NCBI RefSeq assembly: GCF_000195085.1
Contig: NC_015380.1
Span: 730,001-794,000 of the forward strand
Direction: 5' to 3'
DNA length: 64,000 bases
Source of the DNA: Candidatus Pelagibacter sp. IMCC9063
GTDB taxonomy: Bacteria; Pseudomonadota; Alphaproteobacteria; Pelagibacterales; Pelagibacteraceae
Shown here: positions 1 through 64,000 of the stretch, piece after piece
Layout of the letters: every line of letters starts with the position of its first letter
Numbering within the stretch: the stretch's first letter is position 1
Position numbers and translations under genes: made by a program
The notes under the pieces: model-generated
Database searches by the model: none
What the model saw: only the letters and a program-made list of their open reading frames with translations
What the model was told of the DNA's origin: nothing

Positions 1-738
1 CTTGAAATTGCCAATTATGCCAATATTGAACTAAAAAATATAAATTCTGCAAGACCAATTGCATTATTTGGAGACTCGGTAACAACAGATCATATATCAC
101 CATCAAGTGTAATTACCAAAGGCACTGCAGCTTGGGATTATCTAGAAGGGCTTGGTTTGGATAGTAAAGATTTTAGTAATTTTTTAACCAGAAGAGCTAA
201 TCATGAAATTGTAAGCAGGTCCTCATTTGCTAGTTTAAGATTAAGAAATTTAATGACTCCTAATTCAGAAGGTAGTTTTACTATTAAGTACCCAGAAGAA
301 AAAGTGATGAGACTTTATGATGCTGCCATGAAATACAAGGAAGAAAATACAGAAATAATTGTGATAGCCGGAGAAAATTATGGATGTGGTTCGTCAAGAG
401 ACGTGGCTGCAAAAGGACCTTTGTTAATTGGCATTAAAGCTATCATTGCAAAAAGTTTTGAAAGAATACACAGGTCTAATCTTGTTGGAATGGGTATTTT
501 GCCTTTGGAATTTGAAAAGAATTACGGAATAGAAGAATTGGGAATAGCGAAAACTGACAGATTTAGCGTCCTTGGAATAAAAGATATAAATGATGATAAT
601 AAAATTTTAGATTTGGTAATTGAAAAGCAAAATGGCGAAAAAATTAACACAAAGTTAAAAGCTAGATTGGATACTCCGGACGAAGTTATATTTTGGAAAA
701 ATGGAGGAATACTTCCTACGGCATGGAAAGAAGCTTAA
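1..738 (+). CDS. Aconitase / 2-methylisocitrate dehydratase (AcnD-type), 3' part
   Basis: The open frame enters from the left edge, so only the last 245 codons are visible. It shows the aconitase motif GDSVTTDHISP at visible residues 24-34 and the swivelling-domain motif NYGCGSSRD at about 126-134, followed by FERIHRSNLVGMG. The Fe-S cluster domain lies outside the window. Aconitases interconvert citrate and isocitrate. The AcnD branch dehydrates 2-methylcitrate and needs PrpF, and prpF starts 18 bases downstream, so I infer the AcnD role. A housekeeping aconitase cannot be excluded from this fragment. Confidence 0.85.
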   Translation, partial: LEIANYANIELKNINSARPIALFGDSVTTDHISPSSVITKGTAAWDYLEGLGLDSKDFSNFLTRRANHEIVSRSSFASLRLRNLMTPNSEGSFTIKYPEEKVMRLYDAAMKYKEENTEIIVIAGENYGCGSSRDVAAKGPLLIGIKAIIAKSFERIHRSNLVGMGILPLEFEKNYGIEELGIAKTDRFSVLGIKDINDDNKILDLVIEKQNGEKINTKLKARLDTPDEVIFWKNGGILPTAWKEA

Positions 739-756
739 AATAAGAAATTTTATTTT

Positions 757-1890
757 ATGAAACAAAATTGGGTCACAGCAGCTTATTATCGTGGGGGAAC
801 AAGCAAAGGAGTTTTTTTTCAAGCAAAAGACTTGCCAACAGCTAGTGAAGATGAGTTAAGTAAAATTTTTTTAAAAGTAATTGGAAGTCCAGATCCAAAT
901 GGAAGACAGCTAAATGGAATGGGAGGTGGGGTTTCTTCCGTTTCTAAGTGTGTAATCATAAGCCCCTCTAAAAGAGAAGATGCTGATGTTGATTATAATT
1001 TTATTCAGTTAGCAGTAGAAGAACCAGTTGCAGAATGGAATAACAATTGTGGTAATCTATCTGGAGCAGTTGGGCCATATGCGGTTAATACTAGAATTAT
1101 AAAACCTCAAGAAGGTGAAAATAAAATTAGAATTTATCAAGTAAATACAGATAAGATAATTCACTCTACTTTTGATGTTAAGGATGGAATTGCCCTTACT
1201 GAAGGAGATTATTCTATTGCTGGTGTTTCAGGAACAGCTTCTAAAGTTAGGTTAGACTACCTTTCTCCAGGCGGTTCCGGAACTGGAAAATTATTACCAA
1301 CTGGAAATGTAATTGATGAAATAGATATTGAGGGTCACGGTAAAATTAAGGTAAGTATTATTGATGCGGCAACTCCACTTGTTTATATTTTAGCAAAAGA
1401 TTTAAATCTTACCTGCGCTGAATCACCAGATGAATTAGATTCAAAAATAAAACAAATGGAAATAGTTCAAAAAATCAGAAGAAAGTGCGCATTTATAATT
1501 GGCTTATGTAAATCGGAAAATGAAGCTTCAATGAATACTCCAAGAATTGGAATAGTTTCTAGTCCAAAGGATTACCAAAGTTTGGATAAATCTAATGTAA
1601 AAGCTGACACCTACGATATTTGTACAAGAATGTTTTCAATGGGAAAGACTCATAAAGCTATAATGGGAACTGCATGTGTAAATATTGGAGTAGCAGCAGC
1701 AATCAAAGGAACCATACCATTTCAAGTCAAAAGAGAAGGTGCGGATGATTTGGCATTAAGAGTAGGAAATCCTTCTGGTATTATTGTTGCAGGTTCTGTA
1801 ATTAATCAAGATAATAAGACTGCAGAAGCAGTATCGGCTGTGATGTACAGGACGTTCAGACCACTTATGATAGGTAAAGTTTTAGTTTAA
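757..1890 (+). CDS. prpF: PrpF family 2-methylaconitate isomerase
   Basis: This 377-residue protein has the PrpF family landmarks: YYRGGTSKGVFF near residue 10, GGGVSSVSK near 56 and NNCGNLSGAVGPYA near 95. PrpF isomerises 2-methylaconitate in the AcnD-dependent methylcitrate route of propionate oxidation. Its length matches the family (about 380-400). It follows the aconitase-type gene at 18 bases, so the two are probably cotranscribed. The site before the ATG is a weak ribosome binding site. Related tautomerases act on 4-oxalomesaconate, so the substrate is inferred from context. Confidence 0.85.
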   Translation: MKQNWVTAAYYRGGTSKGVFFQAKDLPTASEDELSKIFLKVIGSPDPNGRQLNGMGGGVSSVSKCVIISPSKREDADVDYNFIQLAVEEPVAEWNNNCGNLSGAVGPYAVNTRIIKPQEGENKIRIYQVNTDKIIHSTFDVKDGIALTEGDYSIAGVSGTASKVRLDYLSPGGSGTGKLLPTGNVIDEIDIEGHGKIKVSIIDAATPLVYILAKDLNLTCAESPDELDSKIKQMEIVQKIRRKCAFIIGLCKSENEASMNTPRIGIVSSPKDYQSLDKSNVKADTYDICTRMFSMGKTHKAIMGTACVNIGVAAAIKGTIPFQVKREGADDLALRVGNPSGIIVAGSVINQDNKTAEAVSAVMYRTFRPLMIGKVLV

Positions 1891-1892
1891 TT

Positions 1893-2744
1893 TTAAACAG
1901 CTATTTTTGTATCGCCGGTAATTTGAGTTCTATGCATAACTCTTCTTGTATTTGGATCAAAAGCATCTCTTTTATGAAGTACATAAAGATTTTTCCACAT
2001 CAAAAGATCTCCCACATCCCATTTCTGGGTCCAAGTATATTTATCTTGTGTTGCATGGTCCCATAACTGATCAAGAATTGTTTCACTCTCTTCTAGTGAC
2101 AAGCCAATTATGTACGCATGAGGTCTTCTACCAAGAAATAATATTTTTTTATTTGTTAAAGGGTCTGTTGCAATAATTGGATGTTTTGCACCTGGAGTTT
2201 TAGATGGATCACTAACCTCTTCGTATCCTTTTCGAAGCATTCCAGCACTATTGTGTGCACTATCATGAATCAATAATTTTCCTTCTATTTGCAATTTTAA
2301 ATCACTAGGAAGTTCTTCATAAGCTTTCATCATATTTGCAAAATGAGTATGACCTTGATTTTCAGGCACTTCCAAAGAATATAAAATTCCTGCTTTAGGG
2401 GGCATTTCATTGTAAGTCATGTCGGCATGCCAAACAGCCTCACCATCTCCTAAATTTCCAATTGGTTTTCCTAAATTTTTAACATTGGATATGACGTTAA
2501 TTTCAGGATGATCTGGAGAAAAATTAATTCCATAGGGATTTGGTGCTGGCAAATCCAAATTTCCAAAATTCTTACTATAATGAATTAAACGCTCATCTGA
2601 TAAGTTCTGTTTTTTAAATACTAGAACTAAATTTTCTGACCAGGCTTGATTAATAAAATCCAATTCTTCTTTGGTTAGGTTTTTTTCAAGATTAACGTTT
2701 CTGATTTCAGCACCAAGAGAACGATTACTTTTTACAATTTCCAT
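1893..2744 (-). CDS. TauD/TfdA family 2-oxoglutarate-dependent dioxygenase
   Basis: The 283-residue protein carries the Fe(II) facial triad of the TauD/TfdA family: His106 and Asp108 in WHADMTY, and His257 in YVLHKRD. The Arg-rich NTRRVMHRTQI that follows would bind 2-oxoglutarate. Family members hydroxylate taurine, 2,4-D, alkylsulfates and similar acids, so the substrate cannot be read from the sequence. It ends 3 bases from the convergent prpF. It lies 49 bases downstream of an MmgE/PrpD gene on the same strand, which suggests membership of that operon. Confidence 0.85.
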   Translation of the reverse strand: MEIVKSNRSLGAEIRNVNLEKNLTKEELDFINQAWSENLVLVFKKQNLSDERLIHYSKNFGNLDLPAPNPYGINFSPDHPEINVISNVKNLGKPIGNLGDGEAVWHADMTYNEMPPKAGILYSLEVPENQGHTHFANMMKAYEELPSDLKLQIEGKLLIHDSAHNSAGMLRKGYEEVSDPSKTPGAKHPIIATDPLTNKKILFLGRRPHAYIIGLSLEESETILDQLWDHATQDKYTWTQKWDVGDLLMWKNLYVLHKRDAFDPNTRRVMHRTQITGDTKIAV

Positions 2745-2793
2745 AAAAAAAAACTATTAGATAGGGTATGTAATTACAATAGTTAATTTTGAA

Positions 2794-4140
2794 TTAAATT
2801 TTAAAATTTAACACTGCCATTAAATCTTTTATTTTAAAGTCTTCATGCAGAACCAGCTGAATCAATTGATGTACTTGGTCTTTTGGGTAGGCTTTTAATA
2901 ACTCTTTTGCTTTATTGGAAATTTCTTCCTCATTCATAGGATTATCAGGAGTCCCACGTACAGCTTTTGCATGATGAGATAGTTCTGAATTATCGTTAAA
3001 AACAATTTTTACTTTTGCTTGCCTTTCTGGTCTTGCAATAGCCAATTCCTCACTAGGTACTGCTATTATCTTTTTTCTTACTTCTAAAACTTCCTTGTCA
3101 GTAAATAATTTTTCATCATGCACTTCATTATAACCAATAGTCTTTTTAACAATATAAAGGGCAGCCAGGTGTTGAGCGCAAATATTAGGAATGCTCCTAT
3201 CGCTAACAATATCAAACCTGTCTGAAGGAATATCAATTTTAATTTCTTTTATTTCCTTATGATCAAATTGTTTTTGTTTTAAAATAGCTTCAATAGCATC
3301 CAAGATTGCTTGAATAGGAGATCCCACACACCATTTTTTTATCGAAGTGTTATCAATTTCAAAAACAGTTCCAAGATCTTTAATAATAATTTCAGGTTTA
3401 GGATTGTGAGCAAATGCTTCTAACAAACCTCTATGTCCTAAAAGAGGATCTTCAACGGACGTGAAGTTTTCTTTTGCTAGCAAAGCAGAGTAAATTCCAT
3501 TTCTTGTAGTCATTCCTGAAAATACAAATGCTTTTTCAATATGCTCCTTATCTCTATTCCAACAGGCAAGTCCGGAAGTTTGTTGAATAGTATAAGATAA
3601 TAAATAATTACACTGTTCTTGATTTAACTTTAATAAAGAACCTGCAGCCACAGCAGCTCCAAAAATAGTACCAATGCTGTGGGTTGCAAAAATAGTTGTC
3701 TTGGGTGTTTTGTAGCCCATGCTCATATTAATTCTAACTCCAACATCATAACCAAGAGCTATCGCTTTTAACAAATCGGAGTGAGAAGAATTTTCTTTTT
3801 CAGCTATAGCTAATGCAGCTGGCACAATGGCACAACCAGGATGAAATCTTCCATTAGTATGAGTATCATCGGTTTCATCGGCATGAGCTGCCATCCCATT
3901 TGATAAGCCTGCATGGATTGCGCTAACTTTTATATCATTTCCAATTAAAGTAGATTCTGGATTTCCACCTTGGGATTTTGCAAATTCAAAAGCTTTTTTT
4001 CCTGGCGGTAATAATCTTCCGGTGAGAATTGCAACCAAGGTATCCAATAAATGAAAGCGAGTATTTTTTTGAGTTACCTCCGGCAATTCATTGTGAATTG
4101 CTGAAGCAATGTATTTTGTAAGTTCTTGTTGAATGTCCAT
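2794..4140 (-). CDS. MmgE/PrpD family protein
   Basis: This 448-residue protein has the MmgE/PrpD fold. Signs include the early HADETDDTH motif near residue 86, GRFHPGCAIVPAALA near 97 and HSIGTIFGAA near 153. The family contains 2-methylcitrate dehydratase, cis-aconitate decarboxylase and iminodisuccinate epimerase. The start codon shares one base with the stop of the upstream prpD-like gene (TAATG), so the two are probably translationally coupled. It is clearly a different subfamily from its neighbour, so the two are unlikely to do the same reaction. The substrate is unknown. Confidence 0.8.
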   Translation of the reverse strand: MDIQQELTKYIASAIHNELPEVTQKNTRFHLLDTLVAILTGRLLPPGKKAFEFAKSQGGNPESTLIGNDIKVSAIHAGLSNGMAAHADETDDTHTNGRFHPGCAIVPAALAIAEKENSSHSDLLKAIALGYDVGVRINMSMGYKTPKTTIFATHSIGTIFGAAVAAGSLLKLNQEQCNYLLSYTIQQTSGLACWNRDKEHIEKAFVFSGMTTRNGIYSALLAKENFTSVEDPLLGHRGLLEAFAHNPKPEIIIKDLGTVFEIDNTSIKKWCVGSPIQAILDAIEAILKQKQFDHKEIKEIKIDIPSDRFDIVSDRSIPNICAQHLAALYIVKKTIGYNEVHDEKLFTDKEVLEVRKKIIAVPSEELAIARPERQAKVKIVFNDNSELSHHAKAVRGTPDNPMNEEEISNKAKELLKAYPKDQVHQLIQLVLHEDFKIKDLMAVLNFKI

Positions 4141-5654
4141 TAATTAAATATCCCTTCTATTTTATTTTTGCTTAAATCGACTGTATTTTGATCACAAGTA
4201 AGATTTAGATTTTGGATTTCATTTGAATCTAGGTTTTCGAGGTTATTTATAAGGCTAATAAACCTTAACTCTTCTTGTTGCGAAACGAACCCATTTATAA
4301 GAGGTTGCATCTTCTTTATATATTCATTTCTTCCAAAAGGCGTTTTTCCACCAGGATGAGCATTCGCAAAATTTAATTGTTCTGTAATTTTAGTCCCATC
4401 ATTCATAATCACTTCAATTTTAGCACCCTGCACTTTTTTTAAAGGATCTTTTTCATTATAATATTTTTGATTAAAATCTGGATCTTCAAATGTTTCAACT
4501 TTTTTCCACAAATTAATAGTCTCTGGATTTTGCTTCCTCTCTTTACTATAGCTAGTTTCATGATGCCAAAACCCATCCTCTAAAGCAACAGCAAAAATGT
4601 ACATTGCTGAATGATCGAGAGTTTCCCTGGAAGCTTCCGGACTATATTTTTCAGGATCATTACTTCCAGACCCCATAACAATATGAGTATATTTTTTAGA
4701 ATAAATATTTATTTTTTTTATTTCTTTTAGGTCTTTAATTTTCTCTTTTAGAAGAAATGCCACATCAATAATAGAGTTTCCATGATAGCCGGCTGAATGT
4801 TCTTTGGTAAATGTAGAAAGAATTCCTGCGCGAGGTGCATTTTTTTCTGGAAGATTAATTTCAATATCTTCATTTTCTTTATGAAGCAAGATAGGAACGA
4901 TTCCGTAATCTCCTTCCCAAACTGGGCTAGGTCCTTTTTCTCCTCGGATCGCCCGATCAATTGCATCAATCGCATTTCTTCCAACTAACCCTGGTGCAAA
5001 TGCTTTCCAACTAGAAAGATTTCCTTTTCTTCCTTGTCTCGTAAAAATAGAAGTGTGAGCACTGTATTGTATGGCTTGATAAATAGTTTCTTCGTCAAGA
5101 TTTAACATTGCACCTATACCTCCTGTAATTGCTGGACCCAAATGACCTACGTGATCAATTTTATTTGGGTTTAAAGCAATAGACATTGAGAGCCGTAATT
5201 GAATTTCGTAACTGGTTGCAACTCCTCGGATAAGATCTTTCCCATTTAATTTTTTTTGCTGAGCAACTGCTAAAATGGTTGGGATACAATCGCCTGGATG
5301 ACAAGTTTCTTTAGCCATGATGTTGTCATGAAAATCTAATTCTCTAACCGCCACTGCATTAGCCCAAGCGGCCCACTCACAATTAAATTTTTCATCACTG
5401 CTTAATCCAAAAAGAGTAGATCCATTTTTATTTTTATGAAACATGGCTTGTGACCTTGCAACACAAACAGGATCTCTATTGATGGCTGCGATTGCAACAC
5501 CTGCATTATCAATCAAACGATTTCCAACCATCTCATTAATTGATTCGTTGGATTCCCATGGTTGCGCCGCCATTGATGCTAAGAGCCACGCAAGTTGGTT
5601 TTTTTTTTCAATTCTTTTTCCTGGACTGGGGATGATTATTTTATTGGAAAGCAT
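4140..5654 (-). CDS. prpD: PrpD-like 2-methylcitrate dehydratase
   Basis: The protein has 504 residues, in the PrpD size range. It shows RELDFHDNIMAKETCHPGD, RGEKGPSPVWEGDYG and TFTKEHSAGYHG, motifs that as I recall them mark 2-methylcitrate dehydratases of the actinobacterial/MmgE type. The C-terminal ANAHPGGKTPFGR also fits. The enzyme would dehydrate 2-methylcitrate to methylaconitate. It is first in a minus-strand operon with another MmgE/PrpD gene and a TauD-type dioxygenase, divergent from the tctCBA operon. No prpB or prpC is visible in the window. Confidence 0.75.
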   Translation of the reverse strand: MLSNKIIIPSPGKRIEKKNQLAWLLASMAAQPWESNESINEMVGNRLIDNAGVAIAAINRDPVCVARSQAMFHKNKNGSTLFGLSSDEKFNCEWAAWANAVAVRELDFHDNIMAKETCHPGDCIPTILAVAQQKKLNGKDLIRGVATSYEIQLRLSMSIALNPNKIDHVGHLGPAITGGIGAMLNLDEETIYQAIQYSAHTSIFTRQGRKGNLSSWKAFAPGLVGRNAIDAIDRAIRGEKGPSPVWEGDYGIVPILLHKENEDIEINLPEKNAPRAGILSTFTKEHSAGYHGNSIIDVAFLLKEKIKDLKEIKKINIYSKKYTHIVMGSGSNDPEKYSPEASRETLDHSAMYIFAVALEDGFWHHETSYSKERKQNPETINLWKKVETFEDPDFNQKYYNEKDPLKKVQGAKIEVIMNDGTKITEQLNFANAHPGGKTPFGRNEYIKKMQPLINGFVSQQEELRFISLINNLENLDSNEIQNLNLTCDQNTVDLSKNKIEGIFN

Positions 5655-5731
5655 TTTCTTTTTTTAATTTAATTTTAAATTCATACTATTGCTAGTTTAT
5701 TTCATTATTTGTTTGATGTTGCAAAATCATA

Positions 5732-5746
5732 TTTCGCATTGTGAAA
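5732..5746. promoter_or_regulatory. Operator-like inverted repeat
   Basis: TTTCGCATTGTGAAA is a 7-1-7 inverted repeat with one mismatch. It lies in the 166-base gap between the divergent prpD and tctC starts. The form resembles IclR-family operators, but no IclR gene is in the window, so the regulator is unknown. Confidence 0.4.
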
Positions 5747-5820
5747 CTATGTTTTGTATATTGATATAAATTTTTTTTATGATAGTTTTAATTTTATAAA
5801 AACAAACAATGGGGGAAATA

Positions 5821-6825
5821 ATGACAAATAACTTTAAAAAACTTTTTGGTTTTTTTTCGGTTGCTGCTTTAATTCTTACTTCTTTAGTTGGAACAGCTGA
5901 TGCTGGTTCTCACAAAAAGAAAAAAGGAAGCTACGCAACAAAAGGATGTGATCCGATTCAAGTCGTGATCCATGCTTCATACGGTGGTGGTACAGATACT
6001 ACTGCAAGAATGATGTCAGTTAGAACTAGAAGAAACTTAAAAGCTGATATTCAAGTAGTTGGTAAAAGAGGTGGATCTGGAGCGAAAGCACAGAACTACA
6101 CTTTAACTAGACCTAAAGATGGTTGTACTATTATGGCTCTTACAGAGTCTCATTTATATACAATGGCTAGAGGAAAATCTAACATGAAGATCGGTGATCT
6201 TGTTGGAGTTGCTAGAGCTATGGAAGAACCTACTTTCATTGTAGTAAATGCTAAAAATAAAAAACTAAGCACAATTAAAAAACTAGTTAAAGAAGCTAAC
6301 AAAAAACCGATTACTGCAGGTATTGCATCTATCGGTGGAACAGAACACATTGGTATGTACCAAATTTCAAAAGCTGCGGGTATACCTTTTAAAGCCGTTT
6401 CTTTTGGTTCGGGCGCACAAAGTTTAGCTGCACTTGCTTCTGGAAAAATCGATGTTGCATTACTTAATCCAAGTGAAGCCGCAGGATTGATCCAAGACAA
6501 AAAAGTGAAAGCTGTTCTTTTATTGGCTGAAAAAAGAATGCCAGACTATAAAAAAGTGCCTTCATCTTATGAACTAGGTTGGAAAGTAAAAGTTTCAACT
6601 ACTAGAGGTTATGCTGTTCTTAAAGGAACTCCACAGCCAATCATAAATGAGATCTCTAAAGCAATGGTTAAAGCGATGAAACACGAAATATTCGCTAACT
6701 ATCTTAAAGGTGCTTCTTTAGACCCTGCTACTAGCCCTGCTGGTACAGAAGTTTGGGATAAGCAACTTAAACAAAACTTTGTAAATGCTCAAGACGCATT
6801 AAAAGGTTTAGGACTAATTAAATAA
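5821..6825 (+). CDS. tctC: TTT transporter substrate-binding protein (TctC family)
   Basis: A secreted binding protein of the Bug/TctC family with a signal peptide (KKLFGFFSVAALILTSLVG, cleavage near TADAG). The mature part has the diagnostic YGGGTDTTARMM stretch and GGTEHIGM. I chose the ATG at 5821 because GGGGGAA at about 5811-5817 is a good ribosome binding site for it; the ATG at 5809 lies inside that site. It delivers a carboxylate to the TctBA permease encoded next. The ligand is unknown; the divergent prpD operon suggests a C3-C6 organic acid. Confidence 0.88.
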   Translation: MTNNFKKLFGFFSVAALILTSLVGTADAGSHKKKKGSYATKGCDPIQVVIHASYGGGTDTTARMMSVRTRRNLKADIQVVGKRGGSGAKAQNYTLTRPKDGCTIMALTESHLYTMARGKSNMKIGDLVGVARAMEEPTFIVVNAKNKKLSTIKKLVKEANKKPITAGIASIGGTEHIGMYQISKAAGIPFKAVSFGSGAQSLAALASGKIDVALLNPSEAAGLIQDKKVKAVLLLAEKRMPDYKKVPSSYELGWKVKVSTTRGYAVLKGTPQPIINEISKAMVKAMKHEIFANYLKGASLDPATSPAGTEVWDKQLKQNFVNAQDALKGLGLIK

Positions 6826-6846
6826 TCTAGGAATTGATATTTAAAC

Positions 6847-7374
6847 ATGTCTGATAAAAAATTAAATCCCGCATCTAAATACACTTTAGGTGCGGGGTTA
6901 ATTCACAAAGTTGATTTAATAGTAGCGAGTATTATTATTATTGGTGGAGGCTTCATGTATTATGAGGCAACTCTTTTCCCCGCTGCTCCAAATATTTTAG
7001 GTGATACGTTGAATGCAGATGTATTTCCAAAAATGCTAATTGTTCTTATGATTATCTTGGCAAGCATTATTCCTTTTGAAATAAGCTTTATGCCAGAAAA
7101 AATTGCAAAAATTGACAAGGGTAGATCTGTAAGCTTAGAACCAATTACCTGGAAAACTATTGTCTTACTTATAGCTTTAGTTTCGGTTGCAGAGTTTTTA
7201 GGCCCTGCAGTCACTATGTTTGTTACAGCTGTGTCTTTCCCACTTGTTTGGGGGGAAAAAAATTATCTAAGAATAGCAATTTATTCGGTTGCATTCCCAA
7301 TATTTGTTTACTTAGTATTCAACAAGGTGCTTGGTCTATTCTTTGATCCAGGCGTATTAAAATATCTCAACTAA
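6847..7374 (+). CDS. tctB: TTT transporter small permease subunit (TctB family)
   Basis: A 175-residue membrane protein with four hydrophobic segments, the size and layout of TctB. The first segment is near residues 24-40 and the last near 145-165. It starts 21 bases after tctC and ends 20 bases before tctA, so the three form one operon. TctB subunits vary in sequence. This call rests on topology and on position between tctC and tctA. Confidence 0.82.
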   Translation: MSDKKLNPASKYTLGAGLIHKVDLIVASIIIIGGGFMYYEATLFPAAPNILGDTLNADVFPKMLIVLMIILASIIPFEISFMPEKIAKIDKGRSVSLEPITWKTIVLLIALVSVAEFLGPAVTMFVTAVSFPLVWGEKNYLRIAIYSVAFPIFVYLVFNKVLGLFFDPGVLKYLN

Positions 7375-7394
7375 CTAACTAAAGAATATAAATT

Positions 7395-8870
7395 ATGGAA
7401 CCAATTTTAAAAGGACTAGGACTATTATTAGAGTGGCAAAATGTTTTGCTAATTTTTGGAGGAGTGTTTATTGGGGTTTTGGTCGGTGCGTTACCCGGTT
7501 TAAGCTCTCCGATGGCCATCGCTCTTCTTATGCCTTTTACTATTAGTTTAGATCCAGTAGCATCTATTGCTATGATGGCAGCCCTTTATTGTGCTGGAAC
7601 ATTTGGTGGATCTATTACAGCCATATTAATTAATGCACCTGGTGCCCCTCCTGCAGTAGCAACTGCATTTGATGGATATCCAATGGCAAGAAACGGCGAG
7701 CCTGGAAGAGCTTTGGGACTTGCTGCAGTTTCAAGTGTATTTGGTGGTATTTTTAGTTTAGTTATTTTTATAGCTGCAACTCCTTTGTTAGCTGAAATTG
7801 CTTTAAGTTTTGGCCCAGTAGAATATTTTGGTTTGGCTATTTTTGCACTATCTATGTTAGCTTCCATGAGTGGAAAGTCTTCTATTAGAAATTTAATAGC
7901 AGGAGCAATTGGAGTTTTGATATCTACAGTGGGTGTTCACTTAGCAACTGGTGTAGAACGATTTGATTTTGGTGTTGCTGAATTAACAGAAGGTATTCAT
8001 TTCGTGCCAGTATTAATTGGCCTATTTGCGATGTCTGAATTGTTAACGCAATCTTCAACACTACAAGATGCTGTTAGAGTAATGACAGCAAAGTCTTTAA
8101 AGTTACCTACCTTTGCAGAGTTAAAAAAATTAAAAGGTCTAATTTTAAGATCTTCGGGTTTAGGAACTTTTATAGGAATTTTACCAGCAGAGGGTTCAAC
8201 TGTAGCTGCCATGATGGGTTACAATGAAGCTAAAAGATGGTCTAAAACTCCAGAAAAATTTGGTACAGGACACGATGAAGGTATTGTTGGTCCGGAAGCT
8301 GCAAACAATGCAGCGGCAGGTGGAGCAATGGTTCCAACTCTTGCCTTGGGTATTCCTGGAAGCGGAACTACTGCATTAATTTTAGCAGCTTTAGTTATGC
8401 ATGGATTTAGACCTGGTCCTTACTTAATTACAGAAACACCAGAACTAGTTTATGCTATCTTCGGAGCTATGCTTATTGCAAACTTTGCCTTTTTAGGAAT
8501 TGGACTTGCTGGAGCTAGGTTTTTCTCTTTAGTTACCTTTATACCAAAAAGATTTTTGTGGCCTTCTGTTTTCATTTTCTCTCTAATAGGATCTTATGCT
8601 TACAGCTCAGCTTTTTTCGACGTATGGGTTATGTTGATCTCTGGTATCGTTGGCTTCTTTATGATGAGACACGGTTTTTCTCCTGCTCCATTAGTAATGG
8701 GTCTTATTTTAGGACCGCTAGTAGAAGAAACGTTTACTCAAGCGATGGTTATTCATGATAGTAGTTTCTTTCAGTTCTTTGAAAGTGGTGTCTTTATCGT
8801 CTTTATGGTTATGACAGTCATAAGCTTAAGTAGTCCTTTTTGGCCCAAGATATTTAAGAAAAAAAAGTAA
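7395..8870 (+). CDS. tctA: TTT transporter large permease subunit (TctA family)
   Basis: The 491-residue protein is a polytopic membrane protein with the TctA signature GALPGLSSPMAIALLMPFT near residue 31. A second conserved block, PTLALGIPGSGTTALILAAL, lies near 312-331. TctA forms the transport channel for carboxylates delivered by TctC. It closes the tctCBA operon; an SDR gene with a TTG start follows 4 bases later and is probably cotranscribed, linking uptake to metabolism of the imported compound. Confidence 0.92.
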   Translation: MEPILKGLGLLLEWQNVLLIFGGVFIGVLVGALPGLSSPMAIALLMPFTISLDPVASIAMMAALYCAGTFGGSITAILINAPGAPPAVATAFDGYPMARNGEPGRALGLAAVSSVFGGIFSLVIFIAATPLLAEIALSFGPVEYFGLAIFALSMLASMSGKSSIRNLIAGAIGVLISTVGVHLATGVERFDFGVAELTEGIHFVPVLIGLFAMSELLTQSSTLQDAVRVMTAKSLKLPTFAELKKLKGLILRSSGLGTFIGILPAEGSTVAAMMGYNEAKRWSKTPEKFGTGHDEGIVGPEAANNAAAGGAMVPTLALGIPGSGTTALILAALVMHGFRPGPYLITETPELVYAIFGAMLIANFAFLGIGLAGARFFSLVTFIPKRFLWPSVFIFSLIGSYAYSSAFFDVWVMLISGIVGFFMMRHGFSPAPLVMGLILGPLVEETFTQAMVIHDSSFFQFFESGVFIVFMVMTVISLSSPFWPKIFKKKK

Positions 8871-8874
8871 GCAA

Positions 8875-9636
8875 TTGAGCTCAAAAATATCTAACAAGGT
8901 AGCCGTTATAACCGGCGGAGCAAGAATGATAGGTCGTGCAACGGCTTTAAAACTTGCGAAGCAAGACTTTGATATCTTAATTCACACTGGAGGTAAAAGT
9001 TTAGAAGAAGCTAAAAAAACTTCTGAAATGATTTCTGCCTTGTCTAAAAAGTGTGAAATAGTTACAGGCGATCTTACCGATTTAAAAACCATCGAATCTA
9101 TTAAAAACAAAGCTCATGAAATGGGCAATCCTTTGGTTTTAATTAATAATGCAGGAATGCGTATTCACGAAATTTTCGAAAAAATTACTTACGAAGACTG
9201 GAAAAAAATAATGACAGTTAATGTAGATGCTGCATTTTTATGTGCTCAGGCATTAATTGGTTCTATGACAGATCATAAATGGGGGAGAGTAGTGAATATT
9301 GGAGGAATGTCTGCTCACGTTGGTGCAAGAGAAAGAGCACATGTGGTTACTTCTAAGGCAGCCTTAGTTGGGTTGACCAAAGCCATTAGTATGGAATTTA
9401 TTGAGAGAGGTATTACTTGTAATTGCGTAGTGCCAGGATTTATTGAAGATTTTGATACTGATAAAAATGAGTTACATGGTCATTGGTTAAAACATCCACA
9501 AACACCAAACCTTGCATCTGGTAGATATGGAAACCCTGAAGATGTCGCGGAAGTAATCTCTAATTTATGCAAAGAAGAAGCTAATTACATTAATGGACAA
9601 GTACTTCATGTAAATGGGGGAACCTACACACCGTGA
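8875..9636 (+). CDS. SDR family oxidoreductase lacking the catalytic Tyr
   Basis: A 253-residue short-chain dehydrogenase/reductase starting with TTG. The Rossmann motif TGGARMIG, NNAG and the C-terminal INGQVLHVNGGTY are intact. The YxxxK active site is altered: the expected Tyr four residues before Lys is Val (HVVTSK). The usual proton-donor residue is therefore absent, so it may use another residue, bind without classic catalysis or do an unusual reaction. It sits between tctA and an MmgE/PrpD gene, overlapping the latter by 4 bases (GTGA). Confidence 0.85.
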   Translation: MSSKISNKVAVITGGARMIGRATALKLAKQDFDILIHTGGKSLEEAKKTSEMISALSKKCEIVTGDLTDLKTIESIKNKAHEMGNPLVLINNAGMRIHEIFEKITYEDWKKIMTVNVDAAFLCAQALIGSMTDHKWGRVVNIGGMSAHVGARERAHVVTSKAALVGLTKAISMEFIERGITCNCVVPGFIEDFDTDKNELHGHWLKHPQTPNLASGRYGNPEDVAEVISNLCKEEANYINGQVLHVNGGTYTP

Positions 9637-10991
9637 CCATTTATGCAGAAGAGTTTTCAGGATGGGCAACTAAATTAAAAACCCAAGATATTCCATCTGA
9701 TATTCAGGAAGTATTGAGCTTTTTAGTAAAAGATATTTCTGGAGTAATTGTTGCCGCAAGAAATGAAGATTATATTCAAAGTTTGATTAAGACCTATAGT
9801 AATACAGGAAACATAATTGCACTAGGTCATAAAAATGTCTTTGATGTTTTTTCCTCATCTATTATCTGTGGAACTGCAGCACACGGAGAAGATTTTGACG
9901 ATACGTTTGAAGGAAATCCAATACATGTTGGAGCGACTATGGTTTCTACTTTTTTATCTGCTGGGCAATTTTTTAAACTTAATGGAGAGCAAATTTTAAA
10001 AGGAATAGCTATTGGCGCAGAATTAATATGCAGAATGGCACTGGTATCCCCTACAGCAATGCATAAACAGGGTTTTCACCCCACATCTATTTGTAGTGTA
10101 TTTGGAGCAACCGCTGGATTGGGAGCCGTACTTGGATTAAATCAAAAGCAATTATCTTCTGCTTTAGGTGTCGCTGGTAGTATGTCTTCTGGAATTATTG
10201 AATACTTAGCTGAAGGAACGTGGACCAAAAGAATACACCCTGGTTGGGCTGCAAGCTCTGGAATTCATGCAGCTTTATTAGGAAGGTCTGATTTCTTGGG
10301 ACCAAGAACTGTATTTGAAGGAACTCACGGTTTTTTCAAAGCTTTTACTATTAAAGAAATTGAAAATGATTTTTCTCATTTAGTAGAAGGCTTGGGCACT
10401 AGGTGGGAATGTAAAAATTTAGCCTTCAAACCCTATGCCTGCGGAACTATGGCACAACCATTTGTAGATTGTGCAATACAAATAAAAAAACAAATAAGCG
10501 ATTTGACACAAATTAAATTAATTAAAGCAAAAGTAGGAGAGGGAACCGTTCACCGGCTATGGGAACCAAGAGAAGAAAAAAATAATCCATCCACACCATA
10601 CTCTGCAAAATTTTCTGTTCCTTATTGTGTAGCTGTAGCACTTGTTAAAGGTGGAGCTGGTCTAGAGGAGTTTAACGTAACTAACATTAAAGATCCTGAG
10701 ATTTTAAAAATAGCTAATTTAATGACTTATGAGATTGACCTTAATGATGAGTACCCAAAAAACTATACTGGAACTTTAATTGTTGAGACAATAGATGGAA
10801 AAATAATTGAAGCAAAGCAGCCTTGTTTTAGAGGTGGAAAAAAACAACCGCTGACGAAAGAGGATTTTAATAGCAAATTTAATAAAAATTTAAAATATGC
10901 AAAATTAAATGATGACCAATCTAGGCAGCTTGAAGAATTTACGAACTCTATCTTTGTTAATACTGATTTTTCAAAAATTAATTTATTTTAG
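9633..10991 (+). CDS. MmgE/PrpD family protein
   Basis: Third MmgE/PrpD paralogue of the locus, 452 residues, starting at a GTG that overlaps the SDR stop. It has HGEDFDDTFEGNPIHVG near residue 79, GFHPTSICSVFGATAG near 145 and GWAASSGIHAALL near 194, all typical of the family. The reaction (dehydratase, decarboxylase or epimerase on a di- or tricarboxylate) cannot be told from sequence alone. It belongs to the tctCBA-SDR operon, so its substrate is probably the transported acid or a derivative. Confidence 0.82.
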   Translation: MTIYAEEFSGWATKLKTQDIPSDIQEVLSFLVKDISGVIVAARNEDYIQSLIKTYSNTGNIIALGHKNVFDVFSSSIICGTAAHGEDFDDTFEGNPIHVGATMVSTFLSAGQFFKLNGEQILKGIAIGAELICRMALVSPTAMHKQGFHPTSICSVFGATAGLGAVLGLNQKQLSSALGVAGSMSSGIIEYLAEGTWTKRIHPGWAASSGIHAALLGRSDFLGPRTVFEGTHGFFKAFTIKEIENDFSHLVEGLGTRWECKNLAFKPYACGTMAQPFVDCAIQIKKQISDLTQIKLIKAKVGEGTVHRLWEPREEKNNPSTPYSAKFSVPYCVAVALVKGGAGLEEFNVTNIKDPEILKIANLMTYEIDLNDEYPKNYTGTLIVETIDGKIIEAKQPCFRGGKKQPLTKEDFNSKFNKNLKYAKLNDDQSRQLEEFTNSIFVNTDFSKINLF

Positions 10992-10996
10992 ACCAC

Positions 10997-11767
10997 ATGG
11001 AAAGTTTTGATCTTTATGCTTTCACTTCCAGTCTTAGCTATCTTCATATAGCAATTCTTCTATTTGTTGCATTACTTGCTTCTATCATTTCAGGAATTTC
11101 AGGTTATGGGGGTGGGATGACTCTGGGTATCCTTGTGTCACCATTCATTCCCATTAAATTATTAGTTCCTTTAATGTCCGTTTTTGTTTTCTGCTCAAAT
11201 GCATCAAGGATGTACTATTACCGAGACAGTATTTTTTGGAAAAAAGGTTTGTATTTTGCTCTAATAGGTACTCCTTTTATAATTTTAGGAACAAATTTTT
11301 ACGCAGGTGTTTCAGATAAAGTTTTATATTTTTGTCTTGGATTTGGTCTTGCTTTTGTAATTATTGTTAGAAGAGTTTTTAAAAAAATTAATTTAACCAT
11401 TGGATGGTTTGGTTTGGCAGTTATGGCAGTTTTTTACGGAACTATTAGTGGTGTCATACTAGGTCCTGGAGCAGTGTTATTAACAGCATTGGCCTCCAAT
11501 GGCATGGTTGGTTCAGCAATTATTGGAACAGATTCATTAATCACCTGCATTAATGTTGTTATACGTTTAGTTTCTTTTAGAAATCTTGGCTTATTAAATA
11601 ATGATGCCTTATTGATTGGTAGTTCCATAGGAGTTGTTGCTATTTTAGGGTCTTATATAGCTAGAAAAATAGTAGATAAACTGGGAGTTAAATTACACAC
11701 TTTAGTGATTGAGATTTGTATAATTTTAGGTGCAATTGTGATGATTTATCGTGCCCTTACCATTTGA
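10997..11767 (+). CDS. TauE/SafE family membrane transporter
   Basis: A 256-residue membrane protein with about eight hydrophobic segments. It has the TauE/SafE hallmark of Gly-rich helices: SGISGYGGGMTLGI near residue 30 and a second ISGVILGPGAVLL half. Such proteins export sulfite or sulfonates, or move other organic anions. It follows the MmgE/PrpD gene by 5 bases, so it is the likely last gene of the tctCBA-SDR operon. Its 3' end overlaps a convergent TauE/SafE gene by 11 bases. Confidence 0.82.
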   Translation: MESFDLYAFTSSLSYLHIAILLFVALLASIISGISGYGGGMTLGILVSPFIPIKLLVPLMSVFVFCSNASRMYYYRDSIFWKKGLYFALIGTPFIILGTNFYAGVSDKVLYFCLGFGLAFVIIVRRVFKKINLTIGWFGLAVMAVFYGTISGVILGPGAVLLTALASNGMVGSAIIGTDSLITCINVVIRLVSFRNLGLLNNDALLIGSSIGVVAILGSYIARKIVDKLGVKLHTLVIEICIILGAIVMIYRALTI

Positions 11768-12509
11768 AGGCATAGTCAATAATTAATCTAGTGCTCGAAA
11801 TTAATATAAGCGAATAAATTACATTATAAAACAAAGCTTCATCAACTCTTTTTAAAATTTGGTATCCAATTAATATCCCCAATACTGATGCAGGAAAAAA
11901 TAATAAAGATTGTTTTAAAGTATCAACATTTAAGAAAGACAAATTTGCATAAAAGGGAAGTTTAACCAAATTTAAAAATGTAAAAAAAATAACCCTAGTC
12001 CCTACATAGATTTCTTTTTTAAGTCTTAAAGGGAGAAGGTATATACTTGTGGGAGTTCCACCCGCATGAACACAAAAGCTTGCAAAACCAGCAACCACAG
12101 AAGAAATACTTCCTTTGATGATGGATCTTTTTAGTGGGACCATTTTTTTCCTCTTAAATATAAAATAATGTGCAGTGAACCCAAATCCCATGACACCAAT
12201 AAGTGCCTTCAAAAGCTCTTCACTAAAGTAAGTGTAGGTGAAGGAGGCTATTACTACACCAGCAGCTCCCCCTATCATTAAGAGTTTAATAGTTTTGGAA
12301 TCGTAATATTTTCTAAATTTATAAAAAGCAACCAAATCAGATAAAATGAGAATGGGAAGTATGATTGCCAATGCTTGACTTAGTGGCATGACTATTGTCA
12401 TCAAGGGAATCGCAATTAAAGCCATAGAGCCTCCCAGCCCTGACTTGGCAATTCCATAAAGCATAACTGCCGGTATGGTGCATGCTAGATATGTAGGATC
12501 AAATTCCAT
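11757..12509 (-). CDS. TauE/SafE family membrane transporter
   Basis: A second, divergent TauE/SafE protein of 250 residues. It has GIAKSGLGGSMALIAIPLM near residue 19 and a second half with SVVAGFASFCVHAGGTP, the internal repeat expected of the family. It is encoded tail-to-tail with the previous transporter. The two are not near-identical copies, so this is not a recent duplication. The substrate is unknown; sulfite or organosulfonate export is the family default. Confidence 0.8.
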   Translation of the reverse strand: MEFDPTYLACTIPAVMLYGIAKSGLGGSMALIAIPLMTIVMPLSQALAIILPILILSDLVAFYKFRKYYDSKTIKLLMIGGAAGVVIASFTYTYFSEELLKALIGVMGFGFTAHYFIFKRKKMVPLKRSIIKGSISSVVAGFASFCVHAGGTPTSIYLLPLRLKKEIYVGTRVIFFTFLNLVKLPFYANLSFLNVDTLKQSLLFFPASVLGILIGYQILKRVDEALFYNVIYSLILISSTRLIIDYAFKW

Positions 12510-12588
12510 GAAGTTACGAGTTTATATAAATTTTATGGAATTATGAGTCTTTTTAATTATATAACTCGAGATTAACATTTATGCTTTA

Positions 12589-13290
12589 CTAAGATTGAGG
12601 CAGATCAATAAACAAAACTTCACTATCTTGGGTTGCTTGAATTGAAACTTCGTTTAATTTTGTAATTTCAGCTCCATCTCCCTTTTTAAGCTCTACATCA
12701 TTTATTTTGACAGACCCATATGAGCATAAAACATATGCCTGTTCCTTGATAGTTTGTTGAATAGCTGTTCCTTGATTTAATCTTCCAGCAAAAATAGTAG
12801 CATCTTGATATATTTTTAAGCTATTTGAATCAGGGTCGTCAAAACCTGTTACTAATGGTTTTAATTGATCGGTAACTGGCTCTTTAGGAAACTCTTTAGC
12901 ATCCCACCTTGGCTTCACATTTTTTTTATTAGGAAACATCCAAATTTGATAAAGACTCGTTTCCTCATCTTCCAAATTGTATTCCGAGTGAGTAACTCCT
13001 GTTCCTGCAGACATTACCTGAACATCTCCTGCTGTAGTCCTTCCTTCATTGCCCATATTATCCTTATGAGTAATAGCGCCTTTTCTTACGTAGGTTATAA
13101 TTTCCATATTGTCATGAGGGTGAGGATCAAAGCCTTTTTGCGCAGCTACAATATCATCATTGATAACCCGCATTGGGCCAAAACTCATTCTACGAGGATC
13201 TTGATAGCTTGCAAAACTAAAGTGATGTTTTGCTTTTAGCCATCCGTGGTCTGCACCACCTAATTTTTCATAAGGAATTAGATTAATCAT
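12589..13290 (-). CDS. Pirin family bicupin protein
   Basis: A 233-residue pirin with the N-terminal cupin motif FDPHPHDNMEIITYVRKG near residue 55 and GTGVTHSEYN near 96, which supply the metal-binding His/Glu residues. Bacterial pirins of this length (YhhW-like) can have quercetinase activity or act as redox sensors. It starts within the last 4 bases (ATGA) of the azoreductase gene upstream, so both are read from one message. The native substrate is unknown. Confidence 0.88.
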   Translation of the reverse strand: MINLIPYEKLGGADHGWLKAKHHFSFASYQDPRRMSFGPMRVINDDIVAAQKGFDPHPHDNMEIITYVRKGAITHKDNMGNEGRTTAGDVQVMSAGTGVTHSEYNLEDEETSLYQIWMFPNKKNVKPRWDAKEFPKEPVTDQLKPLVTGFDDPDSNSLKIYQDATIFAGRLNQGTAIQQTIKEQAYVLCSYGSVKINDVELKKGDGAEITKLNEVSIQATQDSEVLFIDLPQS

Positions 13291-13853
13291 ATTTTACTAA
13301 TTGCTTCTTTTGCTTTTTTAAGATTATCATCATTGATAGCAAGTTGGTCTGCTGCAATAATCTCAATATCTTTAATGCCTAGAAAATTTAATGCTTGTTT
13401 GAACCAAGGAGTACAAAAATCAACAGGACTTCCTACTGGCACTCCACCAGAGGTGACAATTAGATAAACTTTTTTATTATCCTTAATCAGTCCTACTGGT
13501 CCAGTAGCTTCATATTTAAATGTCCTGCCTGCTCTAGCAATCAAGTCAAACCAAGCTTTTACAGATGCTGGAGGACCAAAATTGTAAATAGGAACTGAAA
13601 TAACAATTACATTCGATTCTAACAACTCATCTACCAATTCATCCGAAAATTTAAACAACTTACGGTCTTTTTCTGTTCTTTCTTCCTCTGGGATAATAAA
13701 GCCCGCACCCTTAATTCCATCCACAAAAGGCATGTTTTGAGAGATATCTCTATAGGTAACCTGTCCTTGTAATTTTTGAACCAATTCTTTTGCAAGCTTC
13801 CGTGAAATAGAATTTTCTTTTCGGGCACTTGAGTCTAAATGTAATATATTCAT
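13287..13853 (-). CDS. azoR: FMN-dependent NADH azoreductase family (AzoR/AcpD)
   Basis: A flavodoxin-like NAD(P)H:quinone/azo oxidoreductase. From the ATG at 13853 the protein begins MNILHLDSSARKENS, where the family normally starts; upstream in-frame codons add 20 residues with no family match. FMN-binding landmarks are SVPIYNFGPPASVKAW near residue 84 and VTSGGVPVG near 133. AzoR enzymes reduce quinones by two electrons and protect against thiol and quinone stress. The pirin gene overlaps its stop, and pairing of pirin with azoreductase suggests a quinone or flavonoid response. Confidence 0.88.
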   Translation of the reverse strand: MNILHLDSSARKENSISRKLAKELVQKLQGQVTYRDISQNMPFVDGIKGAGFIIPEEERTEKDRKLFKFSDELVDELLESNVIVISVPIYNFGPPASVKAWFDLIARAGRTFKYEATGPVGLIKDNKKVYLIVTSGGVPVGSPVDFCTPWFKQALNFLGIKDIEIIAADQLAINDDNLKKAKEAISKI

Positions 13854-14017
13854 GATACGTAAGGATATAGTCTTAATTAAACACTTTTCAAGAGTATAAA
13901 AAAAATTAACCAATGGTTTATTTGGGATAGACTTTTAAATTAAAAAATATATTAGCATCTCTTTGCAATAATATTAATAACTTTTAAAATTAACCCTAAC
14001 TTTAACGATAAAAAAAT

Positions 14018-14908
14018 TTGGATAAAAATTTCTTTAACACTACTAGAATTCTTGATGGAGGAATGGGCCAGGAATTATTGAATAGGGGAGTAAAACCAGA
14101 GGGAACTCTATGGGGAGCAACAGCATTGCTTCACAAAAAATACCATAAAATAATAGTTGATACTCATTTAGATTTTATTAAAGCAGGAGCAGAAGTTATT
14201 GTAACGAACAGTTTCGGAAGCAGAAAAAGAAGAATGATAGAGAATGGAGTCCTTTCTAAATTTAAATCTGCAAACAAAACAGCAGGAATTTTAGCAAAAA
14301 GAGCAGTGCAAGAATCGAAAAAAAAAATTTTGATAGCTGGAAGCTTACCACCGCAACATTTTACTTATTTTTCAGATATGGGAACTGATTTGAATGTAAT
14401 TAAGGAGTATTTTTATGAGCAAGCAAAAATTCTCAACCCTTATGTTGATTTTTTTTACCTAGATGTAATGAGTAGTTTTAAGGAGTGTGAAATAGCAATT
14501 AAAGCAATTGCGCCATTAAAGAAAGATTTTTTAGTAGGTATTCACATTCGAGAGGGAGAAAAATTACCTTCTGGAGAGGATTTTGTTTCTGTAGTTAAAA
14601 AACTTTCAAAACTAAATCCATTGGGTGTTGTAGTTGCATGTGTATCCGTAGAACACTTGGAGCCTCTGATAAAAAAAATTTTAAAAATAAAAATACCTTT
14701 TGGTTTTAAGATTAATGCCTTTCAGCATATTCCCGCTGGATGGAAGCCAGACTCGAACAATCCCAATGTAAAACTTGGAAAAAGAAAAGACTTAACTCCT
14801 GCTACTTTTTATTCCATATCAAAAAAAATACACAAAGCAGGGGCTACTATATTGGGTGGATGTTGTGAGATTACACCTAAGCATATTGCTAGGTTAAAAA
14901 AAATTTAA
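14018..14908 (+). CDS. Homocysteine S-methyltransferase family protein
   Basis: A 296-residue single-domain methyltransferase of the Hcy/BHMT/MmuM family, starting at TTG. ILDGGMGQEL lies at the N-terminus. The zinc-site cysteines appear in VVACVSVEH and the C-terminal ILGGCCEITPKHI. It would transfer a methyl group from a donor such as S-methylmethionine, betaine or dimethylsulfonio compounds to homocysteine. It lacks the cobalamin and folate domains of MetH. In marine bacteria such enzymes can use DMSP or betaine, but the donor is not visible here. Confidence 0.85.
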   Translation: MDKNFFNTTRILDGGMGQELLNRGVKPEGTLWGATALLHKKYHKIIVDTHLDFIKAGAEVIVTNSFGSRKRRMIENGVLSKFKSANKTAGILAKRAVQESKKKILIAGSLPPQHFTYFSDMGTDLNVIKEYFYEQAKILNPYVDFFYLDVMSSFKECEIAIKAIAPLKKDFLVGIHIREGEKLPSGEDFVSVVKKLSKLNPLGVVVACVSVEHLEPLIKKILKIKIPFGFKINAFQHIPAGWKPDSNNPNVKLGKRKDLTPATFYSISKKIHKAGATILGGCCEITPKHIARLKKI

Positions 14909-15087
14909 ATTTCTTGAGGTAAAGACTGAACTTCTACCTGTCTGGTAGTTTTCTTTTCTAGACTGGTTTCAAGCTTAGAATATTTTGCTGTAGTTTTGTA
15001 AAAAAGGATAGATATTAAACCTAATGCTATAGCGTAAGAGCTCCATACAAAAATAGCATGTCCACCCATATTTAAAAATTCAATCAT
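14905..15087 (-). CDS. ccmD: Heme exporter protein CcmD
   Basis: A 60-residue protein with one membrane helix preceded by MIEFLNMGGHAIFVWSSYAI, the typical CcmD N-terminus, and a charged Lys/Glu-rich C-terminal tail. CcmD holds heme-loaded CcmE to the CcmC/CcmAB complex during cytochrome c maturation. No other ccm gene is nearby. It overlaps the convergent methyltransferase gene by 4 bases. The family is very short, so the call rests mainly on this N-terminal pattern. Confidence 0.75.
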   Translation of the reverse strand: MIEFLNMGGHAIFVWSSYAIALGLISILFYKTTAKYSKLETSLEKKTTRQVEVQSLPQEI

Positions 15088-15169
15088 TAAGTCTTTATAG
15101 CTAATTTCATGCGCAATTTACAACAAAAAAATTCATTGTGTGTATCTTTTAAGAAAGGGCAATTTTTTA

Positions 15170-15775
15170 TTATAAATCAATAAATTTTCTTATTTCTTTA
15201 TCTAAATCTTCTGGATTTTGTAGTTGAATGGTTTTTATTCCTGCTTGTTCAGCAGCTTTGGTATTTTCAATCTTATCATCAATAAATAAAGATTCTTCAG
15301 GGTTGAGATTAAATTTTTTTATCGCCAGCTGATAAATTTTAATATCTGGCTTGGCTAATCCAACATCACCCGAAATAATTCTGTCATCAAACTCATTTAG
15401 AAAACTATTTTGCAATCTATATTTTTCAAACTGATCTCCTGGAAAATTGCTAAGCAAATAGATTGGATAGCCTTTTTGCTTAAGTTTTAAAGCTAGATTT
15501 ACATTTTCTTGATGAACGCTATCAATCATCTCTAGAAATCTACCATAAAAAGCTTCTATCGCTTCTTTGTATTCTGGATATTTTTTTATCACTGGCCCTG
15601 CTGCTTTGGAGGTATCATAAATTAAATCTTGTTGAATATGCCACTCCCAAGTACAAATATTTTTTAAAAAAAAATCTACTTTTTCTTCATCTTTAAGAAT
15701 TTTAATAAATAGATTTTGAGGATTGAATTTTACTAATACCTGCCCGACATCAAAAATAACTTTTTGGATTGCCAT
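15170..15775 (-). CDS. HAD family hydrolase (YihX-like)
   Basis: A 201-residue haloacid dehalogenase superfamily protein. The first motif, FDVGQVLV, keeps the nucleophilic Asp, but the +2 acid is Gly, as in the YihX/haloacid dehalogenase branch. Ser of motif II lies in LLSNFPG, Lys in LAKPD, and motif IV in FIDDKIENTKAAEQAG. Substrates in this branch include sugar phosphates and 2-haloacids. It is last in the hisI operon, 4 bases after the DUF2237 gene. Confidence 0.82.
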   Translation of the reverse strand: MAIQKVIFDVGQVLVKFNPQNLFIKILKDEEKVDFFLKNICTWEWHIQQDLIYDTSKAAGPVIKKYPEYKEAIEAFYGRFLEMIDSVHQENVNLALKLKQKGYPIYLLSNFPGDQFEKYRLQNSFLNEFDDRIISGDVGLAKPDIKIYQLAIKKFNLNPEESLFIDDKIENTKAAEQAGIKTIQLQNPEDLDKEIRKFIDL

Positions 15776-15779
15776 AATT

Positions 15780-16160
15780 TTAGGCTAAGTCGATTGCATT
15801 CTTTTTTAACGCATTAAGATCAATATGTTGCAAAGTCTTGATGTTGGTGCTTTTAATATACACTTTGCAGGGATGACCTGCCTTTACTGCTCTTGCATAC
15901 CAATCAGCACAAACACACCAGTTGTCGCCTTTTTTTAAACCATCAAAGTTGTGTTCAGGCCTTGGTGTAATTAAATCATTACCATTCTCTTTTAACCACT
16001 GCAAAAAATCATCAGTAACTTTTGCACAGACAGTGTGAGTTCCATTATCATTTTCATCTGTGTTGCAACATCCATCACGATACCAACCCGTTACCGGATC
16101 CATAGAACAGGATTCTAAATCTTCACCTAGTACATTTTTTTGTTTATTGGAATTATCCAT
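15780..16160 (-). CDS. DUF2237 family protein
   Basis: A 126-residue protein with the DUF2237 pattern: NVLGEDLESCSMDPVTGWYR, CCNTDENDNGTHTVCAKV, and DNWCVCADWYARA. It has seven cysteines, which suggests metal or redox chemistry, but the function is unknown. The family is common in marine bacteria and eukaryotes. It overlaps the upstream oxygenase gene by 8 bases and so belongs to the hisI-oxygenase-DUF2237-HAD operon. Confidence 0.85.
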   Translation of the reverse strand: MDNSNKQKNVLGEDLESCSMDPVTGWYRDGCCNTDENDNGTHTVCAKVTDDFLQWLKENGNDLITPRPEHNFDGLKKGDNWCVCADWYARAVKAGHPCKVYIKSTNIKTLQHIDLNALKKNAIDLA

Positions 16161-16767
16161 GAAAAATTTTTGATATAGATTTATCTATTTCTGCATTAAA
16201 AGAAAAAGAGCGTCTCTCACCCTCCACCGAAAAAGGATAAGCAGTATGCATTAAGTAGTTTGGAAAAAACAAAAGATCTCCTACCTTAGGCTTGTGATTG
16301 AGAATACTCTTATTTAAAAACATTCGGCTACCATGTACAAAATCAATAGAGCCATTCGTGGAATATTTTTTTTTACTTTTGCTAAAGTTTTTGGGAAGCT
16401 TTAAATACCCAACTCCCGAAATGTCTCCATCGTGAAAGTGAACAGGGTTATAATCATTAGCGAACTGACGAACTACCCAGAAATTTTTCAATTTAACCTG
16501 TTTAGTATTTTTCCCAGTTACATCTTTTACAAAAGATTTAATATTAATTTCAAAAAATTTTTTTAGAAATTTATTTACAAATATATTGGGCATCTCTATT
16601 TCCTGCTCCACTTCACCAGCTAATTTTTTAGAATAATTATATTTTTTAGATAGCATACTACTTGTTATAATTTTATCTACTTCTTGATTAATTTTAGCTA
16701 CTAATGATTTTGGCAATGATAGCTGTGCCATCTTAGGTCCAAAAGGACTTAATATTTTTAAACTCAT
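16153..16767 (-). CDS. 2OG-Fe(II) oxygenase family protein
   Basis: A 204-residue protein. PVHFHDGDISGVGYLKLP near residue 108 supplies the HxD pair, and LLFFPNYLMHTAYPF supplies the distal His, followed by GERRSFSFNAEI with the Arg that would bind 2-oxoglutarate. This is the double-stranded beta-helix pattern of putative 2OG-Fe(II) oxygenases found in marine genomes. The target is unknown. It overlaps hisI by 4 bases (ATGA) and DUF2237 by 8, so it is tightly coupled in the operon. Confidence 0.8.
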   Translation of the reverse strand: MSLKILSPFGPKMAQLSLPKSLVAKINQEVDKIITSSMLSKKYNYSKKLAGEVEQEIEMPNIFVNKFLKKFFEINIKSFVKDVTGKNTKQVKLKNFWVVRQFANDYNPVHFHDGDISGVGYLKLPKNFSKSKKKYSTNGSIDFVHGSRMFLNKSILNHKPKVGDLLFFPNYLMHTAYPFSVEGERRSFSFNAEIDKSISKIFHG

Positions 16768-17225
16768 AATTTGGTTGGATTTGGCTGTCCCTTGTAAACA
16801 ACTTCTGGATCAAATTTTTTTTCCGTTTCTTCAAATTTCATTTCAATAGGATCTTTGCTCTCGTTTAAAAGTATCGATCTATAAAAACAAGAGTTGTACC
16901 CCACGTGGCAACTTGCACCATCACCTATATCAACAGATATCCATACGGCGTCCTGATCATCATCAATTCGTATAGACAGAACTTTTTGAACAAAGCCACT
17001 AGTTTTTCCTTTATGCCAAATGCTTTGTCTAGATCTGCTCCAGTAGTGAGCTTCTTTTGTTTGAATAGTTTTTTTAAAGGCTTCTTCATTCATATAGCCA
17101 TGCATTAAGATTTCTTTAGTTTTGACATCAGTAGTAATTACGGGAATTAAGCCTTTCTCATCAAACTTAGGTGATAAAAACTTACCTTCCTCAACTTCTT
17201 TTACTGATTTTCTTTCTTTAAACAT
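16764..17225 (-). CDS. hisI: Phosphoribosyl-AMP cyclohydrolase
   Basis: A 153-residue HisI, third step of histidine synthesis (ring opening of PR-AMP). Motifs are HGYMNEEAFKKT, HYWSRSRQSIWHKGKTSGF, RIDDDQDAVW for the Mg site, and ASCHVGYNSCFYRS with the Zn cysteines. There is no fused HisE domain, as usual in alphaproteobacteria. It is the first gene of the minus-strand operon and is divergent from folE, which encodes a related zinc-dependent purine ring-opening cyclohydrolase. Confidence 0.93.
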   Translation of the reverse strand: MFKERKSVKEVEEGKFLSPKFDEKGLIPVITTDVKTKEILMHGYMNEEAFKKTIQTKEAHYWSRSRQSIWHKGKTSGFVQKVLSIRIDDDQDAVWISVDIGDGASCHVGYNSCFYRSILLNESKDPIEMKFEETEKKFDPEVVYKGQPNPTKL

Positions 17226-17286
17226 TTAAGACAATATAACCATTTTAAAAAATACATATATATTATAAGTTGATTTTACAAAAATA

Positions 17287-17889
17287 ATGAAAAACGTAAC
17301 AGATATAAAAGATAAAATTTTAGAAAAGATTTCTAAAGACGAGGCTGAAAAAGCTATTAAAACTATATTAAAATTCGTTGGAGAGAACCCTGATAGGGAG
17401 GGTTTAGTAGAAACTCCAAAAAGAGTAATTAAAGCATTTCAGGAGTATTTTGGAGGTTATCTAATCAATCCTGATGATTATCTAGAAAAAACTTTTGGAG
17501 ATGTGGAGGGCTATGATGACATGGTGATACAAAAAAACATTACTATTCATAGTCATTGCGAACACCATATGGCTCCCATTATTGGAACTGTACACGTTGC
17601 CTATGTTCCTTCTGAAAAAGTAGTAGGCTTAAGCAAGCTTGCAAGAGTAGTAGATGCGTATGCTAGAAGATTGCAAACTCAAGAACGGTTAACTATGCAA
17701 ATTGCCAATTCTATTTACAAAGGTTTGAAATCCCATGGATCTGCAGTGAGTATAGATGCGGAGCATCAATGTATGACTACACGAGGAGTTAGAAAAGAAG
17801 GAGCAACAACTATCACTAACTATTTCACAGGAGTATTTCGTGACAGTCAAAATCTTCAAAAAAGATTTCTATCCTACATAAAAGATTAA
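17287..17889 (+). CDS. folE: GTP cyclohydrolase I
   Basis: A 200-residue FolE, converting GTP to dihydroneopterin triphosphate at the start of folate synthesis. NPDREGLVETPKRV near residue 37, ITIHSHCEHHMAPIIGTVHVAY near 82-103 and EHQCMTTRGVRK near 159 give the active site, with zinc ligands Cys, His and Cys. Length and motifs are normal for type IA. It starts 61 bases from the divergent hisI. A small unknown gene follows after 5 bases, then acuI. Confidence 0.95.
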   Translation: MKNVTDIKDKILEKISKDEAEKAIKTILKFVGENPDREGLVETPKRVIKAFQEYFGGYLINPDDYLEKTFGDVEGYDDMVIQKNITIHSHCEHHMAPIIGTVHVAYVPSEKVVGLSKLARVVDAYARRLQTQERLTMQIANSIYKGLKSHGSAVSIDAEHQCMTTRGVRKEGATTITNYFTGVFRDSQNLQKRFLSYIKD

Positions 17890-17894
17890 TCGTC

Positions 17895-18137
17895 ATGATT
17901 TCTGTTCCAGAAAAGTTTAATCATCTAAAAAAAATATCTGTTGATACTACACATGTTGTAACCGAGCTAGATCATCCACGCGTATATTATACTATTAAGC
18001 CAGAAATAGGCTATGTCATCTGCGGTTACAGTAACATTTGTTTTGTACTAGCAGAAAATGCTGATTTAGATACAGAACGACTATTTGTGTTTAATGAAAA
18101 AGAAAATGAGAAACTAAAGGAGAATGTCTATGAATAA
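17895..18137 (+). CDS. Small protein of unknown function
   Basis: An 80-residue soluble protein without signal peptide or membrane segment. I do not recognise it. The sequence looks like a compact beta-rich domain (VYYTIKPEIGYVICGYSNICFVL) followed by an acidic, Lys/Glu-rich end. It lies 5 bases after folE and its stop overlaps the acuI start by 8 bases, so it is almost certainly translated in this operon. Two Cys are present, without a clear metal motif. Confidence 0.7.
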   Translation: MISVPEKFNHLKKISVDTTHVVTELDHPRVYYTIKPEIGYVICGYSNICFVLAENADLDTERLFVFNEKENEKLKENVYE

Positions 18138-19128
18138 ATTTAAAGCCATTGTGGTGAATCAAGAAGGTGAGAACTTCACGAGAAACTTACAAGAAATTGA
18201 CCTTTCTTTTTTAAAAGAAGACGAGGTAACCGTAAAGGTAGATTACTCTAGCCTTAATTATAAAGATGGAATGATTTTGAAAAATGGTGGCAGACTAGTT
18301 AAAGACTATCCTCATATTCCCGGTATTGATTTTGCAGGAACAGTAGAGCAGAGCTCTAATCCAAAGTTTAAAGCTGGGGACAAAGTTATTCTTACTGGAT
18401 GGAGGGTAGGTGAAATTTATTATGGTGGCTATTCCCAATACGCGAAAGTAAAAAGTAAATTTTTAGTTAAAACACCAGAGGGAATTTCAAACAAAGATGC
18501 TATGGCTTTAGGAACAGCTGGTTTTACAGCACTCCTTTGTGCTTTTGCAATTCAAGCAAGAGAATCTATTTTATTGGGAGATCCTATTAAGGATGTATTA
18601 GTTACCGGAGCAACAGGTGGTGTAGGTAGCGTGGCTGTGATGGCTTTGGCTAAGATGGGTTACAACGTTACTGGTGTTACAGGAAAAAAAGATAAGGTTA
18701 ATTTTTTAAAGGAATTGGGTGCAAGCGAGGTGATAGATCGATCTGAAATGGATCAAGAATCTAAGCCCCTAGAAGCGGCTTTGTGGGATGGAGTGGTGGA
18801 TACAGCAGGAGGAAAAATTTTATCGAGAGCGCTTTCACAAACTAGACCTAATGGAGTTGTTGCTGCTTGCGGTTTGGCAAGTAATTATAAATTAGATACT
18901 ACAGTTATGCCTTTTATTATTAGAGGTGTAAAATTATGGGGTATTGATTCAGTTATGTGCTCTTCTAAAAGAAGAGAATTTGTTTGGTCTCAAGCAAAGG
19001 ATCTTATTGATTTCAAAAAATTACATGAAGCAACAGAGGTGTGGTCATTGGAAGACCTTCTTCAATCGTCTTCTAAGATTCTTAAAGGAGAAATATCTGG
19101 AAGAGTTGTAGTGGATGTGAATCAGTAA
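18130..19128 (+). CDS. acuI: Acrylyl-CoA reductase / YhdH-family quinone oxidoreductase
   Basis: A zinc-free medium-chain reductase of the AcuI/YhdH family (332 residues from the ATG at 18130, which has AAAGGAG seven bases upstream; the ATG at 18124 is too close to that site). SSLNYKDGMILKN and HIPGIDFAGTVE lie in the catalytic domain, and VTGATGGVGSVAVMALAKMG near residue 160 is the NADPH site. AcuI reduces acrylyl-CoA to propionyl-CoA in DMSP and 3-hydroxypropionate metabolism, which would fit the propionate genes in this window. A generic YhdH role is possible. Confidence 0.82.
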   Translation: MNKFKAIVVNQEGENFTRNLQEIDLSFLKEDEVTVKVDYSSLNYKDGMILKNGGRLVKDYPHIPGIDFAGTVEQSSNPKFKAGDKVILTGWRVGEIYYGGYSQYAKVKSKFLVKTPEGISNKDAMALGTAGFTALLCAFAIQARESILLGDPIKDVLVTGATGGVGSVAVMALAKMGYNVTGVTGKKDKVNFLKELGASEVIDRSEMDQESKPLEAALWDGVVDTAGGKILSRALSQTRPNGVVAACGLASNYKLDTTVMPFIIRGVKLWGIDSVMCSSKRREFVWSQAKDLIDFKKLHEATEVWSLEDLLQSSSKILKGEISGRVVVDVNQ

Positions 19129-19130
19129 CA

Positions 19131-20015
19131 ATGGATTGGGATAAGTTAAAAATATTTCATGCAGTAACACAAGCTACAAGTTTTACAAAAGCTGCAGAAG
19201 TTCTTCATCTTAGTCAGTCAGCAATTAGTAGGCAAATACAATCTTTAGAACATGAACTTAAATGTACCCTGTTTGAAAGGCATGCAAGAGGATTGTCTTT
19301 AACAGACAATGGTGAGCTTCTTTACAAAACTGCCAATGAAGTAATATCTAAAATTAAAGATGTAGAATCTGATTTGATGGATGAGAAACACAAACCATCA
19401 GGAAAGATTGTAGTTACAACAGTAGTTGGCTTTGGTGGAATCTGGCTCACACCTAGAATTCAAGAGTTCATGGAAAAAAATCCTGATATTGAAGTGGAGT
19501 TGATTGTGACTGATCAAGAACTGGATTTAAGCATAAGAGAAGCAGATGTTGCCATTTGGATGAGACAACCAAAGCAACTTAATTATATTCAAAAAAAAAT
19601 AATTAATATTAATTACCATATTTATAGCTCTTCAAAATATTTAGAAAAACATGGAGTGCCTAGAACAGGGAAAGAATTAGATAAACATAAATTAATTACT
19701 TACGGACGAGGCACACCTTCGCCTCTTTCCCAAAAAGAGTGGATTTTAAAAGTAGGAACTAAATCAAAAAGAAAAGCAGTTATGAAAGTGAATAATATTT
19801 ATTCATTATTGTTAGCTGTAGAAAGCGGTGTTGGTCTTGCAGCGTTACCAAATTATATGGCGGTAGGAAAGCCAGGTTTAGTGAAAGTGCTACCAGAGAT
19901 AACAGGTCCTACATATGAAGCTCACTTTGTTTATCCGCAGTCTTTAAAAAATGTTGCTAGAGTTAAAGCTTTTAGAGATTTTATTTTTAGTAAAATTAAA
20001 CAATCAGAATTCTAG
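19131..20015 (+). CDS. LysR family transcriptional regulator
   Basis: A 294-residue LysR regulator. The N-terminal winged helix-turn-helix covers residues 1-60, with ATSFTKAAEVLHLSQSAISR as the recognition region, followed by the effector-binding domain (IVVTTVVGFGGIWLTPRI onward). It starts 2 bases after acuI on the same strand, so it is probably cotranscribed rather than divergent from its target, which is unusual for LysR proteins. Its effector and targets are unknown. Confidence 0.92.
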   Translation: MDWDKLKIFHAVTQATSFTKAAEVLHLSQSAISRQIQSLEHELKCTLFERHARGLSLTDNGELLYKTANEVISKIKDVESDLMDEKHKPSGKIVVTTVVGFGGIWLTPRIQEFMEKNPDIEVELIVTDQELDLSIREADVAIWMRQPKQLNYIQKKIININYHIYSSSKYLEKHGVPRTGKELDKHKLITYGRGTPSPLSQKEWILKVGTKSKRKAVMKVNNIYSLLLAVESGVGLAALPNYMAVGKPGLVKVLPEITGPTYEAHFVYPQSLKNVARVKAFRDFIFSKIKQSEF

Positions 20016-20032
20016 ATATTCACTGATTGCGT

Positions 20033-20049
20033 AGACATTAAAAATGTCT
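20033..20049 (+). other. Hairpin before glnB
   Basis: AGACATT-AAA-AATGTCT forms a perfect 7-bp stem 17 bases before the glnB start. It is not followed by a clear U run. It may end the acuI-lysR transcript weakly or act as a 5' leader element of glnB. Confidence 0.4.
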
Positions 20050-20066
20050 TATTATAATTAATAACT

Positions 20067-20405
20067 ATGAAACTAATTACTGCGATCATCAATCCAAATA
20101 AAGTAGAGAGTGTTAAAAGTGAACTTTCTAAAGTTGGCATTTCAGGAATTACTCTTACCGAAGTAAAGGGTTTTGGACGTCAAAAAGGGCATAAAGAGGT
20201 TTATCGAGGCACAGAAATTGAGGTTTCCTTTTTACCTAAGTCAAAATTGGAAATTGCAGTTAAAGATGAAGAATTAGAAGCGGTTATTAAGGCAGTACAG
20301 CAGGCTGCGAAAACAGATCAAATAGGAGATGGGAAGATTTTTGTAACCGATTTGTCTAAAGTAATTAGAATTCGAACAGGTGAAACTGGTCCTTCAGCTA
20401 TCTAG
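20067..20405 (+). CDS. glnB: PII nitrogen regulatory protein without uridylylation Tyr
   Basis: A 112-residue PII trimer subunit, identical in length to E. coli GlnB. Conserved are EVKGFGRQKGH (residues 32-42), the B-loop DQIGDGKIFV and RIRTGE for ATP and 2-oxoglutarate binding. Residue 51, the Tyr uridylylated by GlnD in the T-loop, is Ile (YRGTEIEVSF), and residue 49 is Thr. It should still sense 2-oxoglutarate and ATP/ADP but cannot be uridylylated at the usual site. No glnA or glnD is adjacent; amtB lies 7 kb away. Confidence 0.93.
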   Translation: MKLITAIINPNKVESVKSELSKVGISGITLTEVKGFGRQKGHKEVYRGTEIEVSFLPKSKLEIAVKDEELEAVIKAVQQAAKTDQIGDGKIFVTDLSKVIRIRTGETGPSAI

Positions 20406-20464
20406 ATCTAAAAAAAATTCAAAAAATTATTAAAATACAGTAAGCTTCAATCAGAGGAGAAAAT

Positions 20465-21073
20465 TTGATTACTTACTTATCGGGTTTGTTAGTGGGCTTT
20501 TTAGTGGCACTGCCTGTCGGGGCAATAGCCATGATATGTATCAACCGAACTTTACAATATGGAAAAATATCAGGATATTTTTCTGGTTTAGGAGCTGCTG
20601 CAGCGGATCTTATCTACGGGCTTATTGCGATTTATAGCTTAACTGCTATTTCAGGACAGGCCCTGGTTAATCAACCAGTGCTAAGATTGGCAGGAGGCCT
20701 TTGTATTATATTTATTGGAGCTAGAATGATGATAGGAAAAAAATCTTCCTCCGAGACTGTTCTGGTAACACACGAGACCAATATAAAAGATTTTATTTCT
20801 ACCTTTTTAATTACACTCAGCAATCCCATAACGATGATTGCCTTTGTAGCAGCTCTTTCTAATATTAATTATTTATTTCAAGAAATTAATTTTATTCATT
20901 CAAGCATATTAGTTCTGGGTATTTTTTCAGGATCTATGTTGTGGTGGGTTATTTTAGTTAACATTAGCTTAAGTTTTAAAAAATATCTAAGTAATTTGTT
21001 CGTTAGAAGAATTAATATAGTCTCTGGACTAATAATACTTTGCATTGGTCTTTATTTAATTATATCTATCTAA
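20465..21073 (+). CDS. LysE/RhtB family exporter
   Basis: A 202-residue membrane protein with six predicted helices, starting with TTG (GAGGAGA ends 4 bases upstream). GLLVGFLVALPVGAIAMIC at the N-terminus is the LysE-superfamily pattern, and FLITLSNPITMIAFVA near residue 118 is the second conserved block. Relatives export amino acids such as threonine, homoserine or lysine. One of three LysE-type exporters in the window; the substrate is unknown. Confidence 0.82.
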   Translation: MITYLSGLLVGFLVALPVGAIAMICINRTLQYGKISGYFSGLGAAAADLIYGLIAIYSLTAISGQALVNQPVLRLAGGLCIIFIGARMMIGKKSSSETVLVTHETNIKDFISTFLITLSNPITMIAFVAALSNINYLFQEINFIHSSILVLGIFSGSMLWWVILVNISLSFKKYLSNLFVRRINIVSGLIILCIGLYLIISI

Positions 21074-21079
21074 CTATAA

Positions 21080-22192
21080 ATGATTTCATTCTTACAAAGC
21101 GCTTTTTATTTTATCTTATTAATATCAGTGGTAGTTTTTATTCATGAGTATGGACATTATTATTTTGCAAAAAAATATAAAGTTACAGTAACCGATTTCT
21201 CTATTGGATTTGGAAAAGAATTGTTTGGCTGGTTTGATAAGGATGGAACTAGATGGAAAGTTTGCCTTATTCCACTTGGGGGATATGTGAAATTTTTTGG
21301 AGATAGTAATGCTGCAAGCAAACCTTCAAAACCAAGTGAAGTTAATTCCAAGGACCACTACAAACTATTAGCAAACAAGCCTCTTTATCAAAGAGCCATT
21401 ATCGTGGCTGCAGGACCGATTGCTAATTTTATATTAGCAATTTTTATTTTTTCCTTAATCTTTATGATCAAGGGCAAGGATAGCTCCATTCCAATTATTC
21501 AAGAGGTACAAAAAGAAAGTCCAGCTGCATCAGCAGGTCTAAAGGCTGGCGATCAAATTTCTTTTATTAATGGTACAAAAATAGAAAGTATCAACGAAGT
21601 GTCAGCTTTGATTAATATGCCAGGTGCTGATGATGTGATTCAATTTGAAATTACAAGAAATTCTAAGTTACTAAAATTTGAGATTATGCCAATTGTCAAA
21701 TCAGGAACTGATTCATTGGGAAATAAATCTCAAAGAAAAATGATTGGTATTAAAATTGCACCATTAAATAACAAAATGGACAGACAACAGCTCGGTCCTA
21801 CTAAGGCCATTTATTTTGCCTTTAAAGAAACTTACAAAACTATAACTTTAACACTGGGTTACTTGGGAAATGTAATAGCTGGCTCTGCAAGTCCAGATCA
21901 ATTAGGTGGACCCATAAAAATAGCTCAAATTACAGGACAGGTCGCAGACTATGGGTTTTTCCCATTTTTATCGATTATGGCATATATTTCCATAAGTCTT
22001 GGTCTGATTAATTTGTTCCCTATACCTTTATTAGACGGCGGACATTTGTTTTTTTACTTGATTGAATTTGCGAGAGGAAAGCCTCTAAGTGAAAAAATAC
22101 AGGAGTACTTTTATAGATTTGGGTTTTTTCTATTGTTTACACTAATGTTTTTTGCCACTTTTAATGATTTAAAAGGATTAGGGATTTTTTAA
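21080..22192 (+). CDS. rseP: Site-2 protease RseP
   Basis: A 370-residue intramembrane zinc metalloprotease. HEYGH at residues 22-26 lies in the first helix and the distal LLDGGH in the third helix. A PDZ domain lies at about 125-200, with PAASAGLKAGDQISFINGTKI. RseP cleaves anti-sigma factors and leftover signal peptides within the inner membrane. It is 6 bases after the LysE-type gene. The usual neighbours bamA and dxr are not here. Confidence 0.92.
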   Translation: MISFLQSAFYFILLISVVVFIHEYGHYYFAKKYKVTVTDFSIGFGKELFGWFDKDGTRWKVCLIPLGGYVKFFGDSNAASKPSKPSEVNSKDHYKLLANKPLYQRAIIVAAGPIANFILAIFIFSLIFMIKGKDSSIPIIQEVQKESPAASAGLKAGDQISFINGTKIESINEVSALINMPGADDVIQFEITRNSKLLKFEIMPIVKSGTDSLGNKSQRKMIGIKIAPLNNKMDRQQLGPTKAIYFAFKETYKTITLTLGYLGNVIAGSASPDQLGGPIKIAQITGQVADYGFFPFLSIMAYISISLGLINLFPIPLLDGGHLFFYLIEFARGKPLSEKIQEYFYRFGFFLLFTLMFFATFNDLKGLGIF

Positions 22193-22330
22193 AAAACCAT
22201 ATAAAAAGCCATTTTTTTTCAAGTTATCACCACAGGTTGTGTTCATATATATGACAACCACTATATTTTCATTGATTTTACGGGTTTTTTAATCATATTA
22301 AAAAATATAACGAATCGAAAGGTCAATAAA

Positions 22331-22612
22331 ATGAACAAAAAACAACTGATAGCTAAAATTTCAGCAAGCATGAATCTTAGCAAGGCAGATGCAGAAAGAA
22401 CATTTGATGGAATAACAAACATTATCTTAGATGCATTAAAAAACGATGACAATGTTAAAATAGCTGGTTTTGGTACTTATAAAGTAGCAAAAAGAAAAGC
22501 TAGACAAGGTAGAAACCCTAGAACAGGTGAAACTATCCAAATTTCAGCATCTCAAAAAGTTAAGTTTTTGCCTGCAAAAGCTTTAAAGGAAATGTTCAAT
22601 AAACAAGGATAA
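22331..22612 (+). CDS. hup: HU family DNA-binding protein
   Basis: A 93-residue histone-like protein with the HU layout: helical dimer part MNKKQLIAKISASMNLSKADAE, then GFGTYKVAKRKARQGRNPRT with the DNA-binding arm around RNPRTGETI. It bends and compacts DNA as a dimer. A 138-base upstream gap and its own intrinsic terminator make it a single-gene unit. Confidence 0.95.
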   Translation: MNKKQLIAKISASMNLSKADAERTFDGITNIILDALKNDDNVKIAGFGTYKVAKRKARQGRNPRTGETIQISASQKVKFLPAKALKEMFNKQG

Positions 22613-22622
22613 TTTTTTTATT

Positions 22623-22662
22623 AAAAAACAGCCTTAAATTAGATTTTAAGGCTGTTTTTTTT
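22623..22662 (+). terminator. Intrinsic terminator of hup
   Basis: CAGCCTTAAA and TTTAAGGCTG form a perfect stem, extended by A/T pairs, with a TTAGAT-type loop. An eight-T run (22655-22662) ends the 3' arm. Confidence 0.92.
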
Positions 22663-22748
22663 GCCTGTTAGTATCCTTCTTAAATGTATTGATTATGCAG
22701 GTGAAAATTCTATAAATTTAATAACCGAATAAAATCAGGAGAATAAAA

Positions 22749-23420
22749 ATGTTTTCAAAAGCGTTAAACGAAAAATTAGATGAATATCACTTATTAAAAC
22801 ATCCATTCTACCAAGCGTGGAATGAAGGAAAGCTAACTAGAGAAATTATTAAAGACTATGCTGAGCAATACTATCAGCACGTAAAAGCATTCCCTCGATA
22901 TATCAGTGCTACGCATTCACTATGTGAAGACATTGAGCAAAGAAAAATTTTATTAGAAAATTTAAACGAAGAGGAAGATAGAGAAAATGATCATCCAAAA
23001 TTGTGGAAAAATTTTGCATTAGCAATGGGAGCTGATTCAAAGGAGATTGAACAAAAACCACAAGAAAAATTCACTTCTGAAATGATTGAAAATTTTTTCA
23101 AACAAGCAAGATCAAGTTATGCAGAAGGCTTAGGTTCTTTTTTTACTTACGAAAGACAAGTTCCTGAAATTGCAGAAACAAAAATCCAAGGATTAAAAAA
23201 ACATTACGGAGTTACTACCGAAGAAGGTTTGATGTTTTTTGAAGTTCACAAAGGTGCTGACGTAGTTCATAGACAAGAGTGTGAAAAACTTCTTAACGAA
23301 CTAACTGAAGCTGAGCAAAAAAAAGCAGAAACTGCTGCTTTGACTACCGCTAAATTTATGTGGAATTTTTTATCAGGCATTTCTATTAAATACGGGATAC
23401 CTTTAAAAGTAGCCGCTTAA
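22749..23420 (+). CDS. CADD-type heme-oxygenase-like diiron protein (para-aminobenzoate synthesis)
   Basis: A 223-residue helical protein that aligns with my recollection of chlamydial CADD, the self-sacrificing diiron oxidase that makes para-aminobenzoate from its own tyrosine. The equivalents of CADD Tyr27, Tyr141 and Lys152 are present as Tyr21 (HPFY), Tyr134 (FTYE) and Lys145. Metal ligands Glu75, His82, Glu135, His167, Asp171 and His174 keep the same spacing. It has a strong AGGAG site and its own terminator. It would supply folate synthesis without PabABC. Confidence 0.85.
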   Translation: MFSKALNEKLDEYHLLKHPFYQAWNEGKLTREIIKDYAEQYYQHVKAFPRYISATHSLCEDIEQRKILLENLNEEEDRENDHPKLWKNFALAMGADSKEIEQKPQEKFTSEMIENFFKQARSSYAEGLGSFFTYERQVPEIAETKIQGLKKHYGVTTEEGLMFFEVHKGADVVHRQECEKLLNELTEAEQKKAETAALTTAKFMWNFLSGISIKYGIPLKVAA

Positions 23421-23437
23421 AAAATTTTTACATTTAT

Positions 23438-23474
23438 AAATCGGTGTAACTAAATATAGTTGCACCGATTTTTT
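23438..23474 (+). terminator. Intrinsic terminator after the CADD-type gene
   Basis: Arms AAATCGGTGTAACTA and TAGTTGCACCGATTT pair over 15 positions with one G-U wobble, followed by T residues. It lies just upstream of the serC start and rules out the in-frame TTG at 23460 as the serC start. Confidence 0.88.
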
Positions 23475-23483
23475 ATTACGAAT

Positions 23484-24635
23484 ATGATTGATAAACCAAT
23501 AACCAAACCAAATAACCCTAACTTCTCATCAGGCCCCTGCGCAAAGCGTCCAGGATGGGATATTCAAAACTTAAAAACAAATTCTTTAGGAAGATCGCAT
23601 AGAGCAAAACTTCCTAAGCAGAGATTGGCAGAAGTAATTAGTCTTAGTAAAGAAATTTTAAATTTACCTAGAGATTATAAAGTAGGAATTGTAGCTGGTT
23701 CAGACACAGGAGCAATTGAGTCTGCCATGTGGTCTTTGCTTGGAAAAACTGGAGTGGAGACTTTGGTTTGGGAGAGTTTCGGAAATGATTGGGCAAAAGA
23801 TATTAAAGAACAGCTAAAAATAAAAAACCTAAGCATACACAAAGCAGCCTACGGCGAGTTGCCAGACTTTCAAAAAATTAATTTCGATAATGATATCGTC
23901 TTTAATTGGAATGGAACTACTTCTGGAGTCTGTTTGCCAAATGGAGATTGGATACCTGACAATAGAAAAGGTTTAACTATTTGTGATGCTACGTCCGCAG
24001 TCTTTGCTATGGATATGGATTGGCATAAATTAGATGTGATAACTTGGTCTTGGCAAAAAGTTTTAGGCGGAGAAGCTGCTCATGGAATGATAGCCTTATC
24101 TCCAAAAGCCCTAGAGCGACTATCTGAGTATCAACCTACCTGGCCTATTCCTAAAATATTTAGATTAGCCAACAATATGAAAGTAATTGAGGGTATTTTT
24201 AAGGGAGAAACGGTCAATACTCCTTCTATGCTTTGTGTAGAAGATGCGATTGATGCTTTAAATTGGATTCAATCTATTGGAGGAAGTAAGGGCTCTATTG
24301 ATAAGTCACAATCAAATTTGCAAGTAGTTAAAACATGGGTTGAATCAAAAGACTGGATTGATTTTTTAGCAAAAGATTCTTCAACTCTTTCTTCAACAAG
24401 TATTTGTTTAAAAATTACAGACTCTTGGTTTTTAGAATTACCAGAAGATCAACAGCAATTAAAAATAAAAGAAATAAACAGTCTTTTAGACAAAGAGCAA
24501 GTTGCCTTTGATATTAATGCATACCGAACAGCGCCACCTGGGTTTAGAATATGGGGAGGTGCTACGGTAGAATCTTCTGATATTGAGACCTTATTGCCAT
24601 GGATTGAATGGGGTTACCAAAGTATAAAAGAATAA
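23484..24635 (+). CDS. serC: Phosphoserine aminotransferase, alphaproteobacterial type
   Basis: A PLP-dependent class V aminotransferase converting 3-phosphohydroxypyruvate and glutamate to phosphoserine. From the ATG at 23484 it has 383 residues and opens with NNPNFSSGPCAKRPGW. The PLP lysine is in ITWSWQKVLGGEAAHGM. An in-frame TTG 24 bases earlier lies inside the terminator hairpin, so it was rejected. The gene is followed directly by serA and then serB, giving the whole serine pathway in one operon. Confidence 0.92.
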   Translation: MIDKPITKPNNPNFSSGPCAKRPGWDIQNLKTNSLGRSHRAKLPKQRLAEVISLSKEILNLPRDYKVGIVAGSDTGAIESAMWSLLGKTGVETLVWESFGNDWAKDIKEQLKIKNLSIHKAAYGELPDFQKINFDNDIVFNWNGTTSGVCLPNGDWIPDNRKGLTICDATSAVFAMDMDWHKLDVITWSWQKVLGGEAAHGMIALSPKALERLSEYQPTWPIPKIFRLANNMKVIEGIFKGETVNTPSMLCVEDAIDALNWIQSIGGSKGSIDKSQSNLQVVKTWVESKDWIDFLAKDSSTLSSTSICLKITDSWFLELPEDQQQLKIKEINSLLDKEQVAFDINAYRTAPPGFRIWGGATVESSDIETLLPWIEWGYQSIKE

Positions 24636-26219
24636 ATGTTTAAAGTTTTAATAGCAGATAAATTGAGTGAAGAAGCAGTCAGAATTTTTTCTGATAATGG
24701 CATTGAAGCGATTGTTAAAAATGGTTTGGATGAATCTGCTCTTATTGAAGAGCTGCAAGATTATGATGGATTGGTGGTTCGTTCAGCCACGAAAGCTACT
24801 AAAAAAGTAATTGAGTCTTGTAAAAAATTAAAAGTAATTGGTAGGGCAGGAATTGGAGTTGATAATATTGATTTAGAAGCTGCCACTAACAATGGAAAAG
24901 TGGTTATGAATACACCATTTGGAAATTCTATTACTACTGCTGAACACGCTATTACTTTACTTTTATCTACTGCAAGACAAATTCCTTTTGCTAGCCAAAC
25001 AACCCATGCAGGAAAATGGGAAAAATCTTCTATCAAAGGAATTGAAGTTACTGGAAAATATTTAGGTGTTATAGGCTGTGGAAATATAGGATCTATTGTT
25101 GCCCAGCGTGCTTTAGGGCTACAGTTTAAAGTATTGGCATTTGATCCTTTTCTACAAGACAAGAAAGCAGAAGAGCTGGGTGTAGAAAAAGTATCCTTAG
25201 ATGATTTGTTTAAACGATCAGATTTTATTACTTTGCATACTCCTCTTACAGAAAAAACGAAAAATATTATTGGTAAAGAATCTTTTTCCAAAATGAAAAA
25301 AGGTGTACGAATTGTGAATTGCGCAAGAGGTGGCTTGGTAGATGAGGATGCTTTAAAAGAGAATCTGGAATCAGGACAAGTTGCCAGTGCTGCTTTAGAT
25401 GTGTTTGTGAATGAGCCTCCTAAAGACAGCTCTTTACTTGGAACTAAAAATCTTATTTTAACTCCTCACTTAGGAGCATCTACCACAGAAGCCCAAGAAA
25501 AAGTTGCTTTGCAAATTGCAGAACAAATAAGTGATTATTTAAAAACGGGAGCTATTATGAATGCAGTAAACACTTTCTCGTTAACTGCAAAAGAATATAC
25601 CTCCGTAAAGCCTTATCTGTCTTTATGCTCACAGCTAGGAGGGTTTGCTGGGCAATTAACAGAAAATGCCATCAAATCTATTCAAGTGGAATTTGAAGGG
25701 CAAGCATCTGAAATTAACACCCAACCACTTTTACAAACTATTATTTATTCACTACTTAAACCTACGATGGACAATATTAATGTCATCAATTCTATTTTAG
25801 TTGCAAAAAGCAAATCTATTGAAATTTCAGAAGTGAAACATCAAAAACAATCTGAATATCAAACATGTATTAAGCTGACAGTAACTACCGACAAACAAAA
25901 TAGATCTGTTTCAGGAACTTTGTTTGCTGGCAAGCCAAGGATAGTAGAGGTAAAAGGAATAGAGATTGATGCGGGACTTTCAGCCCACAACTTATATATT
26001 AGCAATGAAGATAAACCTGGTTTTATTCGTGATTTATCCAAAGTGTTAGCAGATAATAAAATTAATATTGGAACTTTTAATTTAGGAAGAAAAAAATCTG
26101 GAGGCGAGGCTGTAGCGCTCATTTCAACAGATAGCGAAATTGAAAAAACGGTAATAGAAAGTATTAAAAAAATTCCGTTAGTTATTCAGGCCAAATATTT
26201 AAGCTTTAATGAACAGTAA
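24636..26219 (+). CDS. serA: D-3-phosphoglycerate dehydrogenase
   Basis: A 527-residue long-form SerA. The NAD site is LGVIGCGNIGSIVAQRA near residue 142, the catalytic Arg is in VNCARGGLVDEDAL, and the catalytic His is in LTPHLGASTTEAQ. The ASB domain follows (about 320-450) and a C-terminal ACT domain (SNEDKPGFIRDLSKVLADN) should bind serine for feedback control. It begins immediately after serC and overlaps serB by 11 bases. Confidence 0.95.
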   Translation: MFKVLIADKLSEEAVRIFSDNGIEAIVKNGLDESALIEELQDYDGLVVRSATKATKKVIESCKKLKVIGRAGIGVDNIDLEAATNNGKVVMNTPFGNSITTAEHAITLLLSTARQIPFASQTTHAGKWEKSSIKGIEVTGKYLGVIGCGNIGSIVAQRALGLQFKVLAFDPFLQDKKAEELGVEKVSLDDLFKRSDFITLHTPLTEKTKNIIGKESFSKMKKGVRIVNCARGGLVDEDALKENLESGQVASAALDVFVNEPPKDSSLLGTKNLILTPHLGASTTEAQEKVALQIAEQISDYLKTGAIMNAVNTFSLTAKEYTSVKPYLSLCSQLGGFAGQLTENAIKSIQVEFEGQASEINTQPLLQTIIYSLLKPTMDNINVINSILVAKSKSIEISEVKHQKQSEYQTCIKLTVTTDKQNRSVSGTLFAGKPRIVEVKGIEIDAGLSAHNLYISNEDKPGFIRDLSKVLADNKINIGTFNLGRKKSGGEAVALISTDSEIEKTVIESIKKIPLVIQAKYLSFNEQ

Positions 26220-27096
26220 AAATAAGATTGTTACACTCGTACACTCTAATTTGCTCGCTATAGAAGATTTATCGAATTATTTTCAAAATACCCTCTCTCT
26301 TCAAATCAATAAAAAAACTAAGCTTTCTGAGCGTGCTTATGATTTTTATTTAGAATCTTTAACTCAAGATCAAAATCAAGAGATGAGAAATAAATGTCAT
26401 TTAGAAAAAATAGATATTTGTATTCAGACCCTAGCTAATAGGGATAAAAAAATATTACTCTCAGATATGGATGCTACTATTATTGAAAATGAAACTCTGG
26501 ATGATCTAGTTAAAATCAGTGGCGTAGAAGCTAACATTGACGAGACTAGCAAGTTAGCAATGGAGGGTAAGATTGATATTAAAACAACATTAAATACAAG
26601 ACTGAATTATTTAAAAGGAAAACCTAAAACTCTAATTGACCAAGCATTAGCGGGAATTAAATTTCATCCAGGCTCTAAAGTGTTGGTCAAAACCCTTAAT
26701 CAAAAAGGATTTATTACTAGTTTGGTGACAGGAGGCTTTGCTCCTATTTCTACTTTTGTAGGAGAGAGATTGGGATTTCAAAATGTTATTAGTAATGAAT
26801 TTAAATTTAAAAATGATTGTTTCACAGGAGAGTATGTGCCAATCACTGCAGGAAACAATTCAAAATTAAATTATTTAAACAAATTAACTGAAGAAGAAAA
26901 CATTTCCAAATCTAAAGTAGTTGCAATAGGAGATGGAGCTAATGATCTAGGAATGTTAACTAATGCTGGCCTAGGAGTGGGTTATCATGCGCACCAAATC
27001 GTAAGAGACCAAGTAGATAACCAAGTCTTTTTTAATGATCTTGAGACAATCTTGTATTATTTGGGCATTGAACAAAAAGAATTTGACCTTAATTAA
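26209..27096 (+). CDS. serB: Phosphoserine phosphatase
   Basis: A 295-residue HAD phosphatase, last step of serine synthesis. The DxD motif is LLSDMDATIIENETLDD near residue 83, with Ser in TGGFAPIS and the acidic motif in GDGANDLGMLTNAGLGVGYHA. The N-terminal 70 residues form a degenerate regulatory-type extension as in many proteobacterial SerB proteins. The start overlaps serA by 11 bases, indicating coupling. Confidence 0.94.
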   Translation: MNSKNKIVTLVHSNLLAIEDLSNYFQNTLSLQINKKTKLSERAYDFYLESLTQDQNQEMRNKCHLEKIDICIQTLANRDKKILLSDMDATIIENETLDDLVKISGVEANIDETSKLAMEGKIDIKTTLNTRLNYLKGKPKTLIDQALAGIKFHPGSKVLVKTLNQKGFITSLVTGGFAPISTFVGERLGFQNVISNEFKFKNDCFTGEYVPITAGNNSKLNYLNKLTEEENISKSKVVAIGDGANDLGMLTNAGLGVGYHAHQIVRDQVDNQVFFNDLETILYYLGIEQKEFDLN

Positions 27097-27146
27097 TTGA
27101 TAATAGTTTCTTAGCTTAAAAATTGATAAGTTGTTAAAAGTATTTT

Positions 27147-27542
27147 ATGAAAATAAAAACTATTAAGTCTTTAGTAGATGAGGCTATGCAAATTGTCACT
27201 ACAATTGAGCCTAAAGAAGCCAAGACCTTATTGGAATTGGATAATCATTTGTTAATCGATATAAGAGATATTAGGGAATTGTGGAAATCAGGAACCGTTA
27301 AAGGAGCAAGGCACATACCTAGAGGTATGTTGGAATTTTGGCTAGATCCTGAAAGTCCCTATTTTAAATCTGACTTAAAAGTTGAGATGGTTAAAATTTT
27401 ATATTGTGCTTCTAATTGGAGGAGTGCACTCGCATCCAAGGCCTTGATGGAAATGGGCTTTACTAACGTAATGCATGTTAATGGAGGGTTTCAATCATTG
27501 ATAGATACTGGATTTTCTATACAAAAAGTAGAGCAAAAATGA
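27147..27542 (+). CDS. Rhodanese-like domain protein
   Basis: A 131-residue single rhodanese domain. LLIDIRDIRELWKSGTVKGARHIPRG is the N-terminal half, and the active-site loop ILYCASNWRSALAS retains the catalytic Cys that carries persulfide. It could transfer sulfur or act in redox signalling. It lies 50 bases after serB and 77 bases before amtB with no close partner. Confidence 0.87.
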   Translation: MKIKTIKSLVDEAMQIVTTIEPKEAKTLLELDNHLLIDIRDIRELWKSGTVKGARHIPRGMLEFWLDPESPYFKSDLKVEMVKILYCASNWRSALASKALMEMGFTNVMHVNGGFQSLIDTGFSIQKVEQK

Positions 27543-27619
27543 CATCCATTATACCAGTGCATAAAAGATATGCGTATTTAACATAACTAAACTTCATTCA
27601 ACAGCTTAGTTTACTTCTT

Positions 27620-28825
27620 ATGAGTAACGCAAATACAGCATGGATTTTAACATCAACGGCTTTAGTCTTATTTATGACTTTGCCAGGCCTTGCTTTGTTT
27701 TATGCTGGACTAGTTAGATCTAAAAATACTATCTCAGTTTTGGCCCAATGTTTAGTCATTGCTGTCTTGGCTTCGGTTGTTTGGTTTGTATTAGGTTACT
27801 CTCTTTCTTTTAGTGGAGAAGGTTCTTACATTGGAAATTTAGATAAAATTTTTCTAAAAACAGTTAATTTAAAAAGTTTGTCTGGAGATATTCCAGAAAC
27901 AGTTTTCGTTATGTTTCAAATGACTTTTGCAATAATTACCCCGGCTCTAATTGTTGGAGCGTTTGTCGAAAGAATGAAATTTTCTGCAGTTGTTTTATTT
28001 ACGGTTCTTTGGCTAATCTTGGTATACGCACCTGCAACTCACTGGGTTTGGGGTGGTGGATGGCTAGCAAAAATGGGTGTATTCGATTTTGCAGGAGGGC
28101 TAGTAGTCCATACTACCGCTGGAGTGTCTGCTTTGGTCATTGCATATTCTTTAGGATCTAGAAAAGACTTTCCCAAAAATTTTAATCCTCCTCACAGCCC
28201 TGTATTAGCGATGATTGGAGCCTGTATGCTTTGGGTTGGCTGGTTTGGATTTAATGCTGGATCAGCTTTAGCAGCAAATGAAAACGCTGGAATGGCAATG
28301 TTAGTTACTCATATTTCTGCAGCTACGGCAACTATTACTTGGATGTTTATCGATTGGATTAAAAATGGAAAACCAGGTTTGGTAGGAATGATCACAGGAA
28401 TGATTGCGGGACTTGCAACTATAACTCCGGCATCAGGATTTGTTGGACCAATGGGTGCAATTATCTTAGGAATTTTAGCTGGAAGCATTTGTTATTATTG
28501 CGTTGGGTTTGTTAAGTTAAAACTTCATATCGATGATTCCTTGGATGTCTTTGCAGTTCACGGTGTGGGTGGCATAATAGGTACCTTGTTAGCAGGAATT
28601 TTAGCTACTGATTTTTTTGGAGGAGTAGGTTTGGAAAAATCTGCCTTAGAACAAACTATGATACAGGTAATTGGAATATTAACTGTAGCTCTTCTGTCAT
28701 TTGTTGGAACTGTAATTATTATAAAAATTATCAAATTAACAACTGGGTTAAGAGTTTCAGAAGATGAAGAAACAGGAGAGGGCCTTGATTTTGGAAGTCA
28801 TGGCGAAAGTAGTTACAACTTATAA
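27620..28825 (+). CDS. amtB: Ammonium transporter
   Basis: A 401-residue Amt/MEP/Rh channel with about eleven helices. The pore twin-histidine residues are in GGLVVHTTAG and DVFAVHGVGG, and the family signature is in FAGGLVVHTTAGVSALVIAYSLG. It takes up ammonium. There is no glnK next to it, unlike most bacteria; the only PII gene in the window is glnB at 20 kb. The C-terminal cytoplasmic tail (GLRVSEDEETGEGLDFGSHG) keeps the PII-contact pattern. Confidence 0.94.
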   Translation: MSNANTAWILTSTALVLFMTLPGLALFYAGLVRSKNTISVLAQCLVIAVLASVVWFVLGYSLSFSGEGSYIGNLDKIFLKTVNLKSLSGDIPETVFVMFQMTFAIITPALIVGAFVERMKFSAVVLFTVLWLILVYAPATHWVWGGGWLAKMGVFDFAGGLVVHTTAGVSALVIAYSLGSRKDFPKNFNPPHSPVLAMIGACMLWVGWFGFNAGSALAANENAGMAMLVTHISAATATITWMFIDWIKNGKPGLVGMITGMIAGLATITPASGFVGPMGAIILGILAGSICYYCVGFVKLKLHIDDSLDVFAVHGVGGIIGTLLAGILATDFFGGVGLEKSALEQTMIQVIGILTVALLSFVGTVIIIKIIKLTTGLRVSEDEETGEGLDFGSHGESSYNL

Positions 28826-28957
28826 TTGTACATATTTTTTTTGTTATTTTAATTTACTTACAAAATTATAAAATAAATTATTTTAAATCTCAGTTTGACA
28901 GTAAACAATTTTTATTGTTAAATAATTAAAATCATAACTTCAAGGGGAGAGCTGAAA

Positions 28958-30505
28958 ATGAGCACAGAATCAAAAATAAATATTTCAAAAACATTAGATA
29001 CGTCTCACTTAAAAGTTAAATTTCCTTTTAAAGAAAAATATGGAAATTTTATAGGTGGAAAATTTGTTAAACCAAAGTCTGGTAAATACTTTGACAATGT
29101 AAGCCCAATTAATAATGAAGTAATATGTTCTATAGCAAGATCTGATGCAAGTGATGTTGAAGCTGCATTAGACTCTGCACATGCTGCTTTTCCTGCTTGG
29201 GGAGTTACATCAATAACTGAAAGATCAAATCTACTACTTAAGATAGCCGACGTTATTGAAAAAAATTTAGAACTATTGGCTACAGCTGAATGTTTGGATA
29301 ACGGAAAGCCAATTAGAGAATGTATGGCAGCTGATTTACCGTTAGTTGTTGACCACTGGAGATATTTTGCTGGAGTTATTAGAGCTGAAGAAGGCTCTGT
29401 TTCAGAGATAAGTAATAGTGAATATTCTTATCATATCCCTGAGCCACTTGGTGTAGTTGCTCAAATTATACCTTGGAATTTTCCATTATTAATGGCCACA
29501 TGGAAGCTTGCACCAGCACTAGCTGCTGGAAATTGTGTTATATTGAAGCCAGCTGAACAGACACCAGCATCCATCTTACTTTTAATGGAATTGATTGGAG
29601 ATATATTACCTCCAGGAGTTCTTAATGTTGTAAGTGGTTTTGGTCTTGAAGCAGGGAAGCCTTTAGCATCTTCTAAAAGAATTAGAAAGATTGCTTTTAC
29701 AGGTGAAACTACAACTGGACGTTTGATTATGCAGTACGCATCACAAAACTTAATTCCAATAACTTTAGAATTAGGTGGAAAATCTCCAAATGTTTTCTTT
29801 GAGGATGTTATGGATCAAGATGACGACTTCTTTGATAAATGTCTTGAAGGTTTTACAATGTTTGCTCTTAATCAGGGTGAAGTTTGTACTTGCCCTAGTA
29901 GAGTACTAATTCAAGAATCTATCTATGATAAATTTATAAAGAGAGCCATAGAAAGAACAAAAGCTGTTACGCAAGATAACCCTTTAAAAATGGAAACCAT
30001 GATCGGTGCTCAAGTATCGCTAGAGCAAATGGAAAAAATAAAATCTTACTTAGATTTAGGTAAGAAAGAGGGCGCCAAAGTTCTATGTGGAGGAGGTGTT
30101 GCAAAATTAAATAGTGGTCTAGAAAAAGGAAATTATATACAACCAACTATTTTTGAAGGTAATAATTCAATGAGAGTATTTCAGGAAGAAATTTTTGGTC
30201 CTGTTGTATCAGTCACCACATTTAAAGACGAGGCGGAAGCATTAAGTATAGCGAATGACACTCTTTATGGTTTAGGTGCTGGAGTTTGGACTCGAAATGG
30301 AAATATCGCATATAGAATGGGAAGGGGTATTCAGGCCGGAAGAGTATGGACTAACTGTTACCATGCTTACCCAGCTCACGCAGCTTTTGGAGGTTATAAG
30401 CAGTCTGGAATTGGAAGAGAAACTCATAAAATGATGCTAAATCATTATAGGCAAGTCAAGAATTTGCACGTGTCTTATAGTGAAAAAAAATTAGGATTCT
30501 TTTAA
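28958..30505 (+). CDS. NAD-dependent aldehyde dehydrogenase (ExaC/AldB-like)
   Basis: A 515-residue aldehyde dehydrogenase with catalytic Cys310 in [11 protein letters not shown], general base Glu in [11 protein letters not shown] and [20 protein letters not shown] near residue 170. The CTC arrangement matches acetaldehyde dehydrogenases linked to alcohol oxidation. A strong GGGGAG site precedes the ATG. A DUF779 gene follows 45 bases later, a known companion of this enzyme type. Confidence 0.92.
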
Positions 30506-30550
30506 ACAATTTATTACAATGGTCTATAATTAAATATAGGCCATAAAAAA

Positions 30551-30886
30551 ATGAAAGTTTCTGCTACCAGCTCTGCACTTCAGCTAATTCAAGAATTAAA
30601 AAAAGATCATGGAAATGATCTTTTATTTCATCAATCAGGTGGTTGCTGCGATGGTAGCGCCCCAATGTGTTACCCTTCCAAAGAATTTCTGGTAGGAGAT
30701 CAGGATGTTTTATTAGGAGAGATTGGTGGGATTCCATTTTATATCAGCGAAACCCAACATGAGGCATGGAAAAATACAGATCTAATTATTGATTGTATTA
30801 AAGGTATGGGTGGTATGTTTTCGCTAGATAATGGAACTGGAAAAAGATTTTTAACCAGATCTGAAATTTGTGAAGTTAAAAAATAA
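30551..30886 (+). CDS. DUF779 family protein
   Basis: A 111-residue protein with LLFHQSGGCCDGSAPMCY near residue 26 and IPFYISETQHEAW near 64, the DUF779 pattern. Three clustered cysteines suggest metal binding. The family is commonly found beside ExaC-type aldehyde dehydrogenases, as here, but its function is not established. It meets the convergent isomerase gene with no gap. Confidence 0.88.
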   Translation: MKVSATSSALQLIQELKKDHGNDLLFHQSGGCCDGSAPMCYPSKEFLVGDQDVLLGEIGGIPFYISETQHEAWKNTDLIIDCIKGMGGMFSLDNGTGKRFLTRSEICEVKK

Positions 30887-31477
30887 TTATTTTTTAGCTT
30901 CTTTAAAAACAAATTCTAACCTATCCTGACCCCAAAACATTTTTTCATTCACAAGGAATGTAGGAGCCCCAAAAATCCCTTTTTTAAACGCGGTATCCGT
31001 TCTATCTTTTAATTCATCTTTAATTGTTGGGTCTGATAATTTTTTTGCAAAATCACTATAATTAATATCCATATTTTTTAAAAATTTTTCAAAAATTTTT
31101 TCATCATTTAAGTTTAAAGAATCTACCCACGCTGCAATAAAGAATTTATCAATGTAATTTTGAAAATAGTCATTTTGCCCAGCAACAATAGCACCACGCA
31201 TAATTTGAATAGTCTTAATAGGAAAATATCTATTAAATTGATATTTGATTTTATATTTATCTGCAAATAATTTTAAATCTTTGATTAAATACTTTCCTCT
31301 CAAAGGATTGAGACCTGGGGCTGTGATATCAGCAAGCCTATGTAAGCCTCCTAGAAAAATAGGCATATAATTTATCTTTTCACCAGTTTCTTTTTCGTAT
31401 TTTCTTATTTGGGTGTGAGCCAAATAAGAGTAGGGACTACTGATATCGAAATAAAAATCAATTTTTTTATTAGCCAT
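30887..31477 (-). CDS. 2-hydroxychromene-2-carboxylate isomerase / DsbA-like family
   Basis: A 196-residue thioredoxin-fold protein of the GST-kappa/DsbA group. FYFDISSPYSYLAHTQI holds the catalytic Ser in place of the CxxC of DsbA, and GIFGAPTFLVNEKMFWGQDRL near the end is the cis-Pro and C-terminal signature. Characterised members use glutathione in naphthalene breakdown; in oligotrophs the role is probably a general glutathione-dependent isomerase or reductase. Its start overlaps the stop of the upstream membrane-protein gene by one base. Confidence 0.87.
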   Translation of the reverse strand: MANKKIDFYFDISSPYSYLAHTQIRKYEKETGEKINYMPIFLGGLHRLADITAPGLNPLRGKYLIKDLKLFADKYKIKYQFNRYFPIKTIQIMRGAIVAGQNDYFQNYIDKFFIAAWVDSLNLNDEKIFEKFLKNMDINYSDFAKKLSDPTIKDELKDRTDTAFKKGIFGAPTFLVNEKMFWGQDRLEFVFKEAKK

Positions 31478-31971
31478 TAATCATGAATCCTAATTTTTTG
31501 AATAATGATGAGCCTAACAAACAAATACAAAAATAAGCCCAACGGCCCTGTAAAGTAAGTTAAAACCAAAGGTAAGGCAGCTACGTACTTATGAATCCCA
31601 TTTCTTAATGCATCTTTTGCAATCCATGTTCCTACAAAAATACTAATAGTTAAAAAATGTATCCAAAAAATTAATAAAAATATTTTATTAGCGAATAAAG
31701 AAGAGAGCTGATCTATTCCAAGATATAAAGAAAAATTATTGAGAGCGATACTTGCTGCTTCTTCAGCAAATATTCCACCATTGTAAAATTGTTGATACAA
31801 AAGGTACCCGTACGTGCAGGCAAAAATTGCCGGAAGTGCAATAGTATTAATTATAATGTTAGTAAATTTAGAATTAGGAGCGACTAAGAGCATGACCCAC
31901 AAAGGGATAACTGCATAATTAGACACAAGATAAATTGTTTCTAAGGTAAAAAATTCTTTGATAGTTTCCAT
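31477..31971 (-). CDS. ABA4-like (DUF4281) membrane protein
   Basis: A 164-residue protein with four hydrophobic segments. The pattern FVGTWIAKDALRN followed by LPLVLTYFTGPLGLFLYLFVR matches the ABA4-like family. The plant member is needed for neoxanthin synthesis; bacterial members have no assigned reaction. It is translationally coupled with the isomerase gene downstream. Carotenoid or lipid modification is a guess from the family only. Confidence 0.75.
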   Translation of the reverse strand: METIKEFFTLETIYLVSNYAVIPLWVMLLVAPNSKFTNIIINTIALPAIFACTYGYLLYQQFYNGGIFAEEAASIALNNFSLYLGIDQLSSLFANKIFLLIFWIHFLTISIFVGTWIAKDALRNGIHKYVAALPLVLTYFTGPLGLFLYLFVRLIIIQKIRIHD

Positions 31972-31997
31972 GTTATGATAGGTAAATATTATTATAT

Positions 31998-32558
31998 ATG
32001 AATTATTACAAATCTAGCAAGAAAAGTTATGAAACAGACGAGGAAATTAAAGAGCTTGCACTTAATTATCTAGACAAGTACCAACCTTCTAAAAAAGACT
32101 TGCGGCTATATTTGTTTAGAAAAGTTCTTTCAGACGATCAGGGTAGTGCTAATAAATCCATCATTTTAGAACAGATTGATAAAGTTATTAATAATATAGA
32201 GCAATTAGGCCTCATTAATGACGATCTTTATTCAGAAATGAAATCTAAAAATTTTTTAAAGAGGGGATATTCCCTTAACAAAATAAAAATGACCTTGTCT
32301 CAAAAGGGAATTGATAGTGAGTTATTAAAAAGGACTATTGAAAATATTAAAAATGATAATGAGGATCCTGATTTTTACTCTGCAATTAAAATATGTAAAA
32401 GAAGAAGGATAGGACCTTATCGGCCAGATGCAAATAAAGAAATGTTTTTGAAAAAAGACATTGGAGTATTGGCTAGAGCAGGTTTTTCTTACGACACTTC
32501 TATGGAAGTCTTGAATATAGATAAAAAAGAATTAAAAATTTTAGAGAAAAAACTATAG
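31998..32558 (+). CDS. recX: RecX family regulatory protein
   Basis: A 186-residue, highly charged helical protein with repeated three-helix units. LALNYLDKYQPSKKDLRLYLFRK opens the first, and IEQLGLINDDLYSEMKSKNFLKRGYSLNKIKM the second. This is the RecX pattern. RecX limits RecA filament growth. It stands alone between a divergent ABA4-like gene and a convergent small gene; no recA is near. Confidence 0.78.
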   Translation: MNYYKSSKKSYETDEEIKELALNYLDKYQPSKKDLRLYLFRKVLSDDQGSANKSIILEQIDKVINNIEQLGLINDDLYSEMKSKNFLKRGYSLNKIKMTLSQKGIDSELLKRTIENIKNDNEDPDFYSAIKICKRRRIGPYRPDANKEMFLKKDIGVLARAGFSYDTSMEVLNIDKKELKILEKKL

Positions 32559-32696
32559 TTTTTTATTTTTCTTTTTTTTCTTTTCTTCTTCTACTAAATA
32601 ATCCACATACCTCTTTAATTTTTGACGAACAAAGCTAAAAAGCAAAATTCCAAAGATAGAGACAGATACGATAATGATAAGAACTTTTTGTAACAT
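32553..32696 (-). CDS. Small single-helix membrane protein
   Basis: A 47-codon frame, ATG at 32696 and TAG at 32553, encoding a hydrophobic N-terminal helix (VLIIIVSVSIFGILLFSFV) followed by a very basic tail ending in KKKKKNKKL. It starts 2 bases after the cysQ stop, so it would be cotranscribed. Its end overlaps recX by 6 bases tail-to-tail. I do not recognise the family. The call rests on operon position and membrane-like composition. Confidence 0.5.
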   Translation of the reverse strand: MLQKVLIIIVSVSIFGILLFSFVRQKLKRYVDYLVEEEKKKKKNKKL

Positions 32697-32698
32697 AA

Positions 32699-33478
32699 TT
32701 AAATATTTTTACTTCTCCTAACAAGTAAAGAGGGGTTGTAAAAACGAGGCTTTCCATAAACAATGGTTTTATGTTGATGGGTTGAAACAACTGCACCAGC
32801 ATGCTCTGCTAGCGCATGACCTGCTGCTATATCCCACTCTTTAGCTCGAGGTCTAGCGGCATAAATATCAAATTCTCCAGAAGCAATTAAACAAAATTTG
32901 TAAGAACTTCCAACATCTAAAAAAGTAGTGGCTTTATGTTTTGTTAGTATTTTTTTGATTATCTTAGAGGGCTTGGATGAGTTCATTAATGCAGCTACAG
33001 CATTCTTTTTTATTAAATTACATTGGAGTTTAATCTTTTTGTTATTTTTAATTTCATAAGCATGCCCTTTGCCATAGGAATAAAATAATCTTTTCTTTTT
33101 AGGTGCAAATACAATTCCTATAACTGGTTTCCTGTTTACAATTAACGCCGCATTTAAAGTATATTCATCTTTATTTTTTATGTAAGAGCTTGTTCCATCG
33201 ATAGGATCAATTAACCAAAAGGTTGTTCGTATACCTACTTTATTATTTTCAACAGTCTCTTCAGAGACAATTTCAATATCAGGAGTAATCAATCTAATGG
33301 CATCTTGTAAAATTTTATCTACAGCAAGATCTCCATTGGAAACAGGTGTTTGGTCTGATTTGATAAATATTTTTAATTTTTTACCTGATAGTTCAATAGA
33401 TTTTTTTCCTGCTTTAACAAAGAAAGGTAATAGTTTTTTTACGATAGTTGGGTAGTTTTTTTTACTCAGCTTTTTCAT
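32699..33478 (-). CDS. cysQ: 3'(2'),5'-bisphosphate nucleotidase CysQ / inositol monophosphatase family
   Basis: A 259-residue Mg-dependent phosphatase. IVSEETVENN holds the Glu of the metal site, WLIDPIDGTSSYIKN the DPIDGT motif and EWDIAAGHALAEHAGA the C-terminal motif. CysQ removes the 3' phosphate of PAP formed in sulfate assimilation. Other members of the family hydrolyse inositol phosphates. Its start lies inside the end of the upstream DUF3553 gene (17-base overlap). Confidence 0.87.
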   Translation of the reverse strand: MKKLSKKNYPTIVKKLLPFFVKAGKKSIELSGKKLKIFIKSDQTPVSNGDLAVDKILQDAIRLITPDIEIVSEETVENNKVGIRTTFWLIDPIDGTSSYIKNKDEYTLNAALIVNRKPVIGIVFAPKKKRLFYSYGKGHAYEIKNNKKIKLQCNLIKKNAVAALMNSSKPSKIIKKILTKHKATTFLDVGSSYKFCLIASGEFDIYAARPRAKEWDIAAGHALAEHAGAVVSTHQHKTIVYGKPRFYNPSLLVRRSKNI

Positions 33479-33641
33479 TATATTTGTCTAGCACAATTTT
33501 ATTGGCATTGATGGTTTTTTTACCAGCATTAGTAAAATTAACAGTCACAATATTGTTAATAATGGACTGAACTTGACCTACACCCCAATCAGTATTGTTT
33601 GGGTTAACCACATAATCACCTGGATCAAAATCAAAAAACAT
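33462..33641 (-). CDS. DUF3553 family small protein
   Basis: A 59-residue protein, ATG at 33641, with the DUF3553 pattern: FDPGDYVVNPNNTDWGVGQV near the N-terminus and VNFTNAGKKTIN after it. These small beta-barrel-like domains are common in alphaproteobacteria, sometimes attached to helicases; the function is unknown. It overlaps cysQ by 17 bases, so the two are probably coupled. Confidence 0.85.
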   Translation of the reverse strand: MFFDFDPGDYVVNPNNTDWGVGQVQSIINNIVTVNFTNAGKKTINANKIVLDKYNEKAE

Positions 33642-33688
33642 TTTCTAAATATTGTTAATTTATATTAATTAAGTGATATATATCATTT

Positions 33689-34828
33689 ATGTCTTTATCA
33701 ACTCACACAAACACAAACTCAATCAATTCCTTAGGATTTGCAAAAGCACCAGAGGAGACAAAAGTGGTAGTAGCAATGTCAGGAGGGGTAGACTCTTCTA
33801 CTGTCGCTGGTTTGCTGAAAGAACAAAATTATCATGTAATTGGCATTACTCTACAATTGTATGATTATGGAAAGATTGGAAAAACTTCAGGAACATGTTG
33901 TGCTGGAAAAGATATTTACGATGCCAAAAGAGTCAGTGAGCAATTAAATATTGAGCATCATGTATTTAATTATGAAAGTTTGTTCAAAGAAGAAGTTATT
34001 GAGAAATTTGCAGATAGCTATTTGAAAGGAGAAACGCCCATTCCCTGTGTTAGTTGCAATCAAACGGTAAAGTTTAGAGATCTATTTAAATCAGCAAAAA
34101 AGTTAGGAGCAGATGCTTTAGTAACAGGTCATTATGTAAAACGTCTTGGTAATTTAAACCAATCTAAAATGTATCAACCTGTAGATGCCAATAGAGATCA
34201 GAGTTATTTCTTATTTTCTACTACGCAAGAACAGTTAGATTATTTACGCTTCCCTTTAGCAGATCTTCCTAAGCAAGAAACAAGAGATCTTGCCAAAAAA
34301 ATGAATTTATCAGTTGCGGATAAACCAGATAGCCAAGACATTTGTTTTGTTCCCAATGGTAATTACAAATCTGTAATTGAAAAGTTAAGACCCGAGTCAT
34401 ATGATCCTGGCAACATAGTTGACTTAGAAGGAAAAGTTTTAGGAAGGCACAATGGAATTATTAATTTTACTATCGGGCAAAGAAAAGGAATTAAAGTAGG
34501 TGGACAGGAGGAAGCAATCTTTGTTATTAAAATTAATCCTGAAACCAAAGATGTGATAGTAGGTTCTAGACAGGATTTGAACATTACAAAGATCCAGGTA
34601 AAAGAAATAAATTTTCTTTGTGACCCTAAAGAACTTGAGGGAAATTTTTTTATTAAAGTAAGGTCTACTGGAAGATTGTTACCATGCCGAGTGAGTGACA
34701 GCGCGACATCAGTGACTTTGCAAGCAGGAGAGTCTGGAGTTTCTCCAGGTCAAGCATGCGTATTTTATAGGAAAGATGATAAGGGGATGAGGGTATACGG
34801 CGGTGGATGGATTGTATCCACTTCTTAA
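33689..34828 (+). CDS. mnmA: tRNA-specific 2-thiouridylase MnmA
   Basis: A 379-residue ATP-pyrophosphatase-type enzyme that thiolates U34 of tRNA for Lys, Glu and Gln. The PP-loop is VVAMSGGVDSSTVAG near residue 27. The catalytic Cys residues are in IPCVSCNQTVKF and DKPDSQDICFVPNG. The C-terminal beta domains (GVSPGQACVFY) are complete. It is divergent from the DUF3553-cysQ operon, with about 47 bases between starts. Confidence 0.95.
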   Translation: MSLSTHTNTNSINSLGFAKAPEETKVVVAMSGGVDSSTVAGLLKEQNYHVIGITLQLYDYGKIGKTSGTCCAGKDIYDAKRVSEQLNIEHHVFNYESLFKEEVIEKFADSYLKGETPIPCVSCNQTVKFRDLFKSAKKLGADALVTGHYVKRLGNLNQSKMYQPVDANRDQSYFLFSTTQEQLDYLRFPLADLPKQETRDLAKKMNLSVADKPDSQDICFVPNGNYKSVIEKLRPESYDPGNIVDLEGKVLGRHNGIINFTIGQRKGIKVGGQEEAIFVIKINPETKDVIVGSRQDLNITKIQVKEINFLCDPKELEGNFFIKVRSTGRLLPCRVSDSATSVTLQAGESGVSPGQACVFYRKDDKGMRVYGGGWIVSTS

Positions 34829-34854
34829 ATAAAGAGTACTGAAAATAAAAAAAA

Positions 34855-34938
34855 CTACTTTTTCTTAGCTTTTCTTTTTGCTCTTCTTCTTTTGGAGCCC
34901 ACTTTTCTTCGGCCTCTATGTTTTTTTGGATATCCCAT
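34855..34938 (-). CDS. Possible very small basic protein
   Basis: A 27-codon frame starting MGYPKKHRGRRKVGSKRRR and continuing with Lys/Arg residues to the TAG at 34855. Fourteen of 27 residues are Lys or Arg, a composition seen in the smallest ribosomal proteins. AAAAGGG lies upstream of the ATG at a somewhat long distance. I cannot name a family with confidence. It sits in a 221-base gap between mnmA and the next gene. Confidence 0.4.
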   Translation of the reverse strand: MGYPKKHRGRRKVGSKRRRAKRKAKKK

Positions 34939-35049
34939 ATAATGCAACCCTTTTAGATTAAAAAACAATATTGTCACTAAAAATTATTAGTATCAGGGGT
35001 TGTATTGAAAGAATTTTTGTAGTCTAATTCAATATTGTAAAGAAAAATA

Positions 35050-35277
35050 ATGTCATCAATTAAAGAGCGCTTTAGTTATAAAAATCAGGAAAGTCTATAT
35101 AACAATAATATTGGCTCTTTATATCCCTCAAGGGCAATTTCTAAAAAAGCTAATATTTTTGAACTAATGGCGCAAGCCAATCTAGAGAAAAAAAGCAAAA
35201 ACAAATCTAGCATAAAATATTTTAGTATTTTTGCCGGTACAGCAGCTTCTGTAGTTTTGTTTTATTCCTTATATTAA
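35050..35277 (+). CDS. Small membrane-anchored protein of unknown function
   Basis: A 75-residue protein with a polar, Lys/Asn/Ser-rich N-terminal 55 residues and one hydrophobic C-terminal segment (YFSIFAGTAASVVLFYSLY), so it looks tail-anchored in the membrane. I do not recognise it. It is followed 11 bases later by a LysE-type exporter gene on the same strand, which supports translation in an operon. Confidence 0.55.
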   Translation: MSSIKERFSYKNQESLYNNNIGSLYPSRAISKKANIFELMAQANLEKKSKNKSSIKYFSIFAGTAASVVLFYSLY

Positions 35278-35288
35278 ATTAATTTTCC

Positions 35289-35891
35289 ATGATCAGCATT
35301 GAATTGACCGTAGCATTAATTGCATATTATTTTGTAATGTTTGTTACCCCAGGACCCAATAATATAATGCTCACCACTTCTGGAATTAAATATGGATTTA
35401 AAAGAACTATTCCACATATTTTAGGAATTCCATTAGGGCATTTTTTTCAAATTTCTTTAGTTTCTTTAGGACTTGGAACTTTGTTTCAAACTTATCCTCT
35501 TATTCAACAAACTTTAAAAATAGCAGGATGTCTGTATTTATTTTTTTTAGCTTATAAAATGTTTGGGTCTTTAAATATAAAAAAAAATACAAAAGAATCA
35601 GGAAGGCCCTTAAAATTTTATGAAGCATCTCTATTTCAAATTCTCAATCCCAAAGCTTGGGTAGTGGCAATTACGGCAGTTAGTGTTTTTTTTCCAAAAG
35701 ATGAGCATTTTGTTACAGGAATTTTTTATCTCGCATCTATTGCCCCAATTGTTTGTTTGCCCTCTATTAGTATCTGGGCATTATTTGGAAGTGGTATTCG
35801 AACCTTCGTGTCCTACCCCAGAGTGAAGCAGATCATTGAAATCGTCATGGCTTTTTTATTACTAGCTACAGGAGTCATGATTTTGATCTAA
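35289..35891 (+). CDS. LysE/RhtB family exporter
   Basis: A 200-residue, six-helix membrane protein with the RhtB signature VTPGPNNIMLTTSGIKYGFK near residue 19, PHILGIPLGHFFQ after it, and the internal QILNPKAWVVAI motif near 117. Family members export neutral amino acids and homoserine lactones. It is closely similar in pattern to the exporter at 59.2 kb. The substrate is unknown. Confidence 0.9.
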   Translation: MISIELTVALIAYYFVMFVTPGPNNIMLTTSGIKYGFKRTIPHILGIPLGHFFQISLVSLGLGTLFQTYPLIQQTLKIAGCLYLFFLAYKMFGSLNIKKNTKESGRPLKFYEASLFQILNPKAWVVAITAVSVFFPKDEHFVTGIFYLASIAPIVCLPSISIWALFGSGIRTFVSYPRVKQIIEIVMAFLLLATGVMILI

Positions 35892-35985
35892 TTAGCTTAA
35901 TAAACGAATCATTTTCTTTAATTGATTGACTTACCCTTTGTTCACTATATCAAACAGCCATTAATAGTATTTATAAAAAACCTCT

Positions 35986-37662
35986 ATGCAAAATTTTCAA
36001 GAATTGAATTTAAATAAGAATCTTAATGCTTCTTTAGTTAAAATGAAGTTTGATACTCCTACACCAATTCAAATAAAATCGATTCCAATTATTTTAGAGC
36101 AAAAAGATATTTTAGCATCTGCACAAACAGGCACTGGAAAAACAGCAGCATTTTGTATTCCCATGATTGAGATGATTGCTACCAAAAAAATTAATAGAGC
36201 AATTATTTTAGTTCCTACACGTGAGCTAGCAAAGCAAGTTAACGATGTTATCGAAAAATTATTATTTCAACAGAGTGTTATTAAAAGTGTTTGTTTGGTA
36301 GGCGGAGAGCCCATGAACAAACAATTAAGAAGATTAAAAACTAAGCCACAAATAGTAGTGGGAACTCCAGGTAGAGTGAATGACCACTTAAAAAGGAAAT
36401 CTTTACTATTAAACAAAGTGGATCTTTTAATTTTAGATGAAATGGATCGAATGTTAGACATGGGTTTTAGTATCCAAATTGATGAAATTATTAAATTTCT
36501 GCCAAAACAAAAACAAACTTTAATGTTTTCGGCAACGATCGCACCTTCTATAGAAAGACTATCTAAAAAATATTTAAATAATGCAGAGAGAGTAAGCGTT
36601 GCTGCAGCCAATGCTACATTGATTACTATTAAGCAAGAAGTCATTAACTTAAGACAAGAAGATAAATACAATACTTTAGTTGAGCAAGTAAAAACAAAAC
36701 ACGGATCCACGCTAGTATTTGTGAAGACAAAACATAATGCAAAAAAATTAGCCAAAAATTTAGAAAAAGAAGGATTTGAATCAGACTCTTTGCATGGAAA
36801 TTTAAGACAAAATAAAAGAAACCAAGTTATTGCTAAATTTAGAGCAAATAAAATTCATGTCTTAGTTGCAACAGACATTGCTGCGAGAGGATTGGATATT
36901 CCTCATATTGAGCATGTAGTAAATTTTGATTTACCTCAACAAGCAGAAGATTTTATTCATCGCATGGGAAGAACCGGAAGAGCAGGAGCGAGCGGCACTG
37001 CCTGGAGTTTTGTAACACCAAGTGACAAGAGAAAATGGCACGAAATTGAAAAAATTTTAAATCCTGGATTAAAAAGTTCATCCGATTCAAAACGATCAGG
37101 TGGACGTAGAGATGATTATAGCAAGAAGAGACCTTTTAAAAGAGGCGGACCTAGAGATGGGTTTCGTTCTGATAAAGGTGGAAAATCCAGTTTTCGCGAT
37201 AAGAAAAAAACTAGCTTTAGAAGAGATGATAAAAAAGAGAGTAGCTTTAAAAGAAGTGATAAAAAAGATTTCTCAAGCAGAAAACCAGCTGAGTTTAGAT
37301 CTGAAGGAAAAAAATCAAAACCAAAAAACGCAGGGTATGGAAGAAAAACACCTTCTAGCGATAGACCTAAAAGAGGAAATGGCTTTGGCAATAGAGAAGA
37401 TAGAGCACCTTCTTTTAAGCCTAGATCTAGTAGTAAAGAAAGTTTTGCAGAAAAAGGTAAGTCAGACTTTTCTGAGAAACGAAAAAAAGGCAGTGGTTTT
37501 CACGATAGAAAGAAAGCTGGTTTTAAAAAATCTGAAGGTAAATTTCCAGGAGAAAAAAAAGGGTCTTTTGATAGAAAATCAAAAGGTGGAAAATCCTCTG
37601 TTTCTCGCAAAAAGAGTGGATTTAAACCTGGTGGCAAAAAAACTTTTAAAAAAAAATTTTAG
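35986..37662 (+). CDS. DEAD-box ATP-dependent RNA helicase with long basic tail
   Basis: A 558-residue helicase. Residues 1-350 contain the Q motif (FDTPTPIQIKSIP), Walker A SAQTGTGKTAAF, DEMD in place of DEAD, SAT, and HRMGRTGRAG. From about residue 365 to the end the protein is disordered and rich in Lys, Arg, Ser, Gly and Phe with repeated SSFKR/SFRDKK units, an RNA-binding tail like those of cold-shock RhlE/DeaD helicases. It probably unwinds structured RNA in ribosome assembly or decay. Long overlapping frames over the tail are low-complexity artefacts. Confidence 0.93.
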   Translation: MQNFQELNLNKNLNASLVKMKFDTPTPIQIKSIPIILEQKDILASAQTGTGKTAAFCIPMIEMIATKKINRAIILVPTRELAKQVNDVIEKLLFQQSVIKSVCLVGGEPMNKQLRRLKTKPQIVVGTPGRVNDHLKRKSLLLNKVDLLILDEMDRMLDMGFSIQIDEIIKFLPKQKQTLMFSATIAPSIERLSKKYLNNAERVSVAAANATLITIKQEVINLRQEDKYNTLVEQVKTKHGSTLVFVKTKHNAKKLAKNLEKEGFESDSLHGNLRQNKRNQVIAKFRANKIHVLVATDIAARGLDIPHIEHVVNFDLPQQAEDFIHRMGRTGRAGASGTAWSFVTPSDKRKWHEIEKILNPGLKSSSDSKRSGGRRDDYSKKRPFKRGGPRDGFRSDKGGKSSFRDKKKTSFRRDDKKESSFKRSDKKDFSSRKPAEFRSEGKKSKPKNAGYGRKTPSSDRPKRGNGFGNREDRAPSFKPRSSSKESFAEKGKSDFSEKRKKGSGFHDRKKAGFKKSEGKFPGEKKGSFDRKSKGGKSSVSRKKSGFKPGGKKTFKKKF

Positions 37663-37747
37663 TCTCACTTTAAATTCTTTATAATAAACAAAAGTCACGA
37701 ATTATATTTTTCACTAAGTATTTGAAGTGATTAAGAAGCGGTCAAAT

Positions 37748-37781
37748 GACGTTTAAGCGTCCATAATAATTTGAATTATTA
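37748..37781. promoter_or_regulatory. Two adjacent palindromes upstream of the EgtD operon
   Basis: GACGTTTAAGCGTC (37748-37761, 7-bp arms, one mismatch) is followed 2 bases later by TAATAATT-TG-AATTATTA (37764-37781, perfect 8-bp arms). They lie about 90-120 bases before the first gene of the operon and look like operator sites; no regulator is encoded beside them. Confidence 0.45.
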
Positions 37782-37866
37782 CTCACTTTTTTTGAAAACC
37801 CGTAAATGAATAACCCATGTCAAAATGCTCTTTTACTAATAAAAAAAAACTATAATGTTGTTCTAA

Positions 37867-38865
37867 ATGACAAGCTCTAATGACAATCTAAATTCTAAAA
37901 TATCTGATGTTACCGATATCAGCAAACCATGGGATAAGAACAATCAGGCCTGGTGGGACTGGTATGTTAGTCTTGCAGATAACGATGTTAAAGAAGATGA
38001 AATCATTAATGCCGATCCCTTACCAGATATTGCAATACCCAGTGATGATGAAGTTGTCTCAGAATTAGCTGAGCCCTACCATTTAGCTGATGACCAAATT
38101 AATTTTTTTAAAAAAAATGGTTTCATAAAACTTAAGAAGGTTTTCTCACCCGGGGCCGTGCTAAAACTTCGAGCTGAGTTAATTAATTTATTAAAAGAAG
38201 AGTTTAAGGTTGATCCAGATAAAGAAGCGCATGACCGTTTCCTTAGTCTTGAAATGATTTGGCCTGACAACCCAATCCTTCGTGCTTACGTACTATCACC
38301 GCGTCTAGGGCAAATTTCAGCAGATCTCCTTGAAGTACCAGCTGTTAGACTTTATCATGACAATGTACTAGCTAAACAAGCTGGTTGTGGTCGTACCCCA
38401 TGGCACTTTGACGATCATCATTTTCCGCTAGATACTAATGACGTAGTTACCGCTTGGGCGCCAGCACAGCCAATTCCTCTTGAGATGGGACCACTCTCTT
38501 TTGCCTATCCACTTGATGTCCACGAATTAGTTAACGCTGTTACGTTTGAAAAGACTGGTACTGGATATGACCGTGGGGTCTCAGATATATTTTCAAAAAA
38601 TAATGTAAGTGTGAATGAAACCCCATTTGAACTGGGCGAAGTTAGCTTTCACCATAATTTAAATTTTCATACCGCTTCACGCAACCGTACTAATCGTAGC
38701 CGAGTGGCTCTAGCCAATACCTATTACCGAGATGGAGCGAGAGTAGTTAATGCACCTACGATGGTCTCTGGTGACTGGCAGAAATTTATGCCCAATGTCA
38801 AACCTGGAGACGTAGCCGCTAGTCCACTAAATCCAATTTGTTGGCCAGTTAAAGACAAATCATGA
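37867..38865 (+). CDS. Phytanoyl-CoA dioxygenase (PhyH) family protein
   Basis: A 332-residue 2OG-Fe(II) oxygenase. TPWHFDDHHFPLD holds the HxD pair, and SFHHNLNFHTASRNRTNRSR holds the distal His and 2-oxoglutarate Arg. The first 65 residues are an acidic, Trp-rich extension. PhyH proteins hydroxylate lipids, betaines (ectoine, carnitine-like) and natural products. It starts a three-gene operon joined by ATGA overlaps. Arg codons are mostly CGT/CGA (about 11, against 2 AGA), unlike the AGA-dominated neighbours, which suggests recent acquisition. Confidence 0.85.
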   Translation: MTSSNDNLNSKISDVTDISKPWDKNNQAWWDWYVSLADNDVKEDEIINADPLPDIAIPSDDEVVSELAEPYHLADDQINFFKKNGFIKLKKVFSPGAVLKLRAELINLLKEEFKVDPDKEAHDRFLSLEMIWPDNPILRAYVLSPRLGQISADLLEVPAVRLYHDNVLAKQAGCGRTPWHFDDHHFPLDTNDVVTAWAPAQPIPLEMGPLSFAYPLDVHELVNAVTFEKTGTGYDRGVSDIFSKNNVSVNETPFELGEVSFHHNLNFHTASRNRTNRSRVALANTYYRDGARVVNAPTMVSGDWQKFMPNVKPGDVAASPLNPICWPVKDKS

Positions 38866-39782
38866 AAGCTATAAATAGTCAGAAGGGACTAAATTCAATC
38901 TGGACTGATAGTCTTTCTCGTAATTTATGTCCTGATGGCAATGCTTTAGTTGATCATTTAAGAACTGTCCACCAAGAACATACTGGATTTACAGAAGCAT
39001 GTGCAAGTTCTTGTCGTGATGAAACTGGACGTAATAGTTATGAATGGCTAGCTGAACTTGTGCCTGATAATGAGGGTTTACGTGTATTAGATCTTGCCTG
39101 TGGGTCAGGGCCATTATTAAAAATCTTATTTGATCGCAATAAAAATTTAAATTTAAAAGGTATAGACATGTGTCCTGAAGAATTGGTATTAGCTAAGACT
39201 CGTCTTATAAACAGCGGAGTTAATCTCATTGAATCAAAAGCACAAAATTTGACAGCAATCAATAATAACTCTATCGACATAGTGTTATGTCATTGGGCTT
39301 TAACATTAATGGACCCGATAGGTCCTGTGTTAGATGAAGTCAGACGAGTTTTAACTCCTGAGGGTCGGTTTGCAGCATTAGTTGATGGGCCAATGAATAC
39401 AGCACCTGGCTACTCAGAGGTACACGATTTAATTTATAGCTATGTTCAAGAAGAAATACCTAGTTATGGAGAGATTGATTTAGGTGATCCAAGAATACGA
39501 GGATCTGAAAGCCTAAGCAATCTTGTACACAAGACTTTTCCAGAAGCATATGTAACTATCGAAACAAATGTTGTCTCTATGGAGGGACCAGTTACGCAAG
39601 TAGCTGAAATTGCAGCAGGATTTTTCTATGCTGCATTTGTCTTAAAGTCAGAAAAAAGAAAATTAATGATTACAAGTCTATCTAACTTACTTGCAATATC
39701 CAAAGAAAGCACTGATGGTGAAAGACAAGGACGATTTTCAATGCCAATTAGTCGTCTTTTAGTTATGCCTGATATAAAATGA
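38862..39782 (+). CDS. Class I SAM-dependent methyltransferase
   Basis: A 306-residue methyltransferase with SAM motif I LRVLDLACGSGPLLKIL near residue 73, GIDMCPEELVLAK as motif II, and DIVLCHWALTLMDP as motif IV. The C-terminal third is helical and lacks a known signature. It overlaps PhyH and EgtD by 4 bases each (ATGA), so all three are made together. Codon use is mixed (many CGN Arg codons). The substrate is unknown; O-, N- or S-methylation of a hercynine-type product is a hypothesis. Confidence 0.85.
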   Translation: MKAINSQKGLNSIWTDSLSRNLCPDGNALVDHLRTVHQEHTGFTEACASSCRDETGRNSYEWLAELVPDNEGLRVLDLACGSGPLLKILFDRNKNLNLKGIDMCPEELVLAKTRLINSGVNLIESKAQNLTAINNNSIDIVLCHWALTLMDPIGPVLDEVRRVLTPEGRFAALVDGPMNTAPGYSEVHDLIYSYVQEEIPSYGEIDLGDPRIRGSESLSNLVHKTFPEAYVTIETNVVSMEGPVTQVAEIAAGFFYAAFVLKSEKRKLMITSLSNLLAISKESTDGERQGRFSMPISRLLVMPDIK

Positions 39783-40702
39783 AATCTTTTTTAAAAGAAG
39801 CAAGTCTCGGTTTAAGTAAGAAAAACAAGAAGTTAAGTTCTAAATGGTTTTATGACTTTCATGGATCAAAACTTTTTGAACAAATTACTAAGTTAGAAGA
39901 ATATTACCCAACACGAACAGAAAGAAAAATTTTAAAAGATAATAAAATTGAAATTGCCAATAGGATAGGTAAGAGCGCAGTTTTAATTGAACCTGGAGCT
40001 GGAGACATCAAAAAAATAGCTATTTTTCTTAGCAACTTAGATAAGCCAAAAAAATTCATACCCTTAGATATTTCTGAAGATTATATGACCAAAATATCTC
40101 AAAGTTTTAAAAGGAAATTTCCAAAAGTAGCTATTACTCCAAAAGGGTATGACTTTTCGGGAAATAACAAACTACCTTTTAAGATTAATTCATCGGAAAA
40201 TATAATCATTTTTTTCCCGGGATCAACCATTGGTAATTTTGAAAAAAAAGATGCTGTTAAATTTTTAAAAATGCTTAAATCAAAATTTAAAGCAAAAAAA
40301 ATTATCATTGGTGTTGACTTGGTTAAAGATATTCCTACTCTAATTTCCGCTTACGATGATAAAAAAGGCGTAACTGCAAAATTTAACAAAAATATATTAC
40401 AAAGAATAAACACTGAATTGGGTGGAGATGTAAACTTAAATTCCTATAAACATTTAGCGATATACAATAAATCAAAAAAAAGAATTGAGATGAGATTAAA
40501 ATCCAAAAATAATAACACTATTAGAATCAATGGTTCAAAATATTTAATTAAAAAAAATGAAGAGATTCACACCGAGAATTCTCATAAATACACGATTAAA
40601 TCCTTCAAAAACTTAGCTAACGAAGCTGGATGGAAAATTGAGAAAACTTGGGTTGATAACAAAAAACTTTTTAGTGTTCACTGTTTAAATCTAGCTCTAT
40701 AG
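39779..40702 (+). CDS. egtD: EgtD-type L-histidine N-alpha-methyltransferase
   Basis: A 307-residue member of the EgtD family. SSKWFYDFHGSKLFEQIT and EEYYPTRTE at the N-terminus, EPGAGDIKKI, FFPGSTIGNF (Asn153) and AYDDKKGVTAKFNKNIL are all diagnostic. Residues that bind histidine in mycobacterial EgtD are kept: Met238 in IEMRL, and Glu266 and Ser268 in TENSHKY. The product should be hercynine (histidine betaine). The ergothioneine partners EgtB and EgtE are absent here; instead a PhyH oxygenase and another methyltransferase precede it. Confidence 0.9.
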   Translation: MKSFLKEASLGLSKKNKKLSSKWFYDFHGSKLFEQITKLEEYYPTRTERKILKDNKIEIANRIGKSAVLIEPGAGDIKKIAIFLSNLDKPKKFIPLDISEDYMTKISQSFKRKFPKVAITPKGYDFSGNNKLPFKINSSENIIIFFPGSTIGNFEKKDAVKFLKMLKSKFKAKKIIIGVDLVKDIPTLISAYDDKKGVTAKFNKNILQRINTELGGDVNLNSYKHLAIYNKSKKRIEMRLKSKNNNTIRINGSKYLIKKNEEIHTENSHKYTIKSFKNLANEAGWKIEKTWVDNKKLFSVHCLNLAL

Positions 40703-40811
40703 GCACCTCTATCAACGCGTATCCAATCTGGGCACAGTTGTTGACACAGATTCAGAGAAGATTATTATTCACTTAGATAGAATATTTGATATATAGGTTC
40801 ACGTTTCAAGT

Positions 40812-40888
40812 GGCGGGGTAGCTCAGGTGGTTAGAGCGCAGCACTCATAACGCTGAGGTCGGCAGTTCAAGTCTGCCTCCCGCTACCA
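40812..40888 (+). tRNA. tRNA-Met (CAT)
   Basis: A 77-base cloverleaf with encoded CCA. The acceptor stem GGCGGGG pairs with the 3' TCCCGCT (two G-U), the D arm is GCTC...GAGC, the anticodon loop is CTCATAA (anticodon CAT) and the T arm is GGCAG-TTCAAGT-CTGCC. The layout suits elongator tRNA-Met; a lysidine-modified tRNA-Ile with the same anticodon is less likely but not excluded. Confidence 0.93.
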
Positions 40889-41153
40889 AAACTTCTTTCA
40901 TACTTAGCTAATTTTTAATTGTATTTAATCTTTATCAAACCTTTATTGTGACACTGGCGCGACATGATTTATTCAACCGTAAGTAGGAGTTGCTAGTATA
41001 AAATTCATATTTAACCACTCTTTCTAGCTATTCAAATATTACATATTTTAGGGTAATATTTTTTAAACATTTAAGTAAAAATATTTTTTTAATTTTATCT
41101 TCTACTAAAAAAACTCACAGAAGAAGGTAAGTAACGTTGAATAAAAATTTTCT
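40889..41153. other. Intergenic stretch after the tRNA gene
   Basis: About 265 AT-rich bases. I see no open frame, tRNA fragment, direct repeat of the tRNA 3' end or strong hairpin. It presumably carries the promoter of the glutaredoxin-DinB gene. Confidence 0.5.
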
Positions 41154-41993
41154 ATGAAAGAAGAAGTTGTAAAAGTATATTGGCAACCAGGTTGCTCCAG
41201 CTGCCTCAAGACTAAAGAATTTCTTATGGACAATGGAGTTCCATTTAAATCTGTAAATGTACTAGAGGACAAAACAGGCTTCAAAGACTTAGAAAGATTT
41301 GGGGTTAAAATGGTTCCTATTGTCGCCAAAGGAGATGCTTGGGCAAACGGAGCTGTATTCAGGGATGTCGCCAAAGTTGCAGGCTTTGATTATAAAGCAC
41401 ATAAAATGCTTGAGCCAAAAATCATGGTGGATAAGATAATCAAAATTAATGAAGCCGCCTTTAGATATTTGGAACAAATACCTAATGAAAAACTTGACAC
41501 TTTGCTTCCTGGTCGTCCAAGATCTTATAGGCAATTAGTTTATCATATTTTTAATATCCAAGATGTGTTTTTAAGAAGAGTAGAAGATAATGCACTTTAT
41601 ACTTATGAATCTTTGTTATCAATTTTACCTAAGGAAATGAAAACCAAAAAAGATTTAGCCGATTATGGAAGCAAAGTTAGAAAAAATTTTTTAGAATGGT
41701 GGCACAGAGATGGAGTAACAACTGACTTTAAGCAGCCAGGAAAAGTTTATTATGGAGAGGTAATTTTACATGAAGTTTTGGAAAGAACAGCCTGGCATAG
41801 TGGGCAGCATACTAGGCAAGTACTTTTAATGCTAAAAGAGAAATTAAATTTAGTACCAAACGAGCCAATTGAGGATGTAGTATTTCAAGGCCTACCTATG
41901 CCAAAAAATATATGGGATAACGAAAGGTCTTTTTCAGAAGGCTCTTATTCAGGCCAGGCTTTATCTAGCGTTGAAGATTTTAAAAATTTATAA
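41154..41993 (+). CDS. Glutaredoxin-DinB fusion protein
   Basis: A 279-residue two-domain protein. Residues 1-80 are a glutaredoxin with a CSSC active site (Cys14, Cys17), GVPFKSVNVLED and cis-Pro in KMVPIV. Residues about 90-240 form a DinB/YfiT-like four-helix domain, with His in RQLVYHIFNIQD and the HxxxH-type pair in ERTAWHSGQHTRQV as likely metal ligands. DinB-fold proteins include thiol-dependent transferases that use bacillithiol, mycothiol or glutathione. The fusion suggests a glutathione- or thiol-linked transferase or reductase. The substrate is unknown. Confidence 0.82.
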   Translation: MKEEVVKVYWQPGCSSCLKTKEFLMDNGVPFKSVNVLEDKTGFKDLERFGVKMVPIVAKGDAWANGAVFRDVAKVAGFDYKAHKMLEPKIMVDKIIKINEAAFRYLEQIPNEKLDTLLPGRPRSYRQLVYHIFNIQDVFLRRVEDNALYTYESLLSILPKEMKTKKDLADYGSKVRKNFLEWWHRDGVTTDFKQPGKVYYGEVILHEVLERTAWHSGQHTRQVLLMLKEKLNLVPNEPIEDVVFQGLPMPKNIWDNERSFSEGSYSGQALSSVEDFKNL

Positions 41994-42044
41994 AAGTCTA
42001 AATGAACTTAAAAAAGCATTGGATTAATAGTAAAAAGTTTATAA

Positions 42045-42070
42045 TAAAAGTGAACTTTATGGCACTTTTA
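42045..42070 (+). other. Hairpin directly before the lyase start
   Basis: TAAAAGTG and CACTTTTA form a perfect 8-bp stem around a 10-base loop, ending 2 bases before the ATG at 42073. It could hide the translation start or be a weak end signal of the previous gene. Confidence 0.4.
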
Positions 42071-42072
42071 AA

Positions 42073-43440
42073 ATGAAAAAAATCCCAATTGAAAAAATTA
42101 AAGAAATTTTTTCCAAAAAAAATATACTTTCTAGTTATCTGCTTGTCGAAAAAGAAATGGCTCTTGCACAGAGTGAATTAAAAATAATTCCAAAAAAATC
42201 AGCTATAGAAATTAGCAAAAAATGTAACATCAAATATTTTAATTTAAAATTTTTTGAAAAAGATTTAAAGAAAACTAAGGCCCCAATAGTTTCTTTAGTA
42301 AATTTTATAGTGAAATTGTGCTCAGAAGAATCTAAGAAATATGTTCATTATGGAGCAACAACACAGAATATTACGCAAGCTGGATCAGCTCTTCTGATGA
42401 GAAAATCTCATATTCAAGCAATGTATAGAATGTCAGATTGTTTAAAGACTTTATCTAAGTTATCTTTCAAGTTTTCTAATCAACCAATGATCGCAAGAAC
42501 TAATGGACAGCATGGCATGCCTATGACCTTCGGTTTTAAAATATCTGAATGGACGGAAGAAATTTTAAGATTTGAAGAAAGATTTGAAGAAATTGAAAAA
42601 AGATTATTTATACTTGTATTTGGTGGGGCAGTAGGAGCAATGCATTCGTTCAAAAATAAAGGAGAATCTCTTTATAAAAATCTAGCTGATCGGCTAAACT
42701 TACAAAGAGTTGAGGTTCCGTCTAGAGTAATTATAGACAACATAGCAGAATATACATTTTTATGCAGCCATCTGGCTGCTGCTTTATCAAATATTGGACG
42801 TGAATTAAATTTTTATATGCGAGATGAAATTCAGGAAATTTCTGAAAATTTACCCGAAGGTACAGTCGGTAGCTCTACCATGCCACAAAAAATTAACCCA
42901 AAATATGTTTATACCTTCGTGGCTTTAGCAGAAGATTTGGCTAGCTACACCTCAAGAGGTAATGCAATGATGTCTATTCAGAATGAGGGTGATTTAGCAA
43001 TGAATCAGTTTCAAAAACAAACAATTCAAGAAATTTTTCCAAAATTAAACATTTTATTAGAAGAATTTAATAACTTGCTAAATGTAATTAGAATAAATCG
43101 AAAAAAAATGAATGACAATTTAGAAATTACCAAAGGTTTAATTAATTCTGAAAATATTGTCATGTCTATCGCCCCTATCTTAGGTAAGCAAAAAGCTTAT
43201 AAAATTTTACACGAAATTGTAGATGAAGTTAGACTTAAAAATAAGAATTATCAAGAAGCTTTAAACTCCAACAAGGATATAAAAAAAATTCTATCTAGAA
43301 AAAAAATAATTGAATTAACGGACTCTAAAAAAAATATAGGTAATAGTAGAAAAGTCTCATTAAAAATGTCAAAAATAGCAGAACATAGGTCTTCTAAATT
43401 ATGTTCTAGATTAAATAAAATTAATCAAGTTACGAAGTAA
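42073..43440 (+). CDS. Fumarase/aspartase superfamily lyase (adenylosuccinate lyase-like)
   Basis: A 455-residue lyase. VHYGATTQNITQAGSALL near residue 96, ARTNGQHGMPMTFGFK near 141 and the signature GSSTMPQKINPK near 272 identify the superfamily; the Ser of GSST is the general base. The pattern is closest to the adenylosuccinate lyase / 3-carboxymuconate cycloisomerase group. It lies 83 bases before a TctCBA transporter on the same strand, so it may split an imported C-N or C-O bonded dicarboxylate (fumarate release) rather than act in purine synthesis. Confidence 0.82.
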   Translation: MKKIPIEKIKEIFSKKNILSSYLLVEKEMALAQSELKIIPKKSAIEISKKCNIKYFNLKFFEKDLKKTKAPIVSLVNFIVKLCSEESKKYVHYGATTQNITQAGSALLMRKSHIQAMYRMSDCLKTLSKLSFKFSNQPMIARTNGQHGMPMTFGFKISEWTEEILRFEERFEEIEKRLFILVFGGAVGAMHSFKNKGESLYKNLADRLNLQRVEVPSRVIIDNIAEYTFLCSHLAAALSNIGRELNFYMRDEIQEISENLPEGTVGSSTMPQKINPKYVYTFVALAEDLASYTSRGNAMMSIQNEGDLAMNQFQKQTIQEIFPKLNILLEEFNNLLNVIRINRKKMNDNLEITKGLINSENIVMSIAPILGKQKAYKILHEIVDEVRLKNKNYQEALNSNKDIKKILSRKKIIELTDSKKNIGNSRKVSLKMSKIAEHRSSKLCSRLNKINQVTK

Positions 43441-43523
43441 TATACATCTATTTTATATTTTTTTTTGTTTTAAAATCTACTCAAATCTATTATCATAATA
43501 TAAATAATAAAAAGGGGAGATAA

Positions 43524-44498
43524 ATGAAAAATTTAATTAAAATAGTATCGTTATTTACTTTATCATTTTTTATTCTTGGAAATCAGGCTTTTGCTGAATT
43601 TCCAGAAAAAGAGATTAAAGTAATTGTAAACTATGGAGCTGGTGGTGGAGTTGATCGTACTGCTAGATCATTACAGAAGTTTTTACCAAAAGCATTTGGT
43701 AAGACAGTCATTGTTGAAAATCACAAAGGAGCAGGTGGTAAAATTGGATTGAAAAAATTTATGGCAGAGCCTAGGGATGGCTATTCTATTTTGACAGCCT
43801 TTGCACCAGCTACAACTTATGTTAAATTCAAAGACTCCAAGGTTTTTAAAACCGATGATCTTGATATAATCAATATTCAATGGGTAGATCCTGCTATTAT
43901 TTATGCAAGAAAAGATACTGGCTGGAAAAATATTGATGATATGATTAAGGCTGTAAAAGCCAATCCGGGCAAATACTCATTTGGTTCAAGCGGAAAAGGT
44001 TCTGTAGGACCAGTGCTGTCTAGAGTTTTGTTTAAAGAACTAGGACTGGATGTTAAAATGGTACCTTACAAAGGTGGTGGAAAAACTAGGAAAGCATTTA
44101 TTGCTGGTGAAGTACATATGTCAGCTGCTGGATCTGGTGGAGCATTAAAAGCCAAAAAACATGCAGTAGTGCTTGGAGCATTTATGAAGGGCAGCGTTCC
44201 TGGATGGGATAAAGCTCAACCTATAAATAAGTTATTAAAAAAATATGGATATAAAGTAAAGGTTCCGTATGGAGGTGCTTACAGATTTCATGCATTGCAT
44301 AAGGACGTTAAAAAAAACTATCCGAAAAGATATAAAAAAATTATATCTGCCTATAAAAAAACTACCAAGTCAAACAAAGACTTCATAGCTTTTGCTGACA
44401 AAACAAAAGTTGGTAGAGACTGGTTAGGTCCTAGAAAGTCAAATAAATTGTACAGAAAAGTCGATAAAGAATTTACCGACATAATGAGTAAATATTAA
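43524..44498 (+). CDS. tctC: TTT transporter substrate-binding protein (TctC family), second set
   Basis: A 324-residue secreted binding protein with a signal peptide (LFTLSFFILGNQAFA). NYGAGGGVDRTARSLQKFLP near residue 38 and GAGGKIGLKKFMAEPRDGY give the TctC/Bug pattern. AAGGGGAG is a strong ribosome binding site. The mature protein is Lys-rich (basic), unlike many homologues. A stable hairpin lies between it and tctB, probably allowing more binding protein than permease. The ligand may be the substrate of the adjacent lyase. Confidence 0.88.
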   Translation: MKNLIKIVSLFTLSFFILGNQAFAEFPEKEIKVIVNYGAGGGVDRTARSLQKFLPKAFGKTVIVENHKGAGGKIGLKKFMAEPRDGYSILTAFAPATTYVKFKDSKVFKTDDLDIINIQWVDPAIIYARKDTGWKNIDDMIKAVKANPGKYSFGSSGKGSVGPVLSRVLFKELGLDVKMVPYKGGGKTRKAFIAGEVHMSAAGSGGALKAKKHAVVLGAFMKGSVPGWDKAQPINKLLKKYGYKVKVPYGGAYRFHALHKDVKKNYPKRYKKIISAYKKTTKSNKDFIAFADKTKVGRDWLGPRKSNKLYRKVDKEFTDIMSKY

Positions 44499-44512
44499 AT
44501 ACATTGTAATTT

Positions 44513-44534
44513 AAGGGGGTTGAAAAACCCCCTT
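44513..44534 (+). other. Intercistronic hairpin tctC-tctB
   Basis: AAGGGGGTT-GAAA-AACCCCCTT is a perfect 9-bp stem with a GAAA tetraloop. It is not followed by a U run, so it is more likely a 3'-end stabiliser or partial terminator for the tctC message than a full terminator. Confidence 0.75.
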
Positions 44535-44544
44535 TAATAGCTAA

Positions 44545-44973
44545 ATGAAAATTGTAAAAAAAATTTTTAACGAATTTAATTTTTTTATAATTCTTGCAAT
44601 TTCCTGGTCATTTTATTTTTTAAATAGCACTTTAAAGCTCGAGGAGGGTCCAGAAAGTGTATTGCTAATCAAGCCCCTTTTTTATTTTTTTGTAGGTATA
44701 TCTATTTTTATTATAATTGAGAGTGTTGTCAAAAACTTAAATACCAAAAGTCAACTATTTGAGCAGAAAAAAATATACTTTCTGATAACTGTATTACTAT
44801 TTTTCTGTGGCCTAAATTTATTTGGATATTTAATTTCAACTTTTTTTTTCTATATTATTCTAAGTTACTTATTGGGATTTAGAAATAAATTCATTTTAAT
44901 TCCCCCATTTCTTGCACTGACAATTGTTTATTTTTTTTTTCATAAGCTTTTAAAAATACCTTTGCCATTATGA
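44545..44973 (+). CDS. tctB: TTT transporter small permease subunit (TctB family), second set
   Basis: A 142-residue protein with four hydrophobic segments, as in TctB. It has no clear ribosome binding site; the hairpin end lies 10 bases upstream. Its stop overlaps the tctA start by 4 bases (ATGA). The sequence is not recognisably similar to the first TctB in the window. The call rests on topology and gene order. Confidence 0.78.
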   Translation: MKIVKKIFNEFNFFIILAISWSFYFLNSTLKLEEGPESVLLIKPLFYFFVGISIFIIIESVVKNLNTKSQLFEQKKIYFLITVLLFFCGLNLFGYLISTFFFYIILSYLLGFRNKFILIPPFLALTIVYFFFHKLLKIPLPL

Positions 44974-46463
44974 TAAATTTTGGAGATTTAATGGAGGGTG
45001 TTGGTCTTTTAATATCTTGGAAAATGCCCTTGGCAATTTTTTCTGGGATGTTGCTAGGTTTAATTATTGGAGTTATTCCTGGTATGACAGCTGCTTTAGG
45101 TTTAGCTATTATTTTACCACTAACACTTTCTTTAGATGCCTTAACTGCTCTAATATTAATGACATCGGTTTATACTGGTAGCTTAACAGGGGGGGGGATT
45201 TTAGCTATTTTAATTAATACACCAGGAACACCTGGGGCTGTTGCCACAACGCTCGATGGTTATCCAATGACTAGAAAAGGATTACACAATGAAGCACTGG
45301 GGTTACAAATTTCATCTTCTGTAATAGGAGGTTTTCTATCATATCTTGTATTACTTTTTGCAATTGAGCCAATGACCTGGTTGGCTTTAAAATTTGGTTC
45401 TTCTGAAATGTTAGCATTAACAATATTTGTAATTGTTTTTATAGGTATTCTCCAAGGAAAATATCTTAGCAGAGCAATATTTGCAGGCGTGTTTGGCATT
45501 CTAGTTTCTAATATTGGTACTAGCGTTTCAACCGGTGTTGCAAGAGGAACTTTTGGTTTTGCAGAACTTGAAGATGGGGTTCCTTTAATTATTTGTATTA
45601 TAGGTATGTTTGCAATTCCAGAATTGCTCTCATTGGTCAATAGAAAATCAATATCTGATGAGGATGTACAAAAAGAACATAACATCCAAGATTTGTTTAA
45701 AGGGATATACAAAGCTATTAAGAAAGTTAAAATTTGGTTAACTGGAAGCATTGTTGGTATTTTTGTAGGTGTTTTACCTGCTGCGGGTGCAGCTATAGCT
45801 TCCTTATCTAGTTATTCACTTGCAAAAAAGTTTTCAAAAAATAAAGAAAATTTTGGAAAAGGTGAGCCAGACGGGGTTGTTGCGGCAGAAAGTGCAAACA
45901 ATGCATCTGAAGGAGGATCAATGGCTATATTGCTTTCTCTTGGTATTCCTGGAAGCGCATCTACAGCTGTTATTTTAGGAGGTTTTATGTTGCACGGCTT
46001 GGTTCCAGGTGGCGGGTTGTTCAGAGATAATGGGCCTTTAGTTTATGGCTTAATAGTTGGGAATCTTTTACAAATGATTTTTTTGGGTTTTTTTGCAGCT
46101 TTCATAGCTTTTTATGTTGGAAAAATCGTCAAGGTAAAGTCCTACTTGCTTGTTCCACTTTTAATTATCCTAATGTCCATAGGCTCATTCGCTTATAGAA
46201 ATTTAATTTTTGATGTTTATATACTTTTTATTTTTGGTATCATTGGATGGTATCTTAAAAAATTTGAATTTACGCCTTTAAGTTTTATGATTGGTCTTTT
46301 TTTAGGAAGACAAATTGATGAGGACATTGAAAGAGTAATAATTTTATTTTCAGACAATCCTTTAAAAGTTTTCGAGAGTACAATTACTTCTGTAATAACT
46401 TTATTTACAGTTCTTTCTTTGTGCTATTATTTTTTCTTTAAAAATAAAAATAAAAAAAATTGA
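44970..46463 (+). CDS. tctA: TTT transporter large permease subunit (TctA family), second set
   Basis: A 497-residue polytopic membrane protein with GVIPGMTAALGLAIILPLTL near residue 33, TGGGILAILINTPGTPGAVATTLDGYP near 74 and ILLSLGIPGSASTAVILGGF near 315, the TctA signatures. It completes the second TctCBA system. A run of Gs near 45190-45197 encodes TGGGI and is in frame. No terminator is obvious downstream. Confidence 0.92.
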   Translation: MINFGDLMEGVGLLISWKMPLAIFSGMLLGLIIGVIPGMTAALGLAIILPLTLSLDALTALILMTSVYTGSLTGGGILAILINTPGTPGAVATTLDGYPMTRKGLHNEALGLQISSSVIGGFLSYLVLLFAIEPMTWLALKFGSSEMLALTIFVIVFIGILQGKYLSRAIFAGVFGILVSNIGTSVSTGVARGTFGFAELEDGVPLIICIIGMFAIPELLSLVNRKSISDEDVQKEHNIQDLFKGIYKAIKKVKIWLTGSIVGIFVGVLPAAGAAIASLSSYSLAKKFSKNKENFGKGEPDGVVAAESANNASEGGSMAILLSLGIPGSASTAVILGGFMLHGLVPGGGLFRDNGPLVYGLIVGNLLQMIFLGFFAAFIAFYVGKIVKVKSYLLVPLLIILMSIGSFAYRNLIFDVYILFIFGIIGWYLKKFEFTPLSFMIGLFLGRQIDEDIERVIILFSDNPLKVFESTITSVITLFTVLSLCYYFFFKNKNKKN

Positions 46464-46681
46464 CCCAAATTACTTTCCATAAGAACATCTTGAGTAATAG
46501 TTAAAAAACAGATGGAAATGATTATTCCAACACTATTTTGCTTCGTTCATAGAGTGTCTTTCCTTCCTAGGTAAATAATGTTGATATATAAGCAAAAAAT
46601 ACCCTTGAAGAAAATTTTACAACTGTAAGCTTATAGTAAGAGAGGTGCAATCTATGTTATATTTACGTAGAAATTTTAATT

Positions 46682-47356
46682 ATGAATTTTATTTTTATTT
46701 TTATTGTAGGTATTATTGCAGTTCAGCAGCTACCTAATAAATCTACACAGATTGCTGAAAATAAGGAACTAAAATTAATTGTAGCCAATCCTATTTCTGA
46801 AAAAAAAATTGAACAAATTGTTAAATTAGTATCACCTAAACAAGAAGTAGTTCAAAAAGAATCCAAACCTGTACCACCTAAACAAGAAGTAGTTCAAAAA
46901 GAATCCAAACCTGTACCACCTAAACAAGAAGTAGTTCAAAAAGAATCCAAACCTGTACCACCTAAACAAGAAGTAGTTCAAAAAGAATCCAAACCTGTAC
47001 CACCTAAGCAAGAAGTGATTAATCAAGAAACTGTAAAATCAATAAGCTCGATCGAAAAAGCAGTGAGTTACTTCTCTCAATATTATCTAATTGGTCTTGT
47101 CCTTGCCGCTGTAGCTTATGTCTATTTTAGAACAAGAAAAAAAATAACTCTAAAAGAAATTCTGAACAAAGAAGAATTTAAATCTGAACCTTCAGCAAAA
47201 CCAACAACCGCAGAAGAATTTAAATCTGAACCTTCAGCAAAACCAACAACCGCAGAAGAATTTAAATCTGAACCTTCAGTAGAACCAACAATTACAGAAG
47301 AAGTTAAGTCTGATTCTCAATCACCAGAATCATCCGACGAAAAAGAAAAGAAATAA
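46682..47356 (+). CDS. Bitopic membrane protein with two 14-residue repeat arrays
   Basis: A 224-residue protein of no recognised family. Residues 1-15 are hydrophobic. Residues 52-107 hold four identical copies of PKQEVVQKESKPVP plus a partial fifth. A membrane helix (YYLIGLVLAAVAYVYF) lies near 133-148, and three copies of EEFKSEPSAKPTTA follow from residue 164. The Pro/Lys/Glu-rich linker recalls TonB- or FtsN-like periplasmic spacers, but no binding domain is seen. The best ribosome binding site upstream (AGAGAGGTG) points to an ATG at 46654 in another frame, so the start is uncertain. Confidence 0.65.
   Translation: MNFIFIFIVGIIAVQQLPNKSTQIAENKELKLIVANPISEKKIEQIVKLVSPKQEVVQKESKPVPPKQEVVQKESKPVPPKQEVVQKESKPVPPKQEVVQKESKPVPPKQEVINQETVKSISSIEKAVSYFSQYYLIGLVLAAVAYVYFRTRKKITLKEILNKEEFKSEPSAKPTTAEEFKSEPSAKPTTAEEFKSEPSVEPTITEEVKSDSQSPESSDEKEKK
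46835..47002 (+). repeat. Tandem repeat, 42 bp x 4
   Basis: Four copies of a 42-base unit, essentially identical, in frame with the coding sequence, followed by a diverged partial fifth (47003-47032). The near identity of the copies indicates recent expansion by slippage or unequal crossing-over. Confidence 0.95.
47171..47296 (+). repeat. Second tandem repeat, 42 bp x 3
   Basis: Three copies of a different 42-base unit coding for EEFKSEPSAKPTTA. The first two are identical and the third has diverged (EEFKSEPSVEPTIT). It has the same unit length as the array 170 bases upstream but an unrelated sequence. Confidence 0.92.
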
Positions 47357-47361
47357 ATATT

Positions 47362-47553
47362 CTAGGTAGCGCCCATATCTTGACCACAGCACATAGGAGA
47401 TTTAATTTTTCCTTGGCATTTGGGACATTTAGATATTTGAATTTTTGTTCCATTGTTATCTAAGCTATCATTAACAAGAGGCTCATTACTGCAGTTAGCG
47501 CATGTTGCATTAACTGCCATGTTACATTTTTGGCATGTATATGTTGCTGTCAT
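47362..47553 (-). CDS. Small zinc-ribbon protein
   Basis: A 63-residue protein with paired Cys motifs: CQKC near residue 7, CANC near 18, CPKC near 43 and CC near 54. This suggests two zinc ribbons. Such proteins often act as nucleic-acid or protein adaptors. I cannot assign a function. It follows the next small gene on the same strand by 40 bases. Confidence 0.72.
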   Translation of the reverse strand: MTATYTCQKCNMAVNATCANCSNEPLVNDSLDNNGTKIQISKCPKCQGKIKSPMCCGQDMGAT

Positions 47554-47593
47554 AGTTTCTCCGTTATTTTTTAATAATAATTTTTGCTTTTAA

Positions 47594-47806
47594 CTATTCT
47601 GTTTCTTCCAAATTATTATTATATTTTTGTGAAAAATGTCCAAGCACTTTTCCTTTGTGAGGACCATTTTTTACCACGTACCCTGAAGTGCCATTTCCAT
47701 TTATGGAAACTTCTTTTCTAGCTCTAAACAAAGCATTTGCTTTTTCTTTAGAAGCTTTTTCTTTTCCGTACGTTTCTATTAGTTTTGTGTGTCTTTTATC
47801 AGTCAT
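47594..47806 (-). CDS. Small conserved-looking soluble protein of unknown function
   Basis: A 70-residue, Lys-rich protein without membrane segment. The C-terminal half, GTSGYVVKNGPHKGKVLGHF, reads like a small beta-fold. GGAGG lies 6 bases before the ATG at 47806 (minus strand), a good ribosome binding site. I do not recognise a family. Confidence 0.65.
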   Translation of the reverse strand: MTDKRHTKLIETYGKEKASKEKANALFRARKEVSINGNGTSGYVVKNGPHKGKVLGHFSQKYNNNLEETE

Positions 47807-47941
47807 TACACCCTCCTTATTTTAAGTTAGGTGCGTTCCTTCGCTTTCGCTACTTCCGTCTTTTTAAAAAAAGATGAACGTTGCGAATATGTTACTCACA
47901 TTCAATCTTTTTCACAAGAGATAAAAATCATTTGAAAACAC

Positions 47942-47959
47942 CTCTTTTTCTGTAGAGGA
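47942..47959 (-). terminator. Weak terminator-like hairpin
   Basis: On the minus strand CCTCT and AGAGG form a 5-bp stem followed by TGTTTT, 22 bases after the stop of the fused dehydrogenase gene. The stem is short, so this is tentative. Confidence 0.35.
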
Positions 47960-47980
47960 AAGTTGAATATTAGCGTGGTT

Positions 47981-49471
47981 TTAAGGAGTTACCCAATGAG
48001 CTTTGGAGTCGTTGTTGCCCAATTCAATTTTGGCTCTTCTATGACCTTTCGATGCTAAATACAGCCATTCAAAAGAATGAATTTTGCTTTCTATTATGGA
48101 AAAATTTTCATACCCAGACTCACTTTCTTCCTTTGGAACATTTTTCCCAACATATTGCTCTGGTATTCCAGAAGTTGGATCTTCGCTTGTTGTTCCTGGG
48201 GCATTAGTTGCTAAATAGCATTTTCTACTAATTACTTGAGTTCTCTCCCAAACCTCTTTGGTCAGATCATCCTTATAATGAATAGCGGCAGTACCTGCGG
48301 CTCTCACCTGAATTTTTCTCTCTTTATTATAAAAAAGAAAATAGATTTGATTGTTATTTTTAATAAATTTTATTTTGTCCGATCTAATATCTGTATGAAA
48401 TCTTAATGTATTTTTATCTTTAAAAGCTCCGCGCAACACTACAATTCTAGCATCGGGTCCCTGTTTAGAATTAAGAACAACAGCAGGAAGTCTAAAGTCT
48501 TCATTTCTATCTGTTACACCTTTAGAAAGTAGAGTCCATATTTCATCAAGGATTAGATTCTTGTTGTTATAAAATTCAGGATCTTCTTTGCTCATATTAT
48601 TTTTTTTTGGTAATAATGTGATTAAGCTAGAAGTATCAAAACGGTTTCCGCCTTTTTTTTGCACTTCTGCATAATATTTATCTATGACTTCGGTGATAGG
48701 AAGTGTAGAGCCATTGCTCTTTGCCTCTTCCATAGCAATAGATAAATCTTTTCTCATCCAATCAACAGCAAAACCATAGTCAAACTTATCTGTGATCATT
48801 GTTTTGTAACGATTTTCCATTTGCCATGATTGCGCAGCTCCTTTGGAAATAACTTCGATTACATCTTCCATATTTAATCCTGCATTCTGACCAAATCGAA
48901 TAGCTTCTGACAAGCCCTGAACTAATCCAGCAATACAAATCTGATTAACCATTTTAGCAAGTTGACCGCTTCCAGAGTTTCCTAATAATTTCATTTTTTT
49001 AGAATAGCAATCGATGATGGATTCTGCTTGTTCAAAATGATTTTGTTCTCCACCAATCATTACTGTTAGCGCACCATTTTCAGCTCCGGCCTGGCCACCC
49101 GAAACTGGAGCATCAAGAAAACCAAATTTTCTTTTTTTTGCTTCTTCGCTTAGCTCTCTTGCAATCTTTGCAGAAGCAGTAGTGTTATCTATAAAGATAG
49201 CTCCCTCTTTAACGTTATGAAATGCACCATGCTCACCGATAGTTATTTCTTTTAAATCATTATCATTACCCACACAGGTAAAAACAAAATCAGAATCTTT
49301 TGCAGCTTCTTTGGCTGTAGAAGCATGTTTTCCACCATATTCACCAACCCATTTTTCTGCTTTCGCAGTCGTTCGATTATAAACCGTTACATCGTGACCG
49401 GCTTTTGCTATAAATCCTGCCATCGGATATCCCATGACTCCTAAACCTATGAACGTTACTTTTTTTGACAT
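47981..49471 (-). CDS. 3-hydroxyisobutyrate dehydrogenase-like protein fused in frame to a PNPOx-like flavoprotein
   Basis: A 496-residue frame with two complete enzymes. Residues 1-290 are a beta-hydroxyacid dehydrogenase: FIGLGVMGYPMAGFIAKAGH for NAD, DAPVSGGQAGAENG, and Lys in GQLAKMVNQICIAG. Residues 293-496 are a pyridoxamine-phosphate-oxidase-fold flavoprotein of the Alr4036 type, starting at an internal Met. The junction is a run of nine A. With eight, the first gene would stop at TGA overlapping that Met as ATGA, the usual coupling in this genome. So this may be two genes joined by a one-base change, slippage or an assembly error. Confidence 0.8.
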   Translation of the reverse strand: MSKKVTFIGLGVMGYPMAGFIAKAGHDVTVYNRTTAKAEKWVGEYGGKHASTAKEAAKDSDFVFTCVGNDNDLKEITIGEHGAFHNVKEGAIFIDNTTASAKIARELSEEAKKRKFGFLDAPVSGGQAGAENGALTVMIGGEQNHFEQAESIIDCYSKKMKLLGNSGSGQLAKMVNQICIAGLVQGLSEAIRFGQNAGLNMEDVIEVISKGAAQSWQMENRYKTMITDKFDYGFAVDWMRKDLSIAMEEAKSNGSTLPITEVIDKYYAEVQKKGGNRFDTSSLITLLPKKNNMSKEDPEFYNNKNLILDEIWTLLSKGVTDRNEDFRLPAVVLNSKQGPDARIVVLRGAFKDKNTLRFHTDIRSDKIKFIKNNNQIYFLFYNKERKIQVRAAGTAAIHYKDDLTKEVWERTQVISRKCYLATNAPGTTSEDPTSGIPEQYVGKNVPKEESESGYENFSIIESKIHSFEWLYLASKGHRRAKIELGNNDSKAHWVTP

Positions 49472-49491
49472 TCTTTTCTTCTATTTTTTAA

Positions 49492-50721
49492 ATGTTTAAT
49501 TATCAATTCGTTAAAAACAATTCTAGATTTCTTTTATTCGGGTTCATTTTGACATTTTGTTCCAGCTTTGGTCAAACTTTTTTTATTGGTATTTTTAATC
49601 CTTATATAAGAGAAGATTTAAGCTTAAGTCATTCTGAATTTGGTTTAATTTATTCGTTGGCTACTCTTTTAAGTAGCTTTTCCTTAATATGGGTAGGAAA
49701 AAAAATTGATGACTTTAAAATCATTTATTTTGCCATTACGGCATGTATATTTCTAGCCTTTTCTAGTTTTTTTTTAACCTTGGTTACCAATATTATTCTT
49801 TTATTTTTTGCAATATATTTCCTTAGACTGTCAGGGCAGGGATTGATGACTCATACTGCGAGTACTTCTATGGCTAAATTTTTTGACTTAAATCGCGGTA
49901 AAGCTCTTAGCATTTCTTGGCTAGGACTGTCCTTAGGGGAAGGTTTTCTACCTTATTTGATAATTTTTCTTATGAAGTTTTATTCTTGGAAAATAGTTTG
50001 GCTAGGGATTTCTATTTTCGTTTTGTGTTTAGTAGTTCCTTCCGTTTTTATTATCTTAAAATCATATCAAGATGGAGCTACTGAAGTTTCTGATCGTAAA
50101 AAAAAAGACGAGGCTAATCCCACAATTAAAAACTGGACAAGATCAGAAGTAATACGTGACTCAAAGTTTTATTTTTTACTTCCTGCTGTATTAGGGCCTG
50201 GTTTTCTATCAACAGGAATTTTTATTAATCAAATCTATATTTTCGAGAGCAAACAATGGTCGATGCTGTTATTAGCCCAAGGATTTACTTTATATGCAAT
50301 CGTAGGCGTAATCACGTTGGCTGTTTCTGGTTTTTTAGTTGATCGTTTTTCTGCTATTAAAATTTTACCTTTTTATTTGTTACCGACCATGGGTGCTTAT
50401 TTTTTGGTAATTACAAGCAGCTGGGCCTTTACCCCAATTGTTATGATGACTTTAATTGCGATGACCAATGGCACTTCTAGTGTTTTGTTAACCTCTACTT
50501 GGTCAGAAATCTATGGAACTAAGTATTTAGGTGGAATTAGATCTGTCACCATCTCCTTCTTTGTTTTTTCTACTGCAATTGGCCCTGTATTGTTTGGATA
50601 CTTGATTGATCAGCAATTCACTATTAATCAAATATTTTCAATGATGTTGGGTTACTTAATTTTGGCTAATGCTTTGTTTTTGTTCAAATTAAAAGACTAC
50701 CAACCTGTAAAAATTGCTTGA
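49492..50721 (+). CDS. Major facilitator superfamily transporter
   Basis: A 409-residue protein with twelve predicted helices. The N-terminal half has FFIGIFNPYIREDLSLSHSEFGLIYSLATL, like the NarK/OxlT-type MFS pattern, and WVGKKIDD follows as the loop 2-3 motif. The centre (DRKKKDEANPT) is the usual charged cytoplasmic loop. The substrate is unknown; relatives move organic anions. It is divergent from the fused dehydrogenase gene, with 20 bases between starts. Confidence 0.88.
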   Translation: MFNYQFVKNNSRFLLFGFILTFCSSFGQTFFIGIFNPYIREDLSLSHSEFGLIYSLATLLSSFSLIWVGKKIDDFKIIYFAITACIFLAFSSFFLTLVTNIILLFFAIYFLRLSGQGLMTHTASTSMAKFFDLNRGKALSISWLGLSLGEGFLPYLIIFLMKFYSWKIVWLGISIFVLCLVVPSVFIILKSYQDGATEVSDRKKKDEANPTIKNWTRSEVIRDSKFYFLLPAVLGPGFLSTGIFINQIYIFESKQWSMLLLAQGFTLYAIVGVITLAVSGFLVDRFSAIKILPFYLLPTMGAYFLVITSSWAFTPIVMMTLIAMTNGTSSVLLTSTWSEIYGTKYLGGIRSVTISFFVFSTAIGPVLFGYLIDQQFTINQIFSMMLGYLILANALFLFKLKDYQPVKIA

Positions 50722-50757
50722 TTTTCAAGTCTAAAGTCATTAGAAGACCTCAACTTT

Positions 50758-51234
50758 ATGGCACGTGTAACAGTAGAAGATTGTTTAGAGCAAGTTGATA
50801 ATCAGTATGATTTGATCATTCTAGCTAAAGAAAGAACTTTGCAAATTGGTGCGGGGGATAAGCCTTTAGTAGATGAAGACAATGATAAAAAAACTGTAAT
50901 TTCACTGAGAGAAATTGGTGATAAAAAAATCGATATTAAAAATTTAAATAATGCAACGGTTGATCGTGCTAGAGATCATCCAGAGGACGCAACAGTACAA
51001 GAAGATTTTGATGCTCCAGAAGGAGACGAGTTTGAAGCAATTTATAAAGGTGAAGTATCTAAATCTGGACAAGCAATTTTACCATCCAAAAGATCAAGAA
51101 AAGTTCCTGTAGCTTCTGCAGCCGTAGCCGATGATGCAGATGAAGGAGATGATAGTGACAATGATAACGTATCTGAAGATATCGTAGATCAAACTACTGA
51201 AGCAAATCCTACTGAAGACAAACCTTCAGAATAA
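50758..51234 (+). CDS. rpoZ: RNA polymerase omega subunit with long acidic tail
   Basis: A 158-residue omega subunit. Residues 1-65 carry the conserved core: MARVTVEDCLEQVDNQYDLI, then LAKERTLQIGAG and KKTVISLREIG. The remainder is a low-complexity tail rich in Asp, Glu, Ser and Ala (for example VADDADEGDDSDNDN). Omega helps assemble the beta' subunit. E. coli omega is about 90 residues, so the tail is unusually long. The usual neighbour spoT is absent. Confidence 0.9.
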   Translation: MARVTVEDCLEQVDNQYDLIILAKERTLQIGAGDKPLVDEDNDKKTVISLREIGDKKIDIKNLNNATVDRARDHPEDATVQEDFDAPEGDEFEAIYKGEVSKSGQAILPSKRSRKVPVASAAVADDADEGDDSDNDNVSEDIVDQTTEANPTEDKPSE

Positions 51235-51238
51235 TTTC

Positions 51239-52381
51239 TTACCCAAATTCTTTTAAAATTTTATCGCGGTGCTGATCAAGGTCAGGTATTTCGCCTCGAG
51301 TTGATTTGTCTTCATAATTAGACATTTTAATTGGATTGCCTGCCATTTTAAATTTTCCAATTTTATTATGATTTGCGCTTACAATCATATTTCTAAATTC
51401 AATTTGAGGATTCTCTACCGCTTCTTTAATATTATAAATAGGTCCACATGGAATCTTCTTTTCAGTAAATAAGGAAACCCAATCTTCTGTTGTTTTATCT
51501 TTCAATTTAGATTCTATAATTACTTTCAATTCATCTATATTTTTATTTCTAGATTGATTATCCTTAAATTTTTCTTGCTTATAAGAGTCACAATTTAAAA
51601 CTTCACACATTCCTTGAAATAATTTTTCATTTCCAGCTGCAATAATGATGTGGCTATCTTTTGTTTTGAACGCTTCAAAGGGAGCAATGGAGGGATGACG
51701 TGACCCCATTGGCTGAGGAATTTCTCCTTTAGATAAATATCTTGCGATTGCATTTTCTAATATTGCAATTTGACAATCTAACATAGAGACATCTATGTGA
51801 CTTCCTTTCCCAGTTTTAGTTCGATCAAACAATGCAGCGTTCACTCCAATCGCAGTAAACAATCCAGCAGTAATATCTCCAATGGAAGTTCCTACTCTAG
51901 TTGGTTCGCTATTCGGCTGACCCGTAACACTCATGAGACCACCCATCCCTTGAACCACCATATCGTATGCAGGAAGTTCCTTCATTGGACCTGTTTGACC
52001 AAATCCAGATGCAGATGCATAAATAAGTTTTGGATATTTATCTTTTAAATTGTTCCAGCCATATCCCCATTTTTCCAAGGTTCCAGGTTTAAAGTTTTCA
52101 ACAAGAATATCTGCTTTTGCTAAAATTTTTTCAAATATTTTTTTATCTTCTTCGTTCTTTAGATTTAGAGCAATACTTTCCTTTCCTCTATTTAAAGACA
52201 TAAAATATGCTGATTGCTCTTCTACAAAAGGACCAAATTTTCTTGAATCGTCTCCAATTTCAGGGGCTTCTACTTTAATTACCCTTGCTCCCAGATCTGA
52301 TAAAACCATTGTACAATAAGGACCCACCAGTACTCTGGTCAAATCCAAAACTAACAATCCTTTTAGGGGTCCATCGATCAT
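51239..52381 (-). CDS. Class III CoA-transferase (CaiB/BaiF family)
   Basis: A 380-residue family III CoA-transferase. GLLVLDLTRVLVGPYCTMVLSD near residue 9, KVEAPEIGDDSRKFGP, LNRGKESIALNLKNEEDKK and the active-site Asp in PAYDMVVQGMGGLMS are typical. It would move CoA between short-chain acids. It is divergent from a TRAP transporter operon that ends with malonyl-CoA decarboxylase, so it may activate imported malonate or a related diacid. That role is inferred from context. Confidence 0.87.
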   Translation of the reverse strand: MIDGPLKGLLVLDLTRVLVGPYCTMVLSDLGARVIKVEAPEIGDDSRKFGPFVEEQSAYFMSLNRGKESIALNLKNEEDKKIFEKILAKADILVENFKPGTLEKWGYGWNNLKDKYPKLIYASASGFGQTGPMKELPAYDMVVQGMGGLMSVTGQPNSEPTRVGTSIGDITAGLFTAIGVNAALFDRTKTGKGSHIDVSMLDCQIAILENAIARYLSKGEIPQPMGSRHPSIAPFEAFKTKDSHIIIAAGNEKLFQGMCEVLNCDSYKQEKFKDNQSRNKNIDELKVIIESKLKDKTTEDWVSLFTEKKIPCGPIYNIKEAVENPQIEFRNMIVSANHNKIGKFKMAGNPIKMSNYEDKSTRGEIPDLDQHRDKILKEFG

Positions 52382-52494
52382 ATTTTTGTCTTTTTATACA
52401 CAAATGATTGAAATTTATAGTCAAATAAGGTGTTTTAATAAATTGATTATTCGGTTAGATTTACCAACTTAAATTTAACTAACAGGGAAACAAC

Positions 52495-53505
52495 ATGAAA
52501 AAAATAATCGTACTTTTTAGTACAGCAGTATTTCTTTTCACGTCTGCGGGAATGTCTTTTGCGAAAACGCTAAAAGCAAGTCACCAATGGCCTGGAACAA
52601 AGAATGCAAAAACAGGCAAGTATGACGCTCGTCACGAAATGGTGCAAATCATTGCTGATGAAATGAAGAAAGCAAACGTTGGTATAGATGTTAGAGTTTA
52701 TCCAGCTAAGTCTTTATACAAACCAAAAGAGCAGTGGAAACCTATGACTACTGGACAGCTTGATATTTCGGCTTTCCCTTTAGCATACGCTGCTAAATTT
52801 CACCCAGAATTTGATATTACTTTGATGCCTGGAATTGTGAAAAATCATAAACATGCATTAGCAATTAACAAGTCTCCATTTATGGATACTATCAGAAAAA
52901 TTATGGATGACGCAGGCGTTATCGTTTTATCTGATGCTTGGTTAGCTGGTGGATTTGTTTCTAAAAAAAATTGCATCACAGATCCTAGTACAGTTAAAGG
53001 ACAAGTATTTAGAGCTGCAGGAAAAGCATTTAATCAAATGTTAGAAGCTGCAGGAGCTGGTATTCAAGGAATGCCTTCTTCAGCTATTTACAACGGTCTT
53101 CAAACTGGAGTATTGGATGGAGCAAACACTAGTTCTGGAAGTTTTGTATCATACAGAATTTACGAACAAGTTAAGTGTGCTACACCTCCAGGAAAATACG
53201 GATTGTGGTTTATGTATGAGCCAATTCTAATGTCTAAACAATCTTTCAATTCATTGAATGCAAAACAACAGAAAGCATTAATGAAAGCTGGAAAGAAAGC
53301 TGAAAAATTTATGACAAAATCAGCTGCTAAATTAGACTCAGATATGGAAAAAGCTTACAAGAGTGCAGGTGTTAAACTAGCTTACATGACTAAAGCAGAT
53401 CATGCAGCTTGGGTAGCATTAGCAAAAAAATCTTCGTTTGCTAAATTTGTAGAAAAAGTACCGACTGGACAAAAGTTAATTGACCAGGCTTTAGCGGTAA
53501 AATAA
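52495..53505 (+). CDS. TRAP transporter substrate-binding protein (DctP family)
   Basis: A 336-residue secreted binding protein with signal peptide (LFSTAVFLFTSAGMSFA). DVRVYPAKSLYKPKEQWKPM near residue 60 and GQVFRAAGKAFNQMLEAAGA near 165 fit the DctP family, including the conserved Arg that binds the carboxylate. It captures an organic acid in the periplasm. A strong terminator separates it from dctQ, which should leave it in excess over the permease. Confidence 0.9.
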   Translation: MKKIIVLFSTAVFLFTSAGMSFAKTLKASHQWPGTKNAKTGKYDARHEMVQIIADEMKKANVGIDVRVYPAKSLYKPKEQWKPMTTGQLDISAFPLAYAAKFHPEFDITLMPGIVKNHKHALAINKSPFMDTIRKIMDDAGVIVLSDAWLAGGFVSKKNCITDPSTVKGQVFRAAGKAFNQMLEAAGAGIQGMPSSAIYNGLQTGVLDGANTSSGSFVSYRIYEQVKCATPPGKYGLWFMYEPILMSKQSFNSLNAKQQKALMKAGKKAEKFMTKSAAKLDSDMEKAYKSAGVKLAYMTKADHAAWVALAKKSSFAKFVEKVPTGQKLIDQALAVK

Positions 53506-53519
53506 ATAATTGAAATTAA

Positions 53520-53554
53520 TACCCCTGCCTTGTAAGAGGCAGGGGTATTTTTTT
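53520..53554 (+). terminator. Intrinsic terminator between the TRAP binding-protein and permease genes
   Basis: ACCCCTGCCT and AGGCAGGGGT form a perfect 10-bp GC-rich stem (11 with the flanking T-A pair), loop TGTAAG, followed by seven Ts. dctQ starts 3 bases later, so its transcription requires read-through. Confidence 0.93.
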
Positions 53555-53556
53555 AT

Positions 53557-54054
53557 ATGATCGATAAATATTTAGAAATCACAAAAAAGATTGCTACTGC
53601 TTGTGGTGTGTTTGCTGCGGCAAGCATCATGCTATCTATTGTTATTGTTACAGAGTTAGTATTTGAAAGATATATATTTGGAAATGCTATTACCTGGCAA
53701 CCAGAGCTTGTCACACACTTACTTGTTGCCTCTACTTTTATTGGTAGTGCTTATGTTTTTGCGGAAAATGGTCATGTGAATATGGACTATTTTTATACTT
53801 TTTTAAGTGAAAAAGGAGTTACGATTCTAAAAATTTCAACCTCCTTACTTTGTTTAATCTTTTTTTTAGTTTTACTTTATGTCTCTTACGAGATTGTTTC
53901 AGAAGCCTTTCTTAAAAATTATGACACAGGAACTGTTTGGGGTCCTCCACTGTGGATACCTTACTCATCAATGTTAATTGGAGCAATGCTTATGACTATG
54001 GCTTATGTCGGAGAGCTTTTGAAACTTGGTAGAAGACTGAAGGAGTTAAGTTAA
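53557..54054 (+). CDS. TRAP transporter small permease (DctQ family)
   Basis: A 165-residue membrane protein with four helices and the DctQ sequence RYIFGNAITWQPELVTHLLV near residue 32, where Trp and Glu are conserved. It pairs with DctM to form the sodium-driven transporter. It begins 3 bases after the T run of the terminator and overlaps dctM by one base. Confidence 0.9.
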   Translation: MIDKYLEITKKIATACGVFAAASIMLSIVIVTELVFERYIFGNAITWQPELVTHLLVASTFIGSAYVFAENGHVNMDYFYTFLSEKGVTILKISTSLLCLIFFLVLLYVSYEIVSEAFLKNYDTGTVWGPPLWIPYSSMLIGAMLMTMAYVGELLKLGRRLKELS

Positions 54055-55397
54055 TGATTGAAAATATGGATCCATTAACATTAGGAGCCATTGTGGGGAT
54101 ATTTACTGTGATGATTTTATTCTCAGGAATTCCAATTGCTTTTGGCTTATGTGTTATTTCTTTAATTTTTTTAGTTGCAGCAGAAGGATTTCAAATTATT
54201 GGAGTCTATGCAGAAACATTTTATGCTGGAATAAATTCGTTTGTTTTACTCTCTATTCCAATGTTTATTTTAATGGGTATGGCGGTAGCACATTCGCCCG
54301 CAGGTAAGGATCTTTATACTGGCTTAGATAGATGGTTATGGAGACTCCCAGGAGGATTGGTAATTTCAAATATTGGTGCTTGCGCAGTTTTTGCTGCTCT
54401 TAGTGGTTCAAGTCCTGCAACTTGTGCTGCCATTGGAACCATGGGAATACCTGAGATGAGAGCTAGAGGATACTCAGCCAGACTTGCCACAGGATGTATA
54501 GCGGCAGGGGGGACTCTTGGTGTTTTAATTCCACCTAGTATTGTTTTAATTGTTTATGGTCTTGCTACAGGAACTTCAATTGGAAGATTATTTTTAGCTG
54601 GTATTATTCCAGGTTTATTACTCGCTTTCTTGTTTATGTTTTGGGCGTATATTTACGCGTACTTTATAGACAAAGATTCTGCAGCTCGTTTAAAAGACAG
54701 AACACCTCCTACCTTAAAAGAGAAGCTTGAGGTTCTACCTAGAGTTTTACCCTTTCTAGCAATTGTTGCTGGAGTTCTTTATGTTCTTTATGGAGGAGTT
54801 GCCACACCTTCAGAAGCGTCAGGCGTTGGAGCTTTTCTTGTTTTTGTAATGATAGCTGTAGTCTATAAAATTTATCAGCCAAAGAAAATATGGGACATTG
54901 TAAAAATTTCAATGAAAGAAAGTGTAATGATTATGTTTATCATTGCAGCGTCATATATTTTTGCTTTTAGCCTTTCCACTTTGTATGTAACCCAATCTAT
55001 TGCCCAGGTGGTAGTAGAGATGGGGTTAAATAAGTGGCTATTATTTTTTTATATTAATATTTTTTTACTAGTGTGCGGTTTCTTTTTACCACCAGTTGCG
55101 GTGATTGTTATGACCTCATCAATTTTACTACCAATCCTTACTGATTTTGGATTTGACCCTTATTGGTTTGCAATTGTATTTACTATTAATATGGAGATAG
55201 GTTTAATTACCCCTCCAGTAGGACTTAATTTATATATAATTAAAGGAATTACACCTGATGTCAGTTTGGGTGAAATATTAAAAGGATCCATTCCGTTTAT
55301 AGGAATGATGATACTTTGTATCTTGATATTGTGTATTTTTCCAGAGATTGTTACATGGTTACCAGACAAACTTATGGGAAAAGATGCTGGATTTTAA
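54054..55397 (+). CDS. TRAP transporter large permease (DctM family)
   Basis: A 447-residue protein with about twelve helices. SIPMFILMGMAVAHSPAGKDLY near residue 67, GACAVFAALSGSSPATCAAIG and the second-half LPPVAVIVMTSSILLPIL and GLITPPVGLNLYI are DctM hallmarks. It is the transport channel of the operon. Its last 14 bases overlap the malonyl-CoA decarboxylase start. Confidence 0.93.
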   Translation: MIENMDPLTLGAIVGIFTVMILFSGIPIAFGLCVISLIFLVAAEGFQIIGVYAETFYAGINSFVLLSIPMFILMGMAVAHSPAGKDLYTGLDRWLWRLPGGLVISNIGACAVFAALSGSSPATCAAIGTMGIPEMRARGYSARLATGCIAAGGTLGVLIPPSIVLIVYGLATGTSIGRLFLAGIIPGLLLAFLFMFWAYIYAYFIDKDSAARLKDRTPPTLKEKLEVLPRVLPFLAIVAGVLYVLYGGVATPSEASGVGAFLVFVMIAVVYKIYQPKKIWDIVKISMKESVMIMFIIAASYIFAFSLSTLYVTQSIAQVVVEMGLNKWLLFFYINIFLLVCGFFLPPVAVIVMTSSILLPILTDFGFDPYWFAIVFTINMEIGLITPPVGLNLYIIKGITPDVSLGEILKGSIPFIGMMILCILILCIFPEIVTWLPDKLMGKDAGF

Positions 55398-56685
55398 AAA
55401 AATTATAAGTTCCATTGCTGATGTTGGAAAAGGCATATTAGGAAAAAAATTTTCTGAAAAAAGAGACTTGCCAACCTTGGTCCAGCTTTGTGATGATCTT
55501 ATTTCATACAAAGGAACCGCTTCAGGAATTGCAATTGCAAGAGAAATTAGTGAGATTTATAAAATTTTAGACAAAGAGCAAAAGTTAAATTTCTTTTTAA
55601 CTATCAATGAAAAATTTAAGCCAAATTTAAAATCAATTGATGAGGAAATATCTACTTACTCAAAAGATAAGAGTAAATTCAATTTAGATAATTTAGGAAA
55701 TACTATCGAGGGAAATAGACAAGAGCTTATTCGTAGAATGAACATGGCTCCAGACGGAACATCTGTATTAGTGTCTATGCGTGAAGACTTAATTGATTTT
55801 AGCAAAACTAATGTAGAGTTAAAAGACTTTGATCAAGACATGAGACATCTGTTTAAGTCTTGGTTTAATCCTGGCTTTTTAAGGTTAGAACGCATTACCT
55901 GGGAAACCAAAGCTGCAGTCTTAGAAAAAATAATTAAATATGAAAAAGTTCATAAAATTTTAGATATGAATGATTTAAAAAGAAGATTGCAAGAAGATAG
56001 AAGATTTTTTGCATATTTTCACCCAGTTCTAGCAGATGAACCTTTGATTTTTGTACAAGTAGCATTTGGAGATGGTCTTGGAAAATCAATACAAGATATT
56101 ATGAAACCTATTACAGGAAATTTTGAAAAATCTAATACTGCAACATTTTACTCAATTAGCAATTGCCAAGAAGGCCTGATGAGAGTTACTTTGGGAAATT
56201 TTTTAATTAAAAGAGTAGTACATGAAATTCAATCAGAAAATTCTAACATCAAAAATTTTGGTACGTTATCTCCCTTACCTGGGTTTGCAGATTGGTTTAA
56301 AAGTTTAAGTGATAATAAATTAGCAAATATCTTAAAAAATTACGATATAGCAAAAGTTGCCTTTCTAAAATCAGATACGGTAAAACTTGGAGATCAAAGA
56401 ATTGTAGAAGAAAAAGAAGCTATTAAAAAAATCGTCGTGCATTATTTGCTTAATGAAAAAAATAAAAATCAACCTCTAAATCCGGTTTCAAGATTTCACC
56501 TTGGTAATGGAGCAAGCATAGAAGATGTAATTATCAACGGAAATGTATCTGATTATGGCTACCAAGAATCTTTTGGAATTATGGTAAATTATATTTATCA
56601 TTTAAATAAATTGGAAAAAATCCACGAAGACTTTGCTAGTAAAAAAATTATTTCTTACTCTGATAAAATTAAAAAATATGTCTAA
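55384..56685 (+). CDS. Malonyl-CoA decarboxylase
   Basis: A 433-residue enzyme from the ATG at 55384, which has GGGAAAA just upstream; an earlier in-frame ATG at 55348 lies inside dctM. Family features include LERITWETKAAVLEKIIKYE, RRFFAYFHPVLADEPLIFVQV, FYSISNCQEGL and the catalytic-region FHLGNGASIEDV near the C-terminus. It converts malonyl-CoA to acetyl-CoA. Coupled to a TRAP transporter and opposite a CoA-transferase, it makes a plausible malonate-use module. Confidence 0.92.
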   Translation: MLDFKKIISSIADVGKGILGKKFSEKRDLPTLVQLCDDLISYKGTASGIAIAREISEIYKILDKEQKLNFFLTINEKFKPNLKSIDEEISTYSKDKSKFNLDNLGNTIEGNRQELIRRMNMAPDGTSVLVSMREDLIDFSKTNVELKDFDQDMRHLFKSWFNPGFLRLERITWETKAAVLEKIIKYEKVHKILDMNDLKRRLQEDRRFFAYFHPVLADEPLIFVQVAFGDGLGKSIQDIMKPITGNFEKSNTATFYSISNCQEGLMRVTLGNFLIKRVVHEIQSENSNIKNFGTLSPLPGFADWFKSLSDNKLANILKNYDIAKVAFLKSDTVKLGDQRIVEEKEAIKKIVVHYLLNEKNKNQPLNPVSRFHLGNGASIEDVIINGNVSDYGYQESFGIMVNYIYHLNKLEKIHEDFASKKIISYSDKIKKYV

Positions 56686-57673
56686 AATCAATAGAACAGT
56701 TTCTGTTGCCCCTATGATGGATTGCACCGATAGGCATGATCGTTACTTCTTACGTCTGATTAGCAAAAACGTACTTCTCTATACAGAAATGGTTTCAACT
56801 GGAGCTGCTTTAAATGGAGATCGTGAAAAAGTATTGGGTTTTAATAATTTTGAAAAACCTTTGGCTTTACAAGTGGGCGGATCGAATAAAAATGATTTAG
56901 CAGAAGTAGCTAAGATTGCCGAAGATATGGGTTATGATGAAATTAATATTAATCTTGGCTGTCCAAGTAAAAAAGTACAAAAAAACCAATTTGGCGCTTG
57001 TTTAATTAAAGAACCAGATTTAGTTGCAGATTGTATTGATTCCATGGTGAATGCTTGCAAGATTCCTGTAACAGCAAAAACAAGAATTGGTTACGATGAT
57101 GTGGAAGAGTTCAATTATTTAAATTCTTTTGTAAACAAAATGTCGAATGCTGGATGCAAGACTGTTATTTTGCATGCACGAAGAGCGATTTTAAAAGGAT
57201 TGTCTCCTAAGGAAAACTTAAATATTCCAAAGTTAAATTACCCAATGGTGAATCAAATTAAACAAGAAAATCCTAATTTAGAAATTATCATTAATGGTGG
57301 GATCACAGAATGTTCGGAAATAAAAGAACATTTATTACATGTAGATGGAGTTATGATTGGAAGAAAAATTTATCAATCACCCTATTTTTTGGCCGATATA
57401 GAACGAGAAATTTTTAATAATTCTGAAATTTTAACGAGAGCTCAAATTGTAGAAGAAATAGTAAAGTATGTTTCTTATGAGGTGCAAAAAGGAACGAGAG
57501 TTAATCAAATAATGAGGCATACAGTGGGTTTGTACCATGGTCAAAAAGGCTCTACTGAATGGAAACGGTATTTGTCTAACAATATGATGGCAAGAGATTC
57601 TGATTTTCAAAAAGTAAACCATATATTAGAGATTGTTCAAAATAATGAAAAAGAAAAAATAGCAGTTTCATGA
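56678..57673 (+). CDS. dusA: tRNA-dihydrouridine synthase (DusA type)
   Basis: An FMN enzyme reducing uridines of the tRNA D-loop. From the ATG at 56678 it has 331 residues and opens SKINRTVSVAPMMDCTDRH; the earlier ATG at 56633 lies within the previous gene. INLGCPSKKVQKNQFGACLI contains the catalytic Cys, and HARRAILKGLSPKENLNIP is a DusA-specific block. It overlaps malonyl-CoA decarboxylase by 8 bases and the FAH gene by 4. Confidence 0.93.
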   Translation: MSKINRTVSVAPMMDCTDRHDRYFLRLISKNVLLYTEMVSTGAALNGDREKVLGFNNFEKPLALQVGGSNKNDLAEVAKIAEDMGYDEININLGCPSKKVQKNQFGACLIKEPDLVADCIDSMVNACKIPVTAKTRIGYDDVEEFNYLNSFVNKMSNAGCKTVILHARRAILKGLSPKENLNIPKLNYPMVNQIKQENPNLEIIINGGITECSEIKEHLLHVDGVMIGRKIYQSPYFLADIEREIFNNSEILTRAQIVEEIVKYVSYEVQKGTRVNQIMRHTVGLYHGQKGSTEWKRYLSNNMMARDSDFQKVNHILEIVQNNEKEKIAVS

Positions 57674-58356
57674 ATAGTTTAATTGTACCTGAGCCAAAAT
57701 TAACTTTAATTCCTATTAAAGATTCTTCTCAACAATTTCCTGTTAGAAGAATTTATTGCATTGGAAGAAATTATGCAGATCATGCAATTGAAATGGGCTT
57801 TGATCCCAACAAAGAAGATCCCTTCTTTTTTCAAAAAAATGGAGATAACATAGACACTTCAGGTAATTTTCCATATCCTCCAGAAACTTTAGATGTTCAT
57901 TATGAGATAGAATTGGTGGTTGCGCTTAAGAGTGGTGGATCTAATATTTCTTTATCAGAATCCTATAAGCATGTATTAGGATTTGGAGTTGGTTTGGATA
58001 TGACCAGAAGAGATTTGCAAGGACAGGCAAAAAAAACAGGAAGACCCTGGGAAATTGGAAAGGCATTTGAGCATTCTGCCCCTATGGGAAAATTAAGTCT
58101 TATAGAAAAATCTGGAACTATGGAAAGCGGACCCATTACTTTAAAAGTAAATGGTGAAATTAAACAGCAAGGTGATCTCAATATGATGATTTGGAAAATA
58201 CCTGAAATGATTTCACATTTATCTAAATATTACACATTACAAGCTGGAGATTTAATTATGACAGGAACTCCTGCTGGTGTTGGACCTGTCCAAAAAGGAG
58301 ATTATTTAGAAGGTTCAATTGGCAAACTAAGTAATTTAGCTGTTAAAGTCGTTTAA
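57670..58356 (+). CDS. Fumarylacetoacetate hydrolase (FAH) family protein
   Basis: A 228-residue FAH-family protein with IYCIGRNYADHAIEMG near residue 28, the metal-binding acid pattern HYEIELVVAL, and the C-terminal GDLIMTGTPAGVGPVQKGD. Members hydrolyse acylpyruvates or decarboxylate oxaloacetate. The short length fits acylpyruvase/oxaloacetate decarboxylase (FAHD1-like) rather than true fumarylacetoacetase. It starts within the dusA stop (ATGA). Confidence 0.9.
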   Translation: MNSLIVPEPKLTLIPIKDSSQQFPVRRIYCIGRNYADHAIEMGFDPNKEDPFFFQKNGDNIDTSGNFPYPPETLDVHYEIELVVALKSGGSNISLSESYKHVLGFGVGLDMTRRDLQGQAKKTGRPWEIGKAFEHSAPMGKLSLIEKSGTMESGPITLKVNGEIKQQGDLNMMIWKIPEMISHLSKYYTLQAGDLIMTGTPAGVGPVQKGDYLEGSIGKLSNLAVKVV

Positions 58357-58405
58357 TATTCTTATACTAAAATTTAAAATTCATAGTAATGATAATCTAT
58401 AAAAA

Positions 58406-59242
58406 ATGTTTACTGTTTTAAGCCCATCCGAATTAACCTCATTAATAATTGTCTTGGCAGTGGCAGCATCTGTCTCAGGATTTATTGCTGGTTTGTTAGG
58501 AGTAGGAGGAGGCATTATAATGGTCCCAGCATTATATTATGCTTTCACAGTTATGGACTTTGATGTTGCAACTAGAATGCACTTATCTTTAGGAACATCA
58601 CTGGCAATCATTATACCGACCTCGATCATGTCTGCTAAGACCCATATGAAATTTAATGCTGTTGATTTTAGATTAATAAAATCTTTCGGAATTTTTATTG
58701 TCTTAGGTGTAATACTCGGAACAGTGTTGGCTTCTAATTTAAAAACACCTCCTCTAATATTATTCTTTTCTGTCTTTGCTTTTTTAGTAGGATTATTTTT
58801 TATTTTTTTTCGAGAAAAAGTTGGAGCAAATCCGAAACCAATATCACAAACGTTTAAAGCTGTAATTGGAATGGGTTTAGGTTTTTTTGCTGTTCCTCTC
58901 GGCATTGGAGGCGGCTCACTAGGTGTTCCAGCAATGAGATTATTTGGCTATCCTATTAAAATTGCCATAGGAACGTCAGCGGCAATAGGATTCCTAATTT
59001 CTATTTTTGGAGCTAGCAGCATGTCTTTTAGCGGATACTTTTTTGATGTAGTGAATACTCCACTGAGTTTAGGTTATGTAAATTTACCAGGTTTTTTAGT
59101 ATTTGTTCCTGTGACTATGTTTATGGCTCCAATTGGAGCAAGATTAGCACATCGGATTGAAAAAACATTGCTTAGCAAAGTATTTGGTGTGTTTCTTTTA
59201 ATTATTGCTATCCGTTCTTTCTATGAATACCTTCAGCTTTAA
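58406..59242 (+). CDS. TauE/SafE family membrane transporter
   Basis: A 278-residue membrane protein with the two-fold TauE/SafE repeat: GFIAGLLGVGGGIIMVPALY near residue 25 and FFAVPLGIGGGSLGVPAMRL near 155. Such proteins export sulfite or organosulfonates. It is the most canonical of the three TauE/SafE proteins in the window. The following LysE-type gene starts inside its end. Confidence 0.9.
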   Translation: MFTVLSPSELTSLIIVLAVAASVSGFIAGLLGVGGGIIMVPALYYAFTVMDFDVATRMHLSLGTSLAIIIPTSIMSAKTHMKFNAVDFRLIKSFGIFIVLGVILGTVLASNLKTPPLILFFSVFAFLVGLFFIFFREKVGANPKPISQTFKAVIGMGLGFFAVPLGIGGGSLGVPAMRLFGYPIKIAIGTSAAIGFLISIFGASSMSFSGYFFDVVNTPLSLGYVNLPGFLVFVPVTMFMAPIGARLAHRIEKTLLSKVFGVFLLIIAIRSFYEYLQL

Positions 59243-59843
59243 TATCACTTTGTACCCGCTCTATATTCCTTTAATTCTTTTGTTGTTTGTAGGTAATTTT
59301 ACCCCAGGACCTAATAACATTATCGCTTCTTACTCTGGATTTCATTTTGGTTTTAAAAAAACGATTCCTCATATTTTAGGTGTCACCTTTGGTTGGCCGT
59401 CTTTAATTTTAGCTGTTAATTTTGGTTTAGTAATTATTTTTATAGAGTTTCCTATAGTTCAAAGAACAGTTGAAATATTAGGATCACTATTTCTTATTTA
59501 TTTAGCCTACACATTAATTAAGGTTAAATCGATAGAAGAAAAAGAGGTACAAAAACCAATGACGTTTTTAGCTTCTTATTTTTTTCAATTTATCAATCCA
59601 AAAGGAGTAGTCACAGCTATCATTGTTGTTTCGCAATTCATTGATACTGGTGAGAATTTCATTCAAGATACGATTGTAGTGTTTACTCTTACCCTAACAT
59701 CTGCCTTTCTTTCTATTTCTACCTGGGCTATTTTTGGAAAATATCTAAGATCTTTACTTAGTAGTAAGCTGTCTATTTCTCTTTTTAATTATTCTATGGC
59801 CAGTTTGTTAGTCCTTATTGTTGTTTTATTTTGGATAAAGTAA
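59223..59843 (+). CDS. LysE/RhtB family exporter
   Basis: A 206-residue six-helix exporter from the ATG at 59223. NFTPGPNNIIASYSGFHFGFK, PHILGVTFGWP and FFQFINPKGVVTAI are the RhtB-type motifs. It overlaps the TauE/SafE gene by 20 bases; an ATG 18 bases earlier is possible. Its pattern is close to the exporter at 35.3 kb. Amino acid or amine export is the family role; the substrate is unknown. Confidence 0.88.
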   Translation: MNTFSFNITLYPLYIPLILLLFVGNFTPGPNNIIASYSGFHFGFKKTIPHILGVTFGWPSLILAVNFGLVIIFIEFPIVQRTVEILGSLFLIYLAYTLIKVKSIEEKEVQKPMTFLASYFFQFINPKGVVTAIIVVSQFIDTGENFIQDTIVVFTLTLTSAFLSISTWAIFGKYLRSLLSSKLSISLFNYSMASLLVLIVVLFWIK

Positions 59844-59880
59844 AAACTGTTATACAATCTCTGTCCAAGCAAAGCTGAAT

Positions 59881-61071
59881 ATGAAAAATACAAACATAGT
59901 AATAACAAGTGCTTTTAGAACAGCCATTGGATCTTTTGGTGGAGCACTTGCACACCAGGCAGCCTCACACTTGGGCTCCTTAGTTATCAAGAGGTGTCTA
60001 GAGCATTCTGAGCTTAAGTCTGACGAAGTTGATATGGTTTATATGGGGCAGGTTCTTACCACAGGGGCAGGTCAAAACCCAGCAAGGCAGGCAGCTATAC
60101 ATGCGGGTATATCAAAAGAAAAAACAGCAACTACAATTAACCAAGTCTGCGGATCGGGTCTAGCTTCTGTAGCTTTAGCCTATAATTCAATTAAATGTGA
60201 AGATGGAACTATTATGATTGCGGGTGGACAAGAAAGCATGTCCAACTCCCCTCATTATATACATGTACGTGACGGAATTAAAATGGGAGATGGAAAAATA
60301 AAAGATTCTATGGTCATGGATGGATTATGGGACATTTATAATCAGTATCACATGGGCATTACAGCTGAAAATGTTTCTGAACAATTTAATATTTCAAGAA
60401 AGCAGCAAGATGAATTTGCAGCTTTGTCGCAAAAAAAAACTCATAACGCAATTGTTGCTAGAAAGTTTAAAGATGAAATTGTTCCAGTAATACTCAAAGT
60501 TAAAAAACAAGAAACTGTTTTTGAACAAGACGAACATCCAAAGATAGGATCTACAGTTGAAAAGCTTGGAACTTTAAGACCAGCCTTTAAAGAAAACGGT
60601 TCAGTTACCGCTGGTAATGCGTCTGGTTTGAATGATGGTGCAGCAGCAGTAGTATTAATGACAGAAGAAACTGCTAAGAAAAAAAATCTAAAACCCCTGG
60701 CTCGAATAGTTTCGTGGGCTCAATGTGGAGTAGATCCTTCTATAATGGGAACAGGACCTATTCCCGCTTCTAATTTGGCTTTAAAAAAAGCAGGATGGAG
60801 TAAAGACGATTTAGACTTAATTGAAACTAACGAGGCTTTTGCAGCACAAGCTATTGCAGTAAATAACGAATTGGGTTTTGATCTTGAGAAAGTTAATGTT
60901 AACGGAGGAGCGATTGCATTAGGCCATCCTATCGGGGCTTCTGGAGCAAGAATTTTAGTTACCCTAATTCACGAAATGCAAAAAAGAAAAGCTAAAAAAG
61001 GATTAGCAACCTTATGCATTGGTGGTGGTATGGGTATTGCCATGTGTATTGAAAATAATTTTTCTGATTAA
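59881..61071 (+). CDS. Acetyl-CoA acetyltransferase (thiolase)
   Basis: A 396-residue thiolase II. Nucleophile Cys90 lies in NQVCGSGLAS, the catalytic His in GGAIALGHPIGASGARI and the second Cys in LCIGGGMG. It interconverts two acetyl-CoA and acetoacetyl-CoA, or cleaves short 3-ketoacyl-CoAs. It could feed PHB-like storage, ketone-body use or degradation. No phaB or atoDA genes are adjacent, so direction is unknown. Confidence 0.95.
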   Translation: MKNTNIVITSAFRTAIGSFGGALAHQAASHLGSLVIKRCLEHSELKSDEVDMVYMGQVLTTGAGQNPARQAAIHAGISKEKTATTINQVCGSGLASVALAYNSIKCEDGTIMIAGGQESMSNSPHYIHVRDGIKMGDGKIKDSMVMDGLWDIYNQYHMGITAENVSEQFNISRKQQDEFAALSQKKTHNAIVARKFKDEIVPVILKVKKQETVFEQDEHPKIGSTVEKLGTLRPAFKENGSVTAGNASGLNDGAAAVVLMTEETAKKKNLKPLARIVSWAQCGVDPSIMGTGPIPASNLALKKAGWSKDDLDLIETNEAFAAQAIAVNNELGFDLEKVNVNGGAIALGHPIGASGARILVTLIHEMQKRKAKKGLATLCIGGGMGIAMCIENNFSD

Positions 61072-61107
61072 TAAACCCACATTGTTTTTTTTGAACTTGA
61101 AATATTA

Positions 61108-61533
61108 ATGGGGTATTTTACTCTTTTTTTTATTAGTTTTTTTGCAGCAACAATACTACCCGTTTCTTCTGAATTAACCTTATTAGGAATGGTATCTACC
61201 AAAACATACAGTATTTTTTTACTATTTCTTTTTGCAAGCTTAGGAAATATCTTGGGCTCTTGTGTGAATTGGTATTTAGGAATTCATTTTATTAAATTTA
61301 AAAATAAAAAATGGTTTCCTTTTTCGGATAAGCAAATTCAAAAATCTTCTTTTTGGTTTAATAAATACGGTCAGTGGTCCCTTTTTTTTGCTTGGGTTCC
61401 TTTTTTTGGAGATCCTTTAACTTTTGTTGCAGGAACACTGAAAACAAACTTTTTTAGATTTTTATTATTAGTTTCAATTGGTAAGTCTGCAAGATATCTT
61501 ATTTTAATTTATCTTTTAAATTATACCAGCTAA
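61108..61533 (+). CDS. YqaA/DedA-like membrane protein
   Basis: A 141-residue membrane protein of the VTT/SNARE-associated superfamily, YqaA subgroup. ATILPVSSELTLLGMV near residue 14, GNILGSCVNWYLG near 46 and WVPFFGDPLTFVAGTL near 95 are typical. DedA-type proteins act as lipid flippases; YqaA members are uncharacterised. Its end overlaps the convergent prpE by 18 bases. Confidence 0.83.
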   Translation: MGYFTLFFISFFAATILPVSSELTLLGMVSTKTYSIFLLFLFASLGNILGSCVNWYLGIHFIKFKNKKWFPFSDKQIQKSSFWFNKYGQWSLFFAWVPFFGDPLTFVAGTLKTNFFRFLLLVSIGKSARYLILIYLLNYTS

Positions 61534-63402
61534 CTTGAGAGAATCTTTAATCTCATCTAAAATTTTAGGATCATCGATAGTAGCAGGTGCTGTGTAAGAT
61601 GCTTTGTCAGCAATCTTTCTAATAGTTCCTCTTAATATTTTCCCCGACCTTGTTTTGGGTAGTCTTTTTATTACCAAGGTTGTTTTAAATGCTGCCACCG
61701 GTCCTATTTTGTGCCTAACCATTTGAATACATTCCTTAGAAACGTCTTCATGCTTTTTGCTGATTCCTGTTTTAAGAACCACCAACCCAATAGGAAGCTG
61801 TCCCTTTAAGTTATCTGCGATACCAACTACTGCACATTCGGCCACATCTTTATTGTCAGACAAAACTTCTTCAATAGCTCCAGTGGAGAGTCTGTGGCCA
61901 GCAACATTGATAACATCATCTGTTCTCGACATAATCCAAACATACCCGTCTTCATCAATATGACCTGCGTCATAGGTTTGATAAAAACCAGGGTAGGTAT
62001 CCATGTAATTTTCTTTATATCTTTTGTCTGCATTCCATAGAGTTGGAAAAGTACCTGGAGGAAGTGGAAGTTTGACTACAATATCTCCCATTTCACCTGG
62101 TTTAGCCTCAGAACCATCACTTTTTAATACTCTAACATCGTATCCAGGAGCTGGTTTTCCTGCAGAACCATACTTAGTTGGAAAAAGACCCAGGCCTTTA
62201 AAATTGGACGTAATAGACCAGCTAGTTTCTGTCTGCCACCAATGATCGATCACTGGTTTTTTTAATAAATCTTCTGCCCAATGAATTGTATCAGGGTCTG
62301 CTCTTTCTCCTGCTAAAAACAGAGCTTTAAATTTTGACAAATCGTACTTTTTAAAAAACTCTCCTTTCGAGTCTTCTTTTTTAATAGCTCTGAATGCAGT
62401 TGGTGCAGTAAACATTGTTTTGATTTTATATTCAGAAATTATTCTCCAAAAAGCACCTGCATCAGGAGTGCCCACAGGCTTTCCTTCAAAAATTACAGTG
62501 GTACACCCATGGAATAAAGGAGCGTAGACAATATAAGAGTGACCAACAATCCAACCTATATCACTTGCAGACCACCAAACATCACCAGGATTAATGTCAT
62601 AGACATTTTTCATTGTCCACTTTAACGCAACTACATGTCCTCCAATATCTCTTAAAATTCCTTTTGGAACTCCAGTGGTTCCAGAGGTATATAAAATATA
62701 AGCAGGATCATTTGCATCACATTCAACACACGGGGCTTTGGTAGCTTCTTTAATAAAATCTTTCCAATCAATATAGTTAGATTCTAATGTGGCTTTATGC
62801 TCCTCTCTTTGAAAAATAATTGTTTTTTCAGGCTTGTGCTTTGCAAGTTTTATTGCTTCCACTAGCAAAGGTTTGTATTCTACAGTTCTTCCTGGCTCTA
62901 AACCACAAGAAGCAGATAAAATTAATTTTGCACCTGAGTCATCGATCCTGCTTGCCAATTCTTTAGATGCAAATCCACCAAAGACCACAGAATGAACAGC
63001 ACCAATTCTTGCACAAGCTAGCATTGCCATGATTGCCTCGGGTATCATGGGCATATAAATAATAATTCTATCTCCCTTAACGACTCCTTGTCTTTGTAAA
63101 GCTCCAGCTAAAATAGAAACCTCATTAGTTAATTCTTGGTAAGTATATTTTTTTTTAATATTTGACATCGCGCTGTCATAAATAAGAGCTACTCTTTCTC
63201 CATTACCTTCTTCAACATGTCGGTCTAATGCATTAAAACATGTATTTATTTTTCCACCCTTAAACCATTTGTAAAAAGGAGGGTTACTAGAATCTAAAAC
63301 CTGGTCATATTTTTTAATCCACTTAACATCTTCTGCTGCCTTCGCCCAAAACTGCTCTTTGTTTTGAATCGATTCTTTAAAAGCTGATGTGTATTTATCC
63401 AT
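61516..63402 (-). CDS. prpE: Propionyl-CoA synthetase (PrpE type)
   Basis: A 628-residue acyl-CoA synthetase (AMP-forming). The ATP motif is ILYTSGTTGVPKGILRD, with WWSASDIGWIVGHSYIVYAP, the PrpE-type GKPVGTPDAGAFWRII, and the C-terminal acetylatable Lys in TRSGKILRGTIRK. It activates propionate or acetate to the CoA ester. The alignment pattern and the methylcitrate-type genes elsewhere in the window favour propionate. It is divergent from proteorhodopsin with 218 bases between starts. Confidence 0.9.
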   Translation of the reverse strand: MDKYTSAFKESIQNKEQFWAKAAEDVKWIKKYDQVLDSSNPPFYKWFKGGKINTCFNALDRHVEEGNGERVALIYDSAMSNIKKKYTYQELTNEVSILAGALQRQGVVKGDRIIIYMPMIPEAIMAMLACARIGAVHSVVFGGFASKELASRIDDSGAKLILSASCGLEPGRTVEYKPLLVEAIKLAKHKPEKTIIFQREEHKATLESNYIDWKDFIKEATKAPCVECDANDPAYILYTSGTTGVPKGILRDIGGHVVALKWTMKNVYDINPGDVWWSASDIGWIVGHSYIVYAPLFHGCTTVIFEGKPVGTPDAGAFWRIISEYKIKTMFTAPTAFRAIKKEDSKGEFFKKYDLSKFKALFLAGERADPDTIHWAEDLLKKPVIDHWWQTETSWSITSNFKGLGLFPTKYGSAGKPAPGYDVRVLKSDGSEAKPGEMGDIVVKLPLPPGTFPTLWNADKRYKENYMDTYPGFYQTYDAGHIDEDGYVWIMSRTDDVINVAGHRLSTGAIEEVLSDNKDVAECAVVGIADNLKGQLPIGLVVLKTGISKKHEDVSKECIQMVRHKIGPVAAFKTTLVIKRLPKTRSGKILRGTIRKIADKASYTAPATIDDPKILDEIKDSLKLAGII

Positions 63403-63559
63403 AAATTATATGCTTAGTTATATTTTGAAAAAATAGATTAAAGCATGAAAAATGCACAAAAAAAAAGTAAATTTTGACCAATTTTGGGTTATTTTCCTTG
63501 TTTATAAGTCATTTTTTATTTGTATATCGAGCAAATTCTAGTACTGTTTAACAAAATAA

Positions 63560-63593
63560 TGCGGAATCTAAGTAATTAGAAGTCGCATTTTTT
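63560..63593 (+). promoter_or_regulatory. Hairpin in the proteorhodopsin leader
   Basis: TGCG/CGCA and TCTAA/TTAGA pair around a GTAA loop with a 3x3 internal loop, followed by six Ts. It looks like a terminator or attenuator placed about 30 bases before the proteorhodopsin start. The T run continues into a perfect 20-base palindrome at 63588-63607 (core TTTGTTTAAACAAA). Confidence 0.5.
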
Positions 63594-63620
63594 GTTTAAA
63601 CAAAAAAAAGGGAGTAAATT

Positions 63621-64000
63621 ATGAAAACTGCTATGTTAGCATCAAATGATTTCGTTGGAATTTCGTTCTGGCTGATTTCTATGGCTATGTTAGCTTCAAC
63701 TGTTTTTTTCTTCATTGAGAGAAATTCAGTTAAAGCATCTTGGAGAACCTCAATCACTATATCTGGTCTTGTAACTGGTATTGCATTTGTGCACTACATG
63801 TACATGAGAGAAGTGTGGGTTTCTACAGGAACTTCACCAACTGTATATAGATATATCGACTGGTTATTGACAGTTCCGTTATTAATGATTGAATTTTATT
63901 TCATCTTGTCGGCTGTTAAAAAAGTATCATCAGGTATTTTCTGGAGACTACTAGTTGGTTCATTAGTAATGTTAATCGGTGGATACTTAGGTGAAGCTGG
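63621..64000 (+). CDS. Proteorhodopsin, 5' part (green-tuned)
   Basis: The window ends after 126 full codons, covering roughly helices A to the start of D. Aligned to the known protein, Asp80 is the proton acceptor (Asp97), Glu91 the donor (Glu108), and His58 the acceptor partner (His75), so it is a proton pump. Leu88 at the tuning position (105) predicts green absorption. AAGGGAG is a strong ribosome binding site. The retinal-binding Lys is beyond the edge. Confidence 0.95.
   Translation, partial: MKTAMLASNDFVGISFWLISMAMLASTVFFFIERNSVKASWRTSITISGLVTGIAFVHYMYMREVWVSTGTSPTVYRYIDWLLTVPLLMIEFYFILSAVKKVSSGIFWRLLVGSLVMLIGGYLGEA

Follow-up and report, generated by a model that had tools for sequence, protein, structure and literature searches.

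A PhyH oxygenase-methyltransferase-EgtD cassette in SAR11 as a candidate sulfur-free branch of histidine-betaine biosynthesis

Introduction

The ergothioneine, ovothiol, and selenoneine pathways all put sulfur or selenium on the imidazole ring. In the ergothioneine route (EgtD-EgtB-EgtE), sulfurization at C-2 is carried out by a sulfoxide synthase. Ovothiol (OvoA) and selenoneine (SenA) are likewise histidine-derived, methylated small molecules, and their routes use an FGE/DinB sulfoxide or selenoxide synthase. The anaerobic ergothioneine route, EanA-EanB, combines an EgtD homologue with a tailoring enzyme and has no EgtB; EanB is a rhodanese-like sulfur transferase (PMC9103826). A sulfur-free methylated hercynine also occurs in the sea, namely 6-methylhercynine from the deep-sea sponge Characella pachastrelloides, for which a radical methylation at C-2 has been proposed with no gene known (PMC8779493). 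Among the oxygenases related in fold, EctD hydroxylates a compatible solute. SAR11 bacteria are among the most abundant cells of the ocean and depend on scavenged reduced sulfur.

The cassette described here lies in a 64,000-nucleotide stretch of Candidatus Pelagibacter sp. IMCC9063 (the window; NC_015380.1, positions 730,001 to 794,000). It has EgtD and the expected hercynine in common with the ergothioneine route, and EgtB adjoins it in some relatives. It differs in lacking the sulfoxide synthase step, and an Fe/2OG oxygenase and a class I methyltransferase stand in the place of EgtB. EgtD is joined to tailoring enzymes without EgtB, as in the EanA-EanB route, but here it is combined with an oxygenase and a methyltransferase instead of a rhodanese. 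A class I methyltransferase with an oxygenase also differs from the radical chemistry proposed for the sponge compound. The oxygenase shares its fold family and iron/2OG motif with EctD, SnoK, and MysH; however, the similarity is remote, and an N-terminal aromatic extension is unique to this PhyH type. Because the synthases of the ergothioneine, ovothiol, and selenoneine pathways are absent from this genome, the cassette falls outside all three, although EgtD is shared with the first.

Genomes and data sets

The host genome is complete, with a single contig of 1,284,727 bases, and was assigned to SAR11 by its relatives. A scan of GTDB genomes found this PhyH at 80 loci, almost all of them in Pelagibacteraceae; the remainder came from a few Rhodobacteraceae, one Thioalkalivibrio, and some unclassified marine bins. 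Co-occurrence was counted in one set of 247 genomes drawn from the order, with PhyH in 14, EgtD in 33, and EgtB in 22. A further set of 50 genomes with a PhyH locus consisted mostly of genomes picked for the local absence of EgtD or EgtB. Most neighbor-gene names around the cassettes are readings of the translations.

Results

Layout and conservation of the cassette

The three genes occupy positions 37867-40702 of the forward strand and encode, in series, a PhyH oxygenase, a class I methyltransferase (MT), and a canonical EgtD (Table 1). Consecutive genes overlap by ATGA, at 38862-38865 for PhyH/MT and at 39779-39782 for MT/EgtD. The open reading frames and the Pfam and NCBIfam matches confirmed the original prediction of a PhyH protein, a SAM methyltransferase, and a bona fide EgtD joined by two such overlaps.

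Table 1 Positions of the cassette genes and the flanking elements within the window.
Feature	Position	Strand	Length	Remark
Conserved upstream element	37815..37866	+		ATGTCAAAATGCTCTTTTACTAAT...ACTATAAT; directly 5' of PhyH
PhyH ORF	37867-38865	+	332 aa	
MT ORF	38862-39782	+	306 aa	
EgtD ORF	39779-40702	+	307 aa	
tRNA-Met	40812..40888	+		ARAGORN; directly 3' of EgtD; marks the cassette end, outside the pathway

The same gene order was sought in other genomes, and the trio was present in about 48 of the 80 fetched relatives. PhyH is followed by MT in all SAR11 loci, and EgtD follows MT in 48 loci. At these 48 loci the ATGA overlap is kept at the PhyH/MT junction in 40 and at the MT/EgtD junction in 44. 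With the order kept at 48 loci and overlaps at most junctions, the arrangement is not due to chance. The surroundings of the cassette vary: it is found between sucAB-lpd and priA/atp genes, next to gshAB, downstream of a his operon, and at other sites. The his context was seen in a SAR11 single-cell genome (L063, 4042-10833), with the trio directly 3' of hisB-hisH-hisA-hisF-hisE-hinT-GNAT on the same strand; it is suggestive but is one of many contexts.

Between the window and its relatives, dN/dS fell within 0.06-0.28 for each of the three genes, and this also applies to EgtD where EgtB is missing. This indicates that the trio is under purifying selection. PhyH, EgtD, and EgtB are all missing from three other genomes of the same genus, and the cassette is thus accessory and apparently mobile. 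The module is also rare, since the sole close match among 398 genomes of the phylum was the window's own. The search of viral contigs returned no relative of the module, and the plasmid matches were distantly related PhyH proteins with neither MT nor EgtD.

A strongly conserved element precedes PhyH. It reads ATGTCAAAACGCGCTCTTACTAAT...TATAA and travels with the cassette across chromosomal contexts. The strict motif TGYCAAAAYG was found within the last 100 nt 5' of PhyH in 47 of the 48 trio loci, compared with 1 of 31 other loci, and the host genome has a single copy of the extended pattern. A sigma-70 scan did not pick out the element. It is a candidate promoter or operator with a very short 5' leader.

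Several neighbors of the cassette were recorded. Beyond the tRNA-Met, a glutaredoxin-DinB fusion (41154-41993) adjoins the cassette and is the sole DinB_2 protein of the genome. At 42073-46463, a PurB/PcaB-like lyase (nearest NCBIfam XcbD, far under its cut-off) is followed by tripartite tricarboxylate transporter-like genes. An MFS transporter at 49549-50610 shares 35% identity with the MFS protein found with PhyH-MT outside SAR11. In those non-SAR11 loci (L113 5359-10887, L115 4754-8860, L110 808-3514, and L106 2317-7910), a second methyltransferase accompanies PhyH-MT; it has no NCBIfam match, and the MFS protein and a sodium:solute symporter are often alongside. The window cassette carries none of these three additional components, and the non-SAR11 loci possibly hold an extended version of the pathway.

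Predicted functions of the three proteins

EgtD matched the TIGR03438 equivalog at 356.8 bits (cut-off 290.9), and the best EgtD match in the PDB had E=7e-46. Residues N153, Y42, Y192, M238, E266, and S268 of the window EgtD align with N166, Y56, Y206, M252, E282, and S284 of the mycobacterial enzyme. M252 is one that we take to be a residue of the histidine site. In mycobacterial EgtD, N166, E282, S284, Y56, and Y206 contact the ligand (PMC8593015). The alignment agrees with the earlier claim that the histidine-binding residues Asn153, Met238, Glu266, and Ser268 are kept. By sequence, this protein is expected to be a histidine N-alpha-trimethyltransferase with hercynine as its product.

The PhyH protein matched PF05721 at 50 bits. 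H180, D182, H268, and R279 do not vary across 14 sequences with identities as low as 54%, and they align with the HxD...H...R of SnoK, that is, the iron triad and the 2OG-binding Arg. Since the iron and 2OG residues are kept in every relative, PhyH should be an active oxygenase. Its N-terminal extension holds the invariant aromatics W22, W29, W30, W32, and Y33, and it is our guess that this W/Y-rich segment could bind a trimethylammonium group. The AlphaFold2 model of PhyH (pLDDT 44) is too poor to be used on such a pocket.

MT matched PF08241 at 56 bits and has LDLACGSG as its SAM motif I; its best NCBIfam matches were far under their cut-offs. The AlphaFold2 model (pLDDT 87) is that of a class I SAM-dependent small-molecule methyltransferase with a Rossmann fold. 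The nearest solved folds are small-molecule O-, N-, C-, and S-methyltransferases, a generic outcome that does not discriminate between O-, N-, and C-methylation.

EgtB, OvoA, SenA, and EanB in the host genome

The best TIGR03440 score in the whole genome was 41.8 bits (cut-off 360), and tblastn of a SAR11 EgtB against the genome gave no match. The 41.8-bit match (G000:C1:15017) is an FGE-only protein of 264 aa that lacks a DinB domain. No other FGE-domain protein occurs in the genome, and the only DinB_2 protein is the glutaredoxin fusion; neither OvoA nor SenA is present. The absence of EgtB, OvoA, and SenA from this genome is well supported. A split EgtB made of the FGE protein and the glutaredoxin-DinB fusion was also considered. 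It was rejected, as the two genes are far apart, the FGE protein has no DinB domain and starts with a signal-like hydrophobic stretch, and the other half is a glutaredoxin fusion. No EanB-like rhodanese adjoins EgtD. A crude motif scan of the genome found a 143-aa rhodanese-like frame and a 308-aa TrhO-like frame, and no large EanB-like protein.

EgtB beside the cassette in relatives

A true EgtB (TIGR03440, 527 bits) lies directly upstream of the trio in about 19 SAR11 relatives, in the order EgtB-PhyH-MT-EgtD. In L105, the order is EgtD-PhyH-MT-EgtB. The view that this is an operon without EgtB, as first predicted, therefore holds for the complete genome studied here, where the profile search and tblastn found none, but fails as a general description. 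Because some 19 SAR11 trios adjoin EgtB, the module can be reconciled with ergothioneine synthesis and also with a replacement of EgtB. In the relatives with a clustered EgtB, its substrate could be an intermediate further along the ergothioneine route.

The EgtD tree groups the trio EgtDs in a single clade (100/100), and the SAR11 loci with EgtB make up one clade (100/100) nested among those without it. Support for the inner branches is weak and the closest outgroup is paired with EgtB, so that this tree is compatible with a single gain of EgtB and with multiple losses. Under gain or loss, EgtD is retained under selection in many lineages that have no EgtB.

Co-occurrence of PhyH-MT and EgtD

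All 14 PhyH-positive genomes of the order sample carry EgtD. Of the 33 EgtD-positive genomes, 18 have EgtB alone, 10 have PhyH alone, 4 carry the two together, and 1 lacks both. This split indicates that nearly every EgtD in the order has a possible consumer of hercynine, whether EgtB, PhyH-MT, or both. Fisher tests on the sample gave 3e-14 and 1e-4, values that ignore relatedness among phylogenetically non-independent SAR11 tallies. Among the 50 PhyH-locus genomes, EgtD was found somewhere in 45, and any match to the EgtB model in 9 (8 or 9 of them substantial, 7 over the cut-off).

The same PhyH-MT is combined with different EgtDs. PhyH is 75-87% identical between the SAR11 subclades, L105/L077/L083, and Rhodobacteraceae; their EgtDs are 37-44% identical and fall in separate clades. 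The EgtD lineages paired with PhyH-MT are the trio clade, a solo EgtD (L250-L252), the upstream EgtD of L105/L077/L083, that of the Rhodobacteraceae L106/L109, and that of the EgtB-EgtD pair in L253-type genomes. PhyH-MT and EgtD are unlinked in one SAR11 clade, where the lone EgtD (L250-L252) adjoins a glycine-betaine/proline-type ABC transporter (ProX/ProW). In the genomes of the L059/L066 and L253 types, PhyH branches inside the trio PhyH clade, but no EgtD remains at the locus, and a divergent EgtB-EgtD pair is located in another part of the genome. Three distant PhyH-MT genomes (G142, G322, and G104; PhyH identity 54-56%) also have EgtD elsewhere in the genome. In two of them, an EgtB-EgtD operon is followed by a class V aminotransferase-fold gene, which could be the lyase. 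Rhodosalinus (the L111 genome) has PhyH-MT, and EgtD was not detected there. Outside SAR11, co-occurrence discriminates little, since EgtD is common in several of those families. The pairing of PhyH-MT with several unrelated EgtDs, linked or unlinked, argues that the association is not a positional accident. The phylogenetic profiles support a metabolic link between PhyH-MT and EgtD.

Discussion

A hydroxylase with a methyltransferase is a common tailoring pair. On the present evidence, the operon is probably a sulfur-free histidine-betaine branch, in which PhyH and MT would oxidize and methylate hercynine, or histidine before EgtD. EgtD would trimethylate histidine to hercynine. PhyH may then hydroxylate hercynine, or act on histidine ahead of EgtD, most likely at an activated C-H such as C-beta, a plausible site as it adjoins the imidazole. 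MT would methylate the new hydroxyl or another position. The result would be an oxidized histidine betaine with additional methylation, which probably builds up in the cell as a small zwitterionic solute or protectant. PhyH-MT would be a two-gene module able to move between genomes and to use the hercynine of any EgtD in the cell, and in the window lineage EgtD may have joined the cassette as the third gene. We infer hercynine as the substrate, the order of the steps, the sites of modification, and the role of the product. The original prediction of a hercynine-derived, oxidized and methylated product appears to be the best reading, given the co-occurrence of PhyH-MT with EgtD. It had been matched to no described pathway; likewise, our search found no EgtD-PhyH pathway in the openly accessible literature, which omits most subscription papers, and nothing there on hercynine or ergothioneine together with SAR11.

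EgtB precedes PhyH-MT-EgtD in about 19 SAR11 loci and follows MT in L105, a placement that would also be expected if PhyH-MT tailored ergothioneine or a sulfur-bearing hercynine derivative. In the window lineage, EgtB would then have been lost, and ergothioneine imported from seawater or made by EanB-like sulfur transfer, a reaction on hercynine that is known (PMC9103826). We consider this unlikely. EgtD is kept without EgtB in 10 of the 14 PhyH-positive genomes of the order and in most of the 50 genomes checked. Import alone would make EgtD useless, yet EgtD is under purifying selection, and the crude motif scan found no large EanB-like protein for a sulfur transfer in the own genome.

A product unrelated to hercynine, such as a modified lipid or quinone, would make the trio a set of accessory genes of one niche. 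The separation of PhyH-MT from EgtD in one SAR11 clade and several other taxa, the resemblance of MT to many different methyltransferases, and the Rhodosalinus genome fit such a product, but we regard it as quite unlikely in view of the 14 of 14 co-occurrence, the repeated pairing with unrelated EgtDs, the loss of the local EgtD where another exists, and the translational coupling in 44 of 48 loci. Very improbable is a catabolic role, with PhyH oxidizing hercynine at an N-methyl group or on its side chain, so that released formaldehyde or trimethylamine feeds one-carbon metabolism. Spending three SAM on hercynine and then demethylating it would be futile, two methyltransferases indicate synthesis, and no lyase is linked. 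These points stand against the betaine and one-carbon genes near EgtD in some relatives, and against the richness of SAR11 in methyl-oxidizing one-carbon pathways, as reported (PMC3160333).

Beyond the sulfur-free branch itself, a bolder proposal is put forward tentatively. SAR11 may make an undescribed oxygenated, methylated histidine betaine, for example beta-methoxyhercynine, that replaces ergothioneine with no reduced sulfur spent. PhyH-MT may spread horizontally among EgtD-bearing bacteria and turn the ergothioneine precursor into a sulfur-free product. The prediction is concrete: three small genes, and a mass shift of hercynine + O + CH2 in cells and in seawater. If true, an unrecognized histidine-betaine metabolite would join the marine pool of small zwitterions, and a sulfur-free branch off the ergothioneine precursor would be chemically and ecologically notable in organisms that depend on reduced sulfur.
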